From an uncultured Armatimonadota bacterium (GTDB taxonomy: Bacteria > Armatimonadota > Armatimonadia > Armatimonadales > Armatimonadaceae), in contig CAIVZM010000071.1 of the NCBI GenBank assembly GCA_903910385.1, positions 1-53,724 on the forward strand: a DNA stretch of 53,724 nucleotides, given 5' to 3'. Numbering within the stretch: the stretch's first letter is position 1; every line of letters starts with the position of its first letter. This document shows positions 1 through 53,724 of the stretch, in pieces. A model generated the notes under the pieces. The model saw only the letters and a list, made by a program, of their open reading frames with translations. It ran no database searches and was not told where the DNA came from. A program made the position numbers and the translations under genes.

Positions 1-51
1 GGGCAAGAATTGTTGACAGAAATCGTCTACTTTGCAGAACAGATGCAGTAA
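1..51 (+). CDS. 3' end of an unidentified gene (partial)
   Basis: An open frame enters from the left edge and stops with TAA at 49-51, giving a 16-residue C-terminal tail ending IVYFAEQMQ. The tail is too short to assign a family. It is followed by an inverted repeat at 65-115 that could end its transcript. Codon choice looks normal, but a chance open frame of this length cannot be excluded. Confidence 0.35.
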   Translation, partial: GQELLTEIVYFAEQMQ

Positions 52-64
52 ACTGGACATGGGG

Positions 65-115
65 CGGGCTTTCTTTGGAGTGCGGTGTGGTAACTACACT
101 CTATCCGAAAGCCCG
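65..115 (+). terminator. Inverted repeat, possible terminator or structured leader
   Basis: A perfect 9-bp stem CGGGCTTTC (65-73) / GAAAGCCCG (107-115) encloses a second 5-bp stem GAGTG (78-82) / CACTC (97-101). It is followed by TCTTATCCC rather than a clean T-run. It lies between the partial gene ending at 51 and the dehydrogenase starting at 204, so it may end the first or be part of the leader of the second. Confidence 0.4.
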
Positions 116-203
116 TCTTATCCCGAACTCACGTTATTTAACCATCCGGGCGATGGTCTGAAAATCTGGTACGCCTTAGGGGCATTCAGGGTATAACGAA
201 TCT

Positions 204-956
204 ATGAACCAGATAGACCTTCAAGGCCGGAAGGCTGTGATCACGGGCGGGGCGCGTGGAATCGGATACGCGATAGCGAAGCGATTTCTTCAGAGCGAGG
301 CGCAGGTGGCGTTGTGGGATATGGATGGCGAACGATTGGCGCAGGCGGCATCGGAACTGTCCGTTCTGGGCGTCGTACATACGGAAAAAATGGATGTTAC
401 CCGTGAAGCGGATATCGCCAGCGCTCTCGCAAATACCATCGGAGCGCTCGGCGGTCTGGATATCGTGGTAAATAACGCCGGAATCACCGGCCCGAACGCT
501 ATGACCTGGGAATATCCGGTCGCTGACTTCCGGAATGTGATCGAAATCGACTTGATTGCGGTATTTCTCGTCTGTCGCGCCGTAGTTCCTGAATTATTGA
601 AGAACGGTTATGGGCGTATTGTCAATATCGCTTCCATGGCGGCGAAAGATGGGAACGCCAATGCCGCCGCCTACTCAGCGGCGAAGGCTGGGGTAGTCGG
701 ACTAACCAAATCGCTGGGCAAGGAACTGGCAGGGAAGGGCATTCTGGTGAATGCCGTCGCCCCCGCTGCCGCAAAAACGGAGATTTTCGACCAGATGAGT
801 CAGTCCCATATCGACTGGATGCTTTCCCGCATTCCTATGGGGCGTTTTGTCGAAGTGGACGAAATCGCCGCTCTGGTGACCTGGCTCTCTTCGGAAGATT
901 GTTCGTTCTCGACCGGCGCGGTCTACGATATTTCCGGTGGGCGAGCGACCTATTAA
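204..956 (+). CDS. Short-chain dehydrogenase/reductase (SDR)
   Basis: A 250-residue classical SDR, the usual length for the family: a cytosolic NAD(P)-dependent oxidoreductase with a Rossmann fold. Visible motifs are the cofactor-binding TGGARGIG at residues 14-21, NNAG at 90-93, and the catalytic set Ser144, Tyr157, Lys161 (YxxxK). An acidic D39 after the second strand favours NAD over NADP. The C-terminus carries the usual G-x-x-x-D-I-S-G-G pattern. No strong ribosome binding site precedes the ATG. Substrate cannot be read from sequence; sugar, uronate and 3-oxoacyl reductases all share this architecture. Given uxaC and uxaA 13-23 kb away, a role in sugar-acid metabolism is possible but only inferred. 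Confidence 0.9.
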   Translation: MNQIDLQGRKAVITGGARGIGYAIAKRFLQSEAQVALWDMDGERLAQAASELSVLGVVHTEKMDVTREADIASALANTIGALGGLDIVVNNAGITGPNAMTWEYPVADFRNVIEIDLIAVFLVCRAVVPELLKNGYGRIVNIASMAAKDGNANAAAYSAAKAGVVGLTKSLGKELAGKGILVNAVAPAAAKTEIFDQMSQSHIDWMLSRIPMGRFVEVDEIAALVTWLSSEDCSFSTGAVYDISGGRATY

Positions 957-967
957 AGGCGCTCGCC
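940..967 (+). terminator. Hairpin overlapping the SDR stop codon
   Basis: GGCGAGCG (940-947) pairs perfectly with CGCTCGCC (960-967), enclosing the TAA stop at 954-956, followed by TGATTTAC. It sits between convergent genes (SDR on plus, PhyH protein on minus). The T-tract is weak, so termination is only likely. Confidence 0.45.
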
Positions 968-1027
968 TGATTTACACCGTTATTCTGTTATCTTGTATCA
1001 ATGGAGAAGGTGTTTTTCCTCTCCAGC

Positions 1028-1828
1028 CTAAATGTGCGGCCAGAGTTTGGCGAAAGGCTCACCATAAGAAATCGTCCCATCATCCGCGTTTGACCCTGTC
1101 AGTACCGGGTGACCGATGCCGTTCACCTGCCTGCCGAAGTAATCATCCGGCACGGAATCTGCATTCAAGAAGTGCAGGGCAACCCCTGCTCGTTCCTTGT
1201 TCGTCAGGTTCGCCCCGGTAGCATGAGGAGTGCCGTAGCAAAAGAAAAGAGCGCCGCCCGCTGGAAGTTCGACGGTAACCGCCTGTGATTCGTCCGGCCA
1301 GCACCGGATATGGTGATCGCTATCGGGATCGCGTTGATGCTCCAGATTTTGATCGAAGACGCCGGGAATAACGCGCATCGTCCCATTGGCAATGGTGGCA
1401 TCATGGACAGCGGTCCAGATTGCGGTTCCCTTAAGCGGATCGGGAATCTTGAAATAGGCGTTGTCCTGATGCCAGTTCGTTCCCGCTCCGTGCTTGCCTG
1501 GCTTCAGAAACGCCTGATCCAGATGCAGAGTCGCGTTATCGCCCAGAAGCTGACTCAAAGCGACTTTGATCTGCGGCGCGAACGGCATTGCGCGGAAGAA
1601 GCGACTGTGAGGCGCCATCGGGCAAATCTGAAGATTCGCTTTCGTTTGAGAGTGCGTTTTGCCGTCTCCGTCCGTCGCGACATTACGCAGAAGACCCTCG
1701 TTTTTCAGGCGATCCAATTCCGCTCGTATAGCGCTGATTTCCGCCTCGCTCCAGAAATCAGGAATAGCGACCCACCCCTGAGATTGAAACTGCCTGATCT
1801 GATCTTCGGAAAATCCGGTAAATGGCAT
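1028..1828 (-). CDS. Phytanoyl-CoA dioxygenase (PhyH) family protein
   Basis: A 266-residue Fe(II)/2-oxoglutarate-dependent oxygenase of the PhyH family, a double-stranded beta-helix enzyme that hydroxylates small molecules using oxygen and 2-oxoglutarate. The iron-binding triad is readable: His120-x-Asp122 in NWHQDN and distal His202 in YGTPHATG. Arg213 in the following segment is placed to bind the 2-oxoglutarate carboxylate. No signal peptide is visible, so it is probably cytosolic. It is convergent with the SDR gene and separate from yraN by about 110 bases. PhyH relatives act on very diverse substrates (lipids, amino acids, ectoine, secondary metabolites), so the substrate is unknown. 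This is the first of three PhyH genes in the window. Confidence 0.9.
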   Translation of the reverse strand: MPFTGFSEDQIRQFQSQGWVAIPDFWSEAEISAIRAELDRLKNEGLLRNVATDGDGKTHSQTKANLQICPMAPHSRFFRAMPFAPQIKVALSQLLGDNATLHLDQAFLKPGKHGAGTNWHQDNAYFKIPDPLKGTAIWTAVHDATIANGTMRVIPGVFDQNLEHQRDPDSDHHIRCWPDESQAVTVELPAGGALFFCYGTPHATGANLTNKERAGVALHFLNADSVPDDYFGRQVNGIGHPVLTGSNADDGTISYGEPFAKLWPHI

Positions 1829-1941
1829 AACGATCGATCTCTATCCTTTAAGATTTATGCTGATATTACGGTTTTTTTTCCCAAAATAACAGGGGATAGC
1901 CGATTTTCCGTCCCGGCGATACCTCGTTACTCCTGGATACA

Positions 1942-2372
1942 TCATTCGCCCAGATTCTCCGGCGCGAAAAATGCTCCCTGTATCAGGTCGATATGCGCCA
2001 CCAATCCGGCGGAATCGAGGGTCACCGCTACCACATCGAAGCGCAGGGAGATTTCTTCCGCGCCGGACAACAGGTGGTTTCTCAGGGCGTACTGCCATGC
2101 AAGCCGGGCTACCTGACGCTGTTTCGACGGAGTGACCGCCTCCGCTGGAGCGACAGAACCGGGACGTCCCTGACGGGATTTCACTTCGATAAAGCAAAGC
2201 GTTTCCCTGTCCATGCCACAATATCGAGTTCACCTGTTCTGCCAAATCGCACATTGGCGTCCGCGATACGGTAACCGCACCGTTCCAGATACGCCTGCGC
2301 TGCTATTTCGCCGATTTTACCGTGCATTTTGCGGCGGTTCTCCGGAGTATCCATACACCAATGATACTTCAT
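1942..2372 (-). pseudogene. yraN: YraN family (UPF0102) endonuclease-like gene, frameshifted
   Basis: Two overlapping minus-strand frames together make one YraN protein. The upstream part (2372 down to about 2212, likely starting at the ATG at 2352-2354) carries G-x-I-G-E-x-A-A and the GELDIVA motif. The downstream part continues in a different frame with CFIEVKSRQG and the conserved K-Q-R-x-x-x-R-L-A helix, ending at 1942. The join falls near 2210-2216, where GCATGGACAGGG would need one extra G to read GELDIVA-W-D-R-E-T-L-x-F-I-E-V-K. The family is a restriction-endonuclease-like fold (GEhD...EVK) of uncertain cell role, normally about 120 residues, which matches the repaired length. Either a genuine single-base loss or a sequencing error explains it. 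Confidence 0.85.
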
Positions 2373-2488
2373 TATGCCCGCAACAACTGTGGACGCTTGC
2401 TCTGCAGGGCGTTATTTGGGTAGAATCATGCGGCGACGCATTGTGGCGACGTGACAGACCGGAACGCTCGGAACGTAAAGGATTACCG

Positions 2489-3937
2489 ATGGAGCAACAA
2501 TTTGACCGGCGGAACGTTGGGACGCAACAAAAAGCGCTGGCTATCAACCTGGACAACAGTAAATATGGGGCATTCGCTGAAATAGGGGCGGGGCAGGAAG
2601 TTGTCCGCTGGTTTTTTCAAGTAGGAGCCGCCGCAGGGACAATCGCTAAAAGTATGTCCGCCTATGACATGGCGGTAAGCGATGCAATTTACGGACACTG
2701 CAAACGTTATGTATCGCGGGCGCGTTTGCAATCCATGCTTGACCATGAGTATGAATTGCTGGTGCAACGCCTTGATGCCCCCCGTGGGGAGAATACAGAG
2801 TTTTTCGTCTTTGCCGATACGGTAGCGGCGCGTGGTTTCCGGGGAAATGAGGAATGCCACGGGTGGATGGGTATCAAGTTTCAAACTGAGCCGCGCACGG
2901 AACCACACCAGATTCTGATTCACGTGCGAATGCTGGATCGGGATAATGTGACCCAGCAACAGGCGCTGGGTGTGGTTGGGGTCAATCTGATCGATGCTGC
3001 GTTCAACTGCCATGATGATACCGATCGATTACTCGACTGTCTTCTCGATGATCTTTCACTGGCGCGGCTGGAAGTGGATATGATCGTCTTTCAAGGCTCT
3101 GATTACGCGAAGTTGGATCAGAGAGTGGTTGCTCTCAAACTAGTTCAGAAGGGTCTGAGCAATGCAGTTATGTTTTCGCCGGAAGGAGAAATCCTGCAAC
3201 CATCTGAGGCGCTGTATAAAAAACCGGTTTTGGTGGAACGTGGCAGTTTCCGCCCGGTAACGCATGTCAATGTCGATATTCTGGAATGCGCTCGTCAACA
3301 GTTCCTGAGCGATCCGGCTTACCGCGAAGAAGAGCCTGTCACGCTGATGGAACTGACCATGAATAATCTGCGTGCACGCGGCGAAATCGACTACGATGAT
3401 TTTCTGGCAAGGGCGGAAATGATCGCCGCAACGGGTTGTAACGTCCTGATCTCGAACTACTTCGAGTACTACCGATTGGTGGCATACCTTTCCCGATTCA
3501 CCGCCAAGCGCATCTGTCTTGCCCTCGGTATTCCGAGCCTACGCGATATTTTCGACGAAAAATACTATCAGGATCTGGACGGAGGAATACTGGAAGGCTT
3601 CGGGCGACTGCTCAAAAATGACATGAAAATGTTCGTTTATCCGTTGAAGGATACGACCACCGGGCAGTTGATCAACCTTTCCAAACTTCGGGTAGACCCG
3701 AAAATCCGAAATCTCTACGAACATATCATTGAAAATGGCTATGTGGAGAGTATCGATTACTATAATCGGGACTTTTTGCACATTTTTTCGCGCGATGTTC
3801 TGGATCGAATCGCACAGAACGATCCTTCCTGGGAAACGATGGTTCCGGTCGAAGTGGCGCGTCTGATCAAGGAACGCGGGTATTTCGGCTATAAAATAGA
3901 CGCCCGTTGCTCCAGTACCGAAACCCCTTCTCTATAG
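2489..3937 (+). CDS. Conserved protein of unknown function (482 aa)
   Basis: I recognise the N-terminus (FDRRNVGTQQKALAINLD then FAEIGAGQEVVRWFF) as a widely conserved bacterial family that databases label inconsistently, for example as TonB-dependent receptor or as a nucleotide adenylyltransferase. Neither name is supported here: there is no signal peptide, no beta-barrel pattern and no nucleotidyltransferase HxGH motif. It looks soluble and cytosolic. The open frame extends upstream to 2213 but that stretch overlaps yraN in antisense; the ATG at 2489 matches the conserved family start. Function should be left as unknown. Confidence 0.85.
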   Translation: MEQQFDRRNVGTQQKALAINLDNSKYGAFAEIGAGQEVVRWFFQVGAAAGTIAKSMSAYDMAVSDAIYGHCKRYVSRARLQSMLDHEYELLVQRLDAPRGENTEFFVFADTVAARGFRGNEECHGWMGIKFQTEPRTEPHQILIHVRMLDRDNVTQQQALGVVGVNLIDAAFNCHDDTDRLLDCLLDDLSLARLEVDMIVFQGSDYAKLDQRVVALKLVQKGLSNAVMFSPEGEILQPSEALYKKPVLVERGSFRPVTHVNVDILECARQQFLSDPAYREEEPVTLMELTMNNLRARGEIDYDDFLARAEMIAATGCNVLISNYFEYYRLVAYLSRFTAKRICLALGIPSLRDIFDEKYYQDLDGGILEGFGRLLKNDMKMFVYPLKDTTTGQLINLSKLRVDPKIRNLYEHIIENGYVESIDYYNRDFLHIFSRDVLDRIAQNDPSWETMVPVEVARLIKERGYFGYKIDARCSSTETPSL

Positions 3938-3964
3938 TTGGAAAAGGGCAGGGTTGGGATAGAG

Positions 3965-6334
3965 CTATGCGCCATCGCCGGGACGCGGACTGTGAGATTT
4001 GCAGTAAGTCTTCGGTACAAGTGAAGGCGCAATTGTGCGGCTTACTCTTTCGGGACACCAACGCGTGGCGAGTTTTCCGCTATCCGGACAAAGTTCTACC
4101 GTCACCTTTTTCTCGTCCTCGGAATCGGAGGAGGGTTCGGATTCGTGACGGGGAGTCGGTTCCGGAGTAGGTGTAGCGGTTCGCTCGCTCTCGGCGCTGG
4201 TATCGGATCGGGGTTCCGGACGCGATTCTCGTCTGGAAGACTCGTCGGAATCACGTTCCTTTTGTTCCGGGGCGGGTGTGGCGCGTGGAATATTGATCTC
4301 GCGAGAACTGCTATCCGACGATCTGGCATCGGACTTTGACGCTTCCGGTTTTCCGTCCGATGCTAGTTTCGCCTTGACATCCGCATTCGATGGCACGACA
4401 TTTTCCGGAGCGACGCGTAAAGTCTCCTTATACGTCTGCTGAATAGGGACGGCGGCAAGCATAAACTGCGACCATATAGGAGCGCAATACGTCCCGCCGA
4501 ACGATCCCTGATCGAGCGACTCATAGATAGCGCGTTTTACTTTTTGACCGTTGCGGGTCACCATTCGCATCCGCTTCCCACATGCCCAGACAATGGTCGT
4601 CAATTCAGGGGTATAGCCGCTGAACCAGATATCACGACGTTCGCTGGTGGTTCCGGTCTTGCCATGCGCATCGGGAACGTTCGCAGCCATTTTTCCGGTT
4701 CCTTCCAGCACGACTCCACGTAGCATCGAACTGATATCCACGGCGACCGATTCGGGAATCACCTGTTTAGTGACCTGCGGGGCGTTATTTTCGATAGTTG
4801 CCCCTTCGGCGTCCACTACGCGGATTATCGCCATCGGTCGTGCGAAGTTTCCTCCGTTGGCAAAGACCGAGTATGCGCCCGCCATCTCGAGTGGAGACAC
4901 TTCCGACGCGCCAAGAGCGAGAGGGAGGCTCGCTTCCAGTTTGGATTCGATTCCCAGGCGACGGGCGACATCGATTACCTTACGAGGACCGATATCGTTG
5001 CAAACTCTGACGGCAGGGATATTGATCGAGTTGATAAGTGCGTTGCGAATGCTGACCTCGCCTCCATAGTCAGCATCATCGTTACGCGGGGAGTAGCCCC
5101 GAAAGTTGACACGGTCGTTGCTGACCATGTAGTACGGATCGTACTTGCCGGTCTCGAAAGCGGCGGCATAGACGATCGGCTTGAAGGTGGAACCGGGCTG
5201 TCGGCGTCCCTGAGTCACATTGTTAAACTGATCTTTATCCCAATCCAGTCCTCCGACCATCGCTCGAATGTACCCGGTCTTGGGCTCGATGCTCACCAGA
5301 GCCGCTTCCGTAATACCTTGATCTCTGCCACGATAGACGCCGGCAGTAATCGCTTTCTGAGCGGCTATCTGCATACTGTAATTCAAGGTTGTGTAAACTT
5401 TGAATCCATTATTATATATAGCTTCTCTGCCGTACTTCGCCTTGAGAAGTCGGAGAATGTAATTGGTGAAATACGCCGCCTTGAAGTTGGTATTTTCTGG
5501 GTCCGGTTCCGGCGCGATTTTAGGCTTCTCCGTCAGCGCCGTCTTTACCGCCGCCGATTTTTCCGGATTGAGTTGTCCCATTTTCGTCAGGACTACATTC
5601 CGGCGGCGTACAGCAGCTTCAAGATTGCGGAAGGGGTCAAATGCTACCGGACGCTGCGGGAGACCTGCCAGAAGAGCGGCCTCAGCAAGGGTTAGTTTGT
5701 CCAGTGGCTTGTTAAAATACACCTTCGAGGCGGCCTGAATGCCATAAGCGCGGGAACCGTAGTAAACCTCGTTGAGGTACATTTCCAGAATCTGCTCTTT
5801 GGAAAAGTTCTTTTCGATTTCCACCGAAAGCATGATTTCCTGAAGCTTGCGGCTGACGGTCTTGCGTTTATCGTTCAGAATCAGGTTCCGGGTAAGTTGC
5901 TGAGTCAGGGTGGAAGCCCCCTCGCTCATGCGCCCATTGGTGACATTGCGGTACATGGCGCGACCGATCGCCCAGAGATCGACGCCTGAATGTTCATAAA
6001 AGCGCTCATCCTCAATAGCGATCGTCGCATCCTTGACGATTTCCGGAATCTTTTCAACCGGGACATACTCCCGATACTTACCATAGACTTCGCCCAGGAG
6101 AATTGGCTGACCGGTTTTGGGGTCTTTGTCAGTCGCAAAAATTTGCGTTACGCCACCCGGCTGATAATCGACCAGCGAATCGAGCGACTGCACGGTTTTT
6201 TGCGTTTCACGGAAGACGTAAGCGGCATACAGAGCCGCCGCCGTTGCCGTGAGCAATATAGACAGCGCAATCAATCCGAAGAGGATTTTGATGCGCCCCC
6301 ACCAGCTATTTTCCTTGCGTTGACGCTTCACCAT
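3965..6334 (-). CDS. Penicillin-binding protein 1A (glycosyltransferase/transpeptidase)
   Basis: A 789-residue class A PBP, which polymerises glycan strands and crosslinks peptides in the periplasm. Order: basic N-terminus and one membrane helix (about 15-40); GT51 glycosyltransferase with catalytic Glu108 in IAIEDERF and the STLTQQLTRN motif (141-150); then the transpeptidase with Ser382-TFK, Ser436-I-N and Lys559-TGT. A long low-complexity tail from about residue 640 is rich in Ser, Glu, Arg and Pro, and ends with a two-cysteine motif, LCPDSGKLATRWCP, seen at the end of other PBP1A-like proteins. All catalytic residues are present. It lies 46 bases downstream of the neighbouring 654-residue gene on the same strand and may be cotranscribed with it. 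Confidence 0.96.
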   Translation of the reverse strand: MVKRQRKENSWWGRIKILFGLIALSILLTATAAALYAAYVFRETQKTVQSLDSLVDYQPGGVTQIFATDKDPKTGQPILLGEVYGKYREYVPVEKIPEIVKDATIAIEDERFYEHSGVDLWAIGRAMYRNVTNGRMSEGASTLTQQLTRNLILNDKRKTVSRKLQEIMLSVEIEKNFSKEQILEMYLNEVYYGSRAYGIQAASKVYFNKPLDKLTLAEAALLAGLPQRPVAFDPFRNLEAAVRRRNVVLTKMGQLNPEKSAAVKTALTEKPKIAPEPDPENTNFKAAYFTNYILRLLKAKYGREAIYNNGFKVYTTLNYSMQIAAQKAITAGVYRGRDQGITEAALVSIEPKTGYIRAMVGGLDWDKDQFNNVTQGRRQPGSTFKPIVYAAAFETGKYDPYYMVSNDRVNFRGYSPRNDDADYGGEVSIRNALINSINIPAVRVCNDIGPRKVIDVARRLGIESKLEASLPLALGASEVSPLEMAGAYSVFANGGNFARPMAIIRVVDAEGATIENNAPQVTKQVIPESVAVDISSMLRGVVLEGTGKMAANVPDAHGKTGTTSERRDIWFSGYTPELTTIVWACGKRMRMVTRNGQKVKRAIYESLDQGSFGGTYCAPIWSQFMLAAVPIQQTYKETLRVAPENVVPSNADVKAKLASDGKPEASKSDARSSDSSSREINIPRATPAPEQKERDSDESSRRESRPEPRSDTSAESERTATPTPEPTPRHESEPSSDSEDEKKVTVELCPDSGKLATRWCPERVSRTIAPSLVPKTYCKSHSPRPGDGA

Positions 6335-6380
6335 GAAATCGATCCATTTTCAGAAGGGGATCGCCTCCCCCTCTAAAAAA

Positions 6381-8345
6381 TTACCTCTTGATGTACTTCC
6401 GCTTGTTCCGGTCTGTTCCCAGATCACGCTTACGGACATCAAAGCGCCACTGAGGTTGCCCCGGCTTCTGCGCGAAAGAAAGATAGTTGGAAAGGATAGA
6501 GGCTAGTTTCCGCCGTGTGACGCGGCGGATGACATTGACTTCCGTCATTAACTGGACAAAATCCAATCCTTTTGGTTGTGATTCCAGAACTTCGCTCACG
6601 ATATCGAAGGTCGCCATGTCGCCACCCTCCGCCTGCTCCCGTAGACCCAGAAGTTCCGGCATTCGCTCTGGAGCGATCCCGACCTGCGGATCAATTTCAT
6701 CACGCGGTTCAAAGCGGAATTCATAAGGTCGCGCCGTCTTATGCAAGTAAAAGACGGAACCGGAATCCGCTCCAAGGAACTCATACAGACCAAAGAGATT
6801 GAAAGCCAGACGGACATCGCGCTCACTATTGACGATGACTCCGTGCGTTTCGCCATTCGGGTCACGTACCATAATCTCGATTACCGTGGCGTCGCTGGGG
6901 AAAAAGCCTTCGGGAATCTGACACAGCGGAAAGGCTCCGATGTCCTTGTGGTGCGCCTTGACCACCAGACGGATACTAGCATCGTCGGCGGAAGCCTCAC
7001 CGGTGTAGCGACCCTCATCATCTCCGGCATCCTGAGCGAGCGGGTTCAAAGAGTCCGTTTTCAGGGTTCCGGCGTAGCCTTCATCCTCGATTTCCTCGTC
7101 CATGATTTCGCCGTCCATCGAAACGAACTGCAAATTGGGGAAGGAAAGATATTCGGGGATAGAGTAGACGAACAGCGGCAGAGAATTAGCTTCACGGAAG
7201 CGTCCCGATCCCACATACTGGAAGCGTTCATCGGACTTGAGACGCTCCAGCAAGGTTGCGACATCCACCCGATACGACGGGTCGCCAGGGAGGACTTCAT
7301 ACCGTAATCCCAGTAACTCGCTGACCTCGGTGGCTGCGCCACGTTCGACCAGGATCGCTTCAATCGCTTTCAAATCCGCCTCGGTTACTTCGAGCGGCGG
7401 CGCGACCTGAGAAATCGGAGCTGGTGGAACCTCCACAGGCGCTGTTTCCACAGGCGTCTCTATAGTGGTGACGACTGGGACCGCTTCTGCAACGGCAGGA
7501 GCGACAAGCGCTACAGGCGTGGGCGCAATTTCTTCCGGTTCTTCCAGTGCAAATGTCGCCGCTTTTTCCTCAATCGCCGCTTCCAAGCGGGTCGTGTGGG
7601 AGGTCGTAAGCCATCGACCGCCGTGTTTCCCACTTAGCCAGACCAACCGCGGGTCTGCGAGGCAGGCAGAAAGATGTGCGGCAGGATCATACTTATCGCC
7701 CAGTGACAGAAAAGCGAGAATGCCCAGAATCTTGTGAGGAACGGCGCGTTTGGCGGCGCTGACCAGACGGTATGTCGCTTCCCCATATCTCTCCGCAGAC
7801 CATCCGACCTTTGTGGAGGCGTTTCGATACGGAGCGATAATGGAAGTAGCGAGTTTGTTGTCGCTGAGCACTTCCGCTTCATTCTCGCCGTCCACGAGTG
7901 GGAGCCAGGCGGTCAGACCATATTCGCTGTTTCCAGCGCGGAAATATTTATGCTGGTTCTGTACCGCTCGGGGGACGGAGTGTAGATAGACCTCACTCGG
8001 TCGATTATAAATAATGGAGAGTTCGGTCGCCAGTTGGACGATAGACAGGGGACGACCTGCGGACTGTAAGACCGTGTCCAATGTACCTTCGACCGGACGT
8101 GAACGATCCAGGTATCGCGCCTTCAAGTCCCAGAGGCGATCAATAGTCAAAAAGCGTGGCGAATGCGTCAGCGCCCCGCGTACTGCCGGCACAGTGATCC
8201 GCGGATTGTTGATTTCTAGCGTTATTTCCGATATTTTGGACGCCTCGCCGCGCTCCAATAAGGCAGTATAAACCAGATCGCACAAATATTCCTCGGCGAG
8301 AAGCGCATCTGCAGACGCTCCTTCCGCCGCTGTCGTCGTAGCCAA
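6381..8345 (-). CDS. Large protein with repeated winged-helix-like modules
   Basis: A 654-residue protein I cannot assign to a named family. Residues about 15-150 contain two helical modules (the first from the YLCDLVYTALLERG region, the second around TLDTVLQSAGRPLS) whose pattern of three helices and a wing resembles HARE-HTH or RpoE-like winged helices. A third is near 325-395 and a fourth near 590-640. A Pro/Ala/Val/Glu-rich linker (about 265-325) separates halves. The C-terminus is strongly basic (RKRDLGTDRNKRKYIKR), compatible with nucleic-acid binding. There is no signal peptide or membrane segment. The next gene downstream on this strand is the PBP1A. DNA or RNA binding is an inference from fold-like patterns only. 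Confidence 0.8.
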   Translation of the reverse strand: MATTTAAEGASADALLAEEYLCDLVYTALLERGEASKISEITLEINNPRITVPAVRGALTHSPRFLTIDRLWDLKARYLDRSRPVEGTLDTVLQSAGRPLSIVQLATELSIIYNRPSEVYLHSVPRAVQNQHKYFRAGNSEYGLTAWLPLVDGENEAEVLSDNKLATSIIAPYRNASTKVGWSAERYGEATYRLVSAAKRAVPHKILGILAFLSLGDKYDPAAHLSACLADPRLVWLSGKHGGRWLTTSHTTRLEAAIEEKAATFALEEPEEIAPTPVALVAPAVAEAVPVVTTIETPVETAPVEVPPAPISQVAPPLEVTEADLKAIEAILVERGAATEVSELLGLRYEVLPGDPSYRVDVATLLERLKSDERFQYVGSGRFREANSLPLFVYSIPEYLSFPNLQFVSMDGEIMDEEIEDEGYAGTLKTDSLNPLAQDAGDDEGRYTGEASADDASIRLVVKAHHKDIGAFPLCQIPEGFFPSDATVIEIMVRDPNGETHGVIVNSERDVRLAFNLFGLYEFLGADSGSVFYLHKTARPYEFRFEPRDEIDPQVGIAPERMPELLGLREQAEGGDMATFDIVSEVLESQPKGLDFVQLMTEVNVIRRVTRRKLASILSNYLSFAQKPGQPQWRFDVRKRDLGTDRNKRKYIKR

Positions 8346-8443
8346 ACAATTGCCTCCAGGTTATATATCAGGAGTCCGCAGCGATACAAGAAATCGACAG
8401 GACAAATCCTCTGCGCTTTCTTACGTCTCCTGCATCCTGACCT

Positions 8444-9823
8444 TTAAATCCTAACACCTACCAAATCATACGGTTGCGCTTCGATAATTCGTGTCCGCAG
8501 AAATGCGCCCGGCGCAGCCTCTGCACCGTGAATTATCACGCTACCATCAATATCGGGGGCATCCCGCCAGGAACGCCCGATAACATCTCCCCCGCGTCGC
8601 CCTTCAACCAGAACATCAATTTCCCTACCGACCAAACCTTGATTTCGTTCCTGCGAGATCGGTTGTTGGAGGGCCATCAATTCCGCGCGACGTTCGGAAG
8701 CCCGGCGGCGCGAAACCCGCGGAGTCATCGTTGCGCCAGGCGTATGGTCTTCCGGCGAGTACGTAAAGACGCCGAGTCGATCGAATTTCGCCTCCGTGAC
8801 AAACGTTTTCAGATTGGCGAACGCCGCATCATCCTCGCCGGGAAAACCGACCAAGAATGTGGTGCGGATCGCGATATCTGGCATCGCTCCACGAAGTCGT
8901 TCGATCAATCGCATATACGACGAAACGGAACCGCCACGCTTCATACGCTGTAAAATGCCATCGTCGCCGTGTTGCAGGGGGACATCGACATACTGGGCGA
9001 CCTTCTCGACGTTCGCCATCGTCTTGATCAGGCGGTCGGTCATCATTGTCGGATAACAGTAGAGCAGGCGCACCCAGTGCAGTCCAGAAATCTTCCCCAG
9101 ACCTTCCAGCAGACGCGGTAAAGCCAGTTCACGATACAAATCCATGCCATAGGCGGTTGTATCTTGCGCAATCAGGTTGATTTCGGACGTTCCGGCATCT
9201 GCTAGCCGTTTCGCTTCCTCAATAATATTTTCCAGCGGTTTGGAACGGTGTTTACCCCGGAAATTGGGGATAGCGCAGAAGGTGCAACCATGGTCGCAAC
9301 CCTCGGAAACTTTCAGATACGCTGTCCATGGGGCGGTCGCTCGCAGACGCGTCGGAGGAATCAGCGGGTACTTATCATCCAGTGGCGTGATAAAGGTACG
9401 CGAATCGCTTTCCGGTGAAACTTCAGTCGATGTTGCGCCACCGGTCGCCATCGGCAGGGCGCGTCCCCGCGTCGCGAAAACGGCTTTAGCAATGATAGGA
9501 GCGCTCTGAATGCCCAGAAAGGCGTCCGCTTCCGGAATTTCACGGGCAAGTTCGTCGCCGTAGCGTTGAGCAAGACATCCGGTAACCACGACACGTCGGA
9601 CTTCGCCCCGTTCCTTGCGGCGCACCGCGTGCAAAATAGCGTCGATGCTTTCTTGCTTGGCGCTTTCAATGAAAGCGCAGGTATTCACAATGATGGTGTC
9701 CGCCCCGGCATCGGCGTCGACGATTTGGACTTGACCGGTGGCGGTTAATGCGCCAAGCATTTCTTCCGCATCCACCAGATTTTTCGGGCATCCCAGGCTG
9801 ACCAGGCCGACCGTCGTTTTCAT
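8444..9823 (-). CDS. rimO: Ribosomal protein uS12 methylthiotransferase RimO
   Basis: A 459-residue radical-SAM methylthiotransferase that adds a methylthio group to the conserved aspartate of ribosomal protein S12. The N-terminal UPF0004 domain has its cluster cysteines at 12 (SLGCPKN), 49 (VNTCAFI) and 83 (TGCLAQR). The radical SAM cluster is Cys176-x3-Cys180-x2-Cys183 in GCDHGCTFCAIPNFRG, which together with the NLIAQDTTAYG stretch separates RimO from MiaB. A C-terminal TRAM domain starts near 390. An in-frame extension to 9868 exists, but the family start MKTTVGLVSLGCPKN is at 9823. All six cysteines are present, so the enzyme should be active. Confidence 0.96.
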   Translation of the reverse strand: MKTTVGLVSLGCPKNLVDAEEMLGALTATGQVQIVDADAGADTIIVNTCAFIESAKQESIDAILHAVRRKERGEVRRVVVTGCLAQRYGDELAREIPEADAFLGIQSAPIIAKAVFATRGRALPMATGGATSTEVSPESDSRTFITPLDDKYPLIPPTRLRATAPWTAYLKVSEGCDHGCTFCAIPNFRGKHRSKPLENIIEEAKRLADAGTSEINLIAQDTTAYGMDLYRELALPRLLEGLGKISGLHWVRLLYCYPTMMTDRLIKTMANVEKVAQYVDVPLQHGDDGILQRMKRGGSVSSYMRLIERLRGAMPDIAIRTTFLVGFPGEDDAAFANLKTFVTEAKFDRLGVFTYSPEDHTPGATMTPRVSRRRASERRAELMALQQPISQERNQGLVGREIDVLVEGRRGGDVIGRSWRDAPDIDGSVIIHGAEAAPGAFLRTRIIEAQPYDLVGVRI

Positions 9824-9880
9824 TGTTTTTTGTTGATATTTATTTCTGAAAATTGCGACAATTTCCATTGACTATCGCAA

Positions 9881-9901
9881 ACAAAAACCGCCTTCCGGCG
9901 G
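9881..9901 (-). terminator. Intrinsic terminator reading leftwards
   Basis: On the minus strand CCGCC-GGAA-GGCGG (stem 9897-9901 / 9888-9892, tetraloop 9893-9896) is followed by TTTTTGTTTG. It lies upstream of rimO and downstream of the DUF1385 gene, so it should stop transcripts coming from that gene, or attenuate entry into rimO. Confidence 0.7.
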
Positions 9902-10086
9902 CCCTCACAAGCCGTTAGTATACCGTCTGTCGGGAGGAGTGTCAATGTGCAATGACTGGCTAGTTAAGATTAATGCATGCTTCCATCAGATTTATACAGC
10001 GGAATTACGCAAGATATTAAAGCGTCAGGCAGATGCGAAAGACAATAGAGGCAGTAAACAACGGGAGGATTCCCCTGCCTATAAAG

Positions 10087-10500
10087 ATGGCTTCAAAAAC
10101 AACAAAAAATAGTAAAAAGAATTTATAAATATCTGATGGTAATCGCAATCGTGATCTTTGTCAGTCTTGTGGCGATGGCGGGGGACGCGCAACAGGGCGG
10201 GTATTACAAATATCAGGACAATCGTAACAACGCGTATCGATACTGCGATAACAGGGATTAGAGAAACCATAATAACGGTTATCGAAATGATAACAAAGGA
10301 GATCAGTACGATCAGAGAGGACGTAACGACTTGCGAGCTTCGGCGCTCGTTGATGACAAAATCAATGTGACTATTCAGGGAAATCGCGTCTTCGGGTTTA
10401 TGATCCGGAACCGGGCGCTTTACCCTATAGCATGTCTGCCAACTGGTGAGGAGCGGATTGGAGGAACTCCAAGGGGTGATTTGGTTTCGAAAGGGTCGCT
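10087..10500 (+). pseudogene. Decayed gene for a small secreted Tyr/Asn/Asp/Gln-rich protein
   Basis: A readable signal-peptide-like segment, LMVIAIVIFVSLVAMAGDA, begins at the ATG at 10136. It runs into a low-complexity stretch rich in Tyr, Asn, Asp, Arg and Gln (YYKYQDNRNNAYRYCDNRD), is interrupted by TAG at 10259-10261, and continues in the same frame (NGYRNDNKGDQYDQRGRND, then DDKINVTIQGNRVFG). A lysine-rich MASKTTKNSKK frame at 10087, one base out of register, could be the original N-terminus, giving a frameshift in an A-rich tract as well. The right end is undefined because the frame runs into the antisense of the DUF1385 gene. No family is recognised. Composition and continuity across the stop are the evidence for a once-functional gene. 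Confidence 0.45.
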
Positions 10501-10502
10501 GC

Positions 10503-11537
10503 TTACGCTACCGCGGCAGCCTCGGGTTCGTCTGCGGCAGAGATGTTCCCGTCGCTCTTTTCCGCATTCATCACTGCCACCAGAGAAGCGATGGAGACTT
10601 CTAACTGGCTGTCATCGGGTTCCCGCGTCGTCAGTCGTTGCGCCCACATGCCCGGAACCGAGAAGAGATGGGCGATCGGATTATTGCGGTAAACGCCCGC
10701 AAGTCGCAGCAGTTCAAAAGCGATGCTGGCGACAGGGAACAGTAACGCCAGACCGATGGGAATGCGATACCAGATCGGCAGACTGTAAAAGGGAGCAGCG
10801 GCGAACACTGACAGGATAATCACGATAAAGACGAACGAGGTGCCGCAACGAGGGTGAAATCGACTGGCGTCTCGCGCCGTCGCCACCGATAGTCCTGCGC
10901 CCGCCTCAAGCGCGTTGATCGCCTTATGCTCCGCGCCATGGTACTGAAAGACCCGATGCACATGCTCCATCCGCGAAATCAGCATGATGTAGGTCATGAA
11001 AATCGTCAGGCGGACAAAAACGTCAAGAATTCCCATGACATAGGTGGGAAGATTGTATTTCCACTGAATCAGCGAGATGGCGAATTGCGGGAGTACCTTG
11101 AACAATACGACCGCGAAAAATAACCCGAAAACCAGAGCGCTTCCGATAGCGATATCGGCGGCTCCGGCGGATTTGGAGGAAGCGTTTCCTGTCCTGAGAG
11201 CATTCTTCATTTCCGATTCGGAAACAATGGCGGGAAGGATTTTGCCTCCTGCCGAAGACTCAGCGGCGCCGGAAGCCCCTGATACGGAAGAGATATCATC
11301 GCTTGCTTGCTTGGCGGCCCAGAAAAGGGCTTTTGTTCCGAGCGTCATCGCATCAGCGAGAGAGAAAACGCCCCGCAGGAAGGGCGCTTTTTGCCACTGA
11401 GGGCGGAAAATCTTTGGGACGGGTTCGCAGGTGATAGCGATTTCACCGCTTGCGCGGCGACAGGCGACAGCGAAATGCTGCGCCCCGCGCATCATAACGC
11501 CCTCAATAACCGCCTGCCCCCCGTATAATGCCGCCAT
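10503..11537 (-). CDS. DUF1385 family membrane protein
   Basis: A 344-residue protein starting MAALYGGQAVIEGVMMRG, the signature of DUF1385. Several hydrophobic segments are visible, around 135-155, 165-200 and 235-275, so it is an integral membrane protein. The charged HPRCGTSFVF and FQYHGAEHKAI stretches between them are characteristic of the family. Function is not established, although the gene is habitually next to rpmE and prfA in other bacteria. Here rpmE is immediately upstream, which fits, while prfA is not visible. A strong hairpin terminator (11558-11592) lies between rpmE and this gene, so it probably has its own promoter or is fed by readthrough. Confidence 0.93.
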   Translation of the reverse strand: MAALYGGQAVIEGVMMRGAQHFAVACRRASGEIAITCEPVPKIFRPQWQKAPFLRGVFSLADAMTLGTKALFWAAKQASDDISSVSGASGAAESSAGGKILPAIVSESEMKNALRTGNASSKSAGAADIAIGSALVFGLFFAVVLFKVLPQFAISLIQWKYNLPTYVMGILDVFVRLTIFMTYIMLISRMEHVHRVFQYHGAEHKAINALEAGAGLSVATARDASRFHPRCGTSFVFIVIILSVFAAAPFYSLPIWYRIPIGLALLFPVASIAFELLRLAGVYRNNPIAHLFSVPGMWAQRLTTREPDDSQLEVSIASLVAVMNAEKSDGNISAADEPEAAAVA

Positions 11538-11557
11538 AAATAAGCTAACAGTAAGAT

Positions 11558-11592
11558 AAACAAAACGGGAAGAGACTTTGCCTCTTCCCGTT
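11558..11592 (-). terminator. Intrinsic terminator after rpmE
   Basis: AACGGGAAGAG (11564-11574) pairs perfectly over 11 bp with CTCTTCCCGTT (11582-11592) around a 7-base loop. Read on the minus strand it is followed by TTTGTTTATC. It begins six bases after the rpmE stop, a textbook position. Confidence 0.88.
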
Positions 11593-11597
11593 GAAAA

Positions 11598-11849
11598 CTA
11601 TTTCTTCTTCATGCCGTATTTTTGCATAAACTTTTCGACGCGGCCTTCGGCATCCATCAGTTTTTGCTTGCCCGTGAAGAAGGGGTGGGAAGCGCTACTG
11701 ATTTCCACCGTGATTACCGGGTATTCCTTACCATCGGTCCAGGTGGTTTTCTTTTCACTGGTAGCGGTGGAACGGGTCAGAAACGCGAAGTCCGAACCGG
11801 CGTCCTTGACCACGACAAAATTATAGGCGGGATGAATTTCCGATTTCAT
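11598..11849 (-). CDS. rpmE: 50S ribosomal protein L31, cysteine-free form
   Basis: An 83-residue L31 protein of the large ribosomal subunit. The start [10 protein letters not shown] and the C-terminal [10 protein letters not shown]...GRVEKF block are diagnostic. The ATG at 11849 has an AAAGGG ribosome binding site about eight bases upstream; the two extra codons before it are not needed. No cysteine occurs anywhere, so the zinc site of the classical C+ L31 is absent and this is the zinc-independent C- kind. In organisms carrying both kinds, the C- paralogue is induced in zinc shortage. Only this copy is visible here, with no obvious Zur operator recognised. Confidence 0.95.
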
Positions 11850-11934
11850 AAACAAACCCTTTCAAAACAAAACCCGGCGATGTCCGACCGCCAGGAGTAT
11901 GACAAGTTTATCGTAGAATCCCACGACAGGCAAA

Positions 11935-11962
11935 CCGGAGCGGTACGTCCTTCTCGCTCCGG
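11935..11962 (-). terminator. Hairpin after purM
   Basis: On the minus strand CCGGAGCG (11955-11962) pairs with CGCTCCGG (11935-11942) around a 12-base loop, followed by TTTGCC. It lies 13 bases beyond the purM stop. The T-run is short, so termination may be partial. Confidence 0.5.
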
Positions 11963-11974
11963 CAAAAGTCTACT

Positions 11975-13036
11975 TTACAACACCTGAACTTCGTGACTGC
12001 CACGCTGGACAATTCCTATCAGGGCGGCCTGTTCCCCAACGCTGTTTAAATAATGCACCAGTTCCCGGCCCTGCTCCGAGGGAACGATCAACACCATGCC
12101 GACGCCCATATTGAATGTCCGGTACATTTCGGAATCCGGTACATTACCCTGTTTTTGAATCAGCTGAAAGATGGGAGCGGGAATCCAGGAGCGCCGTTCA
12201 ACAATCGCCTGACAATCTGCAGGCAAGGCGCGGGGAATATTATCGTAGAAGCCGCCGCCGGTAATGTGCGCCATCGCATGTATATCGAACTGCCCGCTAG
12301 CCAGAATAGGCAATAATGCGGGCGCGTAACAGCGGTGCGGCGCCAGAAGAGCCTCGCCGAGCGTCATATTGAGTTCGGGAAGGAAGCGGTCGACTGTCAA
12401 TCCGGCGTGCGCGAAAAGCACGTGACGCGCCAGACTGTAGCCATTAGTATGCAGGCCATCCGAAGCGATTCCGATCAGAACATCCCCCGGTGCGACCCGA
12501 CTCCCATCCAGAATCTTGCCCCGGTCAACAATCCCGACAATCGAACCGACAAGATCGTACTCGCCTTCCTGATACATTCCGGGCATTTCGGCAGTCTCGC
12601 CGCCGATCAGGGCGCAGTTCACCGCACGGCAGCCCTCCGAGAGGCCCTTGACCACATCCGCCGCGACATGCGGTTCCAGTTTCCCCGTGCCAAAATAGTC
12701 CAGAAAGAAAAGCGGGCGGGCGCCCTGCACCAGAATATCGTTCACACAATGCCAGACCAGGTCGCGCCCGATAGTATCGTGCTTGTTCATCATCTGGGCG
12801 ACTTTGAGTTTCGTACCGACGCCATCAACGGATGCGACCAGTACAGGCTCTCGTGCGCCTGCAGTATCCAGAGCGAACATCGCGCCGAACGAACCGACAT
12901 CGGCAAGCACGCCCGGAGTGAAGGTCGAGCGGATATGTTGCTTCATCCGCAACACTGCTTCATTTCCCGCATCAATATTCACGCCCGCATCGGCGTAGGT
13001 CACCGGTCCGCTCGCGCCCGCTATTATTTCGCTCAT
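11975..13036 (-). CDS. purM: Phosphoribosylformylglycinamidine cyclo-ligase
   Basis: A 353-residue AIR synthetase, which converts FGAM to AIR with ATP in purine synthesis. The family opening TYADAGVNIDAGNE, the VGTKLKVA segment, the GGETAEMPGMY nucleotide/substrate loop and the C-terminal MYRTFNMGVGM are all present, and the length is normal. An alternative ATG lies six codons upstream at 13054; neither start has a strong ribosome binding site. The gene is divergent from uxaC with about 100 bases between them, and upstream of rpmE on the same strand. No other pur gene is in the window. Confidence 0.96.
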   Translation of the reverse strand: MSEIIAGASGPVTYADAGVNIDAGNEAVLRMKQHIRSTFTPGVLADVGSFGAMFALDTAGAREPVLVASVDGVGTKLKVAQMMNKHDTIGRDLVWHCVNDILVQGARPLFFLDYFGTGKLEPHVAADVVKGLSEGCRAVNCALIGGETAEMPGMYQEGEYDLVGSIVGIVDRGKILDGSRVAPGDVLIGIASDGLHTNGYSLARHVLFAHAGLTVDRFLPELNMTLGEALLAPHRCYAPALLPILASGQFDIHAMAHITGGGFYDNIPRALPADCQAIVERRSWIPAPIFQLIQKQGNVPDSEMYRTFNMGVGMVLIVPSEQGRELVHYLNSVGEQAALIGIVQRGSHEVQVL

Positions 13037-13139
13037 GTCTACGTTCTGTCCCATCGTGGTTGAAGTTCGGCATATTATAGCGCTTCAGGGAAACCGGTTT
13101 ACCTTGCTCCTCTTACCCGGAATCTGCTATTCTAAGGAT

Positions 13140-14573
13140 ATGAACGCCGAAGCCCTGCACATGCTCAATGAAGACCGTCTTTTTTCGCCCGACCCGACCC
13201 GGCGGCATCTGGCGCGGGAGTTGTACGCTACCGTGCGGGATCTTCCTCTGATCTGCCCGCATGGTCATGTCGATCCGCAATTGTTCGCGGAGGAAAACCA
13301 TTCCTTCGGGTCGCCTGCTGAGTTGTTCATCATTCCCGACCACTATGTCTTTCGGATGCTCTATTCGCAGGGCGTTCCGCTGGAATCCCTCGGCATTCCG
13401 CGCCGGGACGGTGGCGCAACCGAGACCGACCATCGTAAAATCTGGCGTTTGTTCTGCGAAAAATACTACCTTTTTCGGGGGACGCCGAGCGGTCTCTGGC
13501 TCCGGCAGGAGTTGGCGGACGTTTTTGGAATCACGGAAACTCCCGATGCGGCAAACGCCGACAAACTCTACGACGAAATCGCCGCGAAACTGGCGACCGC
13601 TGCCTTCCGTCCTCGCGCCCTCTACGAAAAGTTCAATATCGAAGTCCTCTGCACTACTGACGCCGCAACGGATTCTCTGGAGCATCATCAACGAATCCGC
13701 GAGTCCGGTTGGAAAGGTCGCATTTTACCCACGTTCCGCCCGGATGCCGTGATCAAACTGAACGCCCCGAACTGGCGCGAAAATATCGACGCCCTGAGCG
13801 CCGCGTCAGGGATCGGTATCACCGACTATAAATCATTCATCGCCGCTCTGGAAAATCGCCGCGCTTTCTTCAAGGAGATGGGAGCGACTGCTACCGATCA
13901 TGGCGCTGAGAGCCCGGACACGAAGCCGCTCGAGATTTCCGAGGCGGAAGCCATCTTCGCTCGCGCTCTTGCCGGAAACCGCGACGAGCAATATCAGGGC
14001 GACCCCTATTTCTTCGAGTGTCATATGCTCACCGAGATGGCGCGTATGAGCGTCGAGGATGGGCTTGTCATGCAATTACATGTGGGTTCATATCGGAATC
14101 ACAATGCGGATATCTTCGAACGATTTGGTGCGGATAAAGGCGCGGATATCCCGACGCCTACCGGATACACCTATCCTCTGAAGCCGTTGCTGGATCGTTA
14201 CGGAAATCACCCGAATCTCACCCTGATCCTGTTCACACTGGATGAGTCCTGCTACAGCAACGAACTTGCGCCGCTTGCCGGGCACTATCCGACCTTGAGG
14301 CTCGGGCCGCCATGGTGGTTCCACGATTCGCCCAATGGCATGACGCGCTATCTGGATGGCGTTCTGGAAACGGCGGGCGTGTACAACCTCGCCGGATTCA
14401 ACGACGATACCCGCGCTTTTTGCTCCATTCCCGCCCGTCATGACGTCTGGCGTCGTGTCGTCTGCGATTACCTCGCCGGGTTGACCCTGCGGGGCATCGT
14501 TACGGAAAAAGACGCTCAGGAAATGGCGCTGGATTTATCCTACCGACTGGCAAAGAGCGTTTACCGATTGTAG
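13140..14573 (+). CDS. uxaC: Glucuronate (uronate) isomerase
   Basis: A 477-residue amidohydrolase-fold enzyme converting glucuronate to fructuronate and galacturonate to tagaturonate in the cytosol. Visible family blocks are the metal-binding ICPHGHVDP near the N-terminus, HVGSYRNHN, LTLILFTLDESCYSNELAPLAGHYP (in parts), and the GPPWWFHDS...GVYNLAGFNDDTRAF region. The frame extends upstream to 13035, but that part overlaps the purM start on the other strand; the ATG at 13140 gives the family N-terminus. Together with uxaA at 23.1 kb it indicates use of hexuronates, for example from pectin or plant glucuronan. Confidence 0.95.
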   Translation: MNAEALHMLNEDRLFSPDPTRRHLARELYATVRDLPLICPHGHVDPQLFAEENHSFGSPAELFIIPDHYVFRMLYSQGVPLESLGIPRRDGGATETDHRKIWRLFCEKYYLFRGTPSGLWLRQELADVFGITETPDAANADKLYDEIAAKLATAAFRPRALYEKFNIEVLCTTDAATDSLEHHQRIRESGWKGRILPTFRPDAVIKLNAPNWRENIDALSAASGIGITDYKSFIAALENRRAFFKEMGATATDHGAESPDTKPLEISEAEAIFARALAGNRDEQYQGDPYFFECHMLTEMARMSVEDGLVMQLHVGSYRNHNADIFERFGADKGADIPTPTGYTYPLKPLLDRYGNHPNLTLILFTLDESCYSNELAPLAGHYPTLRLGPPWWFHDSPNGMTRYLDGVLETAGVYNLAGFNDDTRAFCSIPARHDVWRRVVCDYLAGLTLRGIVTEKDAQEMALDLSYRLAKSVYRL

Positions 14574-14593
14574 CGGCTCTACCCGCTGAGGCG

Positions 14594-14625
14594 GCGCCCC
14601 GTCACATACTGTTGTGGCGGGGCGC
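14594..14625. terminator. Hairpin between convergent genes
   Basis: GCGCCCCG (14594-14601) pairs with CGGGGCGC (14618-14625), and after one G-U pair CACA pairs with TGTG around a 6-base loop, making a 13-bp stem between the ends of uxaC and the kinase-like gene. There is no T-run on either strand. It may stabilise 3' ends or help convergent termination. Confidence 0.5.
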
Positions 14626-14635
14626 GATGCGGATG

Positions 14636-15910
14636 CTACCCTGGGTCTCCCGGCGCCTGTGTATTCGGCGTTTCCCGGAAAGCCGGGTAGAGCGGCATCT
14701 CTTCCGCCAGATTCCAACGCGCCCGCAGCTGGGCGGCGAGACGGCGCGATAGATCGCCGAGGGCGGGGAATTCGCCGATCTTCTCTGCGGCGTTCGCAAA
14801 ATTATCCAGGCGCAGGAGATTTCGCTGGCGAATCGTGGAAATTCCCCACGTATCATCCTCCCCTTCCACCGCACCCTTTCCCCAGCTGAGCGTCGTGATT
14901 GTCCAGAAAGCGCGAGCGGCAAGAATTTGCGGGAAGAAGACGGCGTCCTCGCTGGCTTCCGGGCATTGTGACGACAATTCCTTGCGGTACTCGTTTTCCA
15001 TCATGGTAACCGCCTCTTCCGGCAAGCGATTCACGCACCAGCAAGTGGGGAAGGGCAAATAGATGTATGCGGCCGTCAGCAGGGCATGAGCGAACCCGGC
15101 GAATTCGAAATCAAAGAAGCGTGCGTAGGGCGTTTCGGTCAGTCGATGATTGTCCGGGCAGGTGTCTCCCGGCGTGAAGGCGAAAAACGGCCCTGGCTCA
15201 TCCACGATACGGCGTATCTTTTCGATTTCCGCATCGAATTGTGGGGGTATCATCTCTCCCACAAGAGCGCAGAGATCACGAAAGCCCGGAACGCTTTCCC
15301 GGAGCATTTTTGCTCCCGGCAATTCCGGAACGGTTTCCGTTCCGCCGATTTCGCGCCGTATTTGCAGGAATACCGCTTCTTTACCGATGGTTTCCGCATG
15401 GAGACGTCCCAGAGAAGCGGCATAACTGCGAAGCGCCGTCAGGAGCGCAGGGCGATCTTCCGCCAGCATCCAGTCCGCCAGGCTTTTGCCTTCCTTACCC
15501 AGATCCTCTAAAACGATCAGTCCCGCCGTACGGTCACCGCCGATCAACCCTGCGCTGATTGGCGGATCAAGATTCAGAGCATCCAGAAAAGCGTTGCCTG
15601 CCCACTCGTTGTAAAACCGCCATGTCGTTCCGTCCCGTGTGTCGTTGTCCGGGTCATAGGCGTTTTCGCCTTCGCCGTCTACGCTCTTTACAATGACGGA
15701 AGAGGGCGTTCCGTCTGTCGCATCTTCTACCGCGCATCGTAGGACACGGTTTCTGGAATGCTCCCGTAATGTGTCGGTGACGGTAAGTCGGGGTATACCG
15801 CCGTATCGTGACGACAGGATATTTTCCGCCGCTTTTAACGCTACCGTATCATCCACAACAATTTTTTCCGGCGTCGATTCATCCTGTATCTCTTTGCGGG
15901 TCTCGCTCAT
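14636..15910 (-). CDS. Aminoglycoside-phosphotransferase-like small-molecule kinase
   Basis: A 424-residue protein of the APH/choline-kinase fold. An ATP-site lysine is visible in VIVKSVDGE, the linker in LIVLEDLG, the catalytic loop in FTPGDTCPDN and the metal-binding DFEFAG. In the catalytic loop the usual His-Gly-Asp reads Pro-Gly-Asp; the Asp and the downstream Asn are retained, so catalysis remains plausible. It follows the MFS transporter gene on the same strand with a 32-base overlap, implying cotranscription and translational coupling. A phosphotransferase paired with an importer suggests phosphorylation of an imported substrate, but that is inference; no substrate can be named. Confidence 0.75.
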   Translation of the reverse strand: MSETRKEIQDESTPEKIVVDDTVALKAAENILSSRYGGIPRLTVTDTLREHSRNRVLRCAVEDATDGTPSSVIVKSVDGEGENAYDPDNDTRDGTTWRFYNEWAGNAFLDALNLDPPISAGLIGGDRTAGLIVLEDLGKEGKSLADWMLAEDRPALLTALRSYAASLGRLHAETIGKEAVFLQIRREIGGTETVPELPGAKMLRESVPGFRDLCALVGEMIPPQFDAEIEKIRRIVDEPGPFFAFTPGDTCPDNHRLTETPYARFFDFEFAGFAHALLTAAYIYLPFPTCWCVNRLPEEAVTMMENEYRKELSSQCPEASEDAVFFPQILAARAFWTITTLSWGKGAVEGEDDTWGISTIRQRNLLRLDNFANAAEKIGEFPALGDLSRRLAAQLRARWNLAEEMPLYPAFRETPNTQAPGDPG

Positions 15911-17105
15911 GACTCTTTCCTTTTAACACGTATCCGTCGTAGCCGATCAGAAGACCGAGAATCAGGTAGCAGGCGGGGACGAGGTAGAATGCGGCGCTCA
16001 GTCCGCCATTGTGGTCGCCGATATAGCCCATGAGCCAGGTGGCAAACCCGCAACCGGGGATTCCCGCACAGGCGAGCAGAATCATCAGCATTGTCATATC
16101 CGCCTGCGGCATCCGATCCGCGCAGTAACTTTGAATACTGGGCCAGAAGGGCGCGGTGGCGATTCCGGTAAAGAACAAAAGCCCCAGAAATATCCAGAGA
16201 TTGGTTACGGTAGGCAAAAACAGCGTCACCAGGACGCCGCCAATCGCGGAGCAGAGAATAAGCCCTAACAACTGATCCTGCCGCAACAGGTATCCCCATC
16301 CAATCCGCGCCAGCGCCATACCGGCTGCGAAACAGGCAGTCCCGACCCCGCCGATCCATGCCGAAGAACTGAAGTTTAACTGAATATAGCTGGCGCACCA
16401 GAAGGTGACGCAGAACTCTCCGCCGCCCGCAACGAACATCGCCGCATAGAACAGCCAGAACAGGGGAGTCTGAAGAATTTTCCGCGTATGACTCCAGACC
16501 GTCCTGCCATCCAGCGCCTCGTTTTTCTCAACGTAAGCGTTCACAGACCGATCCGGCAACAGGAACAGTAGCGCGGGAATCATCGCCCCGACCGCAATCG
16601 CGCCAATGACCCATCGCCACGAGACGCCATCCGAAAGCAGCGCCCCCGCCGCCAGCACGGTTGCCAGAACGCCGATAGACCAGAAGGCATGTGAGAAGTT
16701 AACATACCTCCCCGGCTCTTCCGGGTGTAAGTCCTGTACAAAGGGAGTCGCTAATCCTTCGATCACCCCTTCGCCAATACCCGCGACGGCAATAGCGAGA
16801 AAGAGGACGCCATAGGAGGGCGCCAGAGCGCACATTCCGATCCCGAAGCTCATCAGGAGGATCGAAATTCCGAGCGAACGCCGTTTACCCCAGCGTCCCG
16901 CCAGGAATCCGCACAGGAGCATCGCGACCACTATGCTGGCGGTCCGCCCCAGGTGTAACGCCCCACCTTCCGCCATACCGCCGTTATCGAGTTGGAAGCC
17001 GAGGTCATGGGCAACGGATACCAGTGCAATGGGAACCGCCACCGAACCGGCGGCATACGCGAAATAGGCAAGAAAAGAGGCGTAGTCATAACGCCCGAAT
17101 GCCAT
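15879..17105 (-). CDS. Major facilitator superfamily transporter
   Basis: A 408-residue inner-membrane transporter with about twelve hydrophobic segments. The loop between helices two and three, GFLAGRWGKRRSLG, is the MFS motif A, and a related repeat is seen in the second half (GMALARIGWG). A GTG six codons upstream (17123) is an alternative start; I prefer the ATG at 17105. The 3' end overlaps the kinase-like gene by 32 bases, so the two are one transcription unit. MFS relatives with this general look import sugars or organic acids, but direction and substrate are not visible. Confidence 0.9.
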   Translation of the reverse strand: MAFGRYDYASFLAYFAYAAGSVAVPIALVSVAHDLGFQLDNGGMAEGGALHLGRTASIVVAMLLCGFLAGRWGKRRSLGISILLMSFGIGMCALAPSYGVLFLAIAVAGIGEGVIEGLATPFVQDLHPEEPGRYVNFSHAFWSIGVLATVLAAGALLSDGVSWRWVIGAIAVGAMIPALLFLLPDRSVNAYVEKNEALDGRTVWSHTRKILQTPLFWLFYAAMFVAGGGEFCVTFWCASYIQLNFSSSAWIGGVGTACFAAGMALARIGWGYLLRQDQLLGLILCSAIGGVLVTLFLPTVTNLWIFLGLLFFTGIATAPFWPSIQSYCADRMPQADMTMLMILLACAGIPGCGFATWLMGYIGDHNGGLSAAFYLVPACYLILGLLIGYDGYVLKGKSHERDPQRDTG

Positions 17106-17385
17106 AGTGCGGGAGGATTTCACAGAGACGCCCCGGAATCGAACCTTTGGAGTGAAGGAAAACGATATTTTGGTGTAGACATGAGTTTTGCAGGACGCCC
17201 GTCCGATTTGAGACAGTCTATCGCAACGTAGGAAGGGTTGCCGTTATCGCCGCGAATCATACAACCTGACTGAGACGATTCCTCTGACTCAACATGTGAG
17301 AAGGCGCGTAAATGAAGAGCGGATAACCCGACGCAGGGATTTTCGGACGCCAGGTCGAAGAAGGCAAGCGTAGGAGAATAATGCG

Positions 17386-18159
17386 ATGACGCCTCTGGGA
17401 ACGCCCGGCCCGATGACCGAGCGAGAGCGGTTCATGTTCGATGTTGCGGGTTATCTGGTCGTGCCGGATGCGCTGACGCCCGCCGAAGTGGATGCCTGCC
17501 TTGAAGCCGCGAAACGCGCCCACGCGCCGTTTCCCGCCGGTCAATGGCGGCAACTGGGCGCGGTGTATGAGCGAGAAGACGCCGTTGCGGAACTAATCGA
17601 CCATCCGTCGATTCTGCCCAAAGTCCGTGCGCTTCTGGGAGATTATTTTATTCTGCAGAGCAGCTGGTGTACGGTTTCTCCGCCCGGTTTCACCGGAGGA
17701 GGCTATCATCAGGACGGTAGCGCACCTTATGAGTTCCGCCGATTGTCGTTGCCGACGCCGCTCGTGCAATTGCGTGTGGGATATTTCCTGACCGACCAGT
17801 CCGAACCCGATATGGGCAATATGGTCATGATACCGGGAAGCCATAACGCCGCGCTTCCGATGCCCCGTAACACCGGCGAAGAATGGCCGATACGCGAGGT
17901 GATTTGCGGTAAGCCGGGGGACGCTCTCCTGTTCCATCAGGGCGTCTTTCACTGCGGAACGGAGAACCGAAAGAATTTCCCACGCTACATTCAGCATATG
18001 GTGTACGCTCCGCCGTGGCTGATTCCCTCCGACCGTCAGCGCAACGATCCGGCGTTTCTGGAGCGTACGACCCCATTGCGCCGCGCCTTGCTCGGAGAGT
18101 GGAAGCGACCCGAAGAACCGTTCGGCGTGGGGTATGAACGCCCGCCGTTCCGCGATTGA
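17386..18159 (+). CDS. Phytanoyl-CoA dioxygenase (PhyH) family protein
   Basis: A 257-residue Fe(II)/2-oxoglutarate oxygenase. Iron ligands are His108 and Asp110 in GGYHQDG and His189 in GVFHCG; Arg200 is placed for 2-oxoglutarate. AGGAG sits nine bases before the ATG, giving good support for the start. It is divergent from the MFS transporter, with a 280-base gap containing only a very short unsupported frame, and it precedes the enolase-superfamily dehydratase on the same strand. It is distinct from the first PhyH gene in length and in the residues around the ligands, so it is not a recent duplicate. Substrate unknown. Confidence 0.9.
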   Translation: MTPLGTPGPMTERERFMFDVAGYLVVPDALTPAEVDACLEAAKRAHAPFPAGQWRQLGAVYEREDAVAELIDHPSILPKVRALLGDYFILQSSWCTVSPPGFTGGGYHQDGSAPYEFRRLSLPTPLVQLRVGYFLTDQSEPDMGNMVMIPGSHNAALPMPRNTGEEWPIREVICGKPGDALLFHQGVFHCGTENRKNFPRYIQHMVYAPPWLIPSDRQRNDPAFLERTTPLRRALLGEWKRPEEPFGVGYERPPFRD

Positions 18160-18226
18160 TACTGCATTTGATACCGCATCGGGTCAGTGAATCGGGGCGT
18201 TAAAGAAGACCCCCTTAAGAAAGCCC

Positions 18227-18254
18227 GCTAACCTCTCCCGCAAGGAGAGGTAGC
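18227..18254 (+). terminator. Hairpin with CCTCTCC/GGAGAGG stem
   Basis: CCTCTCC (18232-18238) pairs with GGAGAGG (18244-18250) around CGCAA, extended by GCTA/TAGC with a bulged A. It stands between the PhyH gene and the dehydratase. No T-run follows. This kind of palindrome is often a dispersed genomic repeat, but only one copy is seen here. Confidence 0.4.
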
Positions 18255-18287
18255 AAACCTGAAGATTATCACAGGATATGAAAACCA

Positions 18288-19412
18288 ATGAAAATTACCC
18301 GCTTAGAGACTTTTCTGGTCAAACCCCGATCCCTGTTTCTCAAAATCCATACCGATGAAGGTCTTGTCGGTCTCGGCGAGCCGATTCTCGAAGGACGGGC
18401 GCTTACCTGCGCGACCGCTGTCGCGGAACTGGAACCGTATCTTATCGGGCAAGACCCCACTCGTGTCGTGCATCACTGGCAGGCGATGTATCGCCATGCC
18501 TTTTACCGTGGCGGTCCGCTACTGACCAGCGCCCTTTCCGGCGTGGAACAGGCGCTCTGGGACCTTGCCGGAAAAGCGGTCGGACTGCCCGTCTACCGAC
18601 TTTTAGGCGGCCCGACGCGAGATCGAATCCGTATGTATCGTGGCGTCGGCGGCGCGACCTCCGAAATTGCGGCGCAGAATGCGCGAGATTGCGTGGCGCA
18701 GGGATACACCGCGATGAAGACGGGAATCGCTGGAGGTCGCGCCGCGAGAATCGTCGAAAACCCTGCCTTCATTGACCGTGCGGTAGAAACATTCGCCGCA
18801 ATGCGTGAAGCTGTCGGAAACGATATAGATATCGCCATCGATTTCCACGGCGCTATATCACCACAGACTGCCGGGCTGCTGATAAAGGCTCTGGAACCCT
18901 ACCAACCGCTTTTCTATGAGGAACCGGTGCAATGTCAGAATGTGGATGTTCTCGCAGACCTTGCCCGAAAAACCCATATTCCCATCGCGACCGGAGAGCG
19001 ATTATTCACAAAGTGGGGATTCCGTGATGTGCTTGAAAAACGGGCGGCATCCATTCTTCAGCCTGATTTGTCCCATGCAGGCGGTATTTTTGAGTGTCGA
19101 TTGATTGCGGGAATGGCGGAGGCGAACTATGCCGCTATCGCTCCGCATTGCCCCCTGGGGGTGGTCGCGCTTGCCGCCTGCTTGCAACTGGATGCGGCTA
19201 TTCCCAATTTCCTGATTCAAGAACAGGGCAATCTCGGAGTCGGCTATATTAAGGAGCCGTTCGTCGTACAGGACGGATATATCGCCCTGCCAGAGAAGCC
19301 CGGACTCGGTATCGAACTGGACGAAGAAGCTCTGGCGGAACAGATCACGCAGGACGATTGGAAAAACCCGCAGACATTCCATCCCGAGGACGGATCAGTG
19401 GTGGACTGGTAG
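18288..19412 (+). CDS. Mandelate racemase/muconate lactonizing-type dehydratase, galactonate dehydratase-like
   Basis: A 374-residue enolase-superfamily enzyme. The capping domain starts MKITRLETFLV, followed by the DPTRVVHHWQAMYRHAFYRGG segment typical of D-galactonate dehydratases. Metal ligands are the Asp of DIAIDFHGAI, the Glu of FYEEPV and the Glu of ATGERLFTK; the D-x-H pairing and the catalytic His in APHCPLG match the DgoD pattern. Such enzymes dehydrate sugar acids to 2-keto-3-deoxy acids in the cytosol. A galactonate or related aldonate substrate is likely but not proven. The location between uxaC and uxaA supports a sugar-acid role. Confidence 0.88.
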   Translation: MKITRLETFLVKPRSLFLKIHTDEGLVGLGEPILEGRALTCATAVAELEPYLIGQDPTRVVHHWQAMYRHAFYRGGPLLTSALSGVEQALWDLAGKAVGLPVYRLLGGPTRDRIRMYRGVGGATSEIAAQNARDCVAQGYTAMKTGIAGGRAARIVENPAFIDRAVETFAAMREAVGNDIDIAIDFHGAISPQTAGLLIKALEPYQPLFYEEPVQCQNVDVLADLARKTHIPIATGERLFTKWGFRDVLEKRAASILQPDLSHAGGIFECRLIAGMAEANYAAIAPHCPLGVVALAACLQLDAAIPNFLIQEQGNLGVGYIKEPFVVQDGYIALPEKPGLGIELDEEALAEQITQDDWKNPQTFHPEDGSVVDW

Positions 19413-19535
19413 CGCATCGGCGATGAAAAGGAAACTGGTCGCTAAATGCCGAATTTCTTTTCATCGCTTCTACCTTTTGGTATCGCTCCTGCCATTGCAG
19501 ATCGCTCACACTGTGGCGGAAGGTGTTCATTCTCC

Positions 19536-21806
19536 ATGCGTTCTCGTTTTTATCTGACCGTTCTCGTTTCTCTTATCGGAATCTCCCTTGCGTTCCCGAA
19601 TACGGCGCATGGGCAGGATCGACCTCTACTGGGTTTCCGCGCTCTGAATGTCTCCTCGCAACGAGCGCTGGAAGCGAAGTTCGACAGTTTCCTCAAAGCG
19701 GATAATCTGCGAACGTGGATGAAGCGACTTTCGGCAAAGCCGCACCATGTCGGGTCGGAAGCAGGGCGCGAGAACGCGGAATTCATGGCGGCGCAGTTTC
19801 GCAACTGGGGCTATGAAACGAAGATCGAAAAATTCTATGTTCTCTTTCCAACCCCGCAAATACGTCTGCTGGAAATGACCGGGCCGAAGAAATTCCGTGC
19901 GACGTTACGGGAACCGGCGCTCAAAGAAGACACGACCTCCGCAGTCGTCGGGCAACTGCCCATCTACAATGCCTACTCTGTGGATGGCGATGTCACCGCC
20001 CCTCTGGTCTATGTCAACTACGGTATCCCGAGCGACTATGAAACGCTGGAAGCCAAGGGCATCAATGTCAAAGGGAAAATCGTTATTGCGCGTTACGGCG
20101 GGGCATGGCGCGGCATCAAGCCCAAAGTCGCGGCGGAACACGGCGCGATAGGGTGCATTATCTACTCTGACCCCAGAAACGATGGATTTTATCAGGGGGA
20201 TGTTTACCCCAAAGGTGCGTACCGTAACCCGCTGGGAGCGCAACGCGGTTCGGTCGCCGATATGCCGCTTTTCCCCGGCGATCCCCTGACGCCCGATGTC
20301 GGCGCGACAAAGGACGCCCGACGAATACCGTTCAAAGACGCGCCTACGCTCACCAAAATCCCCGTTCTACCCATCTCTTATGCGGATGCACAACCTTTGC
20401 TGGAATCGCTCGGCGGATCTGTCGCCCCGGACGATTGGCGCGGCGCTCTCCCTATCACCTACCACATCGGACCGGGTGCGACGACTGTCCATCTCAAACT
20501 CAAATTCAACTGGGATACCGTTGAGTGCCGCAATGTTATCGCCCGAATCCCCGGCGCGGAACGACCGGACGAATGGATTATTCGGGGAAACCATCACGAT
20601 GGCTGGGTATTCGGCGCCGATGACCCGCTCAGCGGCGCAGTAGCCTTGATGGAGGAAGCGCGAGGCGTCGGTGAACTGGTGAAAGGGGGGTGGAGACCGA
20701 AGCGGACGCTGGTCTATTGCCTCTGGGACGGCGAAGAACCGGGACTGCTTGGTTCTACCGAATGGGTGGAAACCCATGCGGAAGAACTACGCAATGTCGC
20801 CGCCGTGTATATTAATTCCGATTCTAACGGACGCGGCTATCTGGGCATGGGCGGTTCCCATACGCTGGAAAAATTTGCCAACGAGGTGGCGCGGGATGTG
20901 ATCGACCCGGAAAAGAAAATCTCCGTTTCAGACAGATCACGGGCGGCTTTGCGTGTAAGCGGCGGCGGCGAAGAGAAAGAACGCGCCAAATCCGGGGCGG
21001 ATCTGTCTATCGAGGCGCTCGGTTCCGGCTCGGATTTCACCCCGTTCCTGCAACATCTGGGAATAGCGACCCTGAATCTGGGCTATGGCGGCGAAGATTC
21101 CGGCGGTTCCTATCATTCCGCCTATGACTCCTTCGATAATTATGTCCGCTTCAGCGATACCAACTTCGCGTATGGCATCGCGCTCGCGCAGACTGCCGGG
21201 CGTATGATGCTTCGTCTCGGAAACGCCGACACTTTACCGCTCGAATTCTCCTCACTGACCAATACGCTGGATCGTTATTCCCGAGAATTGAAGCGCACGA
21301 TGGACACGATGCGCGAAGAGACGGATGAGAAAAACCGCTTGATTGCCGACGGTATCATCGGTTATACGCTTGATCCCAAAAAGCCGGATCGTGCGCCGAA
21401 ACCCAAAACCGCCGTTCCTTTTCTGAACTTCGCTCCGCTGGAGAACGCCCTGCTCAAAGCGAAGGAAAGCGCCCGAGCGTACGATGAAGCCCGCGTTAAA
21501 TTGTCCACTGCGGTGACCCCGGAACAGGCGAAATTGCTGGATACGCTTCTGATCCAGACCGAACGCACGATGGTGCGTCCGGAAGGTCTGCCTCGGCGCC
21601 CCTGGTTCAAGCATCAGTTCTATGCCCCCGGCTTTTACACCGGCTACGGCGTCAAGACCCTGCCCGGAATCCGGGAAGCGTTAGACCAGAGGGACTGGAA
21701 AGAGTTCGATGCGCAAATGCCGATTCTCGCTCAGACCATCGAGGCGTTAGCGGCGCAGATCGATAGAGCGACAGCGCTACTGAAAGGTAGTGACGCTAAC
21801 CCCTGA
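19536..21806 (+). CDS. Secreted M28 family metallopeptidase (glutamate carboxypeptidase II-like)
   Basis: A 756-residue protein. The first 26 residues are a signal peptide (MRSRFYLTVLVSLIGISLA, cleavage near AHG-Q). Next come a PA-like insert domain (about 140-300, containing KGKIVIARYGG), then the M28 core with zinc ligands in RGNHHDGWVFGADDP, WDGEEPGLLGS and YHSAYDS, and a C-terminal helical dimerisation-type domain. Length and order match glutamate carboxypeptidase II. The upstream frame to 19446 lacks a signal-like start, whereas 19536 has GGAAGG eleven bases before it. It probably clips C-terminal acidic residues from peptides outside the cytoplasm. Function in this cluster is unclear. 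Confidence 0.92.
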   Translation: MRSRFYLTVLVSLIGISLAFPNTAHGQDRPLLGFRALNVSSQRALEAKFDSFLKADNLRTWMKRLSAKPHHVGSEAGRENAEFMAAQFRNWGYETKIEKFYVLFPTPQIRLLEMTGPKKFRATLREPALKEDTTSAVVGQLPIYNAYSVDGDVTAPLVYVNYGIPSDYETLEAKGINVKGKIVIARYGGAWRGIKPKVAAEHGAIGCIIYSDPRNDGFYQGDVYPKGAYRNPLGAQRGSVADMPLFPGDPLTPDVGATKDARRIPFKDAPTLTKIPVLPISYADAQPLLESLGGSVAPDDWRGALPITYHIGPGATTVHLKLKFNWDTVECRNVIARIPGAERPDEWIIRGNHHDGWVFGADDPLSGAVALMEEARGVGELVKGGWRPKRTLVYCLWDGEEPGLLGSTEWVETHAEELRNVAAVYINSDSNGRGYLGMGGSHTLEKFANEVARDVIDPEKKISVSDRSRAALRVSGGGEEKERAKSGADLSIEALGSGSDFTPFLQHLGIATLNLGYGGEDSGGSYHSAYDSFDNYVRFSDTNFAYGIALAQTAGRMMLRLGNADTLPLEFSSLTNTLDRYSRELKRTMDTMREETDEKNRLIADGIIGYTLDPKKPDRAPKPKTAVPFLNFAPLENALLKAKESARAYDEARVKLSTAVTPEQAKLLDTLLIQTERTMVRPEGLPRRPWFKHQFYAPGFYTGYGVKTLPGIREALDQRDWKEFDAQMPILAQTIEALAAQIDRATALLKGSDANP

Positions 21807-21860
21807 CGCCCGGAATAATGCATATAATCTCGAGCGAACGGTGATACGCCCTGCTATCGC

Positions 21861-21893
21861 ATTGTCGGAGGATCATAATTGTCGGAGGATCAT
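21861..21893 (+). repeat. Two tandem copies of a 17-base unit
   Basis: ATTGTCGGAGGATCAT occurs at 21861-21876 and again at 21878-21893, separated by one A. Each copy contains GGAGGAT, which resembles a ribosome binding site without a start codon behind it. It lies in the gap between the M28 peptidase and the Ldh-type dehydrogenase. Confidence 0.85.
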
Positions 21894-22052
21894 CGAGAGG
21901 GCTCAGTAAAATTTGCAACAATGAATAATCGCTTTCGGAACCATCGTTTTTCGCTCCGTGCCGCTTGCCTGAACACTCTGATTTTCCTCAAAGCAATGTC
22001 CATGAAGATCATTCCGGGAGGATTTTTCGCTGACGCCCCTTAACAGTGTGGC

Positions 22053-23033
22053 ATGAATACGCCGCCTGTGGATTTCACGCCTGTCTTTGCAGAACCCTTA
22101 CGTCGCTTTGTCCAGAGCGTTTTTGAATCGGTCGCCGTGCCGACCGATAAAGCGCAGTTTTTGTCCGAATGTCTGATCATCAATGACCTGCGGGGCGTTT
22201 TCAGCCATGGCACGCGTCAGACCACGAACTATGTGCGTCACTTCACCGAAAAAGAACTCAACCCGAATCCTCAGGTGACCATCTTGAACGATTCTCCCGC
22301 GACGATGGTCGTCGATGGCGGGGGAGGACTCGGGTATTTCCCGGCGCAGGCGCTGGTCACCCATCTGATCCCGAAGGCGCAACAGATCGGGATTGCGGCG
22401 GGCGTCACCCGTAATCACGGTCATATCGGCGCGGCGGGAATCTATGCCCGTCTACCGCTGGAGCAGGATTTGTTCTGCTATGTCACTTCCGGTCACCAGT
22501 TGCATCTTTCGCCGGAGGTCAGCATGCTCAATGCGGCGGGCGGTTCTCCGATGGCGTTCGGACTGCCGACGGAGAAGGAACCCGCATTCGTTCTCGACTT
22601 CGGGGCGATGCACGATGTCTATGTCGGCTCGCCGCATCTGGATGAGATCATCGAACTCGCTCCGAGTACGGTCTTTCGGAGTTTCGGGCTGGGTTGTGTC
22701 TGCCAATCGCTGGGCGGTCTGCTGTGCGGCGTTCCGTCTGATCCGCGAAGGGCGCAACGCGAATGGTCGGGCGCGAATCAGGGGTCTTTCATTATCGTCG
22801 TCGATCTGAACCGTTTCATGCCGATAGCGGATTTCAAAGCGGAAATGGATGAATACTCCCAAAAGATCGGTCAGATGCGCCCACTCCCCGGATATGACCA
22901 TGCGATGATGGCCGGCCAATTAGAAGCGGAACGGGAAAATCGTTACCGCTCGGAAGGTATCCCTGTCAGCGACGATCATGCGTCCGCGTTACGGCGTCTT
23001 GCCGAGCGTTTCGGTCTGGAATCGCCCGTGTAA
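22053..23033 (+). CDS. Ldh family (malate/L-lactate/ureidoglycolate-type) NAD(P)-dependent dehydrogenase
   Basis: A 326-residue member of the malate/L-lactate dehydrogenase superfamily that is unrelated to Rossmann-fold LDH. The early Ser-His-Gly in GVFSHGTRQ, the GGGGLGYFPA strand, the catalytic-region NHGHIGAAGIYA and the C-terminal RPLPGYDHAMM are family blocks. It is a cytosolic oxidoreductase for 2-hydroxy acids. It lies 100 bases before uxaA on the same strand, so a step in hexuronate or aldonate metabolism, such as a keto-acid reduction, is plausible. No ribosome binding site of note precedes the ATG. Substrate is open. Confidence 0.88.
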   Translation: MNTPPVDFTPVFAEPLRRFVQSVFESVAVPTDKAQFLSECLIINDLRGVFSHGTRQTTNYVRHFTEKELNPNPQVTILNDSPATMVVDGGGGLGYFPAQALVTHLIPKAQQIGIAAGVTRNHGHIGAAGIYARLPLEQDLFCYVTSGHQLHLSPEVSMLNAAGGSPMAFGLPTEKEPAFVLDFGAMHDVYVGSPHLDEIIELAPSTVFRSFGLGCVCQSLGGLLCGVPSDPRRAQREWSGANQGSFIIVVDLNRFMPIADFKAEMDEYSQKIGQMRPLPGYDHAMMAGQLEAERENRYRSEGIPVSDDHASALRRLAERFGLESPV

Positions 23034-23133
23034 GCAGACGCACGGAAGATTTTGCAGGAAACCCGGTGTCGTTTGCCGTACAATCGAAGTGAGGCAATCG
23101 CTGTACTCTTTGCCCGCGAAAGAAGATTTTTCT

Positions 23134-24666
23134 ATGGAAGCCCGCGCCCTGCGCGTTCATCCCGATGATGATGTCGCCGCTCTTTTATCGCCTGCTATCG
23201 CGGCGGGAACTGTCATTCGCGTTCCCGGCGTCACGGTCAAGACGCTGTCTCCGGTCGCCAGCGGACATAAGGTCGCTTTGCGTCCGATTGCGGCGGGAGA
23301 ACCGGTAAAGAAGTTCGGCTGGCCTTTCGGGCGGGCGACACAGGATATTGCGGCGGGTGAGTTCATCCATACGCATAATGTCTCCACGCTGTTGAACGCC
23401 AACGAATCATATGAGTTCGTTCCTTATACGCCGGTTCTGTCGGAGACGCCGCGAGATGCAGGGAAGACGTTCCGGGGCTACGTGCGGGCGGACGGGCGCG
23501 TCGGAATCCGCAATGAGGTGTGGATCCTCTGTACGGTCGGTTGCGTCAATCGGGCGGCGGAAGAAGCGGCCCGTCGCGCTAATGCCGTGATTGGTAAGGA
23601 TTTCGGCAATCGCATCGACGGCGTTTTCGCACATACGCACCCCTACGGCTGTTCGCAGATCGGGAGTGACCTGGCGCGAACGCGCACCGCTCTGGCATCG
23701 CTCGCCGCACATCCGAACTGCGGCGGCATCCTTCTAATGGGTCTCGGTTGCGAAAATAATCAGTTGGAAGAGCAGGTCGAATCGCTTCGCATGGGCGACC
23801 GGGCGCGACTCCGCTACTTCTCTGCGCAGGGCGAAGGCGACGAAATCGAACAGGCGGTTTCGCTCCTCTATGAACTGGCGGAACAGTGCGCCTCGGATGA
23901 ACGCACGGAAGTTTCGATCAACCGTCTGGTTCCCGGCATGAAGTGCGGTGGAAGCGACGGCTTTTCTGGTCTGACGGCAAATCCGCTGGTCGGAGTCCTT
24001 TCCGACCGTTTTTCGGACATCGGCGCTACCTCTGTATTGACTGAAGTTCCGGAGTTTTTCGGCGCGGAACGTATTCTGATGGCGCGCGCCGCCGATGAGG
24101 CAGCGTTCTGGGCGATTACGAAGCAGATCAACGATTTCAAGGACTATTTCCGTCGCTATGGCGAACCCATCTCCGAAAACCCTTCTCCCGGCAACAAAGC
24201 AGGTGGCATCACGACGCTGGAAGAAAAAAGTCTGGGGTGCGTTCAGAAAGGCGGCGCACGAGCGCCCGTAACGGCGGTCTTGCGCTACGGCGAAGCGCTG
24301 GATCAGGGGAAATCGACTTCTGGCGGTATCGCTCTGGTCACCGGACCGGGCAACGACGCGGTTTCCTGTACCGCCTTATCGGCGGCGGGAGCGCAGATGG
24401 TTCTCTTTACAACGGGACGGGGGACGCCATTCGGCACCGTGACGCCCACCCTGAAAATCAGCACGAATTCAGATCTGGCGCATCGCAAACCGCACTGGAT
24501 CGACTTCGATGCGGGACGTTTGATCGAAGAAGGCGCTCCCATGGAAACGCTCGCCGATGAATTGATGAACCTGGTGATCGCCGTCGCTTCGGGCGAAAAG
24601 CGCGCCAAAAACGAGATCAACGGTTACCGCGAAATGGCCCTGTTCAAGGACGGCGTCACCGAGTAG
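23134..24666 (+). CDS. uxaA: Altronate dehydratase (full-length UxaA type)
   Basis: A 510-residue cytosolic lyase dehydrating altronate to 2-keto-3-deoxygluconate. It has an N-terminal SAF domain (about 1-85, GHKVALRPIAAGE) fused to the catalytic domain, with cysteine-containing motifs at FAHTHPYGCSQIG, LMGLGCENNQLE and PGMKCGGSDGFSGLTANP, expected to hold iron or another metal. Open frame continues upstream to 22978 but overlaps the preceding gene; ATG 23134 is the family start. The product enters the KDG pathway. uxaB and kdgK are not in the window. The next gene begins 7 bases downstream, so they form an operon. The related galactarate dehydratase GarD shares this fold, a possible alternative. 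Confidence 0.9.
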   Translation: MEARALRVHPDDDVAALLSPAIAAGTVIRVPGVTVKTLSPVASGHKVALRPIAAGEPVKKFGWPFGRATQDIAAGEFIHTHNVSTLLNANESYEFVPYTPVLSETPRDAGKTFRGYVRADGRVGIRNEVWILCTVGCVNRAAEEAARRANAVIGKDFGNRIDGVFAHTHPYGCSQIGSDLARTRTALASLAAHPNCGGILLMGLGCENNQLEEQVESLRMGDRARLRYFSAQGEGDEIEQAVSLLYELAEQCASDERTEVSINRLVPGMKCGGSDGFSGLTANPLVGVLSDRFSDIGATSVLTEVPEFFGAERILMARAADEAAFWAITKQINDFKDYFRRYGEPISENPSPGNKAGGITTLEEKSLGCVQKGGARAPVTAVLRYGEALDQGKSTSGGIALVTGPGNDAVSCTALSAAGAQMVLFTTGRGTPFGTVTPTLKISTNSDLAHRKPHWIDFDAGRLIEEGAPMETLADELMNLVIAVASGEKRAKNEINGYREMALFKDGVTE

Positions 24667-24673
24667 GGAAACG

Positions 24674-25729
24674 ATGCAGGACACATCCGGCGGCGCATTT
24701 TTTGAAGAGGACATTGCGGCTACCAATCCACAGCGGACGGAGCAAGTCCGGGAACTGGAGCGGTATCTGCGTGGGCTTCGCGACTCGACGGATGCGTTAC
24801 GAAAGATTTTCCAGCCCGATTATTCGTCGGAACGCGCCTTTATTGGCTCGACCCGAAAACTGCGCTCCGCTCTGGCGGAAACCCTCGGTTATCCGCCGCC
24901 CGGCAAGACTGATAACGTAGCCCCCGTTTTCCAGCGGATAGGCGATGATGCAATCGCCGTTTATTACCGTATCCGGATTCCGGTACTGCCCGGAGTAAAT
25001 GCGTTCGGACTGTATCTGACCCCGAAAAATGTCAATGGTAAGGTTCCTCTGGTAATTTCGCAACATGGCGGCGGCGGTTCGCCCGAAGTCGCTTTGTTTC
25101 ACGGCGGCGCCAACTATCATGACATGGTGCGCGGCGCGGCATCGAATGGTTACGCCGTTCTGGCGCTACAACATCTCTTCGCCGCCGATGGGTATCCCGG
25201 CGACATCCGTCAGCGAATGGATAGCCGTGCGCGTCTCGCCGGAACGACGATTACCGGTATAGAGATCGCCAAAATCACCCGCAGTCTGGATGTGATTCTT
25301 CAGCGACCGGAAATTGATCGTAAACGGGTCGCGATGGTGGGCCTGTCCTATGGCGGCTACTATACTCTGTACACTACCGCTCTGGAACCACGTATCAAGG
25401 TGGCGGTCGCTTCCTGCGAATTCGGAGACAGTCTCGAAATGTGGGAGAAGACCGAACCCTATGGCTGGGGTGATGGGCGTTTCATGAACCTGCTGACACT
25501 ATTTCGTAGCCCTGAAATTGCAGCTTTGATCTGTCCGCGACCTCTGGAAATCCAGATGGGAGAACGCGATGACCTCATTCCTATCGCACCGGGACGTGAG
25601 GCGGCGAAGCGCACCACAGAATATTACCGAAAGCTGGGCATCCCTGATCGTTTCCGCTTCGTCGCTTTTTCAGGCGGGCACGAATGGCATGGGCAGACCG
25701 CGTGGGAGTTTCTCAAGCGGCATCTGTAG
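24674..25729 (+). CDS. Alpha/beta hydrolase (dienelactone/acetylxylan esterase-like)
   Basis: A 351-residue alpha/beta hydrolase without signal peptide. The catalytic triad is readable: Ser225 in GLSYGGYY, Asp299 or Asp300 in GERDDLIP, and His336 in SGGHEWHG. The oxyanion stretch SQHGGGGSPE precedes it. A GGGAAA ribosome binding site lies within the 7-base gap after uxaA, which makes these two an operon. Similar proteins deacetylate carbohydrates or cleave other esters. In this neighbourhood removal of ester groups from uronate-containing material is conceivable, but the absence of an export signal means the substrate would have to be inside the cell. Confidence 0.88.
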   Translation: MQDTSGGAFFEEDIAATNPQRTEQVRELERYLRGLRDSTDALRKIFQPDYSSERAFIGSTRKLRSALAETLGYPPPGKTDNVAPVFQRIGDDAIAVYYRIRIPVLPGVNAFGLYLTPKNVNGKVPLVISQHGGGGSPEVALFHGGANYHDMVRGAASNGYAVLALQHLFAADGYPGDIRQRMDSRARLAGTTITGIEIAKITRSLDVILQRPEIDRKRVAMVGLSYGGYYTLYTTALEPRIKVAVASCEFGDSLEMWEKTEPYGWGDGRFMNLLTLFRSPEIAALICPRPLEIQMGERDDLIPIAPGREAAKRTTEYYRKLGIPDRFRFVAFSGGHEWHGQTAWEFLKRHL

Positions 25730-25783
25730 CTCCCTCTCTGCTCCGAAATTGCTCTGGAAGCGTACCGGAGGATACAGAAATAG

Positions 25784-27673
25784 TCAGACGCGTCGGTGAT
25801 AGGCGAGCCATTCCAGCATCAGGACTACTAACCCGACCAGAACGACATAGGACCAGAAGTCGCTTCGCACGGACAGGGAGCTTTGCGTCCCGGTATCCTT
25901 TGCTTTCATCTCTTGTGTCGCATCTGTCACGGCGACGGCGGGTGCGAGAACCGGAGCGATATTGGATTCCACCGCCGAGAGAAGCGAAACCCCGAAGGAC
26001 GAATTCAACCCGCCGCCGTTGACGGAATAAATTCCGCTGGCGTCCGTTCGGGCATAAGCCGCTGGTTTGCCGGGTTCGGCGGGCAGGGTATCACGGCTTT
26101 TATCCGGGCGAGTTACCGTCAGAATCCCGCCGCTGACTGGAGCAAAAGTCGCAAGGTCGCCGGGACGAAGAACGCCGCCGGAATCGCCGGGTCTTGCGGT
26201 CAACCATTGCAGACTGTTAGCGAGAAAGATCGGAAAAGCGACGCGCAACGGCATATCGGACTCCAGTGTGGCGAAGCCCGCATAGATAGATCGGTTCGCG
26301 CCGCGCTCGCCCGCAACAATCAGGGGACCGGCGTCCGTTTCCGCCAGCGTTTGCGCCCACGGCGCAGGAGTCACCATACGGGCGCGTAGCAGACGGACAT
26401 TCGCCAGATCGACATACCGCATCAGGGGATGCGTTCGGTTCCAGTCCAGAATCTGAGGCTGCTCTGCATCGGGCGCATTGATCGGGGATACTGGCGCAAG
26501 CGATCCTGCTGTTTTCGGTCCCCAGAACAGGTAACGCCCCGGCGGTAAGTCGGCGGGCGGCGCGATGTCATCAAAGACGGTCAGGTCGTGGTTAGCGGAG
26601 TCCTCGATACGGTACGCTCCCGGCGTCACTTTATCGACAATGACCCGTGTGTCGGCGTTCAAGCCTCGTTCCAGAAAGGGGTTCCCCGCAGTCACCAGCA
26701 ACGCCTTGATTTCCCGGCGGGGTGCGAGTGAGACATACGCGAAGTTGTCTGTCTTGAGATCGTCTTCCATATCGATTCGCGCAGTCAGAATGCCCCCTGC
26801 ATCTGAATTCAAACGGTCAAAAATTTCGGAGCGTGATTCGCCGGATCGGAGGGTGATTTCGTGCGCATCGAGTAATTTGCCGCCCAGAGTCAGTTCCAGC
26901 GGGAAGGTAATGGGCTTATTGTCGAAGTTCTGGACAGTAATAAACGCTTGCCGACCGGATGCGCCGGAACCCCCGGTGTAATCGTCGCGGACATCGCAAG
27001 CGGTGATCGCCACATTCACCGACCGTTTGCCGACGATCAGAAAATTGAGGTGCGGTCCTCCCAGCGCAATCTCATCCAATCGCCCGAAGGCTCCATCGGT
27101 CAGTACCGTAACCTGTGCGTCCGCCCGGGACGCTACCAGAGACGCCCCGAACAGCAGGGCTTCGCGCATGTCGGGCGTCACATCTCCGGGGCGAATCCGA
27201 TCCAGCGCGGCGAGTAGTTTCGCCCGATCCGAGGTTAGTGGGGTAAGTGAGATAGGCTTTTCTCGCGCCAGAACGAGCGTGACCGCGTCTGCGGCAGGCT
27301 TTCGCTCGATCAATAGTCGCGCCTGTCGTATCGCCTCGGCGAATCGTCCGCCGGGAACATCGGTCGCTTTCATTGAAGCGGAACCATCAAGAATCAGCGC
27401 AGTCGCCTGCCCGCCCAGACGGTTGGTCCAGAGAAACGGTCGCGCCACCGCCAGAACCAGAAGGAGTGCGATCAACAATTGTAGGAAAAGCGAGAGATGT
27501 CGTCGCAGTTTTTGAAATGGGGCGTTCGCCTGCGTTTCTTTCAGCGCCATCTGCCAGAGCATGACCGACGGCGCGACAATATCGCGCCGTCGGGGACGTA
27601 GCAGGTACAGAAAGACAATCGCTCCCGCAAGAGGAATCAGCCACAGTAGGGCGAAGGGAGCGAGAAATCCCAC
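25784..27673 (-). CDS. BatA-like membrane protein with von Willebrand factor A domain
   Basis: A 629-residue inner-membrane protein. The N-terminus has two helices (about 5-25 and 60-80), the double-anchor domain found in BatA-like proteins, followed by a vWA domain with MIDAS Asp96-x-Ser98-x-Ser100 in DGSASM and a second acidic residue in VLTDGAFG. A beta-rich region follows, and one helix closes the C-terminus (about 605-625). Bat proteins act with MoxR ATPases, but no MoxR gene is in the window. It is the last gene of a four-gene minus-strand operon (28682 down to 25784), with 5 bases separating it from the gene before. Confidence 0.9.
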   Translation of the reverse strand: MGFLAPFALLWLIPLAGAIVFLYLLRPRRRDIVAPSVMLWQMALKETQANAPFQKLRRHLSLFLQLLIALLLVLAVARPFLWTNRLGGQATALILDGSASMKATDVPGGRFAEAIRQARLLIERKPAADAVTLVLAREKPISLTPLTSDRAKLLAALDRIRPGDVTPDMREALLFGASLVASRADAQVTVLTDGAFGRLDEIALGGPHLNFLIVGKRSVNVAITACDVRDDYTGGSGASGRQAFITVQNFDNKPITFPLELTLGGKLLDAHEITLRSGESRSEIFDRLNSDAGGILTARIDMEDDLKTDNFAYVSLAPRREIKALLVTAGNPFLERGLNADTRVIVDKVTPGAYRIEDSANHDLTVFDDIAPPADLPPGRYLFWGPKTAGSLAPVSPINAPDAEQPQILDWNRTHPLMRYVDLANVRLLRARMVTPAPWAQTLAETDAGPLIVAGERGANRSIYAGFATLESDMPLRVAFPIFLANSLQWLTARPGDSGGVLRPGDLATFAPVSGGILTVTRPDKSRDTLPAEPGKPAAYARTDASGIYSVNGGGLNSSFGVSLLSAVESNIAPVLAPAVAVTDATQEMKAKDTGTQSSLSVRSDFWSYVVLVGLVVLMLEWLAYHRRV

Positions 27674-27678
27674 GATAG

Positions 27679-28104
27679 CTACTCTATCTCCACCTGATCA
27701 TCGCCATCGTGCGGGCGAGGCAGTATGTTCAGGTAAATCCGCCGTTGATGTTCACCATCCAGAAACAGGTCCAGATAATGCGGGCCGTACCGCTCGAATG
27801 TCAATTCAAATAGGGTAGGGTCCAGAGGCGCGGTCATACGGGGGAAGTTTTCCGGAATCGTAAAATTGATAGGAATTTCTTTGAGCGTCTTGTCCGCGTG
27901 GTCAGTCAGGCGGAATCCTAATCCATGCCGTCTCCCTCGATCGTCGGCGCTTAACTGGACTTCGATGAAGAGGGTCATCCGTTCCAGAATCACCGGGAGT
28001 TCATCGAAATAAAGGTCTTCCCGTAGTCCGATCAGGTCGACTCGTCCCTCTTCGTGGGCGCTGTCCCGAATTTCGTCCACCACCAGGGCGGTCACAATCT
28101 GCAT
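27679..28104 (-). CDS. Small conserved protein, DUF6941-like
   Basis: A 141-residue protein whose pattern (an initial MQIVTALVVDEIRDS, then VDLIGLREDLYFDELP, a beta-rich middle, and a closing YLNIL strand) resembles the DUF6941 family. Family function is unknown. It has no signal peptide and no membrane segment. It lies 5 bases upstream of the vWA gene and 6 bases downstream of a small membrane-protein gene, so it is cotranscribed with both. Family assignment is from memory of the pattern and should be treated as moderate. Confidence 0.75.
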   Translation of the reverse strand: MQIVTALVVDEIRDSAHEEGRVDLIGLREDLYFDELPVILERMTLFIEVQLSADDRGRRHGLGFRLTDHADKTLKEIPINFTIPENFPRMTAPLDPTLFELTFERYGPHYLDLFLDGEHQRRIYLNILPRPHDGDDQVEIE

Positions 28105-28110
28105 CTGTCG

Positions 28111-28374
28111 TTACGCCTTCCGTTCCGCTGCCACGCGCCGCCGCCATGTCCGATAAAGTTTGACTCCCTGAAAAATGGTAAACGCCAGGTAAATCATGCC
28201 AAACGCCGCAACCAGCCACCATGGACTCTGAGGAGCGCGGGAGGCCACATAAATCAATCCGCCAAATGTTATCACCCCGACGATATGGCGAGCGACAAAG
28301 AAGAAAAACAACGTCCGAGCGAACCGTGCGCTCATGGGAGTGTTTCGGAGTTTCGCGGAGGGAGGCGAAATCAT
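28111..28374 (-). CDS. Small two-helix membrane protein
   Basis: An 87-residue protein with hydrophobic stretches at about 20-45 and 53-70 and a strongly basic end (RTWRRRVAAERKA). I do not recognise a family. Its start overlaps the stop of the preceding gene by 4 bases (ATGA type), a sign of translational coupling. It is the second gene of the four-gene operon with the vWA protein. A start 13 codons downstream (MSARFARTL) is possible. Confidence 0.75.
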   Translation of the reverse strand: MISPPSAKLRNTPMSARFARTLFFFFVARHIVGVITFGGLIYVASRAPQSPWWLVAAFGMIYLAFTIFQGVKLYRTWRRRVAAERKA

Positions 28375-28682
28375 AGGGCGTTTTCCTCAACCATGGGTAA
28401 TTCAACGTCCTGCGATTCCGCCGCCAGCGCCTCTTTTTTCGCAATACGTTCGTCGCGTAATTTGCGCCAAATGCGCATCGTTCCAAATTGAAGAATGAGG
28501 GCAGCCACCCCGAAGACGATTCCTTCTGTCCATCGTTGTAAAACCAGATTGACGAAGCCAACAAAAAATACGGCGACTGATGCCCCGAAAAGTCCCAACA
28601 GTCGAAACAGATCGGCTGGCTCCGTCAGAGGTCTTTGCGGTGCTTTACCTGCGTTTTCCGGTCGTTCTTCGTTGTCAAGCAT
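28371..28682 (-). CDS. Small two-helix membrane protein
   Basis: A 103-residue protein: charged N-terminus of about 25 residues, hydrophobic segments near 30-50 and 55-72, then a charged, helical C-terminus (WRKLRDERIAKKEALAAESQ). No family recognised. It is the first gene of the operon leading to the BatA-like protein and overlaps the next gene by 4 bases. The organisation resembles that of its neighbour, so the two may pair in the membrane; that is inference. Confidence 0.75.
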   Translation of the reverse strand: MLDNEERPENAGKAPQRPLTEPADLFRLLGLFGASVAVFFVGFVNLVLQRWTEGIVFGVAALILQFGTMRIWRKLRDERIAKKEALAAESQDVELPMVEENAL

Positions 28683-28754
28683 AAAGGTATTTTACCGCTC
28701 TTATCTCTGAAGTGACGGATTGACAGTGATTTATGCCCGGATTACAATGAATAC

Positions 28755-28898
28755 ATGTCAGAATTGGAATCGCAAATTACCCGAATCGGCGAACCGTAAG
28801 ATATCGCCCGACTGGTCACTTTTCTGGCATCGCCCGAATCGTGCCTTCTGCACGGAGCCTTGATCGACGCCGACGGCGGGCGCACTAAGACGATTTGA
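28755..28898 (+). pseudogene. C-terminal remnant of a short-chain dehydrogenase
   Basis: In one frame from ATG 28755 to TGA 28896-28898 the translation reads ITRIGEP-stop-DIARLVTFLASPES followed by GALIDADGGRTKTI. This is the canonical end of an SDR (R-x-G-E-P-x-D-I-A...FLAS...DGG). TAA at 28797-28799 replaces the residue normally E or E-like between P and D. The first 200 or so residues of the enzyme are missing. It is thus a truncated and interrupted gene, unrelated at the codon level to the intact SDR at 204, whose ending differs (SFSTGAVYDISGG). Confidence 0.8.
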
Positions 28899-28983
28899 CG
28901 GAGATCTTTATGATGAAAATTGACCTTGCGCCGTCGTTGGTCGCTTATTTTCTTATAATAGAAGCGTTAATGCGATCCATCTC

Positions 28984-29304
28984 ATGTCAGACGGAACGCT
29001 TCTGCCCACATATTTTCTGATCGAAGGCCCTTTGCCGCCAGTGGTCGTCGCCTCTCTGACAACGGGGAAACCGATGTTGCCGCCTAACGTCCATCTGACC
29101 CGGCATTTTCTGGAGCGTATGGCGGAACGCGGCGTTTCTGAGGAACAGGTCGTCGACATACTCCGAACTGGGAAGCGATTTTACGATCCCCGATATGGCG
29201 AATCGGTCTGGTGGAAGAACGGAATCTATATTCCCGTCGCGAACGATGGCGCGTTGAAAACCATTGTCCGTGGACCGATCAACAGAAAGTGGCGTCCGTT
29301 CTGA
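28984..29304 (+). CDS. DUF4258 domain protein
   Basis: A 106-residue protein. Residues about 37-104 match DUF4258: LTRHFLERMAERGVSEEQVVDIL, then a strand pair around FYDPRYGESVWW and a final KTIVRG. The domain is small and RelE/ParE-like in size and has been linked with toxin-type proteins, but no antitoxin-like partner lies next to it. The N-terminal 36 residues are hydrophobic and not conserved; the true start could be later. A TATAAT lies at 28954-28959 just upstream but without a well-spaced -35. Confidence 0.75.
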   Translation: MSDGTLLPTYFLIEGPLPPVVVASLTTGKPMLPPNVHLTRHFLERMAERGVSEEQVVDILRTGKRFYDPRYGESVWWKNGIYIPVANDGALKTIVRGPINRKWRPF

Positions 29305-29351
29305 GAAATTCCGTGAATTCCGGTAACGAAGTGCATCAGACGACTGGGCGC

Positions 29352-29380
29352 TTGACAGGGGGCGACGGCGCTTGTAGCAT
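29352..29380 (+). promoter_or_regulatory. Sigma-70 type promoter of the TPP riboswitch transcript
   Basis: TTGACA (29352-29357) and TAGCAT (29375-29380) are separated by exactly 17 bases. Transcription would begin near 29387, about 13 bases before the riboswitch P1 stem. Confidence 0.75.
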
Positions 29381-29399
29381 AGAAAAATCAAAATTTATC

Positions 29400-29511
29400 G
29401 CGTCTGCTGGGGGGGCCGTGAGCGGGAGAAATCCTGTCAGTGCGGCTGAGAAGGCTTAGGGCCGACCCCGGGAACCTGATCCGGTTCGTACCGGCGTAGG
29501 GAAGCGGACGC
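29400..29511 (+). promoter_or_regulatory. TPP riboswitch (THI element)
   Basis: This is a thiamine pyrophosphate aptamer. The P1 stem is GCGTCTGC (29400-29407) with GCGGACGC (29504-29511). Inside are the conserved CTGAGA (29446-29451), ACCC (29465-29468), and the GAACCTGATC...GG...TACCGGCGTAGGGAAG block (29472-29504). A second copy of the P1 left arm, GCGTCT, occurs at 29528-29533 and could capture the P1 right arm in the unliganded state. An intrinsic terminator follows at 29563-29592. The first gene downstream is a pseudopilin, then thiamine pyrophosphokinase. Confidence 0.95.
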
Positions 29512-29562
29512 CTCAGGGAAACGCTTCGCGTCTCAATACGTCGGGGCTTTCCTGATGGCGAC

Positions 29563-29592
29563 GCCTTCTTCACGTTGGAGAGGGCTTTTTTT
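29563..29592 (+). terminator. Intrinsic terminator of the TPP riboswitch expression platform
   Basis: GCCTTCTTC (29563-29571) pairs over 9 bp (two G-U pairs) with GGAGAGGGC (29577-29585) around ACGTT, and seven T follow (29586-29592). It stands between the aptamer and the first gene, the usual place for termination control in response to TPP. Confidence 0.85.
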
Positions 29593-29671
29593 ATTGCCCG
29601 ATCCAATGATGGCGAAGGTGCGGCTCCCTGTTCCGTTTTCCGTAACTGCGGGCGCACGGAAAGACTCTGTC

Positions 29672-30478
29672 ATGAAGGAAAATAGCGCATTTTCGTCACG
29701 TCATCGCCATGCGTTTACGTTAATCGAACTGCTCGTCGTCATAGCGATAATCGCCATACTCGCCGCCATCCTGTTTCCTGTTTTCGCTCAGGCGCGGGAA
29801 AAGGCGCGTGAGGTCACCTGCCTTTCTAATATGCGGCAAATCGGTCTGGCGGTTCGAATGTATGTGCAGGACTCCGATGAAATCTGGCCCATTTTTTATG
29901 CCTATAACACCCAGCCACCGGCTGACATAGCCGACCATAAAGGCGTCGAGGTGTTACTGATGCCGTATGTCAAGCAAAAGGATGCCTTCCGTTGCCCCGA
30001 CGATTTCGGCGGGCCAATTCCCGCCAACACGGAAAGCGGCGTCGACTACGGCGGTTGTAAGGATATTCCCGGTAAAGCGGGTTCCTACCGTGATTGTTAT
30101 GGCTCTTCCTACCGCTTCACTCGCGGCGCGTTCAGCACGATTGAGAACGAATCGCGCCAGAATAATGTTCTGTGTAATGCAGACAATCCTTATTGCCCAC
30201 CGAGCGGCCCGGTGGGGGACAGCGCCTTTGAACGCCCCTCGGAAACACGGATTTTACGGGACGAAATGTTGCCCTGGTTCGGGGGCGATGCTGATAGCAA
30301 CGGCGCGAAGTACGGGTACTATCCCGATTACTATCGGCAGTGGCATCCCCGTGGCGGAAGCTTCGTTTTTGCGGACGGTCATGCGAAATTTGTCACCTCT
30401 GTGACGACGTTTGATACGATGTTTGTCACGCCAGACGGTCAGAAGACGTTCGCGAACTCTGGATGGGCATACGACTGA
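29672..30478 (+). CDS. Type IV pilin-like (prepilin-type, HX9DG motif) protein
   Basis: A 268-residue pseudopilin. A class III signal is clear: a basic leader (SSRHRHA) cut before Phe15, with Glu at position +5 (FTLIE), then a hydrophobic helix ending [10 protein letters not shown]. The C-terminus has the H-x9-D-G motif ([14 protein letters not shown]). Members are probably processed by prepilin peptidase and anchored or assembled on the envelope; their role is unknown. Start chosen at ATG 29672; the frame is open upstream to 29555 but that overlaps the terminator. It is the first gene behind the TPP riboswitch, with thiamine pyrophosphokinase following on the same strand. Confidence 0.92.
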
Positions 30479-30543
30479 CGGAGTTTGCAGGAGAGCGATT
30501 GACCAAATCAATCACGCGAAATCCTGCTCGGGAAGACAGATTT

Positions 30544-31257
30544 ATGAGAATAGTCATGGCACTGAACGGCGTTCTGTCCGAGAGCGTCGCACCATCGATG
30601 CGCGAATCGGCGGCTTCCTCGGAGGTCGTTATCGGCGTCGATGGCGGCTCCCGTCATTTTATCCAGTGGGGCATCGACCCGACGATAGTCACCGGTGACT
30701 TCGATTCTCTGACCCCGCAGGAACTGTCCGATTTTGCGAATCGGGGAATCCGGATAATACCGACGCCGGATCAGGACTATACCGATTTCGATAAGGCGCT
30801 GCAGTTTGTCGAGCAGGAGTATCCGGGGGCGAGTGTACGGGTCTTTGCCGCGACGGGGGGACGGTTAGACCATGTCTATTCCGTTCTTTCCGTGCTGGTC
30901 AAACATGGGCGTCATCTCGATATCCGTCTGATCGATGAGACCGGGGAAACCTGGCTCTGTCACGCAAAGGAAACGCTGACAGGGGAAGATTTGCCGGGGA
31001 GAACCCTTTCGCTGATGGCGCTGGGGCAGGTGTCGGGGATTACTACAACCGGATTGCGATGGCCTCTGACAAATGAGTTTCTTGCGCCCGGCGTGCGGGA
31101 TGGAACGCTCAACGAGGTTGCACACGATGCCGTGACAATTCAGGTAGAACAGGGCGATCTGCTACTTCTTCTCCACCACCGGGAATTCAGCGATGCTATC
31201 TGGAAGGCGAAGTCTCACCAAACGAAAGACGATACGCTTCAGCGATCGCTTTATTGA
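30544..31257 (+). CDS. thiN: Thiamine pyrophosphokinase
   Basis: A 237-residue enzyme making thiamine pyrophosphate from thiamine and ATP in the cytosol. Motifs: VDGGSRHF (32-39), GDFDS (51-55), DQDYTDFDKAL (76-86) and ATGGRLDH (103-110), then a C-terminal beta-sandwich. The ATG at 30544 gives the family start MRIVMALNG. A TTG at 30499 with GCAGGAGAG just before it would add 15 residues and is a fair alternative. The gap to the pseudopilin is about 65 bases or less with no terminator seen, so both genes should lie on the riboswitch-controlled transcript, giving feedback by the product. Confidence 0.94.
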   Translation: MRIVMALNGVLSESVAPSMRESAASSEVVIGVDGGSRHFIQWGIDPTIVTGDFDSLTPQELSDFANRGIRIIPTPDQDYTDFDKALQFVEQEYPGASVRVFAATGGRLDHVYSVLSVLVKHGRHLDIRLIDETGETWLCHAKETLTGEDLPGRTLSLMALGQVSGITTTGLRWPLTNEFLAPGVRDGTLNEVAHDAVTIQVEQGDLLLLLHHREFSDAIWKAKSHQTKDDTLQRSLY

Positions 31258-31422
31258 CAAGGCAATGTCAATTTCGTAATATAAACCAACCTTATAGATG
31301 TTATTGAGGCAATGACACGAACAGGATATCCGCAAAACTCGGCAAGCCTTTCACTGAACCTGATTTGCTCGATTTCCGAAAAGCGCCATACTATTCCCGG
31401 GCAAAGATTTAAAGTATAAGAT

Positions 31423-32304
31423 ATGGATGGTTTAACGATACAGACGATGTCCTCCGATGATGTGCAGGAGCTTGTTTTATGGGCAGCGAATGAAGGATGG
31501 AACCCCGGAGTTCATGACGCTCGAACCTTTTATCAGGTCGATCCGGAAGGGTTTATTGCCGCTAAAGTGGATGGACGACTTGTCGGCGGCGGCGCTATTA
31601 TCCGGCATAATGACTCTTTTGGATTCATGGGGCTTTTCCTTGTGGCGCCAGAGTTTCGTGGCAAGGGTATTGGCAGGGAACTCTGGTTTACGCGTCGCAA
31701 CCGGCTCCTGAACCGTATGTCTCCCGGCGCGTCTATCGGTATGGATGCGGTCGACACGATGCAGGATTTCTATAGCGCGGGCGGATTCCGACCGGATTAC
31801 CGGGTTTCGCGCTTTCAATGGAAATCGAAGCGAACAGGAGCGGACAGGGACGGTAGTTTTGAGATGCCATCAAATATCGTGAACGTTTCCGCTGTATCCA
31901 GAGAGTCTCTGGGGACGCTCGATCATCAATGCTTTCCGGGATTGCGGAACGCCTACTTGAATGCCTGGCTCGACCAACCGGATATCCATAGTCTTGCCTG
32001 TGTCAGTGATACCGGAGCGGTACGTGGCTACGGTGTGATGCGTCCCGCTCATAACGGATGGAAAATCGGTCCGCTTTTTGCGGAAGAAGATTCTGTAGCA
32101 AACGCTCTGCTGGATGTCTTTCTTGCTCATGCAGGCGAGGAAATGGTCTTTATTGATGTTCCTCAGGCAAATCAACGCGGCGTTCAGATGTATCTTGACC
32201 GTGGCATGAACAGTATTTTTGAATGTACGAGGATGTATTATGGAGCAAGACCGGCTATCGATCTTTCCCGTATTTACGGCGTCACTACTCTTGAACTGGG
32301 TTGA
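31423..32304 (+). CDS. GNAT family N-acetyltransferase (two-domain)
   Basis: A 293-residue protein. The N-terminal GNAT domain (1-about 140) has the acetyl-CoA loop R/Q-x-x-G-x-G/A in FRGKGIGRELW, preceded by the MGLFLVAPEF strand. The C-terminal half (about 155-285) resembles the second acetyltransferase-like domain found with YitH-type proteins, including RGYGVMRPAHNGWKIGPL. It acts in the cytosol on an unknown amine. The stop overlaps the possible upstream start of the next hydrolase frame, so they may be cotranscribed. Confidence 0.88.
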   Translation: MDGLTIQTMSSDDVQELVLWAANEGWNPGVHDARTFYQVDPEGFIAAKVDGRLVGGGAIIRHNDSFGFMGLFLVAPEFRGKGIGRELWFTRRNRLLNRMSPGASIGMDAVDTMQDFYSAGGFRPDYRVSRFQWKSKRTGADRDGSFEMPSNIVNVSAVSRESLGTLDHQCFPGLRNAYLNAWLDQPDIHSLACVSDTGAVRGYGVMRPAHNGWKIGPLFAEEDSVANALLDVFLAHAGEEMVFIDVPQANQRGVQMYLDRGMNSIFECTRMYYGARPAIDLSRIYGVTTLELG

Positions 32305-32345
32305 CGCTGTCTCGTTGGTTTCGTATTATCGTTGTGAGGCAATAT

Positions 32346-33320
32346 ATGCTTAATCCGCTATGCCGATGGCGTCCGTTATCGTGCTTCGCTCTGGCGGGTA
32401 TAGCGATTGCAGGAAATATCATGTCTGAACTACCATCCTACGGGATTGACCTGACGCAAAGCGCAAACTCGTCCCTGATCGCCCTTTCTGACCCGATTCC
32501 CCTGTGGAGCGGAACCGCGCCGGACGAAAAAGGCGATATCGGCGCGGAGCATGACACGACTCCGGAAGACCCGAAAATAAAGCCGGAAGACCGAATAATC
32601 CGGCTCGGGAATGTCACGCGCCCAACGATTACCATTTATCGTCCGGCAAAAGAAAAGGATACCGGTGCGACGGTCGTGGTCTGTCCCGGCGGCGGCTACT
32701 ATATCCTCGCCATGGATCTGGAAGGTACGGAAATCTGTCGGTGGCTCAACTCCCTCGGCGTTACGGCGATTTTGCTCAAATATCGGGTTCCCGCACGCAA
32801 TGGGCGCGAACGTTATGCGGCGGCGTTACAGGATGCGCAGCGGGCAGTAGGAATCGTGCGCCATCGCGCCAGAGAATGGGGCATTGACCCGAAGCGGATC
32901 GGTGTCCTCGGTTTTTCCGCCGGGGGGCATCTGTGCGCCGCCCTGAGCGCAAATTCGGATCGTAGGACATACCCGATAGCGGATGACGCTGACCGCGAAA
33001 GCTGTCGCCCGGATTTCACCCTGCTGATCTATCCCGCCTACCTGAATCAGGATAAAAATCCATCGCTTGTCGCGCCCGAGGTCTCTGTAACAGCAAATAC
33101 CCCTCCCACTTTTCTGTTACAAACCGAAGATGACGATCTGGTAACCGGGACGCTCGGTTACTCTATGGCGTTGAAAAGAGTGGGCGTTCCTCTGGAGATG
33201 CACATATTCTCGCGGGGAGGGCATGGCTACGGTCTCCGTCCCTCCGCTAACCCGGTCTCCGACTGGCCGCGACTGGCGGGAATCTGGATGAAATCATCGG
33301 GTTTCCTGAATAAACCCTGA
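32346..33320 (+). CDS. Exported alpha/beta hydrolase (esterase, BD-FAE-like)
   Basis: A 324-residue esterase/lipase-like protein. The N-terminus MLNPLCRWRPLSCFALAGIAIAG resembles a signal peptide, suggesting export. The oxyanion region is VVVCPGGGYYILA, the nucleophile elbow GFSAGGH holds the catalytic Ser, the acid is in QTEDDDLV, and the His is in GGHGYG. This arrangement is typical of carbohydrate esterases such as acetylxylan or feruloyl esterases and of pesticide-type endo-1,4-beta-xylanase-like misannotations. It starts just downstream of the GNAT gene. A TTG start at 32301 is possible but adds nothing conserved. Confidence 0.88.
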   Translation: MLNPLCRWRPLSCFALAGIAIAGNIMSELPSYGIDLTQSANSSLIALSDPIPLWSGTAPDEKGDIGAEHDTTPEDPKIKPEDRIIRLGNVTRPTITIYRPAKEKDTGATVVVCPGGGYYILAMDLEGTEICRWLNSLGVTAILLKYRVPARNGRERYAAALQDAQRAVGIVRHRAREWGIDPKRIGVLGFSAGGHLCAALSANSDRRTYPIADDADRESCRPDFTLLIYPAYLNQDKNPSLVAPEVSVTANTPPTFLLQTEDDDLVTGTLGYSMALKRVGVPLEMHIFSRGGHGYGLRPSANPVSDWPRLAGIWMKSSGFLNKP

Positions 33321-33521
33321 ATAAACTTTGAATAAACCCTGATCAACCCCTTCGGTGCGTTGCTCTATACGCTTCGACGCTTCGATGATTGCAACGTCGC
33401 GTGTTGGGGGAGAGCAACCAAACGTACCGTCTCCGTCGCTATCCGGACGTTAGCCTGATATTGGAGTTTTTATTGTGAATTCGGGCATTCTCAGGTTCCG
33501 AGGGGGTGTCAATAAGTCGTA

Positions 33522-33550
33522 TTGCGCGGGAAAGAGCGCCGCGATATAAT
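33522..33550 (+). promoter_or_regulatory. Promoter of the nusA operon
   Basis: TTGCGC (33522-33527) and a perfect TATAAT (33545-33550) with a 17-base spacer, followed by an untranslated leader of roughly 260 bases before nusA. Confidence 0.75.
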
Positions 33551-33630
33551 GCGATGCTGGCGAAAACTGCAACGTTAAAGGAAATTTCTTCACGTTGCCC
33601 CAATCCAACATACTCGGATGGAATAATGTG

Positions 33631-33652
33631 AGAGTGGGTTGCGGCCCGCTCT
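33631..33652 (+). terminator. rimP-leader-type stem-loop in the nusA leader
   Basis: AGAGTGGG (33631-33638) pairs with CCCGCTCT (33645-33652) around TTGCGG, then TTTACTTGTTTTT. Hairpins of the form GAGTGGG...CCCACTCTTT are a familiar feature just before rimP in many bacteria. The following T-rich stretch would let it act as a terminator or attenuator. Confidence 0.65.
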
Positions 33653-33817
33653 TTACTTGTTTTTAATTATCGAGTGTCAGTGTTTACGCCATAATAATTA
33701 TATAGAGAAAGATAACTTCATACCGGGCGGTGGATGCGGACTGGATGGCTTCACTCCGGTTCGCCTACGCCTTCGCTGCGAAGCGAACGCGGTAAGGGTA
33801 GAAAGAGGCGAGCAAAT

Positions 33818-35005
33818 ATGAACGCGGAATTTTTGGAAGCGCTAAGGCAAATCGAGCGAGAAAAGGAAATCCCCTTTGAAACGCTCATAGCCAGCCTGGA
33901 AAAGGCGTTGGCCTCCGCGTACAAGCGAACCCACGGCATCGAGCAGGAAGTGAAACTGCGTCTCGAGCTACCCGGTCAAACGCAACCCGGTCGTGGACTA
34001 CGCCTTTTTCAGTTGCGGACGGTCGCGGATGAAGTTTACAACCCCTATACGGAAGTGACCCGGTCGGATGCTCGGAGCAAGTACAAGCCGGACGCCGAAG
34101 TGGGAGATATCGTCGAAGAGGTTGTTCCGGACAAGGATTTTGAAAAGATCGGTCGAATCGCCGCTCAGACCGCCAAGCAGGTCATGCAGCAGGATATCCG
34201 TGAGCGGGAGCGAGATAAGGTCTTCGATGAATACTATGACCGTATCGGGGATGTCATCGGTGGCACCGTCTCTCGGCGCGAAGGCGGCAATGTCCTGATC
34301 ACTCTGGGTAAGCTGGAAGCCGCGCTACCTATCAAGGAACAGGTCCCGACCGAACGCTACCACTTTAACGACCGTATCAAAGTCTTTATTCTGGATGTTC
34401 GCAAAACTAACAAAGGGCCGCAAGTCGTCGTTTCACGAACGCACCCTTCGTTGATCCGGCGTCTTTTCGAAATGGAAGTGCCGGAAATCCATGATGGTGT
34501 CGTCAGTATCAAATCGGTGGCGCGTGAGCCGGGGCAACGCTCTAAGATTGCGGTCGCCTCACGAGATGATCGTGTCGATCCGGTTGGTTCCTGTGTCGGT
34601 CATCGCGGTGGTCGCGTGCAGGCGGTAGTCAACGAACTATTCGATGAAAAAATCGATATTGTACGCTGGAGCGCCGATAATCGGGAATTCATCACGGAAT
34701 CATTATCGCCCGCTCGCGTCACTTCCGTGCAGTTGAACGAGGAAACGAAGTCGGCGTTTGTTGTCGTGCCTGACAATCAGCTGTCGCTCGCCATCGGTAA
34801 GTCCGGGCAGAATGTTCGTCTGGCGGCGCGTTTGACAGGATGGCGCATCGATATTCGTTCCGATTCGCAGGTTGCCAAGCAAGCGTTTCTGGAAGCGGCT
34901 GCGGCTCTTGCCTCCGCGCCGGAAGACCCGGAAGCGGAAGCGTTACTGCCTCCGATCACGTTTGGTGAAGAGATGGATCGAGCATCGAAAGAGGCTAACG
35001 GGTAG
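33818..35005 (+). CDS. nusA: Transcription termination/antitermination factor NusA
   Basis: A 395-residue NusA, which binds RNA polymerase and nascent RNA. Order: N-terminal polymerase-binding domain (about 1-130), S1 domain (about 135-200, IGGTVSRREGGNVLITLG), KH1 (from about 235, KIAVASRDDRVDPVGSCVGHRGGR) and KH2 (to about 350, LAIGKSGQNVRLAARLTGW). The C-terminal acidic repeats of E. coli NusA are absent, as in many phyla. ATG 33818 has AGAGGCG upstream and gives the family start FLEALRQIEREKEI. An upstream frame to 33734 is not conserved. Neighbours ylxR, infB and ylxP follow as expected. Confidence 0.96.
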   Translation: MNAEFLEALRQIEREKEIPFETLIASLEKALASAYKRTHGIEQEVKLRLELPGQTQPGRGLRLFQLRTVADEVYNPYTEVTRSDARSKYKPDAEVGDIVEEVVPDKDFEKIGRIAAQTAKQVMQQDIRERERDKVFDEYYDRIGDVIGGTVSRREGGNVLITLGKLEAALPIKEQVPTERYHFNDRIKVFILDVRKTNKGPQVVVSRTHPSLIRRLFEMEVPEIHDGVVSIKSVAREPGQRSKIAVASRDDRVDPVGSCVGHRGGRVQAVVNELFDEKIDIVRWSADNREFITESLSPARVTSVQLNEETKSAFVVVPDNQLSLAIGKSGQNVRLAARLTGWRIDIRSDSQVAKQAFLEAAAALASAPEDPEAEALLPPITFGEEMDRASKEANG

Positions 35006-35012
35006 AGATGGT

Positions 35013-35387
35013 ATGACTGGCGTAGTCGCTCGAGAAGCGAAGAAGCCCCAACCGCCGAAGCGAGTTCCGGTTCGGACTTGTGTCGCCTGCCGCACCAGCG
35101 GGGGGAAGCGGGGGCTTTTACGCATCGTACGTCTCTCGGACGGCGCAAGCGTGGAACTTGACCCTACCGGAAAGCGTAACGGTCGAGGGGCGTATGTTTG
35201 CCCTACCGATGAGTGTGTGGCCATGGCGCTGAAACGTAAGGCGCTGGAGCGGTCACTCAAACTGACGAAGCCGATTTCTCCGGAAACGGCGGAGTTATTG
35301 CACCGTGCGGTTCAACCCGCCGTTGCAGAAACGCTGTCTGAATGGACAGGGGGGGCGTCGCCTCCTCCCAAGATAATGCCGATTTGA
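35013..35387 (+). CDS. ylxR: YlxR family (DUF448) nucleic-acid-binding protein
   Basis: A 124-residue YlxR protein, a small basic nucleic-acid-binding factor found between nusA and infB. Visible motifs are RTCVACR and NGRGAYVC. The start ATG 35013 is 7 bases after the nusA stop. The C-terminal 30 residues are less conserved, and the stop lies inside a hairpin at 35372-35402. YlxR affects transcription and may bind RNase P RNA in some bacteria; role here inferred from the family. Confidence 0.92.
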   Translation: MTGVVAREAKKPQPPKRVPVRTCVACRTSGGKRGLLRIVRLSDGASVELDPTGKRNGRGAYVCPTDECVAMALKRKALERSLKLTKPISPETAELLHRAVQPAVAETLSEWTGGASPPPKIMPI

Positions 35388-35402
35388 AAAATCAGCATTA
35401 TC
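35372..35402 (+). other. Stem-loop across the ylxR stop codon
   Basis: GATAATGC (35372-35379) pairs with GCATTATC (35395-35402), then after a C-A mismatch GATTT pairs with AAATC around a 3-base loop; the ylxR TGA (35385-35387) is in the loop region. No T-run follows, so processing or translation control is as likely as termination. Confidence 0.55.
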
Positions 35403-35424
35403 AGGCGATACAACAATTGACAGG

Positions 35425-35455
35425 AGGGGCGAGCGACACAAAAGCCGCCCCTTTT
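35425..35455 (+). terminator. Terminator-like hairpin between ylxR and infB
   Basis: AGGGGCG (35425-35431) pairs with CGCCCCT (35446-35452), followed by TTTTG. Transcripts from nusA could partly stop here, so infB may have some independent transcription. Confidence 0.5.
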
Positions 35456-35580
35456 GCTTGCCGCAGGGATAGCGCTCATTCTTCGGAAGGCATATCTGAT
35501 ATGTCCTTGCCGAAGAAGTTTGATTGCGTACTTGAAGTACGATGAAACCTATACTATTTACATTCGATAGCGACAACGCT

Positions 35581-35606
35581 AAGGAGGCTCTTTCATGAGT
35601 ATCTAA
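35581..35606 (+). promoter_or_regulatory. Three-codon leader frame with strong ribosome binding site before infB
   Basis: AAGGAGG (35581-35587) is seven bases before an ATG at 35595, which reads Met-Ser-Ile and stops at TAA 35604-35606. The infB ATG follows 26 bases later. The near-perfect ribosome binding site in front of a three-codon frame looks like a translational control element rather than a gene. Confidence 0.5.
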
Positions 35607-35632
35607 GCGCAGTATCGGGAAGCGAGGAAGGT

Positions 35633-37759
35633 ATGCCCGTTAAGGTATACGAGTTAGCGAAAGAATTACGGATCAGTAATACGGATATGGTCGGCGAATT
35701 GCGGCGTCTGGGGATGGCTAACATCTCTCCTGCCAGTGATTTGACCGACGAAGATGCGGAGAAAATTCGCTCTGCACATAACAATAATGGCTCTGATGGA
35801 GCCAATGGAACAGGTTCCGCGCCGTCCGCCGCAACGGCGTCGGGCAGTGTGGTCGCTTCCGCAACGGCGACACGACCGTCTCTGGAAATCCCCAATAATA
35901 TAACGGTCAAGGAACTGGGCGAGCGCCTGGGACTGTCGGCGTCCGAGATTCAGAAAGTCCTGATGAATATGGGCGTTCTTGCCGCCCTGAATCAGCGACT
36001 CGCCGCCGATGCGATCAATCGTATTGCGGCGAAGCTTGGGCGTACCGTCACGGTCGTCACTACTCCGACCGCTTCGGCGACCCCGACCGCGCCGGCGGCG
36101 CCAGTCGCAAACAGACAATCTCCCTCGTCCGCCGGGAACGGCATGGCTCGTCCGGGAACCCCTGCCGCCAATAAGTCTGGTCGTCAGGCAGTCGCTGTCA
36201 GTGGGCGAACCGCGACCGATCTGGTCACACGTCCGCCGGTCGTGACGATCATGGGGCATGTTGACCACGGTAAAACGACCCTTCTGGACACGATTCGCAA
36301 AGCCAGTGTCGCCGACGGAGAAGCAGGGGGAATCACCCAGCATATCGGCGCTTATCAGGTAGAGCATCAGGGCAAGCGAATTACCTTCCTCGATACTCCG
36401 GGGCATGAAGCGTTTTCCGCCATGCGCCGCCGTGGCGCTTCCGTCACCGATATTATCGTCATAGTTGTCGCCGCGAACGATGGGATTATGCCACAGACGA
36501 CGGAAGCGATCAAAATCGCCAAAGAGTCCGGCGCTCCCATGGTCATCGCGATCAACAAGATGGATTTACCCGAAGCCGATCCAGACCGTGTCCTGAGCCA
36601 GTTGACCGAGTATGAGATTGTCGCGGAAGCTTATGGCGGCGACACGCCTACCGTCAATATCTCCGCCAAAAAAGGCGAAGGCATTGATGAACTGTTAGAC
36701 ACGCTTCTCCTCGTTTCCGAAGTCATCATCGATCCCAAGGCAGACCCGCATGGTAAAGCGCAGGGGACTGTCATTGAGGCGCGACTGGAAAAGGGACGTG
36801 GCGCGGTCGTGTCTGTTCTCGTTCAACAGGGGACGTTGACCATGGGCGATATTATCGTCGCCGGTGGGCAGTATGGTCGCATTCGCGGCATGATGGACGA
36901 GCGAGGCAACCGGTTGACCAAGGCAGGGCCCTCTTCGCCGGTGGAAATCGTCGGACTAAACTCCGTTCCCGAACCGGGCGATGGTATGGAAGTTGCCAAA
37001 GACGAGCGTGAAGCCCGCGCTCTTGCTGAACAGCGGGCTATTGAGAAGCGAGAGAATCGCCTCACGGGTGGCGGTTCCGGTCGCTCGACGCTGGCTGAAC
37101 TGTACCAGACACTGATCCACGGGGAAATCAAGGAGCTTAACATTGTCGTCAAAGGCGATGTTCAGGGTTCCGTGCAGGCTGTTCGTGATTCTATCGCCAC
37201 CCTGGGGAACGATGAAGTGCGTGTCCGCGTCCTTTCCACAGGAGTCGGACAAATTTCGGACAACGATATTTTGCTTGCTTCCTCGGACAAGAATGCGGAG
37301 GAAAAGAACTCTCTGATCGTTGGCTTCAACGTCGGTCTCGCTGGCGGCGCGGACAAAAAGGCTCAGCAAGAGCATGTCCAGATCAAGACCTTCTCAATCA
37401 TCTATCAGTTGATCGACTTCGTGAAGGAAGCTCTGGTCGGCTTGATGGATCCGATTTACGAAGAGGCTGTGATCGGCAAAGTCGAAGTGCGACAGTTGTT
37501 CCGTCTGCCCGGCGGACGGGGAATTGCCGGTTGTATGGTCACCAATGGCATGGTGCGTCGTAATGCGAAGGTGCGTATCTACCGGGGTAAAGACCTCTTG
37601 CACACCGGCGATATCGACACATTGCGCCGTTTCAAGGAGGACGCCCGCGAAGTTCAGGAAGGTTATGACTGCGGTATCATGGTCAAAGGCTTCAATGGCT
37701 TCGAAATCGGGGACACGATGGAATGCTTCGAGATGCGCGAAATCAAGCGCGAATTGTAA
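35633..37759 (+). CDS. infB: Translation initiation factor IF-2
   Basis: A 708-residue IF-2, the GTPase that brings initiator tRNA to the ribosome. The N-terminal IF2N module ([18 protein letters not shown]) and a second one ([17 protein letters not shown]) are linked by an Ala/Thr/Pro-rich segment. The G domain shows GHVDHGKTT (208-216), DTPGHE (254-259) and NKMD (308-311), followed by domains II, III and the C-terminal fMet-tRNA-binding barrel. The N-terminal part is shorter than in enterobacteria. GAGGAAGG is well placed before ATG 35633. A three-codon leader frame lies just upstream. Confidence 0.97.
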
Positions 37760-37768
37760 GCGGATTCG

Positions 37769-37812
37769 TTCCGACGACGCTTTGCGGAACGCTCCGCAAA
37801 GCGCCGTCGGAA
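37769..37812 (+). terminator. Long hairpin after infB
   Basis: TTCCGACG-A-CGCTTTGCGGA (37769-37788) pairs with TCCGCAAAGCG-C-CGTCGGAA (37793-37812) around ACGC, a 19-bp stem with one mismatch. An AT-rich but not purely T stretch (ATATTATATTAATTT) follows. It separates infB from ylxP and probably reduces readthrough. Confidence 0.7.
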
Positions 37813-37862
37813 ATATTATATTAATTTAATACAGCGTTGCCGCCGCTCAAGCGGCTACTGAA

Positions 37863-38216
37863 ATGCATATTGGTATTCTGACTCTTTACCTCTCCATTGG
37901 CGGAGCGGATTCTCTGAAGGACAAGCGGCAAGCGATTCGCAGTTTGACCGCACGGTTGCGGGAACGGTTCAATGTTTCCGCCTCGGAAGTAGGTGATCTG
38001 GATATCTGGCGCCGCGCCACCGTCGGCGTCGCTGTGGTCACGAACGATTCCCGGTTCGCCAATCAGGTGCTCTCTCAGGTTGTCAATCATGTGGAAAACG
38101 ACCCCCGAGCGCAACTGGAAGATTACACGCTCGAAATCCTCGCCGCAGGAGAAAATATGACCTCCGCCGCCGCACTGGATTCCGAACCCGATGTCTCCGA
38201 CTGGTTCCCCGGTTAG
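37863..38216 (+). CDS. ylxP: DUF503 family protein (YlxP-like)
   Basis: A 117-residue protein that begins MHIGILTLYLSIGGADSLKDKR, the DUF503 signature, with a following helix and the VAVVTNDSRFANQVL block. DUF503 genes typically lie between infB and rbfA, and this location fits, although rbfA and truB are not found behind it; tRNA-Val follows on the other strand. The last 20 residues differ from common relatives. Function is not established; the neighbourhood suggests translation or ribosome maturation. Confidence 0.9.
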   Translation: MHIGILTLYLSIGGADSLKDKRQAIRSLTARLRERFNVSASEVGDLDIWRRATVGVAVVTNDSRFANQVLSQVVNHVENDPRAQLEDYTLEILAAGENMTSAAALDSEPDVSDWFPG

Positions 38217-38331
38217 GGGATTCCTATTGGCGGTAATGCTACAGGACAAGTGGGGCGGCAAAGTTCACATATCGGTCAAGACCATAACTCGCCATGCATC
38301 CTGCTCAAAAACCGAAGGGGGAACGAGATAA

Positions 38332-38403
38332 TGGGCGGTAAGGGATTCGAACCCCTGACATCTTCCGTGTGAAGGAAGCGCTCTACCACTGAGCCAACCG
38401 CCC
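38332..38403 (-). tRNA. tRNA-Val (anticodon CAC)
   Basis: On the minus strand GGGCGGTTGGCTCAGTGGTA opens a cloverleaf with acceptor stem GGGCGGT/ACCGCCC. The anticodon arm is CTTCC-TTCACAC-GGAAG with CAC at positions 34-36, the T arm is CAGGGGTTCGAATCCCTTA-like, and A73 is the discriminator base. CCA is not encoded. It is transcribed against the flanking ylxP and channel genes. Confidence 0.95.
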
Positions 38404-38456
38404 GAGGGTGATAACATTATACGCGGCTCCTCGCGGGCTGTCAAGCGGAGGTAGAT

Positions 38457-39581
38457 GTGTGGAGTAAAGCGTACAGTCTCATTTTTATAGGTTTGTGGTG
38501 GATTCTGTCAGTCTCAGTGGTATGGGGGCAGGAAACGTCCGCACCCGTAAAAATTGACGCCCCAGTCAACCTCACGGTAGCGACGCGTGATGTCCCACCT
38601 TTTGTTTTCGAGGAAAAGGGAAAACTGACCGGGTTCAGTATAGAACTCTGGCAAGCCATCGCGGATGACCTGCAGTGGAAATATTCCCTGAAGCGCGAGG
38701 AAACGATTGGCGCATTGCTGAGCGCAGTGCAGAGCGGAAAGGCGCAACTGGGCATCGCGGCGATTTCTATCACTGCCGAACGCGGGAAAACCTTCGATTT
38801 CTCCCAACCGATTTATGATGGCGGTCTGCAGATCATGGTGCGCGTCAAGGAGCGTAGCGCAGGAGCGGCGTTTCTGGATTATCTCCTCAATTTTTTCAAC
38901 CCGAATGTTCTTGGATTGCTGGGGACGATGCTACTGCTGATTTTGATCGCTGCACATATTATCTGGTTGCTGGAGCGAGGCATCGCCGATGAGGGCATGA
39001 TTGAGACAAAGCGATACTTCCCTGGTATTTTCAAAGCCTTCTGGTGGGCAGCGGCGACTCTGGGCGCACAGGCGGATGAAATGCCAAAGTCGTACGCGGC
39101 ACGGACGGTAGCAGTCCTCTGGATGTTTACCAGTATCTTCTTCGTCGCTTATTTTACGGCGCAGTTAACATCTGACTTGACCGTGCGGCGTCTGGAAGGC
39201 GCTATCAATGGTCCGGAAGATCTGCCGGGAAAGAGAGTGGCGACAACGGCAGGAAGCACGGCGGAAGCTTATCTCAAGAATCATGGTGTCAAGGTTACCA
39301 GCGTAGAACATATCGAGGACGCTTATAAAGAACTGGAAAACGGTAATGTGGAGGCAGTAGTCTTCGATTCGCCGGTACTGCTATACTATGCCGCGCATGA
39401 TGGCAAAGGAAAAGTGGATACAGTTGGTCAGGTCTTTAAGAAAGAAGCGTACGGCATCGTCTTTCCGCCCGCTTCCAGATTCCGTCGTCCGATTAATGAG
39501 TCGCTGTTGCATTTAAGGGAAAACGGAACGTATGATGCCATCTACAACAAATGGTTCAGTCCTCCGGACAATTCGCAATAA
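38457..39581 (+). CDS. Prokaryotic ionotropic glutamate receptor-like ligand-gated channel
   Basis: A 374-residue protein: signal peptide (1-24), first half of a periplasmic ligand-binding domain (about 38-130), membrane helix (about 150-173), re-entrant pore helix (about 190-205), second membrane helix (about 215-236), then the second half of the binding domain (about 250-368). This split order is that of GluR0-type receptors. Arg109 (TAERGKTFDFS) and Asp304 (VVFDSP) match the residues that hold an amino acid ligand's carboxyl and amino groups. At the filter the potassium motif TVGYGD is replaced by TLGAQAD (201-207). Start is GTG 38457 with GGAGGT a few bases upstream. A single transporter-binding protein is ruled out by the internal membrane segments. 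Confidence 0.85.
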   Translation: MWSKAYSLIFIGLWWILSVSVVWGQETSAPVKIDAPVNLTVATRDVPPFVFEEKGKLTGFSIELWQAIADDLQWKYSLKREETIGALLSAVQSGKAQLGIAAISITAERGKTFDFSQPIYDGGLQIMVRVKERSAGAAFLDYLLNFFNPNVLGLLGTMLLLILIAAHIIWLLERGIADEGMIETKRYFPGIFKAFWWAAATLGAQADEMPKSYAARTVAVLWMFTSIFFVAYFTAQLTSDLTVRRLEGAINGPEDLPGKRVATTAGSTAEAYLKNHGVKVTSVEHIEDAYKELENGNVEAVVFDSPVLLYYAAHDGKGKVDTVGQVFKKEAYGIVFPPASRFRRPINESLLHLRENGTYDAIYNKWFSPPDNSQ

Positions 39582-39686
39582 TAGTGCATAATCTATAATG
39601 ACAATGAGGCGTTGCAGGATTCGATCTCTTGATAGGCATCTATCGAAATGGTCGAACTGTCACGCGATGAAAGGAATACATTTCCA

Positions 39687-40568
39687 ATGAGCGTTGCTGT
39701 CGCTGACATTGAAGTCTTCGCGGAAAGTCTTGATCCGAAACGCGCCGCTGAAATCTTTAAAGAGCACGGTTGTCTGGTCGTGCGCGGTCTGATGAAGCCC
39801 TACCTGGCGGAAATACAGATGGATGTTGCGGCGACTGTAGAGCGGGCTATCGAACTATTGCCGGAAGCGAAAGAGGTTCCCGGAATCGGCTGGAGTACGC
39901 CAGATGGGACGCTGTGGTTACCTGCGCCGCCGAATTATCCCCGCGATAAGCAGATCATGGTTCTGGGTCTGCGCTATAACACCAGTAGCGCTTTCTTCCG
40001 GTCTGCCTTCGAGCCAAAACTGCTGGATATCGTAGAAAATATTCTGGGTCCTGATATCGAATTATTTCTGGACGGCCAAAGTCTGTATAAAGAGCCTGTG
40101 GGCGGACACCCCAAGCATTTGCATCAGGACTCCGCTTATTTCGAGCATCGCTACGATGGTCCGGTTGCGGCGTTGAACTATGCGGTGGATACCAATCTGC
40201 AAAACGGAGCCCTGTATGTCGTTCCCGGTTCACATCGCATGGGGCAGTTAAAGCATATCGACACGTTCAGTCATCTAGGTCTTGATCCTGACGAATGGCC
40301 CTGGGAAAAAGCGTTGCCGATTGAAGGAAGTGCAGGCGATTCCATCTTCTTCCATTACAAGTGCATTCATGGCTCACAGGAGAACCACTCCAACGCGCCA
40401 CGGCCTGTCTTTATCCACCGCTACCGACGTCCGGATGATTATGTCACCATAGGCGCCGCAACCACCGCCGCCCGAGAGGATGCCGAAAAACACGCCGCCG
40501 AAGCCAAAAAGCAAAACCAGATGGGGATTATGGCGCGAGGCTTCCGCAAGTATGAGGGTGGGATCTAA
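39687..40568 (+). CDS. Phytanoyl-CoA dioxygenase (PhyH) family protein
   Basis: A 293-residue Fe(II)/2-oxoglutarate oxygenase. Iron ligands are His146 and Asp148 in LHQDS and His228 in CIHGS; the ALYVVPGSH block and the Arg in VFIHRYR are also typical. AAAGGAA precedes ATG 39687; a further ATG at 39648 would add 13 non-conserved residues. It is longer than the other two PhyH proteins of the window and has an Ala/Lys-rich helix near its C-terminus. It sits between the receptor-like channel and a bidirectional terminator. Substrate unknown. Confidence 0.9.
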   Translation: MSVAVADIEVFAESLDPKRAAEIFKEHGCLVVRGLMKPYLAEIQMDVAATVERAIELLPEAKEVPGIGWSTPDGTLWLPAPPNYPRDKQIMVLGLRYNTSSAFFRSAFEPKLLDIVENILGPDIELFLDGQSLYKEPVGGHPKHLHQDSAYFEHRYDGPVAALNYAVDTNLQNGALYVVPGSHRMGQLKHIDTFSHLGLDPDEWPWEKALPIEGSAGDSIFFHYKCIHGSQENHSNAPRPVFIHRYRRPDDYVTIGAATTAAREDAEKHAAEAKKQNQMGIMARGFRKYEGGI

Positions 40569-40635
40569 AAGCAAGTCGGAAAAGAAGACGCATACTTATA
40601 CGTGCATCGTACGGGAAACAGAGGACTAAAGACAA

Positions 40636-40679
40636 AACCTCCGGAGATTCAAAGGCGAATCTCCGGAGGTTCGCTTTTT
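40636..40679. terminator. Bidirectional intrinsic terminator
   Basis: AACCTCCGGAGATTC (40636-40650) pairs perfectly over 15 bp with GAATCTCCGGAGGTT (40657-40671) around a 6-base loop. On the plus strand CGCTTTTT follows, on the minus strand TTGTCTTTAG. It separates the convergent PhyH and lipoprotein genes and can serve both. Confidence 0.9.
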
Positions 40680-40932
40680 AAGGGGGAGGCAAACCGCCAC
40701 CATTGGCTTTTAATTTCCGCATCGCTTTTGGATCTGGAACAGCGGCGGCAGGTGTGGCGTTCGGGTCACGAGGCAGGGGAGTCGCCGCTTTTGTCGGGTC
40801 GGGAGTTTCCTCCGGCGGTGCGGAGGGGGCGCAACCTGCCATCAACAGACAACTCCCGACGGCAAGCGCGATAGCCCATGCCTTTCGTCGTTCTATGGTG
40901 TGAATCAAATAGCTTCCGTCCTTCTTTCTCAT
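40678..40932 (-). CDS. Small proline-rich lipoprotein
   Basis: An 84-residue protein. The signal segment WAIALAVGSCLLMAGC ends in a lipobox (LMAGC), so it should be lipidated at Cys34 and anchored in the membrane. The mature part is short, rich in Pro, Ala and Thr (APSAPPEETPDPTKAATPLP), and ends with a Gly/Pro tail. No family is recognised. It is downstream of a pseudopilin gene on the same strand by 32 bases, so the two may be cotranscribed. Confidence 0.8.
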   Translation of the reverse strand: MRKKDGSYLIHTIERRKAWAIALAVGSCLLMAGCAPSAPPEETPDPTKAATPLPRDPNATPAAAVPDPKAMRKLKANGGGLPPP

Positions 40933-40964
40933 CTCTTTATCCTATGGAACGTAGGGATAAAAGT

Positions 40965-41987
40965 CTAAATGTCAGGTGTCCAGGACGGGAAGTAGACAGT
41001 GGTCGATTCGCCGCTCGGTTTGGAAACGGACTCTCCTGCTGGGACGTTTTCGCAACGCTCCGCATACTTGAGCTTCATTGCTTTGACATGACCATCGCAG
41101 AAGCCAAAGGTGGCGAATCCCTGAAGATTGGGGTTCTTCTCGACGCGCTCAGAATCTGAGCCCGTATAATTTCCGCTCCCACCCTTATGGATATAGCGAG
41201 TCCAACCTACCCCTCCGCCCCAGAACGGTTCACAGGCGTTGCCGGGAATACCGCCTGGCCAGACGCCGCCATTGCCTAACCCATCGCTAAGGGACTGATC
41301 CCAGCCCCAGGCGCTCTCTGAGGCGAAAAGAATGACTTCGGAAGGACGTTTGATAGCGGAAAGCCGTCCACGAGCGGCGCTCCCGCGCATATTGAAGCTG
41401 GAACTCCAGTAGCCATTCCAGTCAATAACGAAGATATTGACTGCCATCTGACCAAGCGAGTTGTAGTAGAGGGCTTCTTTTGATTTGTCATAGGGACCGC
41501 CCCAGTTGACGCCATTCGGGTGAGAAACCGTTGCAGCCCAGTTCGATGGACCGATAGACGGACAGATGCTGACTTGAACGTTCTTGATATACGGCTGAAG
41601 AGCGCCGAAGAACATGGCGCCTTCGGAATCTTTGAGACCGTTTTTGGACAGGGTCATATCTCCCCAGTCCGGGGTATCGACCGGCGTTCCTTTATGATAG
41701 AAATCTTCGCCATAGTAGGCGGAGCCATTGTTGTCGAAACGGGGAAACGTTTCGTCATAGTCCTGCGAGTACATCATGGCGGCAAGGGCTACCTGCTTGG
41801 CGTTACTGACGCAGGAAGTTTGACGGGCGGAATCACGCGCCTGTGCAAAAACCGGGAAAAGTATCGCGGCAAGAATCGCTATAATTGCAATAACGACGAG
41901 CAATTCGATGAGCGTAAAGGCGCTCGTTTTACGCTGAGAGGGCGTCGAACCCACATATGAATGTTGTGGATAATAGGAATCAGGCAT
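40965..41987 (-). CDS. Type IV pilin-like (prepilin-type) protein
   Basis: A 340-residue pseudopilin. The leader ends SQRKTSA and is cut before Phe24, with FTLIELL and Glu at +5; the hydrophobic helix ends [10 protein letters not shown]. The mature head has a C-terminal [10 protein letters not shown] segment typical of the same family as the pilin-like protein at 29672, which shares nearly the same first 35 residues but differs beyond. A perfect AAGGAG stands seven bases before the ATG at 41987; the longer frame to 42026 is not needed. Probably exported through the prepilin peptidase route. Function unknown. Confidence 0.93.
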
Positions 41988-42167
41988 TGTATTACTCCTT
42001 ACTTGATAAGCTCGCCCACAGCGCACTGAAGATGGCGGCGTACAGCGCTGTCGATTTTCCTCACCGATCTTATGGGAGAAATATGACTCTGTATGCTACG
42101 TCACCAACGTTTCGTGTATAGCGTGACATTATCAATGTGATCAATGTGACACATGATGTTTTAAATG

Positions 42168-42950
42168 TCAAGGAGAATTTTCATTGAGGCGGGTTTGAGA
42201 TCCATTCAGATGCAGAAGAGCCATCTTCGCCGCCTGCATCTGCGCCGCTCGTTTGTTTGGCCCTTCTCCATGACCCAGTTCGGTAGTTTCGGCATCGCGG
42301 ACGACAACCACAAAATTGTGTTCATGCCCGCGTCCTGTCGCCTCGACGGTTTCATAGACAGGAAGACCATGCCCTGTCGCCTGCAGTTTCATTTGCAGGA
42401 GTGTCTTGGGGTCAGGCTCCGGAGGATTCTGAACAACGGCAGATAGAGCGAAGCCCAGGGTAGCATCAATGAATACGCTGAGAGCTGAGTCTCCGCACTC
42501 CAGGCAAATGACTGCAAGGAGCGCCTCATAGGCATCGGCAAGGAGAGAATCATTCTTGTGTCTTCCTTCCTTACGCTCGCCGGGGCCGATTGCGATCATC
42601 CGCGAAATACCCAACTCTCGCCCTGCCACCGCCAGCGTTTCTTTACGTACTACCTGCACCCGTGCCCGTGAAAGGGTATCTTCCCCTACAGTAACCGGCA
42701 GATGGCTTATGAGATAACGGGCGACATAGGCGGAGAGGAGCGCATCGCCCAGAAATTCCAGACGTTCGCCGCTTTCAGTCACGTTCGGTGCAGCGGAGGA
42801 ATGGGTGAGCGCTGCCTTAAGATGGAGCGAATCCGGAGAAATTCCCCACTCCTCGGCAAATAATCGCCGAGCGCCAGGATCATAGTCGTCTGCGTTGTCC
42901 TCAGAGTCCGACAAAACTATTTTTTCAGGTCGCAGGAGAAGGAATCGCAT
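42168..42950 (-). CDS. rnc: Ribonuclease III
   Basis: A 260-residue double-strand-specific RNase that matures rRNA and degrades duplex RNA. Catalytic motif ERLEFLGDALL (Glu65, Asp69), second acidic set DSLLADAYEALLAVI (Asp139, Glu142), and a C-terminal dsRNA-binding domain (about 180-250, GEGPNKRAAQMQAAKMAL). All catalytic residues are present. N-terminal 20 residues are unlike the usual start and might be shorter. It follows the aminotransferase gene by 33 bases on the same strand, so they may be cotranscribed. Confidence 0.95.
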   Translation of the reverse strand: MRFLLLRPEKIVLSDSEDNADDYDPGARRLFAEEWGISPDSLHLKAALTHSSAAPNVTESGERLEFLGDALLSAYVARYLISHLPVTVGEDTLSRARVQVVRKETLAVAGRELGISRMIAIGPGERKEGRHKNDSLLADAYEALLAVICLECGDSALSVFIDATLGFALSAVVQNPPEPDPKTLLQMKLQATGHGLPVYETVEATGRGHEHNFVVVVRDAETTELGHGEGPNKRAAQMQAAKMALLHLNGSQTRLNENSP

Positions 42951-42983
42951 CCAACGCGATCCTCGCTTTCTCCTGCGTTCCTT

Positions 42984-44213
42984 TTATCCTTTCAATCGGG
43001 CGACAGCCTCGCTGATTCTTGTCACGCCTTTTTCAATGGCGTTCATCGAAGTGGCGTAGGATAGCCGAATAAAATGATCCGCCCCGAATCCGCTACCGGG
43101 GACGACGGCGACGCCCACTTCGGAAAGTAGATAATCGGCAACAGCGTCACTGGTAGAAAGAACCGTATCTCCATTACGTTTTCCCAGAAGCGCGGAGATA
43201 TTGGGGAAAACGTAAAACGCTCCCTGCGGCATCTGGCAGGTGATGCCGGGAATCGCATTAAGACCTGCGACAATCGTTTTACGCCTATTGTCGAATTCGC
43301 TCACCCATTCGTTCAGGAATTCCTGAGGGCCGGCGAGTGCGGCAAGCGCAGCATACTGTGCAATGCTGGTCGGGTTAGAAGTAACGGAATCCTGAAGGCG
43401 GCCCATCGCAGCGACAATAGGCGCGGGACCAGCAGCATAACCAATACGCCAACCGGTCATAGAGTACGTTTTCGAGACGCCGTTTACCGTAAGAGTGCGT
43501 TCGTAAATTTCTGGAGAAAGCGAAGCGATCGAAAGCGGTTGATTGCCATCATAAACGATCTTTTCATAGATCTCGTCGGAAATGACATAGAAGTTATGCT
43601 GAATCGCTAGTTCCGCCAGCGCCTTGATCGTTTCATGCGGCCACATACCGCCCGTCGGGTTGGACGGCGAATTCAACACGAACACTTTGGTGCGCGGCGT
43701 GATGGCAGCCTGAATTTGCTCGATGGTCGGGACAAAGCCGGTAGTATCGGACGTCTGGATAATGACTGGCATCGCGCCGGCTAATTTCGCCTGTTCCGGA
43801 TAGGAGACCCAGTAGGGCGCCGGAATGATCGCCTCATCGCCTTCCTCGCAGAGCGCCTGAAAGATATTGTACAGGGAGTGCTTACCGCCACAGGAAACGA
43901 TAATTTGATTCGCCGCATAGGTGAGGTGATTGTCCCTGGCGAACTTCTCCGCGATGGCGCTTTTCAACGCCGGAATTCCCGCCGAAGGCGTATATTTGGT
44001 AAATCCTCGGGCGAGGGCGTCGATTGCGGCATCTTTGATGTGTTGCGGCGTATCGAAGTCCGGTTCGCCCGCCCCGAAAGCGACAATATCCTTACCATCA
44101 GCCTTTAGAGCGTTGGCTTTAGCGGTAATAGCCAGCGTGGGAGAGGGAGCGCAGTTCTGAGCGCGGCGCGAGATCGGCGTCGTGGCGGAAGCAATCGTAC
44201 TCATGGTCTTCAT
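42984..44213 (-). CDS. Aspartate aminotransferase (class I, PLP-dependent)
   Basis: A 409-residue fold-type I aminotransferase, cytosolic, which moves amino groups between aspartate and 2-oxoglutarate. The PLP lysine is Lys248 in NGVSKTYSMTGWRIGY; Asn185 in NSPSNPTGG, Asp213 and Tyr216 in ISDEIYEKI hold the cofactor. The early FGAGEPDFDTP is characteristic of AspB-type enzymes. Starts at 44213 and 44204 are both possible and the longer frame to 44264 is not conserved. No good ribosome binding site is seen. It precedes rnc. Confidence 0.94.
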   Translation of the reverse strand: MKTMSTIASATTPISRRAQNCAPSPTLAITAKANALKADGKDIVAFGAGEPDFDTPQHIKDAAIDALARGFTKYTPSAGIPALKSAIAEKFARDNHLTYAANQIIVSCGGKHSLYNIFQALCEEGDEAIIPAPYWVSYPEQAKLAGAMPVIIQTSDTTGFVPTIEQIQAAITPRTKVFVLNSPSNPTGGMWPHETIKALAELAIQHNFYVISDEIYEKIVYDGNQPLSIASLSPEIYERTLTVNGVSKTYSMTGWRIGYAAGPAPIVAAMGRLQDSVTSNPTSIAQYAALAALAGPQEFLNEWVSEFDNRRKTIVAGLNAIPGITCQMPQGAFYVFPNISALLGKRNGDTVLSTSDAVADYLLSEVGVAVVPGSGFGADHFIRLSYATSMNAIEKGVTRISEAVARLKG

Positions 44214-44275
44214 AGTATAACGCGGCGGAGTGACGGAGGCAAACCGTATGTTCTGGTTTTTCATTTGAAACCAAA

Positions 44276-44321
44276 GTAAAAGGGATTTTTTCGGAAATGT
44301 AAAAGGGATTTTTTCGGAAAT
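44276..44321 (+). repeat. Two exact tandem copies of a 23-base unit
   Basis: GTAAAAGGGATTTTTTCGGAAAT is split here as GTAAAAGGGATT then TTTTCGGAAAT; it occurs at 44276-44298 and again at 44299-44321 with no spacer. It lies upstream of the aminotransferase and at the edge of a very AT-rich gap. Confidence 0.92.
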
Positions 44322-44633
44322 TTACGACTTTTCTTTAAATGCCTTCTTTTTTAACCTGTAATTCAAGACGTAGATATTTTGAAGGTCAAGAATTAAAAGC
44401 AAGTAAATAAGAAAATCCATGTCAATTTTTGTTTTTTGTTACTGTTGCAGAATGAAAAAGTCTTAAATGGAACAAAAATATACATAGGATAATAATAAAT
44501 GTGATATTTAATTTGTAAACATCTGTATTTGCAAAAATAAATGTTGAAAAGTAGTAGTTCTATTGTATAATTTGTTTGTTGCAGTTGGCCCCTGTAACAA
44601 ATAAAAAAATCAATACGAGAGAGGTGCACAGTA
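44322..44633 (+). other. AT-rich gap before the secreted protein gene
   Basis: About 310 bases of roughly 27% GC, far below the rest of the window, with no convincing gene. It holds the promoter of the gene at 44634 (44544-44571) and a GAGAGGTG ribosome binding site near 44619. It may be a long regulatory region or a residue of transferred DNA. Confidence 0.7.
44544..44571 (+). promoter_or_regulatory. Promoter of the fibronectin-III protein gene
   Basis: TTGAAA (44544-44549) and a perfect TATAAT (44566-44571) with 16 bases between; the start codon is at 44634, giving a leader of about 55 bases. Confidence 0.75.
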
Positions 44634-46703
44634 ATGGCAACTCTATGCTCATGTCCCGCCGTGAGTATGCGTCCGGCCTTGCTAGGTCTCGACGCCGTTC
44701 GTACATCCGTGCGAATGATGATTGCTCCTATCGCTATTCTGGTAGCGATAGCTCCTGTTAATGCTCAGGATAGTCCAATTATCGTGCAGGAAAAACCTAT
44801 CGTCAATCTGACGTTAGTCAACGCTATTGCGCCTGCCACACCTGCTAATGTGAAAACTTTCCCGGACGACCGCGTCTGCACGGTTTACTGGAACAGTTGG
44901 CCCCAACCGAATAATGGGCGAGCGACAGGCTATGAACTTCAATGGGGACCTGTCGATCAAGACTATGGAACGGTGATCAACGCCGCAAATCCGGTCTATC
45001 AAGCGCAACCTCTGGAACCCGGCGTCCAATATCGTATGCGCATTCGCGCTAAGGATGGCTTCGGAAGAGTTTCTGGTTGGACAACTGATACCTTCTTTAC
45101 CATGGACGACACCCGCGTCCAGACTGCAAAAGCGCAATGCCTCGCCACTCCCGGTGGTATCTTTGACGATTTCAATCGCCCGCAGGGGCCATTAGACACT
45201 CCGCTCTGGAACTGTGCCGTCACCCGTTATATCGACGAAACGACGGCGATGTTCTCTCTGAACGATCAGTACCATGTCCATATTCAGGCTCGAAGTAAGC
45301 CCGGCCTTATCGCACAGGCATATACCCGCCCTCGCGCACTGCTCGATCTTTCGGATGGCGGAACCAGAACGATTTACATCGATTCTGATCTTGATCCCAA
45401 CCCTCGCGGTTCCTGGTACATAGATCTTGTGCCCGAATCCGCGCAATCTCAGGACATCGCCAATCGGCAAGACCTGGAAACAACTACGTCCAGCGATGAA
45501 GGCGCTTTCGTGCGTATCCGTCAGCGAGAGCGTTCGCTGATGTTTCAGAACGGAAACGCTCAGGGAGGCTCCGATACGACAAAGAGCTTCGACCTGACCT
45601 ATAGCGGGTTGTGGGCTGCGCCTAATATCCGTGTTCCTTGGAGGTTTTTGGTCAGTAAGACAAAGATCGAGGGGCAATTCCTCAACCTGTCCGGTCAGTG
45701 GGTCGTCGCTGGTTCCCTGCCGCTCAACCTGCAAGAGAACCAGTATCGGGTGCTCAACTTTACCCAATACTATAACATCGCCAAGGACGGATTCCCCTAC
45801 GGTTGGCTCTGGCACTGGGACAACTTCGGGTTCGATGCCCCAGCAGGCAGTAGCCCGAACCCGCTGATCTACAGCTATACGACAGACCGACACAATGGTC
45901 GTGAATATGGTAAGGGGTTTGTCATCAAAATCCCGGATGCCGTGGGCAAGTGGAAGTATCGGTTGTTCTACACGATCCAGAAGTCTTCCTATAACGCTTC
46001 CAATTTCCGTCCCGGTCCCAAAAATACGGTGACGGTAAATGGAAAGACCTTCCCGGTAACTGTACCCAATGATGAACAACGTAGTGCAGTTCTTGACCTT
46101 CCCCCCGGAGTTATCGTGACTGGTCCGGGAACAAAGAATACGATCTCTTTCTTCTTGGACACGACCTATGACCCGACTCAAACGGGTGCATTGAACGTTC
46201 ATATAGAGGCTGAAAGAAACGTCGATTTCAATATTACCCCGTCTCGTTCCACGCACTGCGCCATCTGGGGATGTGATCCAAATGCAGGGCCGAAATTGAA
46301 CGTGATCGGTCCGGATTTGACGCTCGATAACGTGGGAACCACCCCCATGTGGCTGTATTTCCAATACACTGATGCGACTATTCCTGCGAGCGGGAAAATG
46401 ACGTGTCAGGTAAGTATGGCGCAGCTTGCGGCGTTGGTTACCAACGGTAAAGCGGTCGGAGCGGCAAAACTCCAGTTCTTGATTGACGGAGTGGTGTTAT
46501 TCGAAACCGCGTTCCCGGATGATAGTCGACCCATCGCCGGATCGTATAGCTTCACGCTGGACACGACAAAGCTGACAAATGGCATTCACTCGCTCTATCC
46601 CAGAGCGGTAATGGCGGATGGCACTCTTTCGTTCCCGCGATATGGCGAGACTACCCCGCAATTGGGCGTCCCCAAAGACGTGAAGATTGATGTTCTGAAC
46701 TGA
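44634..46703 (+). CDS. Large secreted protein with fibronectin type III domain
   Basis: A 689-residue exported protein. The signal segment runs to about residue 44 (RMMIAPIAILVAIAPVNA-Q). A fibronectin type III domain covers about 65-155 (opening PATPANVKTF and ending VSGWTTDTFFT). From 165-420 lies a beta-rich region with DDFNRPQGPLDTPLW, similar to the start of concanavalin A-like lectin modules, and the C-terminal part (about 530-689) looks Ig-like (LDTTKLTNGIHSLYPRAV). Probable surface or matrix protein; binding partner unknown. It has its own strong promoter and a long hairpin downstream, so it is likely monocistronic. Confidence 0.85.
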   Translation: MATLCSCPAVSMRPALLGLDAVRTSVRMMIAPIAILVAIAPVNAQDSPIIVQEKPIVNLTLVNAIAPATPANVKTFPDDRVCTVYWNSWPQPNNGRATGYELQWGPVDQDYGTVINAANPVYQAQPLEPGVQYRMRIRAKDGFGRVSGWTTDTFFTMDDTRVQTAKAQCLATPGGIFDDFNRPQGPLDTPLWNCAVTRYIDETTAMFSLNDQYHVHIQARSKPGLIAQAYTRPRALLDLSDGGTRTIYIDSDLDPNPRGSWYIDLVPESAQSQDIANRQDLETTTSSDEGAFVRIRQRERSLMFQNGNAQGGSDTTKSFDLTYSGLWAAPNIRVPWRFLVSKTKIEGQFLNLSGQWVVAGSLPLNLQENQYRVLNFTQYYNIAKDGFPYGWLWHWDNFGFDAPAGSSPNPLIYSYTTDRHNGREYGKGFVIKIPDAVGKWKYRLFYTIQKSSYNASNFRPGPKNTVTVNGKTFPVTVPNDEQRSAVLDLPPGVIVTGPGTKNTISFFLDTTYDPTQTGALNVHIEAERNVDFNITPSRSTHCAIWGCDPNAGPKLNVIGPDLTLDNVGTTPMWLYFQYTDATIPASGKMTCQVSMAQLAALVTNGKAVGAAKLQFLIDGVVLFETAFPDDSRPIAGSYSFTLDTTKLTNGIHSLYPRAVMADGTLSFPRYGETTPQLGVPKDVKIDVLN

Positions 46704-46761
46704 TTGTTGAGAAGGACTCAGCGCTTACACGATCAGTCATACTCCAGCGCTGACTTTGTTG

Positions 46762-46828
46762 AATAACGCCGACGGTCTTTTGAATTGGATAATGGCCAAT
46801 TCTGAATCAAAAGACTGTCGGCGTTATT
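46762..46828 (+). terminator. Long inverted repeat after the secreted protein gene
   Basis: A 22-bp stem (46762-46783 with 46807-46828, one G-U pair) with AACGCCGAC and GTCGGCGTT at its base, and an inner ATTGG...CCAAT stem in the loop. The lower arm is followed by TTCG rather than a run of T, though TTATTT closes the arm itself. It is the likely end of the 44634 transcript. Confidence 0.75.
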
Positions 46829-46893
46829 TCGTTAGCCCTTTCGGCTCAGGCAATGTTCATATTGTAAATTTTTGCGGTACACTTCCGTTAGTG

Positions 46894-47787
46894 ATGATAA
46901 AGTTAGTTTCTTACGCCCCCGCATCCGTCAAAGCCGTGTTTTTGATTGCCTTATTTTTGGTAATCATAAGCGCATCTACCTTGGTAGGGGGATGTGGTAA
47001 TGGCGGCGCTACATCGCCTGCGTCCACGCCTTCTGCTTCTCCTTCCGCTGTCGCTTCTTCGGCGCCCGCCCCAACCCCATCGGTGGAAGAGATTCCTTCT
47101 TACAATATGAGCGTCGTCTCTTCTTTCCCGCATGACCGGAACGCTTTCACTCAGGGATTGGTGGTTGAAGGCAATAATTTTATCGAGAGTACTGGACTGA
47201 ATGGACGTTCGAGCCTGCGCCGCGTTGAAATCCGGACAGGTAAAGTCTTGAAGAAGGTGGATATTTCCAATGAGTTTTTCGCTGAGGGTCTGACGACATT
47301 TCAGGGGAAAATCTATCAACTGACCTGGAAAAACCAGAAGGGCTTCATCTACGATCAGAAATCGTTCGATAAAATTGGGACATTCGCGTATGAAGGCGAA
47401 GGCTGGGGCTTAACCCACGACGATAAAAATCTTATCCTCAGCGATGGAACCAACAAAATCCGCTTCCTCGATCCGGCAACCTTTAAAGTGGCGCGCACCA
47501 TCGAAGTTATGAATCAGGGCTTGCCGGAAACCAATCTGAACGAACTGGAATACGTTCGCGGAGAAATTTACGCCAATATCTGGCAGACCGACTTTATCGC
47601 TCGTATCGATCCCAAAACGGGAAAAATGCTCGGTCTAATTGATTGTAACGGCTTGCTTCCGCCTCAGGAACGTGAGGCGGGAACGGACGTTCTCAACGGA
47701 ATCGCCTATGATGCCGTCGCCAATCGTCTGTTCGTCACGGGCAAAAATTGGCCGCACGTCTATGAGATTGCCTTAAAGAAGCTTTAG
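46894..47787 (+). CDS. Glutaminyl-peptide cyclotransferase, lipoprotein
   Basis: A 297-residue enzyme of the plant/bacterial glutamine cyclotransferase family, which turns N-terminal glutamine into pyroglutamate. A lipobox LVGGC (Cys34) indicates a lipoprotein, followed by a Ser/Ala/Pro linker (39-65) and a five-bladed propeller: FTQGLVVEGNNFIESTG, YEGEGWGLTHDD, LNELEYVRGEIYANIW, VLNGIAYD and FVTGKNWPHVYEI are family blocks. A frame open to 46756 overlaps the terminator upstream and was not used. Acting outside the cytoplasm, it would protect exported proteins from aminopeptidases. Confidence 0.92.
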   Translation: MIKLVSYAPASVKAVFLIALFLVIISASTLVGGCGNGGATSPASTPSASPSAVASSAPAPTPSVEEIPSYNMSVVSSFPHDRNAFTQGLVVEGNNFIESTGLNGRSSLRRVEIRTGKVLKKVDISNEFFAEGLTTFQGKIYQLTWKNQKGFIYDQKSFDKIGTFAYEGEGWGLTHDDKNLILSDGTNKIRFLDPATFKVARTIEVMNQGLPETNLNELEYVRGEIYANIWQTDFIARIDPKTGKMLGLIDCNGLLPPQEREAGTDVLNGIAYDAVANRLFVTGKNWPHVYEIALKKL

Positions 47788-47830
47788 ATGTTTCGCCTAT
47801 CCTCCGGATTCGCCTTTGTGAAAGCATGTC

Positions 47831-48586
47831 GTGAATCTCAATATAATCCATACTAATGACTTCCATGGTTGCTTGACGGAAACTGGCATGGATCAGATTC
47901 GTGACAGGTTAGCCAAACTCAACGGGCGGCCCTACCTCTTGCTGGATGCTGGTGATGCGGTAAAGGCGGGAAATATTGGCGTCAGTCCGTTCGGGGAACC
48001 TATTCTGAGGCGCATGAGCGATCTCGGTTACCACGCCATGACGATGGGGAACCGGGAGTTTCATGTCTGGCGATCCGCTCTGGCGACCAAGATTGCACAG
48101 GCGCGATTTCCGGTCCTTTCCGCGAACGTTCACGCTCGTGAGTCTACGGCGACGACCCTGCCCGTACAACCATATGTAAAGATTGTCCTGGGAGACTTGC
48201 GAATTACCGTATTTGGTTTGACTGTCCCGATGGTCACGGCAAGAATGAAAGTTGCTCCGCTTTCCGCCTTTCTGTTCGATGACCCGATTGCTACGGCGCG
48301 TCGCTTGATCACGGAGTTACGCGGGGATGCTGATGTTCTTATTGCATTGACACATATCGGTCTGTCGCAGGACAGGAAGCTTGCGGAAGCGGTTGAGGGA
48401 ATCGACCTTATCATAGGCGGGCACTCACATAACGCTCTGAGCGCACCGGTATATATGAATCGCATTCCGATCGTTCAGACGGGGAGCCATGCGAATCTTT
48501 ATGGTGAGGTGGTTCTCAAAATTGAAAATGGGAATGTTAGTCTAGAAAGCGCGGCGTTGTGCGCCTTGCAGGGAACGGTAAAATAG
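47831..48586 (+). CDS. Metallophosphatase, 5'-nucleotidase-like
   Basis: A 251-residue calcineurin-fold protein resembling the N-terminal domain of UshA. Metal-binding positions are His7 and Asp10/His12 in HTNDFHG, Asp42 in LDAGDAV, and the His residues of LTHIG and IIGGHSHN. The usual catalytic motif GNHEFD reads GNREFH (73-78): the His that assists leaving-group protonation is Arg. There is no signal peptide and no C-terminal nucleotide-binding domain, unlike UshA, so it is a shortened cytosolic form. The start is a GTG. It stands just before a methyltransferase gene by 6 bases, likely cotranscribed. Confidence 0.85.
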   Translation: MNLNIIHTNDFHGCLTETGMDQIRDRLAKLNGRPYLLLDAGDAVKAGNIGVSPFGEPILRRMSDLGYHAMTMGNREFHVWRSALATKIAQARFPVLSANVHARESTATTLPVQPYVKIVLGDLRITVFGLTVPMVTARMKVAPLSAFLFDDPIATARRLITELRGDADVLIALTHIGLSQDRKLAEAVEGIDLIIGGHSHNALSAPVYMNRIPIVQTGSHANLYGEVVLKIENGNVSLESAALCALQGTVK

Positions 48587-48592
48587 CGACGC

Positions 48593-49585
48593 ATGAGCGT
48601 AAGTAATCCAGCAGTCAGCAGACAGACGGTGACAAATCAAGCGATGGCAGTGACCGGAACTGCCTGCGCCGTCTGTGGCGCGACCGCTGCGCGAATCTGG
48701 CGTGTCGCTCCGGACTATCTTCTGGGCGGCGATCAAACTTTCCGGGCGTTGCGTTGTCTTTCCTGCGGATTAGCGCGACTACAGCCACGACCATCCGCCG
48801 AGGATATGGGGAAGTACTATGCGGTTGGCGCGTATGCCCGAGCGGAAGGCGACAGTGAATCAAGCGGTCTGGCGGCGAGATTAAACCGGACTTTTCAGGA
48901 ACAGGCTTCTCGCGCTGCGCGAGCGTCCCTACGGAATGAAGGGCGTTTGCTGGATATAGGTTGTGGCGATGGGCGGTTCCTCGCGGCAATGGCGGCACAT
49001 GGCTGGCAAGTCGAAGGAATCGAGATGGACGGCGTTGCGGCGGTTCTGGCGCGAAAACGAACCGGGGCGTCCGTCTATAACAAATCGGTCGAAGACCTGA
49101 ATTTTCCCGAAGAATCGTTCGATATGGTTTCCCTGTTGCACGTTCTGGAGCATGTCTCGGATCCTCGCAAGGTGATAGCGGAAGCGTTTCAGTTGCTCCG
49201 CCCGGGCGGAACATTATTTCTGGCGCTTCCGAACGCGGGAAGCCCGGAAGCCGCTCTCTTCGGTAATCTCTGGTACGCTCTGGATCTGCCTCGTCATTTC
49301 TGGGGATTCACTCCGTCGACATTGAGAAGATTGGTAAAAGAGTGTGGATTCCACGAAGTGAAAATCCGGCATTTCCCCCTGTTTTACCTGTTTCAGAACG
49401 TTCGGAACGTTATCCGGCGTCTCGCCGGTAAAAAGACGGCGCCTGCAAATGTCGCTACAGACCGGGTGGAAGGGAGCGGAATGCGGACTCTGGCGTTCTA
49501 CGCCCTGCTCACTGTTTCGAAAATGCTTGGCGTTCTCTTTCCCGGCGAAGTCATGGAACTGACTGCACAAAAACCGATGCGCTGA
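48593..49585 (+). CDS. Class I SAM-dependent methyltransferase with zinc ribbon
   Basis: A 330-residue protein. N-terminal zinc ribbon: CAVCGAT (21-27 region) and CLSCGLARLQP. The SAM-binding motif I is LLDIGCGDGRFL (about 118-129), followed by VEGIEMD and the SLLHVLEHVSDP helix. This arrangement is common in methyltransferases of polysaccharide and nucleotide-sugar clusters. It is 6 bases after the metallophosphatase and 5 bases before a GT-C membrane protein, making a three- or four-gene unit probably concerned with glycan assembly. Substrate unknown. Confidence 0.9.
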   Translation: MSVSNPAVSRQTVTNQAMAVTGTACAVCGATAARIWRVAPDYLLGGDQTFRALRCLSCGLARLQPRPSAEDMGKYYAVGAYARAEGDSESSGLAARLNRTFQEQASRAARASLRNEGRLLDIGCGDGRFLAAMAAHGWQVEGIEMDGVAAVLARKRTGASVYNKSVEDLNFPEESFDMVSLLHVLEHVSDPRKVIAEAFQLLRPGGTLFLALPNAGSPEAALFGNLWYALDLPRHFWGFTPSTLRRLVKECGFHEVKIRHFPLFYLFQNVRNVIRRLAGKKTAPANVATDRVEGSGMRTLAFYALLTVSKMLGVLFPGEVMELTAQKPMR

Positions 49586-49590
49586 ACTTC

Positions 49591-51603
49591 ATGAAAGAAA
49601 CGCTTTTCGCTCTTGCGCTCTTACTTCCCGTAGTGGGACTCTGCACGTTGATCGGGGCAGGTCTGATCCGCCTCGTTGGTCGGCAAGCGCTCGCCGACCA
49701 ACGAGGCGAAGGGATCATCTTCGCGCTTTCCCTGGGGATGGGAGTTACGGGAAATATCATTCTGGCGTGCGGGCTACTGGGACTATTTTCTCCCCTTTTG
49801 TTCCGGGGGGGGATCGTTCTGGGCGTTCTCAGCGTCGTGTTTCTTCTCTACCGAGGGAAGGCGTTTTTCGGAGGAAGCGCGGCGGGGTCGGAATTGTACG
49901 GGAAAAGGCTTGCCCGAATTTCAGGTATCTTTTTTAGCTTGATCGCCGTATTTACCGCAATCGCTGCGCTTGCTCCGCCCGTAGGGTTGGAGTGGGATGC
50001 GCTGAGTTACCATCTGGCGAATCAGAAAACCTGGTTACAGGCAGGAAGAATTTACTATTTGCCGTGGGATCATCATTCCAATTTTCCGATGACGTTCCAG
50101 ATGATCTATCTGTGGATGCTCGGACTGGGAAGTATCGGGGCGGCAAAGCTGATTCACTGGCTCTGTGGCGTTCTTCTGGTGGCTTCCGTGTATACGTTCG
50201 GACGTCGCTATTCGGGAAAATCAGTGGGTATTGTGGCTGCCGCTCTGGTTGCCGCATCGCCGATTGTGTTGTGGGAAGCCACAGTGGCTTATATCGATCT
50301 GGCGTCCGCGCTTTTTACTTTTCTCTCGTTCTATGCCTTCTGGAACGGAAGACAAAGCGTTTCGGAAGTAACCGAAAGAGATTCGGAAGTAACCGAAAGA
50401 GATTCGGAAGTAACCGAAAGAGATTCGGAGAAGGTCGTGAACGGGACTGCCTGGTGTATCCTGTCCGCAATTCTCATGGGCTTCGCTCTGGGCTCCAAAT
50501 ACACGGTTCTCGGATTCTGGGGCATGGGACTGCTGGGGGCGCTGTACGGACGGTGGCGTGCGACCAACTCCCCTTCCGCCGCGATTCGTGCGGCGGTTCT
50601 GTGGGGAGGGATCAGTCTTCTGGTCGCTGCCCCGTGGTATCTCAAAACGATGATCTATACCGGTAACCCGGTATATCCCTTCGCTTATTCCCTGTTCGGC
50701 GGTAAATACTGGTCTGCGGAGAATGCGGCGCTTTACGCCGGAGAGCAGGCGAAATTCGGGGTTGGCAAAGATATGGCGAGTCTTCTGTTGTCACCCTGGC
50801 AGGTGACGAACGAACCGCTGTACCTGACCCCGCAAAAGCCTTTCATTTACACGGAGTACATTTTCTACGGGTTCGGACTCTCCCCGGCGTTTCTTGCCTT
50901 GCTCCTGATATTACCGATTGCGGGAGGGCGGTTGACGTCTGTCAGCCGCGCCTGCCTGCTGTTTGGCGTCGGTGTTTTCGCCTTCTGGTTCTTTCTGATG
51001 CAGCAGACCCGCTATCTGATTCCCGCGTTGCCTTTTTTCGCTATCGTCATGGCGGAAATGGTCGTTACATCGTGGGAAAGCGGGCGTATCTCCCGGTGGT
51101 TCATTGCGGGCATGGTAGCGATTTCCAGCCTGTGGGGACTGTATATCGCGGGAGGCATGGCTTTCTGGGGCGTTAACGGGCCGCTACTGGGACTGCGGCC
51201 GGTCGCACCGGTCGTTTTTGGGGCGATTTCACCGCAGGAGTATATCGAACGGCGTTTACCCGGAGTCGGAGGCGCCTCGTTCTGGATCAATGCGAATACC
51301 GCTCCCACGGTCAAGGTCGCTTTGTTCGATGAAACGCGCGGCTTTTATCTGGATCGTGATTATCTGTGGGCGCAGCCCAACCATGCGGCGGGTTTGATTC
51401 CCTGGGATTCCTATGCCAGCGTCGATGACTGGCTCAATGACTTCCGCAAAAAAGGCTATACGACGCTGTTGCTGGGGCAACGTGATCCCGCCGCGCCGGA
51501 CGATGGGCAAAAGTGGCGAACACTATTTAAAGAGGCGGAATCGTCCGGCAAGATAACTCTTGCGTTCGAACAGGCGGGGACAAGGGTATATTTAATACCG
51601 TAG
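49591..51603 (+). CDS. GT-C-type polytopic membrane protein with in-frame repeats
   Basis: A 670-residue integral membrane protein with about eleven hydrophobic segments. After the first helices lies the acidic loop VGLEWDALSYHLA, the position of the catalytic acidic residues in GT-C lipid-linked sugar transferases (ArnT, PMT, AglB type), followed by WDHHSNFPMTFQM. A hydrophilic loop at residues 257-278 is made of three copies of SEVTERD. The C-terminal 100 residues form a soluble domain (INANTAPTVKVALFDETRG). It probably moves a sugar from a polyprenyl-phosphate donor; acceptor unknown. The fifth base after the methyltransferase stop starts this gene. Confidence 0.85.
   Translation: MKETLFALALLLPVVGLCTLIGAGLIRLVGRQALADQRGEGIIFALSLGMGVTGNIILACGLLGLFSPLLFRGGIVLGVLSVVFLLYRGKAFFGGSAAGSELYGKRLARISGIFFSLIAVFTAIAALAPPVGLEWDALSYHLANQKTWLQAGRIYYLPWDHHSNFPMTFQMIYLWMLGLGSIGAAKLIHWLCGVLLVASVYTFGRRYSGKSVGIVAAALVAASPIVLWEATVAYIDLASALFTFLSFYAFWNGRQSVSEVTERDSEVTERDSEVTERDSEKVVNGTAWCILSAILMGFALGSKYTVLGFWGMGLLGALYGRWRATNSPSAAIRAAVLWGGISLLVAAPWYLKTMIYTGNPVYPFAYSLFGGKYWSAENAALYAGEQAKFGVGKDMASLLLSPWQVTNEPLYLTPQKPFIYTEYIFYGFGLSPAFLALLLILPIAGGRLTSVSRACLLFGVGVFAFWFFLMQQTRYLIPALPFFAIVMAEMVVTSWESGRISRWFIAGMVAISSLWGLYIAGGMAFWGVNGPLLGLRPVAPVVFGAISPQEYIERRLPGVGGASFWINANTAPTVKVALFDETRGFYLDRDYLWAQPNHAAGLIPWDSYASVDDWLNDFRKKGYTTLLLGQRDPAAPDDGQKWRTLFKEAESSGKITLAFEQAGTRVYLIP
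50361..50423 (+). repeat. Three tandem 21-base units inside the GT-C gene
   Basis: TTCGGAAGTAACCGAAAGAGA, here split as TTCGGAAGTAA and CCGAAAGAGA, occurs three times at 50361-50381, 50382-50402 and 50403-50423. Each unit carries TTCGG...CCGAA, an imperfect palindrome, and codes SEVTERD in frame. Copy number changes would keep the reading frame. Confidence 0.9.
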
Positions 51604-51677
51604 AGCGTCTTGCCCATGTTCGCCTGAGCCTGCGAAGGACATCAGCGAATTAGTTTGCCCGCTTATTGAATTTCATC

Positions 51678-52910
51678 ATGATGAAAAACCTATCCCAAAC
51701 GGAACGCCTGACGCTACTCGCTCTTCTTCTCGCTTCGATCATTCTCTCGGTCGCATTTGCACTCCGACTACCTCTGGATGCAAACCCGGATGAGCGAGCG
51801 CATCGCGATTATGTCCGTCTACTGATCGAGACGGGGAGTTTTATCGTTTTTAGGGGAGGCGATCCGGCGTACTTTGAGACCCACCAACCACCACTGTACT
51901 ATCTGCTCTGCGCACCGGTTTTCCGTGCGACTGGCGGCGATATTTTCGCGTTACGCATGGTCGCCGCACTGATTCAGTTGATAACGATTATGGTAGTTTT
52001 CCGTGCGGCGAAAGATTTGTTTCCATCACGCCCGGAAATTGCCATTGGTGCGGCAGGATTTGTCACCTTCTTACCGACTCAGGCGCAACTGGCAGGCTCT
52101 ATCAATAATGACCCTTTGATCACCCTCTGGTGCGCTTTCCTGTTCTGGAAACTGGGACGGGTCGCATTAAAGGGAGGGAAAAACGGCATCGAAACGGCAG
52201 GAATGATAGCCCTGTTTCTGGGCGTCGGCCTTTTGACCAAGCTTTCCATGCTTCAACTTGTCCCGACGATTATTCTGGCTTACTTTATCGCTTACCGAAC
52301 ACAAAAAATCACTTTCGCGCAGGGGACGTTATTTTGCACGGTCGCCATTGTCGGCGGGTTTTTACTGGCGTCTCCGTGGCTCATTCGGAATACTCTACTG
52401 TACGGCGATCCTTTCACTCTGAAAATCTTCCCGTTGACCGCCGGAGAGCATACGCCCACGCCCGACTTCATGATGACGCAGATGCGATGGTCGTTTGGCG
52501 AGTATGTGATATTCAATGCGGTGCGTACCTTCGCCTCGTTCTGGTTTATCGTCGCGCCAAATGCCGTCCTTCCGCCTGTTCCGCCATTTCTGATCGTCGC
52601 CATCCTCGCTTTAGTAGGCATTGTGGGGGCATTTCGTTCGTCTTCCAGGGGAGGCGTCCCCGATTCGGAGCGTCGGGTCCTTTTCCTGTTCTTTCTGGGG
52701 CTGTTGATCCTGATCCCGTTCTTCGTGCGATTCAATCTGCGCTTTTATCAGGCGCAGGGAAGGTATTTTCTACCAGCGTTATTGCCTGTAACTGCGCTTT
52801 GCCTGACAGGATGGAGCAATGTGGTAGGAAAGAATCGTTCCATTTACGCGATAGCAGGAGTGGTAATCGTCCTGATTTTGCTATGCCTTCTGCAATTATC
52901 GTATTACTGA
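51678..52910 (+). CDS. GT-C-type polytopic membrane protein
   Basis: A 410-residue integral membrane protein with about ten helices. The first loop carries LDANPDERAHRDYVRLL and THQPPLYY, with the Asp-Glu pair in the place of catalytic residues in GT-C glycosyltransferases (ArnT/mannosyltransferase-like). The loop SINNDPLI after helix four is also typical. Starts at ATG 51678 or 51681; a TTG at 51666 lies upstream. A gap of about 75 bases separates it from the other GT-C gene. Together with the methyltransferase it points to a cell-surface glycan. Confidence 0.85.
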   Translation: MMKNLSQTERLTLLALLLASIILSVAFALRLPLDANPDERAHRDYVRLLIETGSFIVFRGGDPAYFETHQPPLYYLLCAPVFRATGGDIFALRMVAALIQLITIMVVFRAAKDLFPSRPEIAIGAAGFVTFLPTQAQLAGSINNDPLITLWCAFLFWKLGRVALKGGKNGIETAGMIALFLGVGLLTKLSMLQLVPTIILAYFIAYRTQKITFAQGTLFCTVAIVGGFLLASPWLIRNTLLYGDPFTLKIFPLTAGEHTPTPDFMMTQMRWSFGEYVIFNAVRTFASFWFIVAPNAVLPPVPPFLIVAILALVGIVGAFRSSSRGGVPDSERRVLFLFFLGLLILIPFFVRFNLRFYQAQGRYFLPALLPVTALCLTGWSNVVGKNRSIYAIAGVVIVLILLCLLQLSYY

Positions 52911-53039
52911 GTTTCGTTGGAATGGCGTGAGTGAGATCGTTTGTATCTTCGGCGCTGTGACCTCTCAACAAACACAAGAAAAAGCTGGCTCCCGGCGCCG
53001 CTGGATGGTGTATACTGTTTACAGGCTCTAAAATCCCGG

Positions 53040-53724
53040 ATGCTTCGTTCCCAGTTGACTGTTTCGGAGAAAGACGCACTCTGGACTGGCTCTAAGCCAC
53101 GTCCGGTGTGGCCTGACGCCGTGACTTTTCGTGAGGCGGTGCAAACCCCCGCTATCTCTTTTGGGGACGCTTCCCTCCGTGCTTCCACGCTTTCCCTTGA
53201 TCGACGCGGGCTTCCTGTCACCTATGCCGGAAAATTTGCAGTCGTCTTTCGGGCGACTTTACCAGATGGCGAATCGTGGGCGTTACGCTGTTTCACCACT
53301 CCCGGCGATGATGCGGGCGGAGCGCAACGCGCCTTCCGTTACCAGACCATTGAGAAGTATGTCAATGAGGAACGCAGCGTCTTTGTGCCGTTCCGTTATC
53401 TGGAGCAGGGAATCAAGGTTGGAGGAAGCTGGTTCCCGACATTGGCGATGCGCTGGGCGTCCGGCGTCCCGCTGGGGCGCTGGGTGGAGTCTAACCGGAG
53501 AGACCCTGTCGCATTACGGAACTTGGCGGACGCGCTGACCACTCTGCTCAATCGTCTGGAGGCATCCGGAATCGCGCATGGAGACTGGCAACACGATAAC
53601 CTGCTGATCTCGGACAACGGAAGACGTATCACTCTGGTTGACTACGATGGAATGTATGTGCCGGAGTTTGCCGGAGAAAAAAGCGTTGAGATCGGTCATC
53701 CGAACTATCAGCATCCGCGCCGCA
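53040..53724 (+). CDS. Protein-kinase-like protein, partial at window end
   Basis: The frame from ATG 53040 is open to the last base, giving 228 residues of an unfinished protein. The N-terminal part includes YAGKFAVVFRATLPDGESWALRCF, with the ATP-site glycine-containing strand and a candidate ATP-site Arg or nearby basic residue. The catalytic loop is HGDWQHDNLLIS (from His180, with Asp182 and Asn187), and the metal-binding segment VDYDGMYVPEF (Asp201, Asp203). This form is seen in bacterial kinases that occur with vWA and PP2C phosphatase proteins. A TATACT at 53011-53016 could be a -10 box. Its partners lie beyond the window. Confidence 0.85.
   Translation, partial: MLRSQLTVSEKDALWTGSKPRPVWPDAVTFREAVQTPAISFGDASLRASTLSLDRRGLPVTYAGKFAVVFRATLPDGESWALRCFTTPGDDAGGAQRAFRYQTIEKYVNEERSVFVPFRYLEQGIKVGGSWFPTLAMRWASGVPLGRWVESNRRDPVALRNLADALTTLLNRLEASGIAHGDWQHDNLLISDNGRRITLVDYDGMYVPEFAGEKSVEIGHPNYQHPRR

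Follow-up and report, generated by a model that had tools for sequence, protein, structure and literature searches.

A bacterial homologue of ionotropic glutamate receptors with a non-GYG pore loop: a putative amino-acid-gated channel in an Armatimonadota genome

The window, by which we mean the whole stretch of 53,724 nucleotides that was analysed, carries at 38457–39581 a gene whose product has the domains of a bacterial glutamate receptor and a pore loop in which no potassium filter is recognisable. The question that this locus raises is whether such a protein is a ligand-gated channel, and if so which ligand and which ions it is likely to use. The features of the gene and its product are as follows.

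38447–38451, forward strand: ribosome-binding site GGAGG, read directly, 5 nt 5′ of the GTG start
38457–39581, forward strand: homologue of ionotropic glutamate receptors (iGluRs), 374 aa, GTG start (translation, Pfam)
38457–38531, forward strand: signal-peptide-like N-terminus, residues 1–25, MWSKAYSLIFIGLWWILSVSVVWGQ (hydropathy)
38571–38855, forward strand: S1 half of the ligand-binding domain, residues 39–133, with S104 and R109 (SBP_bac_3 / Lig_chan-Glu_bd; 2PYY alignment)
38901–38984, forward strand: M1 transmembrane helix, about residues 149–176 (hydropathy peak at 151–169; profile alignment to GluA1 M1)
39027–39068, forward strand: pore (M2) helix, about residues 191–204 (GluA1/GluK2 pore-helix alignment; also in a low-confidence model)
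39057–39086, forward strand: filter TLGAQADEMP, residues 201–210, in place of TVGYGD (alignment with 29 relatives)
39093–39182, forward strand: M3 inner helix, about residues 213–242, in which AYFTAQLTSDLT matches SYTANLAAFLT (alignment, profile, hydropathy)
39195–39560, forward strand: S2 half of the ligand-binding domain, residues 247–368, with S267, T268 and D304 (Pfam; 2PYY alignment)

The reading frame is a genuine gene, the only Lig_chan gene of its source genome, and the strand opposite it is interrupted by many stops. As judged from its sequence, the product is a member of the iGluR superfamily, with a pore module set between S1 and S2, a ligand pocket, and an iGluR-like pore loop and M3 gate, these last two being assigned through homology rather than structure. 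Two Pfam domains score above their gathering thresholds, SBP_bac_3, which is split over residues 39–368 (2e-29), and Lig_chan, which is nested within it at residues 158–261 (9e-16); an ABC-permease domain was sought with Pfam in the 374-aa protein and is absent. Hydropathy marks a signal-like segment at residues 5–23, M1 at 151–169 and M3 at 217–235, with no M4 or any other helix beyond M3 and S2. Three proposals of the first-pass annotation are borne out here: the GluR0-type domain order, seen in the split of SBP_bac_3 around Lig_chan and in the positions of M1 and M3; the pocket residues Arg109 and Asp304; and the lack of a further transmembrane segment after the pore and S2.

The pocket points to the probable ligand. 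The best solved match to the protein is 2PYY (3e-70), the Nostoc punctiforme (NpGluR0) core with L-glutamate described by Lee et al. 2008 (cited in PMC8786288). Around S104, R109, S267/T268 and D304 the two proteins have identical motifs, and L-glutamate or a near analogue is therefore the likely ligand. A kinship with plain transporter-binding proteins would, according to the first-pass annotation, have spoken against a channel; the nearest solved relative is instead the ligand core of a glutamate receptor. Of the 29 relatives that share its filter type, described below, 28 retain R109 and 26 retain D304, and S104, S267 and T268 are largely conserved. The divergent cyanobacterial members L121, L067 and L124 have a proline at the D304 position, and therefore the ligand may vary within the group.

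Several patterns emerge from the filter. First, all 29 of these receptors, here called Q-filter receptors, fit the consensus T-L-[GA]-[AT]-Q-A-[DE]-E-M-P, in which L202, Q205, M209 and P210 are invariant (29/29). Secondly, the strictest conservation outside the pocket lies in the pore loop, where W, Q, M and P do not vary, and the conservation of filter and pocket is, on these alignments, far beyond chance. Thirdly, every member has a loop two residues shorter than that of GYG relatives, as counted between the conserved WW and P, so that the filter is not a residue-for-residue replacement. The earlier description of a change from TVGYGD to TLGAQAD is thus correct in that GYG is absent, but not as a one-for-one substitution; similarly, the filter is indeed replaced, but this is the common state of 29 receptors and not a peculiarity of one protein.

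The Q-filter receptors have a well-defined distribution. Lig_chan is found above cut-off in nine of 291 Armatimonadota genomes, all nine with the Q-type filter, and 20 further Q-filter receptors are cyanobacterial, comprising 18 from a 291-genome sample together with L060 and L067, the latter a gene on plasmid pA of Kovacikia minuta. None of the 22 readable matches in the samples of Alphaproteobacteria (240 genomes) and Desulfobacterota (247 genomes) has a Q filter, GYG and other filters being present instead, and the viral contigs contained no further relatives. When a tree is built from S1-M1-P-M3-S2 with the filter columns removed, all 29 Q-filter sequences form a single clade (100/99), whose nearest neighbours are GYG-type cyanobacterial receptors (97/92 for the Q clade plus nine GYG rows). 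With GYG-type receptors as its nearest neighbours, the Q clade implies a single change of filter type on this tree, which is not rooted as to direction.

The wider family is varied in its own right. In three cyanobacterial genomes (G497, G354 and G306) a GYG-type receptor (L095, L096 and L097) is preceded by an OpuAC glycine-betaine binding domain at the N-terminus of a single frame of 731–807 aa (OpuAC in L096, Pfam 2.6e-44); this second binding domain is ordered like the eukaryotic ATD and comes from a different binding-protein family. Ten relatives (L069–L075, L200, L202 and L210) have filters that are neither GYG nor Q, for example VATSGKSPSRKN and ITKGPFNYFEF; L069, L070, L072, L073 and L075 are on plasmids of Paracoccus, Devosia, Salmonella, Roseibium and Chelatococcus, L071 and L074 are from Vibrionaceae, and where these relatives are annotated it is only as 'transporter substrate-binding domain-containing protein'. 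An alphaproteobacterial locus (G723:C64:4293-9448) has three nearby receptor-like genes (L159, L180 and L181) with the filters ALNEAGD, VLNEAGD and TSENVVD.

Comparisons with solved pores indicate what the altered loop most resembles. A search with the 116-residue pore alone gives eukaryotic glutamate receptors only among the matches listed (GluA2 8.5e-7, GluK2 4e-6), and with a profile of 22 Q-filter pores the best 60 chains are all AMPA receptors, from 1.5e-11, with no K+ channel among those 60. For a profile built from 16 GYG-type pores, the first matches are K+ channels, from 2.7e-16. The likeness to non-selective animal receptors suggested by the first-pass annotation therefore holds for the pore, in both the pore search and the profile. 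In the HMM alignment Q205 lies opposite the residue after the Q/R site and D207 opposite the '+4' acid, with a one-residue gap in between. The +4 acidic residue is widespread in iGluRs (PMC12226733). With the filters masked, the mean scores against GluA1 and KvAP are 93 and 63 for Q-type pores and 78 and 53 for GYG-type pores, and 27 of 31 GYG-type relatives score nearer to GluA1 than to KvAP; because GYG-type pores also favour GluA1 once masked, the AMPA likeness is partly a matter of shared scaffold, and is stronger in the Q clade. A pore-only tree leaves GluA1 and GluK2 without placement. It lends no support to a sister relationship between the Q clade and the animal receptors, although a clade of these two with the Q receptors is not rejected (p-AU 0.119).

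Taken together, the signal-like N-terminus, the S1-M1-P-M3-S2 order, the amino-acid pocket, the pore homologous to those of AMPA and kainate receptors, and the membership of the clade are established from sequence, and we propose that the protein is a prokaryotic iGluR of non-GYG type, a periplasmic amino-acid-gated tetrameric cation channel without K+ selectivity whose ligand is probably L-glutamate; we give this reading a probability of roughly two in three. Four subunits would assemble in the inner membrane with their binding domains facing the periplasm, and L-glutamate or a related amino acid would shut the clamshell, whose closure would tug on the M3-S2 linkers and open the gate at AYFTAQLT. 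With no carbonyl-lined TVGYG ladder, the pore may let through Na+, K+ and perhaps Ca2+ with little discrimination, which is the least certain of these steps; the conserved Q205 and an acidic D207/E208 ring may take the roles that the Q+1 and '+4' acidic positions have in animal receptors. Opening on external amino acid would depolarise the cell. An AlphaFold2 monomer model made from four sequences has a mean pLDDT of 48.9 and a pTM of 0.34, and its helices at 149–176, 191–204 and 213–242 fit a pore loop, but carry no weight at pLDDT 49; because the model is unusable, the tetrameric pore is proposed on homology.

To go from 'no GYG' to 'non-selective' is reasonable on these alignments, and it is at this point that the strongest rival departs, namely that the protein is an amino-acid-gated channel that is still selective for K+ or otherwise for monovalent ions, the altered loop being a different filter that still selects. 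According to PMC3483616, sequence alone does not predict selectivity, since AvGluR1 conducts Na+ despite its K+ signature, and this uncoupling, together with the place of the Q clade among GYG-type receptors and the clear homology of the Q and GYG pore profiles (hhalign 100%), lends the rival some credit. Against it, the K+-coordinating T-V-G-Y-G ladder is missing and the loop shortened in 29 of 29 members, and the Q-pore profile reaches AMPA receptors rather than K+ channels; we consider a retained selectivity unlikely. In the open-access literature, which the search covered, no electrophysiology or conduction data for NpGluR0 or any Q-filter receptor were found.

The surroundings of the gene bear on a second rival, in which the protein is a sensor or binding protein anchored in the membrane, its pore a non-conducting remnant, or else an odd transport-binding protein. 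The flanking features are as follows.

33734: nusA, upstream of the channel gene
between nusA and infB in the upstream gene order: short YlxR-like ORF
35633: infB, upstream, recognised from sequence
37863: DUF503 gene, upstream
38332–38403, reverse strand: tRNA-Val (CAC)
38416–38444, reverse strand: sigma-70-type promoter of the tRNA-Val gene, 12/12 consensus, ending 12 bases before the channel start codon
downstream of the channel gene: phytanoyl-CoA-dioxygenase-like gene

No ABC-transport genes are present among the window genes scanned, those flanking the channel gene included, and no neighbour family is conserved across 23 related loci, in which the ORFs that are widely shared amount to no more than shadows of the channel gene itself, antisense or in another frame. 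Four cyanobacterial loci that are close relatives are syntenic with one another, and there is synteny too among L033, L034 and L154. The channel gene appears to work alone. No promoter of its own is evident. Elsewhere in the window, two prepilin-like proteins are encoded at 29555–30478 (forward strand) and 40965–42026 (reverse strand), recognised by their N-termini, the second also matching Pfam N_methyl and DUF1559.

The binding-protein reading would agree with the NCBI annotation of such relatives as 'transporter substrate-binding domain-containing protein', and we know of no functional data for the clade. An ABC-transport binding protein was nevertheless rejected, since the protein lacks a permease domain, the scanned neighbours include no ABC genes and the related loci share no conserved neighbour family; a pore remnant also sits poorly with a pore loop that is the strictest-kept part outside the pocket and with an M3 gate like that of iGluRs, and we regard both forms of this rival as improbable. 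A pore opened by amino acids that is anion- or proton-coupled, or permeable to water or solutes, is very improbable. The filter resembles none whose selectivity has been measured, and a possible anion permeability is discussed for the pores of plant GLRs (PMC11479355), but the conserved acidic D207/E208 immediately after the filter would favour cations.

The amino-acid-gated, non-K+-selective cation channel is thus the reading that we carry forward, and it bears on how these receptors arose. Accounts of receptor evolution run from the K+-selective bacterial GluR0 to the non-selective animal receptors, and we know of no measured intermediate. The Q-filter clade joins an AMPA-like pore to a glutamate pocket of which a relative is solved, in a simple bacterial body of two helices, and its selectivity bears on whether loss of the K+ filter preceded the eukaryotic receptors, as well as on the role of an amino-acid-gated channel in a bacterium. 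One could speculate that the clade is a surviving bacterial example of the animal-type pore, not selective for K+ and possibly permeable to Ca2+, the switch from K+-selective to non-selective having occurred once in bacteria, with the animal filter descending from that switch or repeating it, although we think this doubtful.

Among known systems the closest is NpGluR0 (2PYY), of which the binding core alone is solved. It shares the pocket motifs AISITAER, VATTAGSTA and VVFD.PVLL with the 374-aa protein and is about 50–60% identical to it in the binding core. The cyanobacterial L115, a Q-clade member with the filter TLATQADEMP, is 88–93% identical to 2PYY, which on this ground belongs to the same clade; the NpGluR0 filter is therefore probably A-T-Q, as in L115, compared with G-A-Q in the 374-aa protein.

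GluR0 (Synechocystis slr1257; PDB 1II5) and the Group 1 receptors have the same domain order, with two transmembrane helices and a pore loop and no M4. GluR0 is K+-selective, with the K+ filter TVGYGD, whereas the 374-aa protein has TLGAQADEMP in a loop shorter by two residues than the loops of the GYG relatives compared, and lacking TVGYGD it falls outside Group 1 with its K+-selective filter. The AMPA and kainate receptors (GluA1, GluA2 and GluK2) are homologous to it over M1-P-M3 (profile 1.5e-11), and share the Q and the acid aligned with Q/R+1 and +4 as well as YTA..LTV at the gate. Animal and plant iGluRs have an ATD and M4, and the 374-aa protein, with neither, is not of that type; compared with AMPA and kainate receptors it also has no C-terminal domain, its loop is one residue shorter, and the bacterial proteins have A or T at the Q/R site.

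The published group that it fits is that of Ger et al. 2010, who described ten 'Group 2' prokaryotic receptors with the same topology, no K+ filter and conserved Arg and Asp, proposed the name 'putative glutamate-sensitive ion channel', and reported that Group 2 retrieves human receptors better than the GYG group does (PMC2950845). The 374-aa protein shares with Group 2 the S1-M1-P-M3-S2 order and the pocket residues Arg and Asp, and likewise has no K+ filter that can be recognised; it so has the defining features of the group as described in PMC2950845. Because Group 2 is defined only by a missing K+ filter, its bounds may be wider than those of the Q clade. Groups 1 and 2 were placed in cyanobacteria and proteobacteria, and Armatimonadota are not mentioned in the sections consulted (PMC2950845). 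Receptors of Group 2 type have been in print since 2010, and the gene at 38457–39581 adds to them a member from the Armatimonadota.
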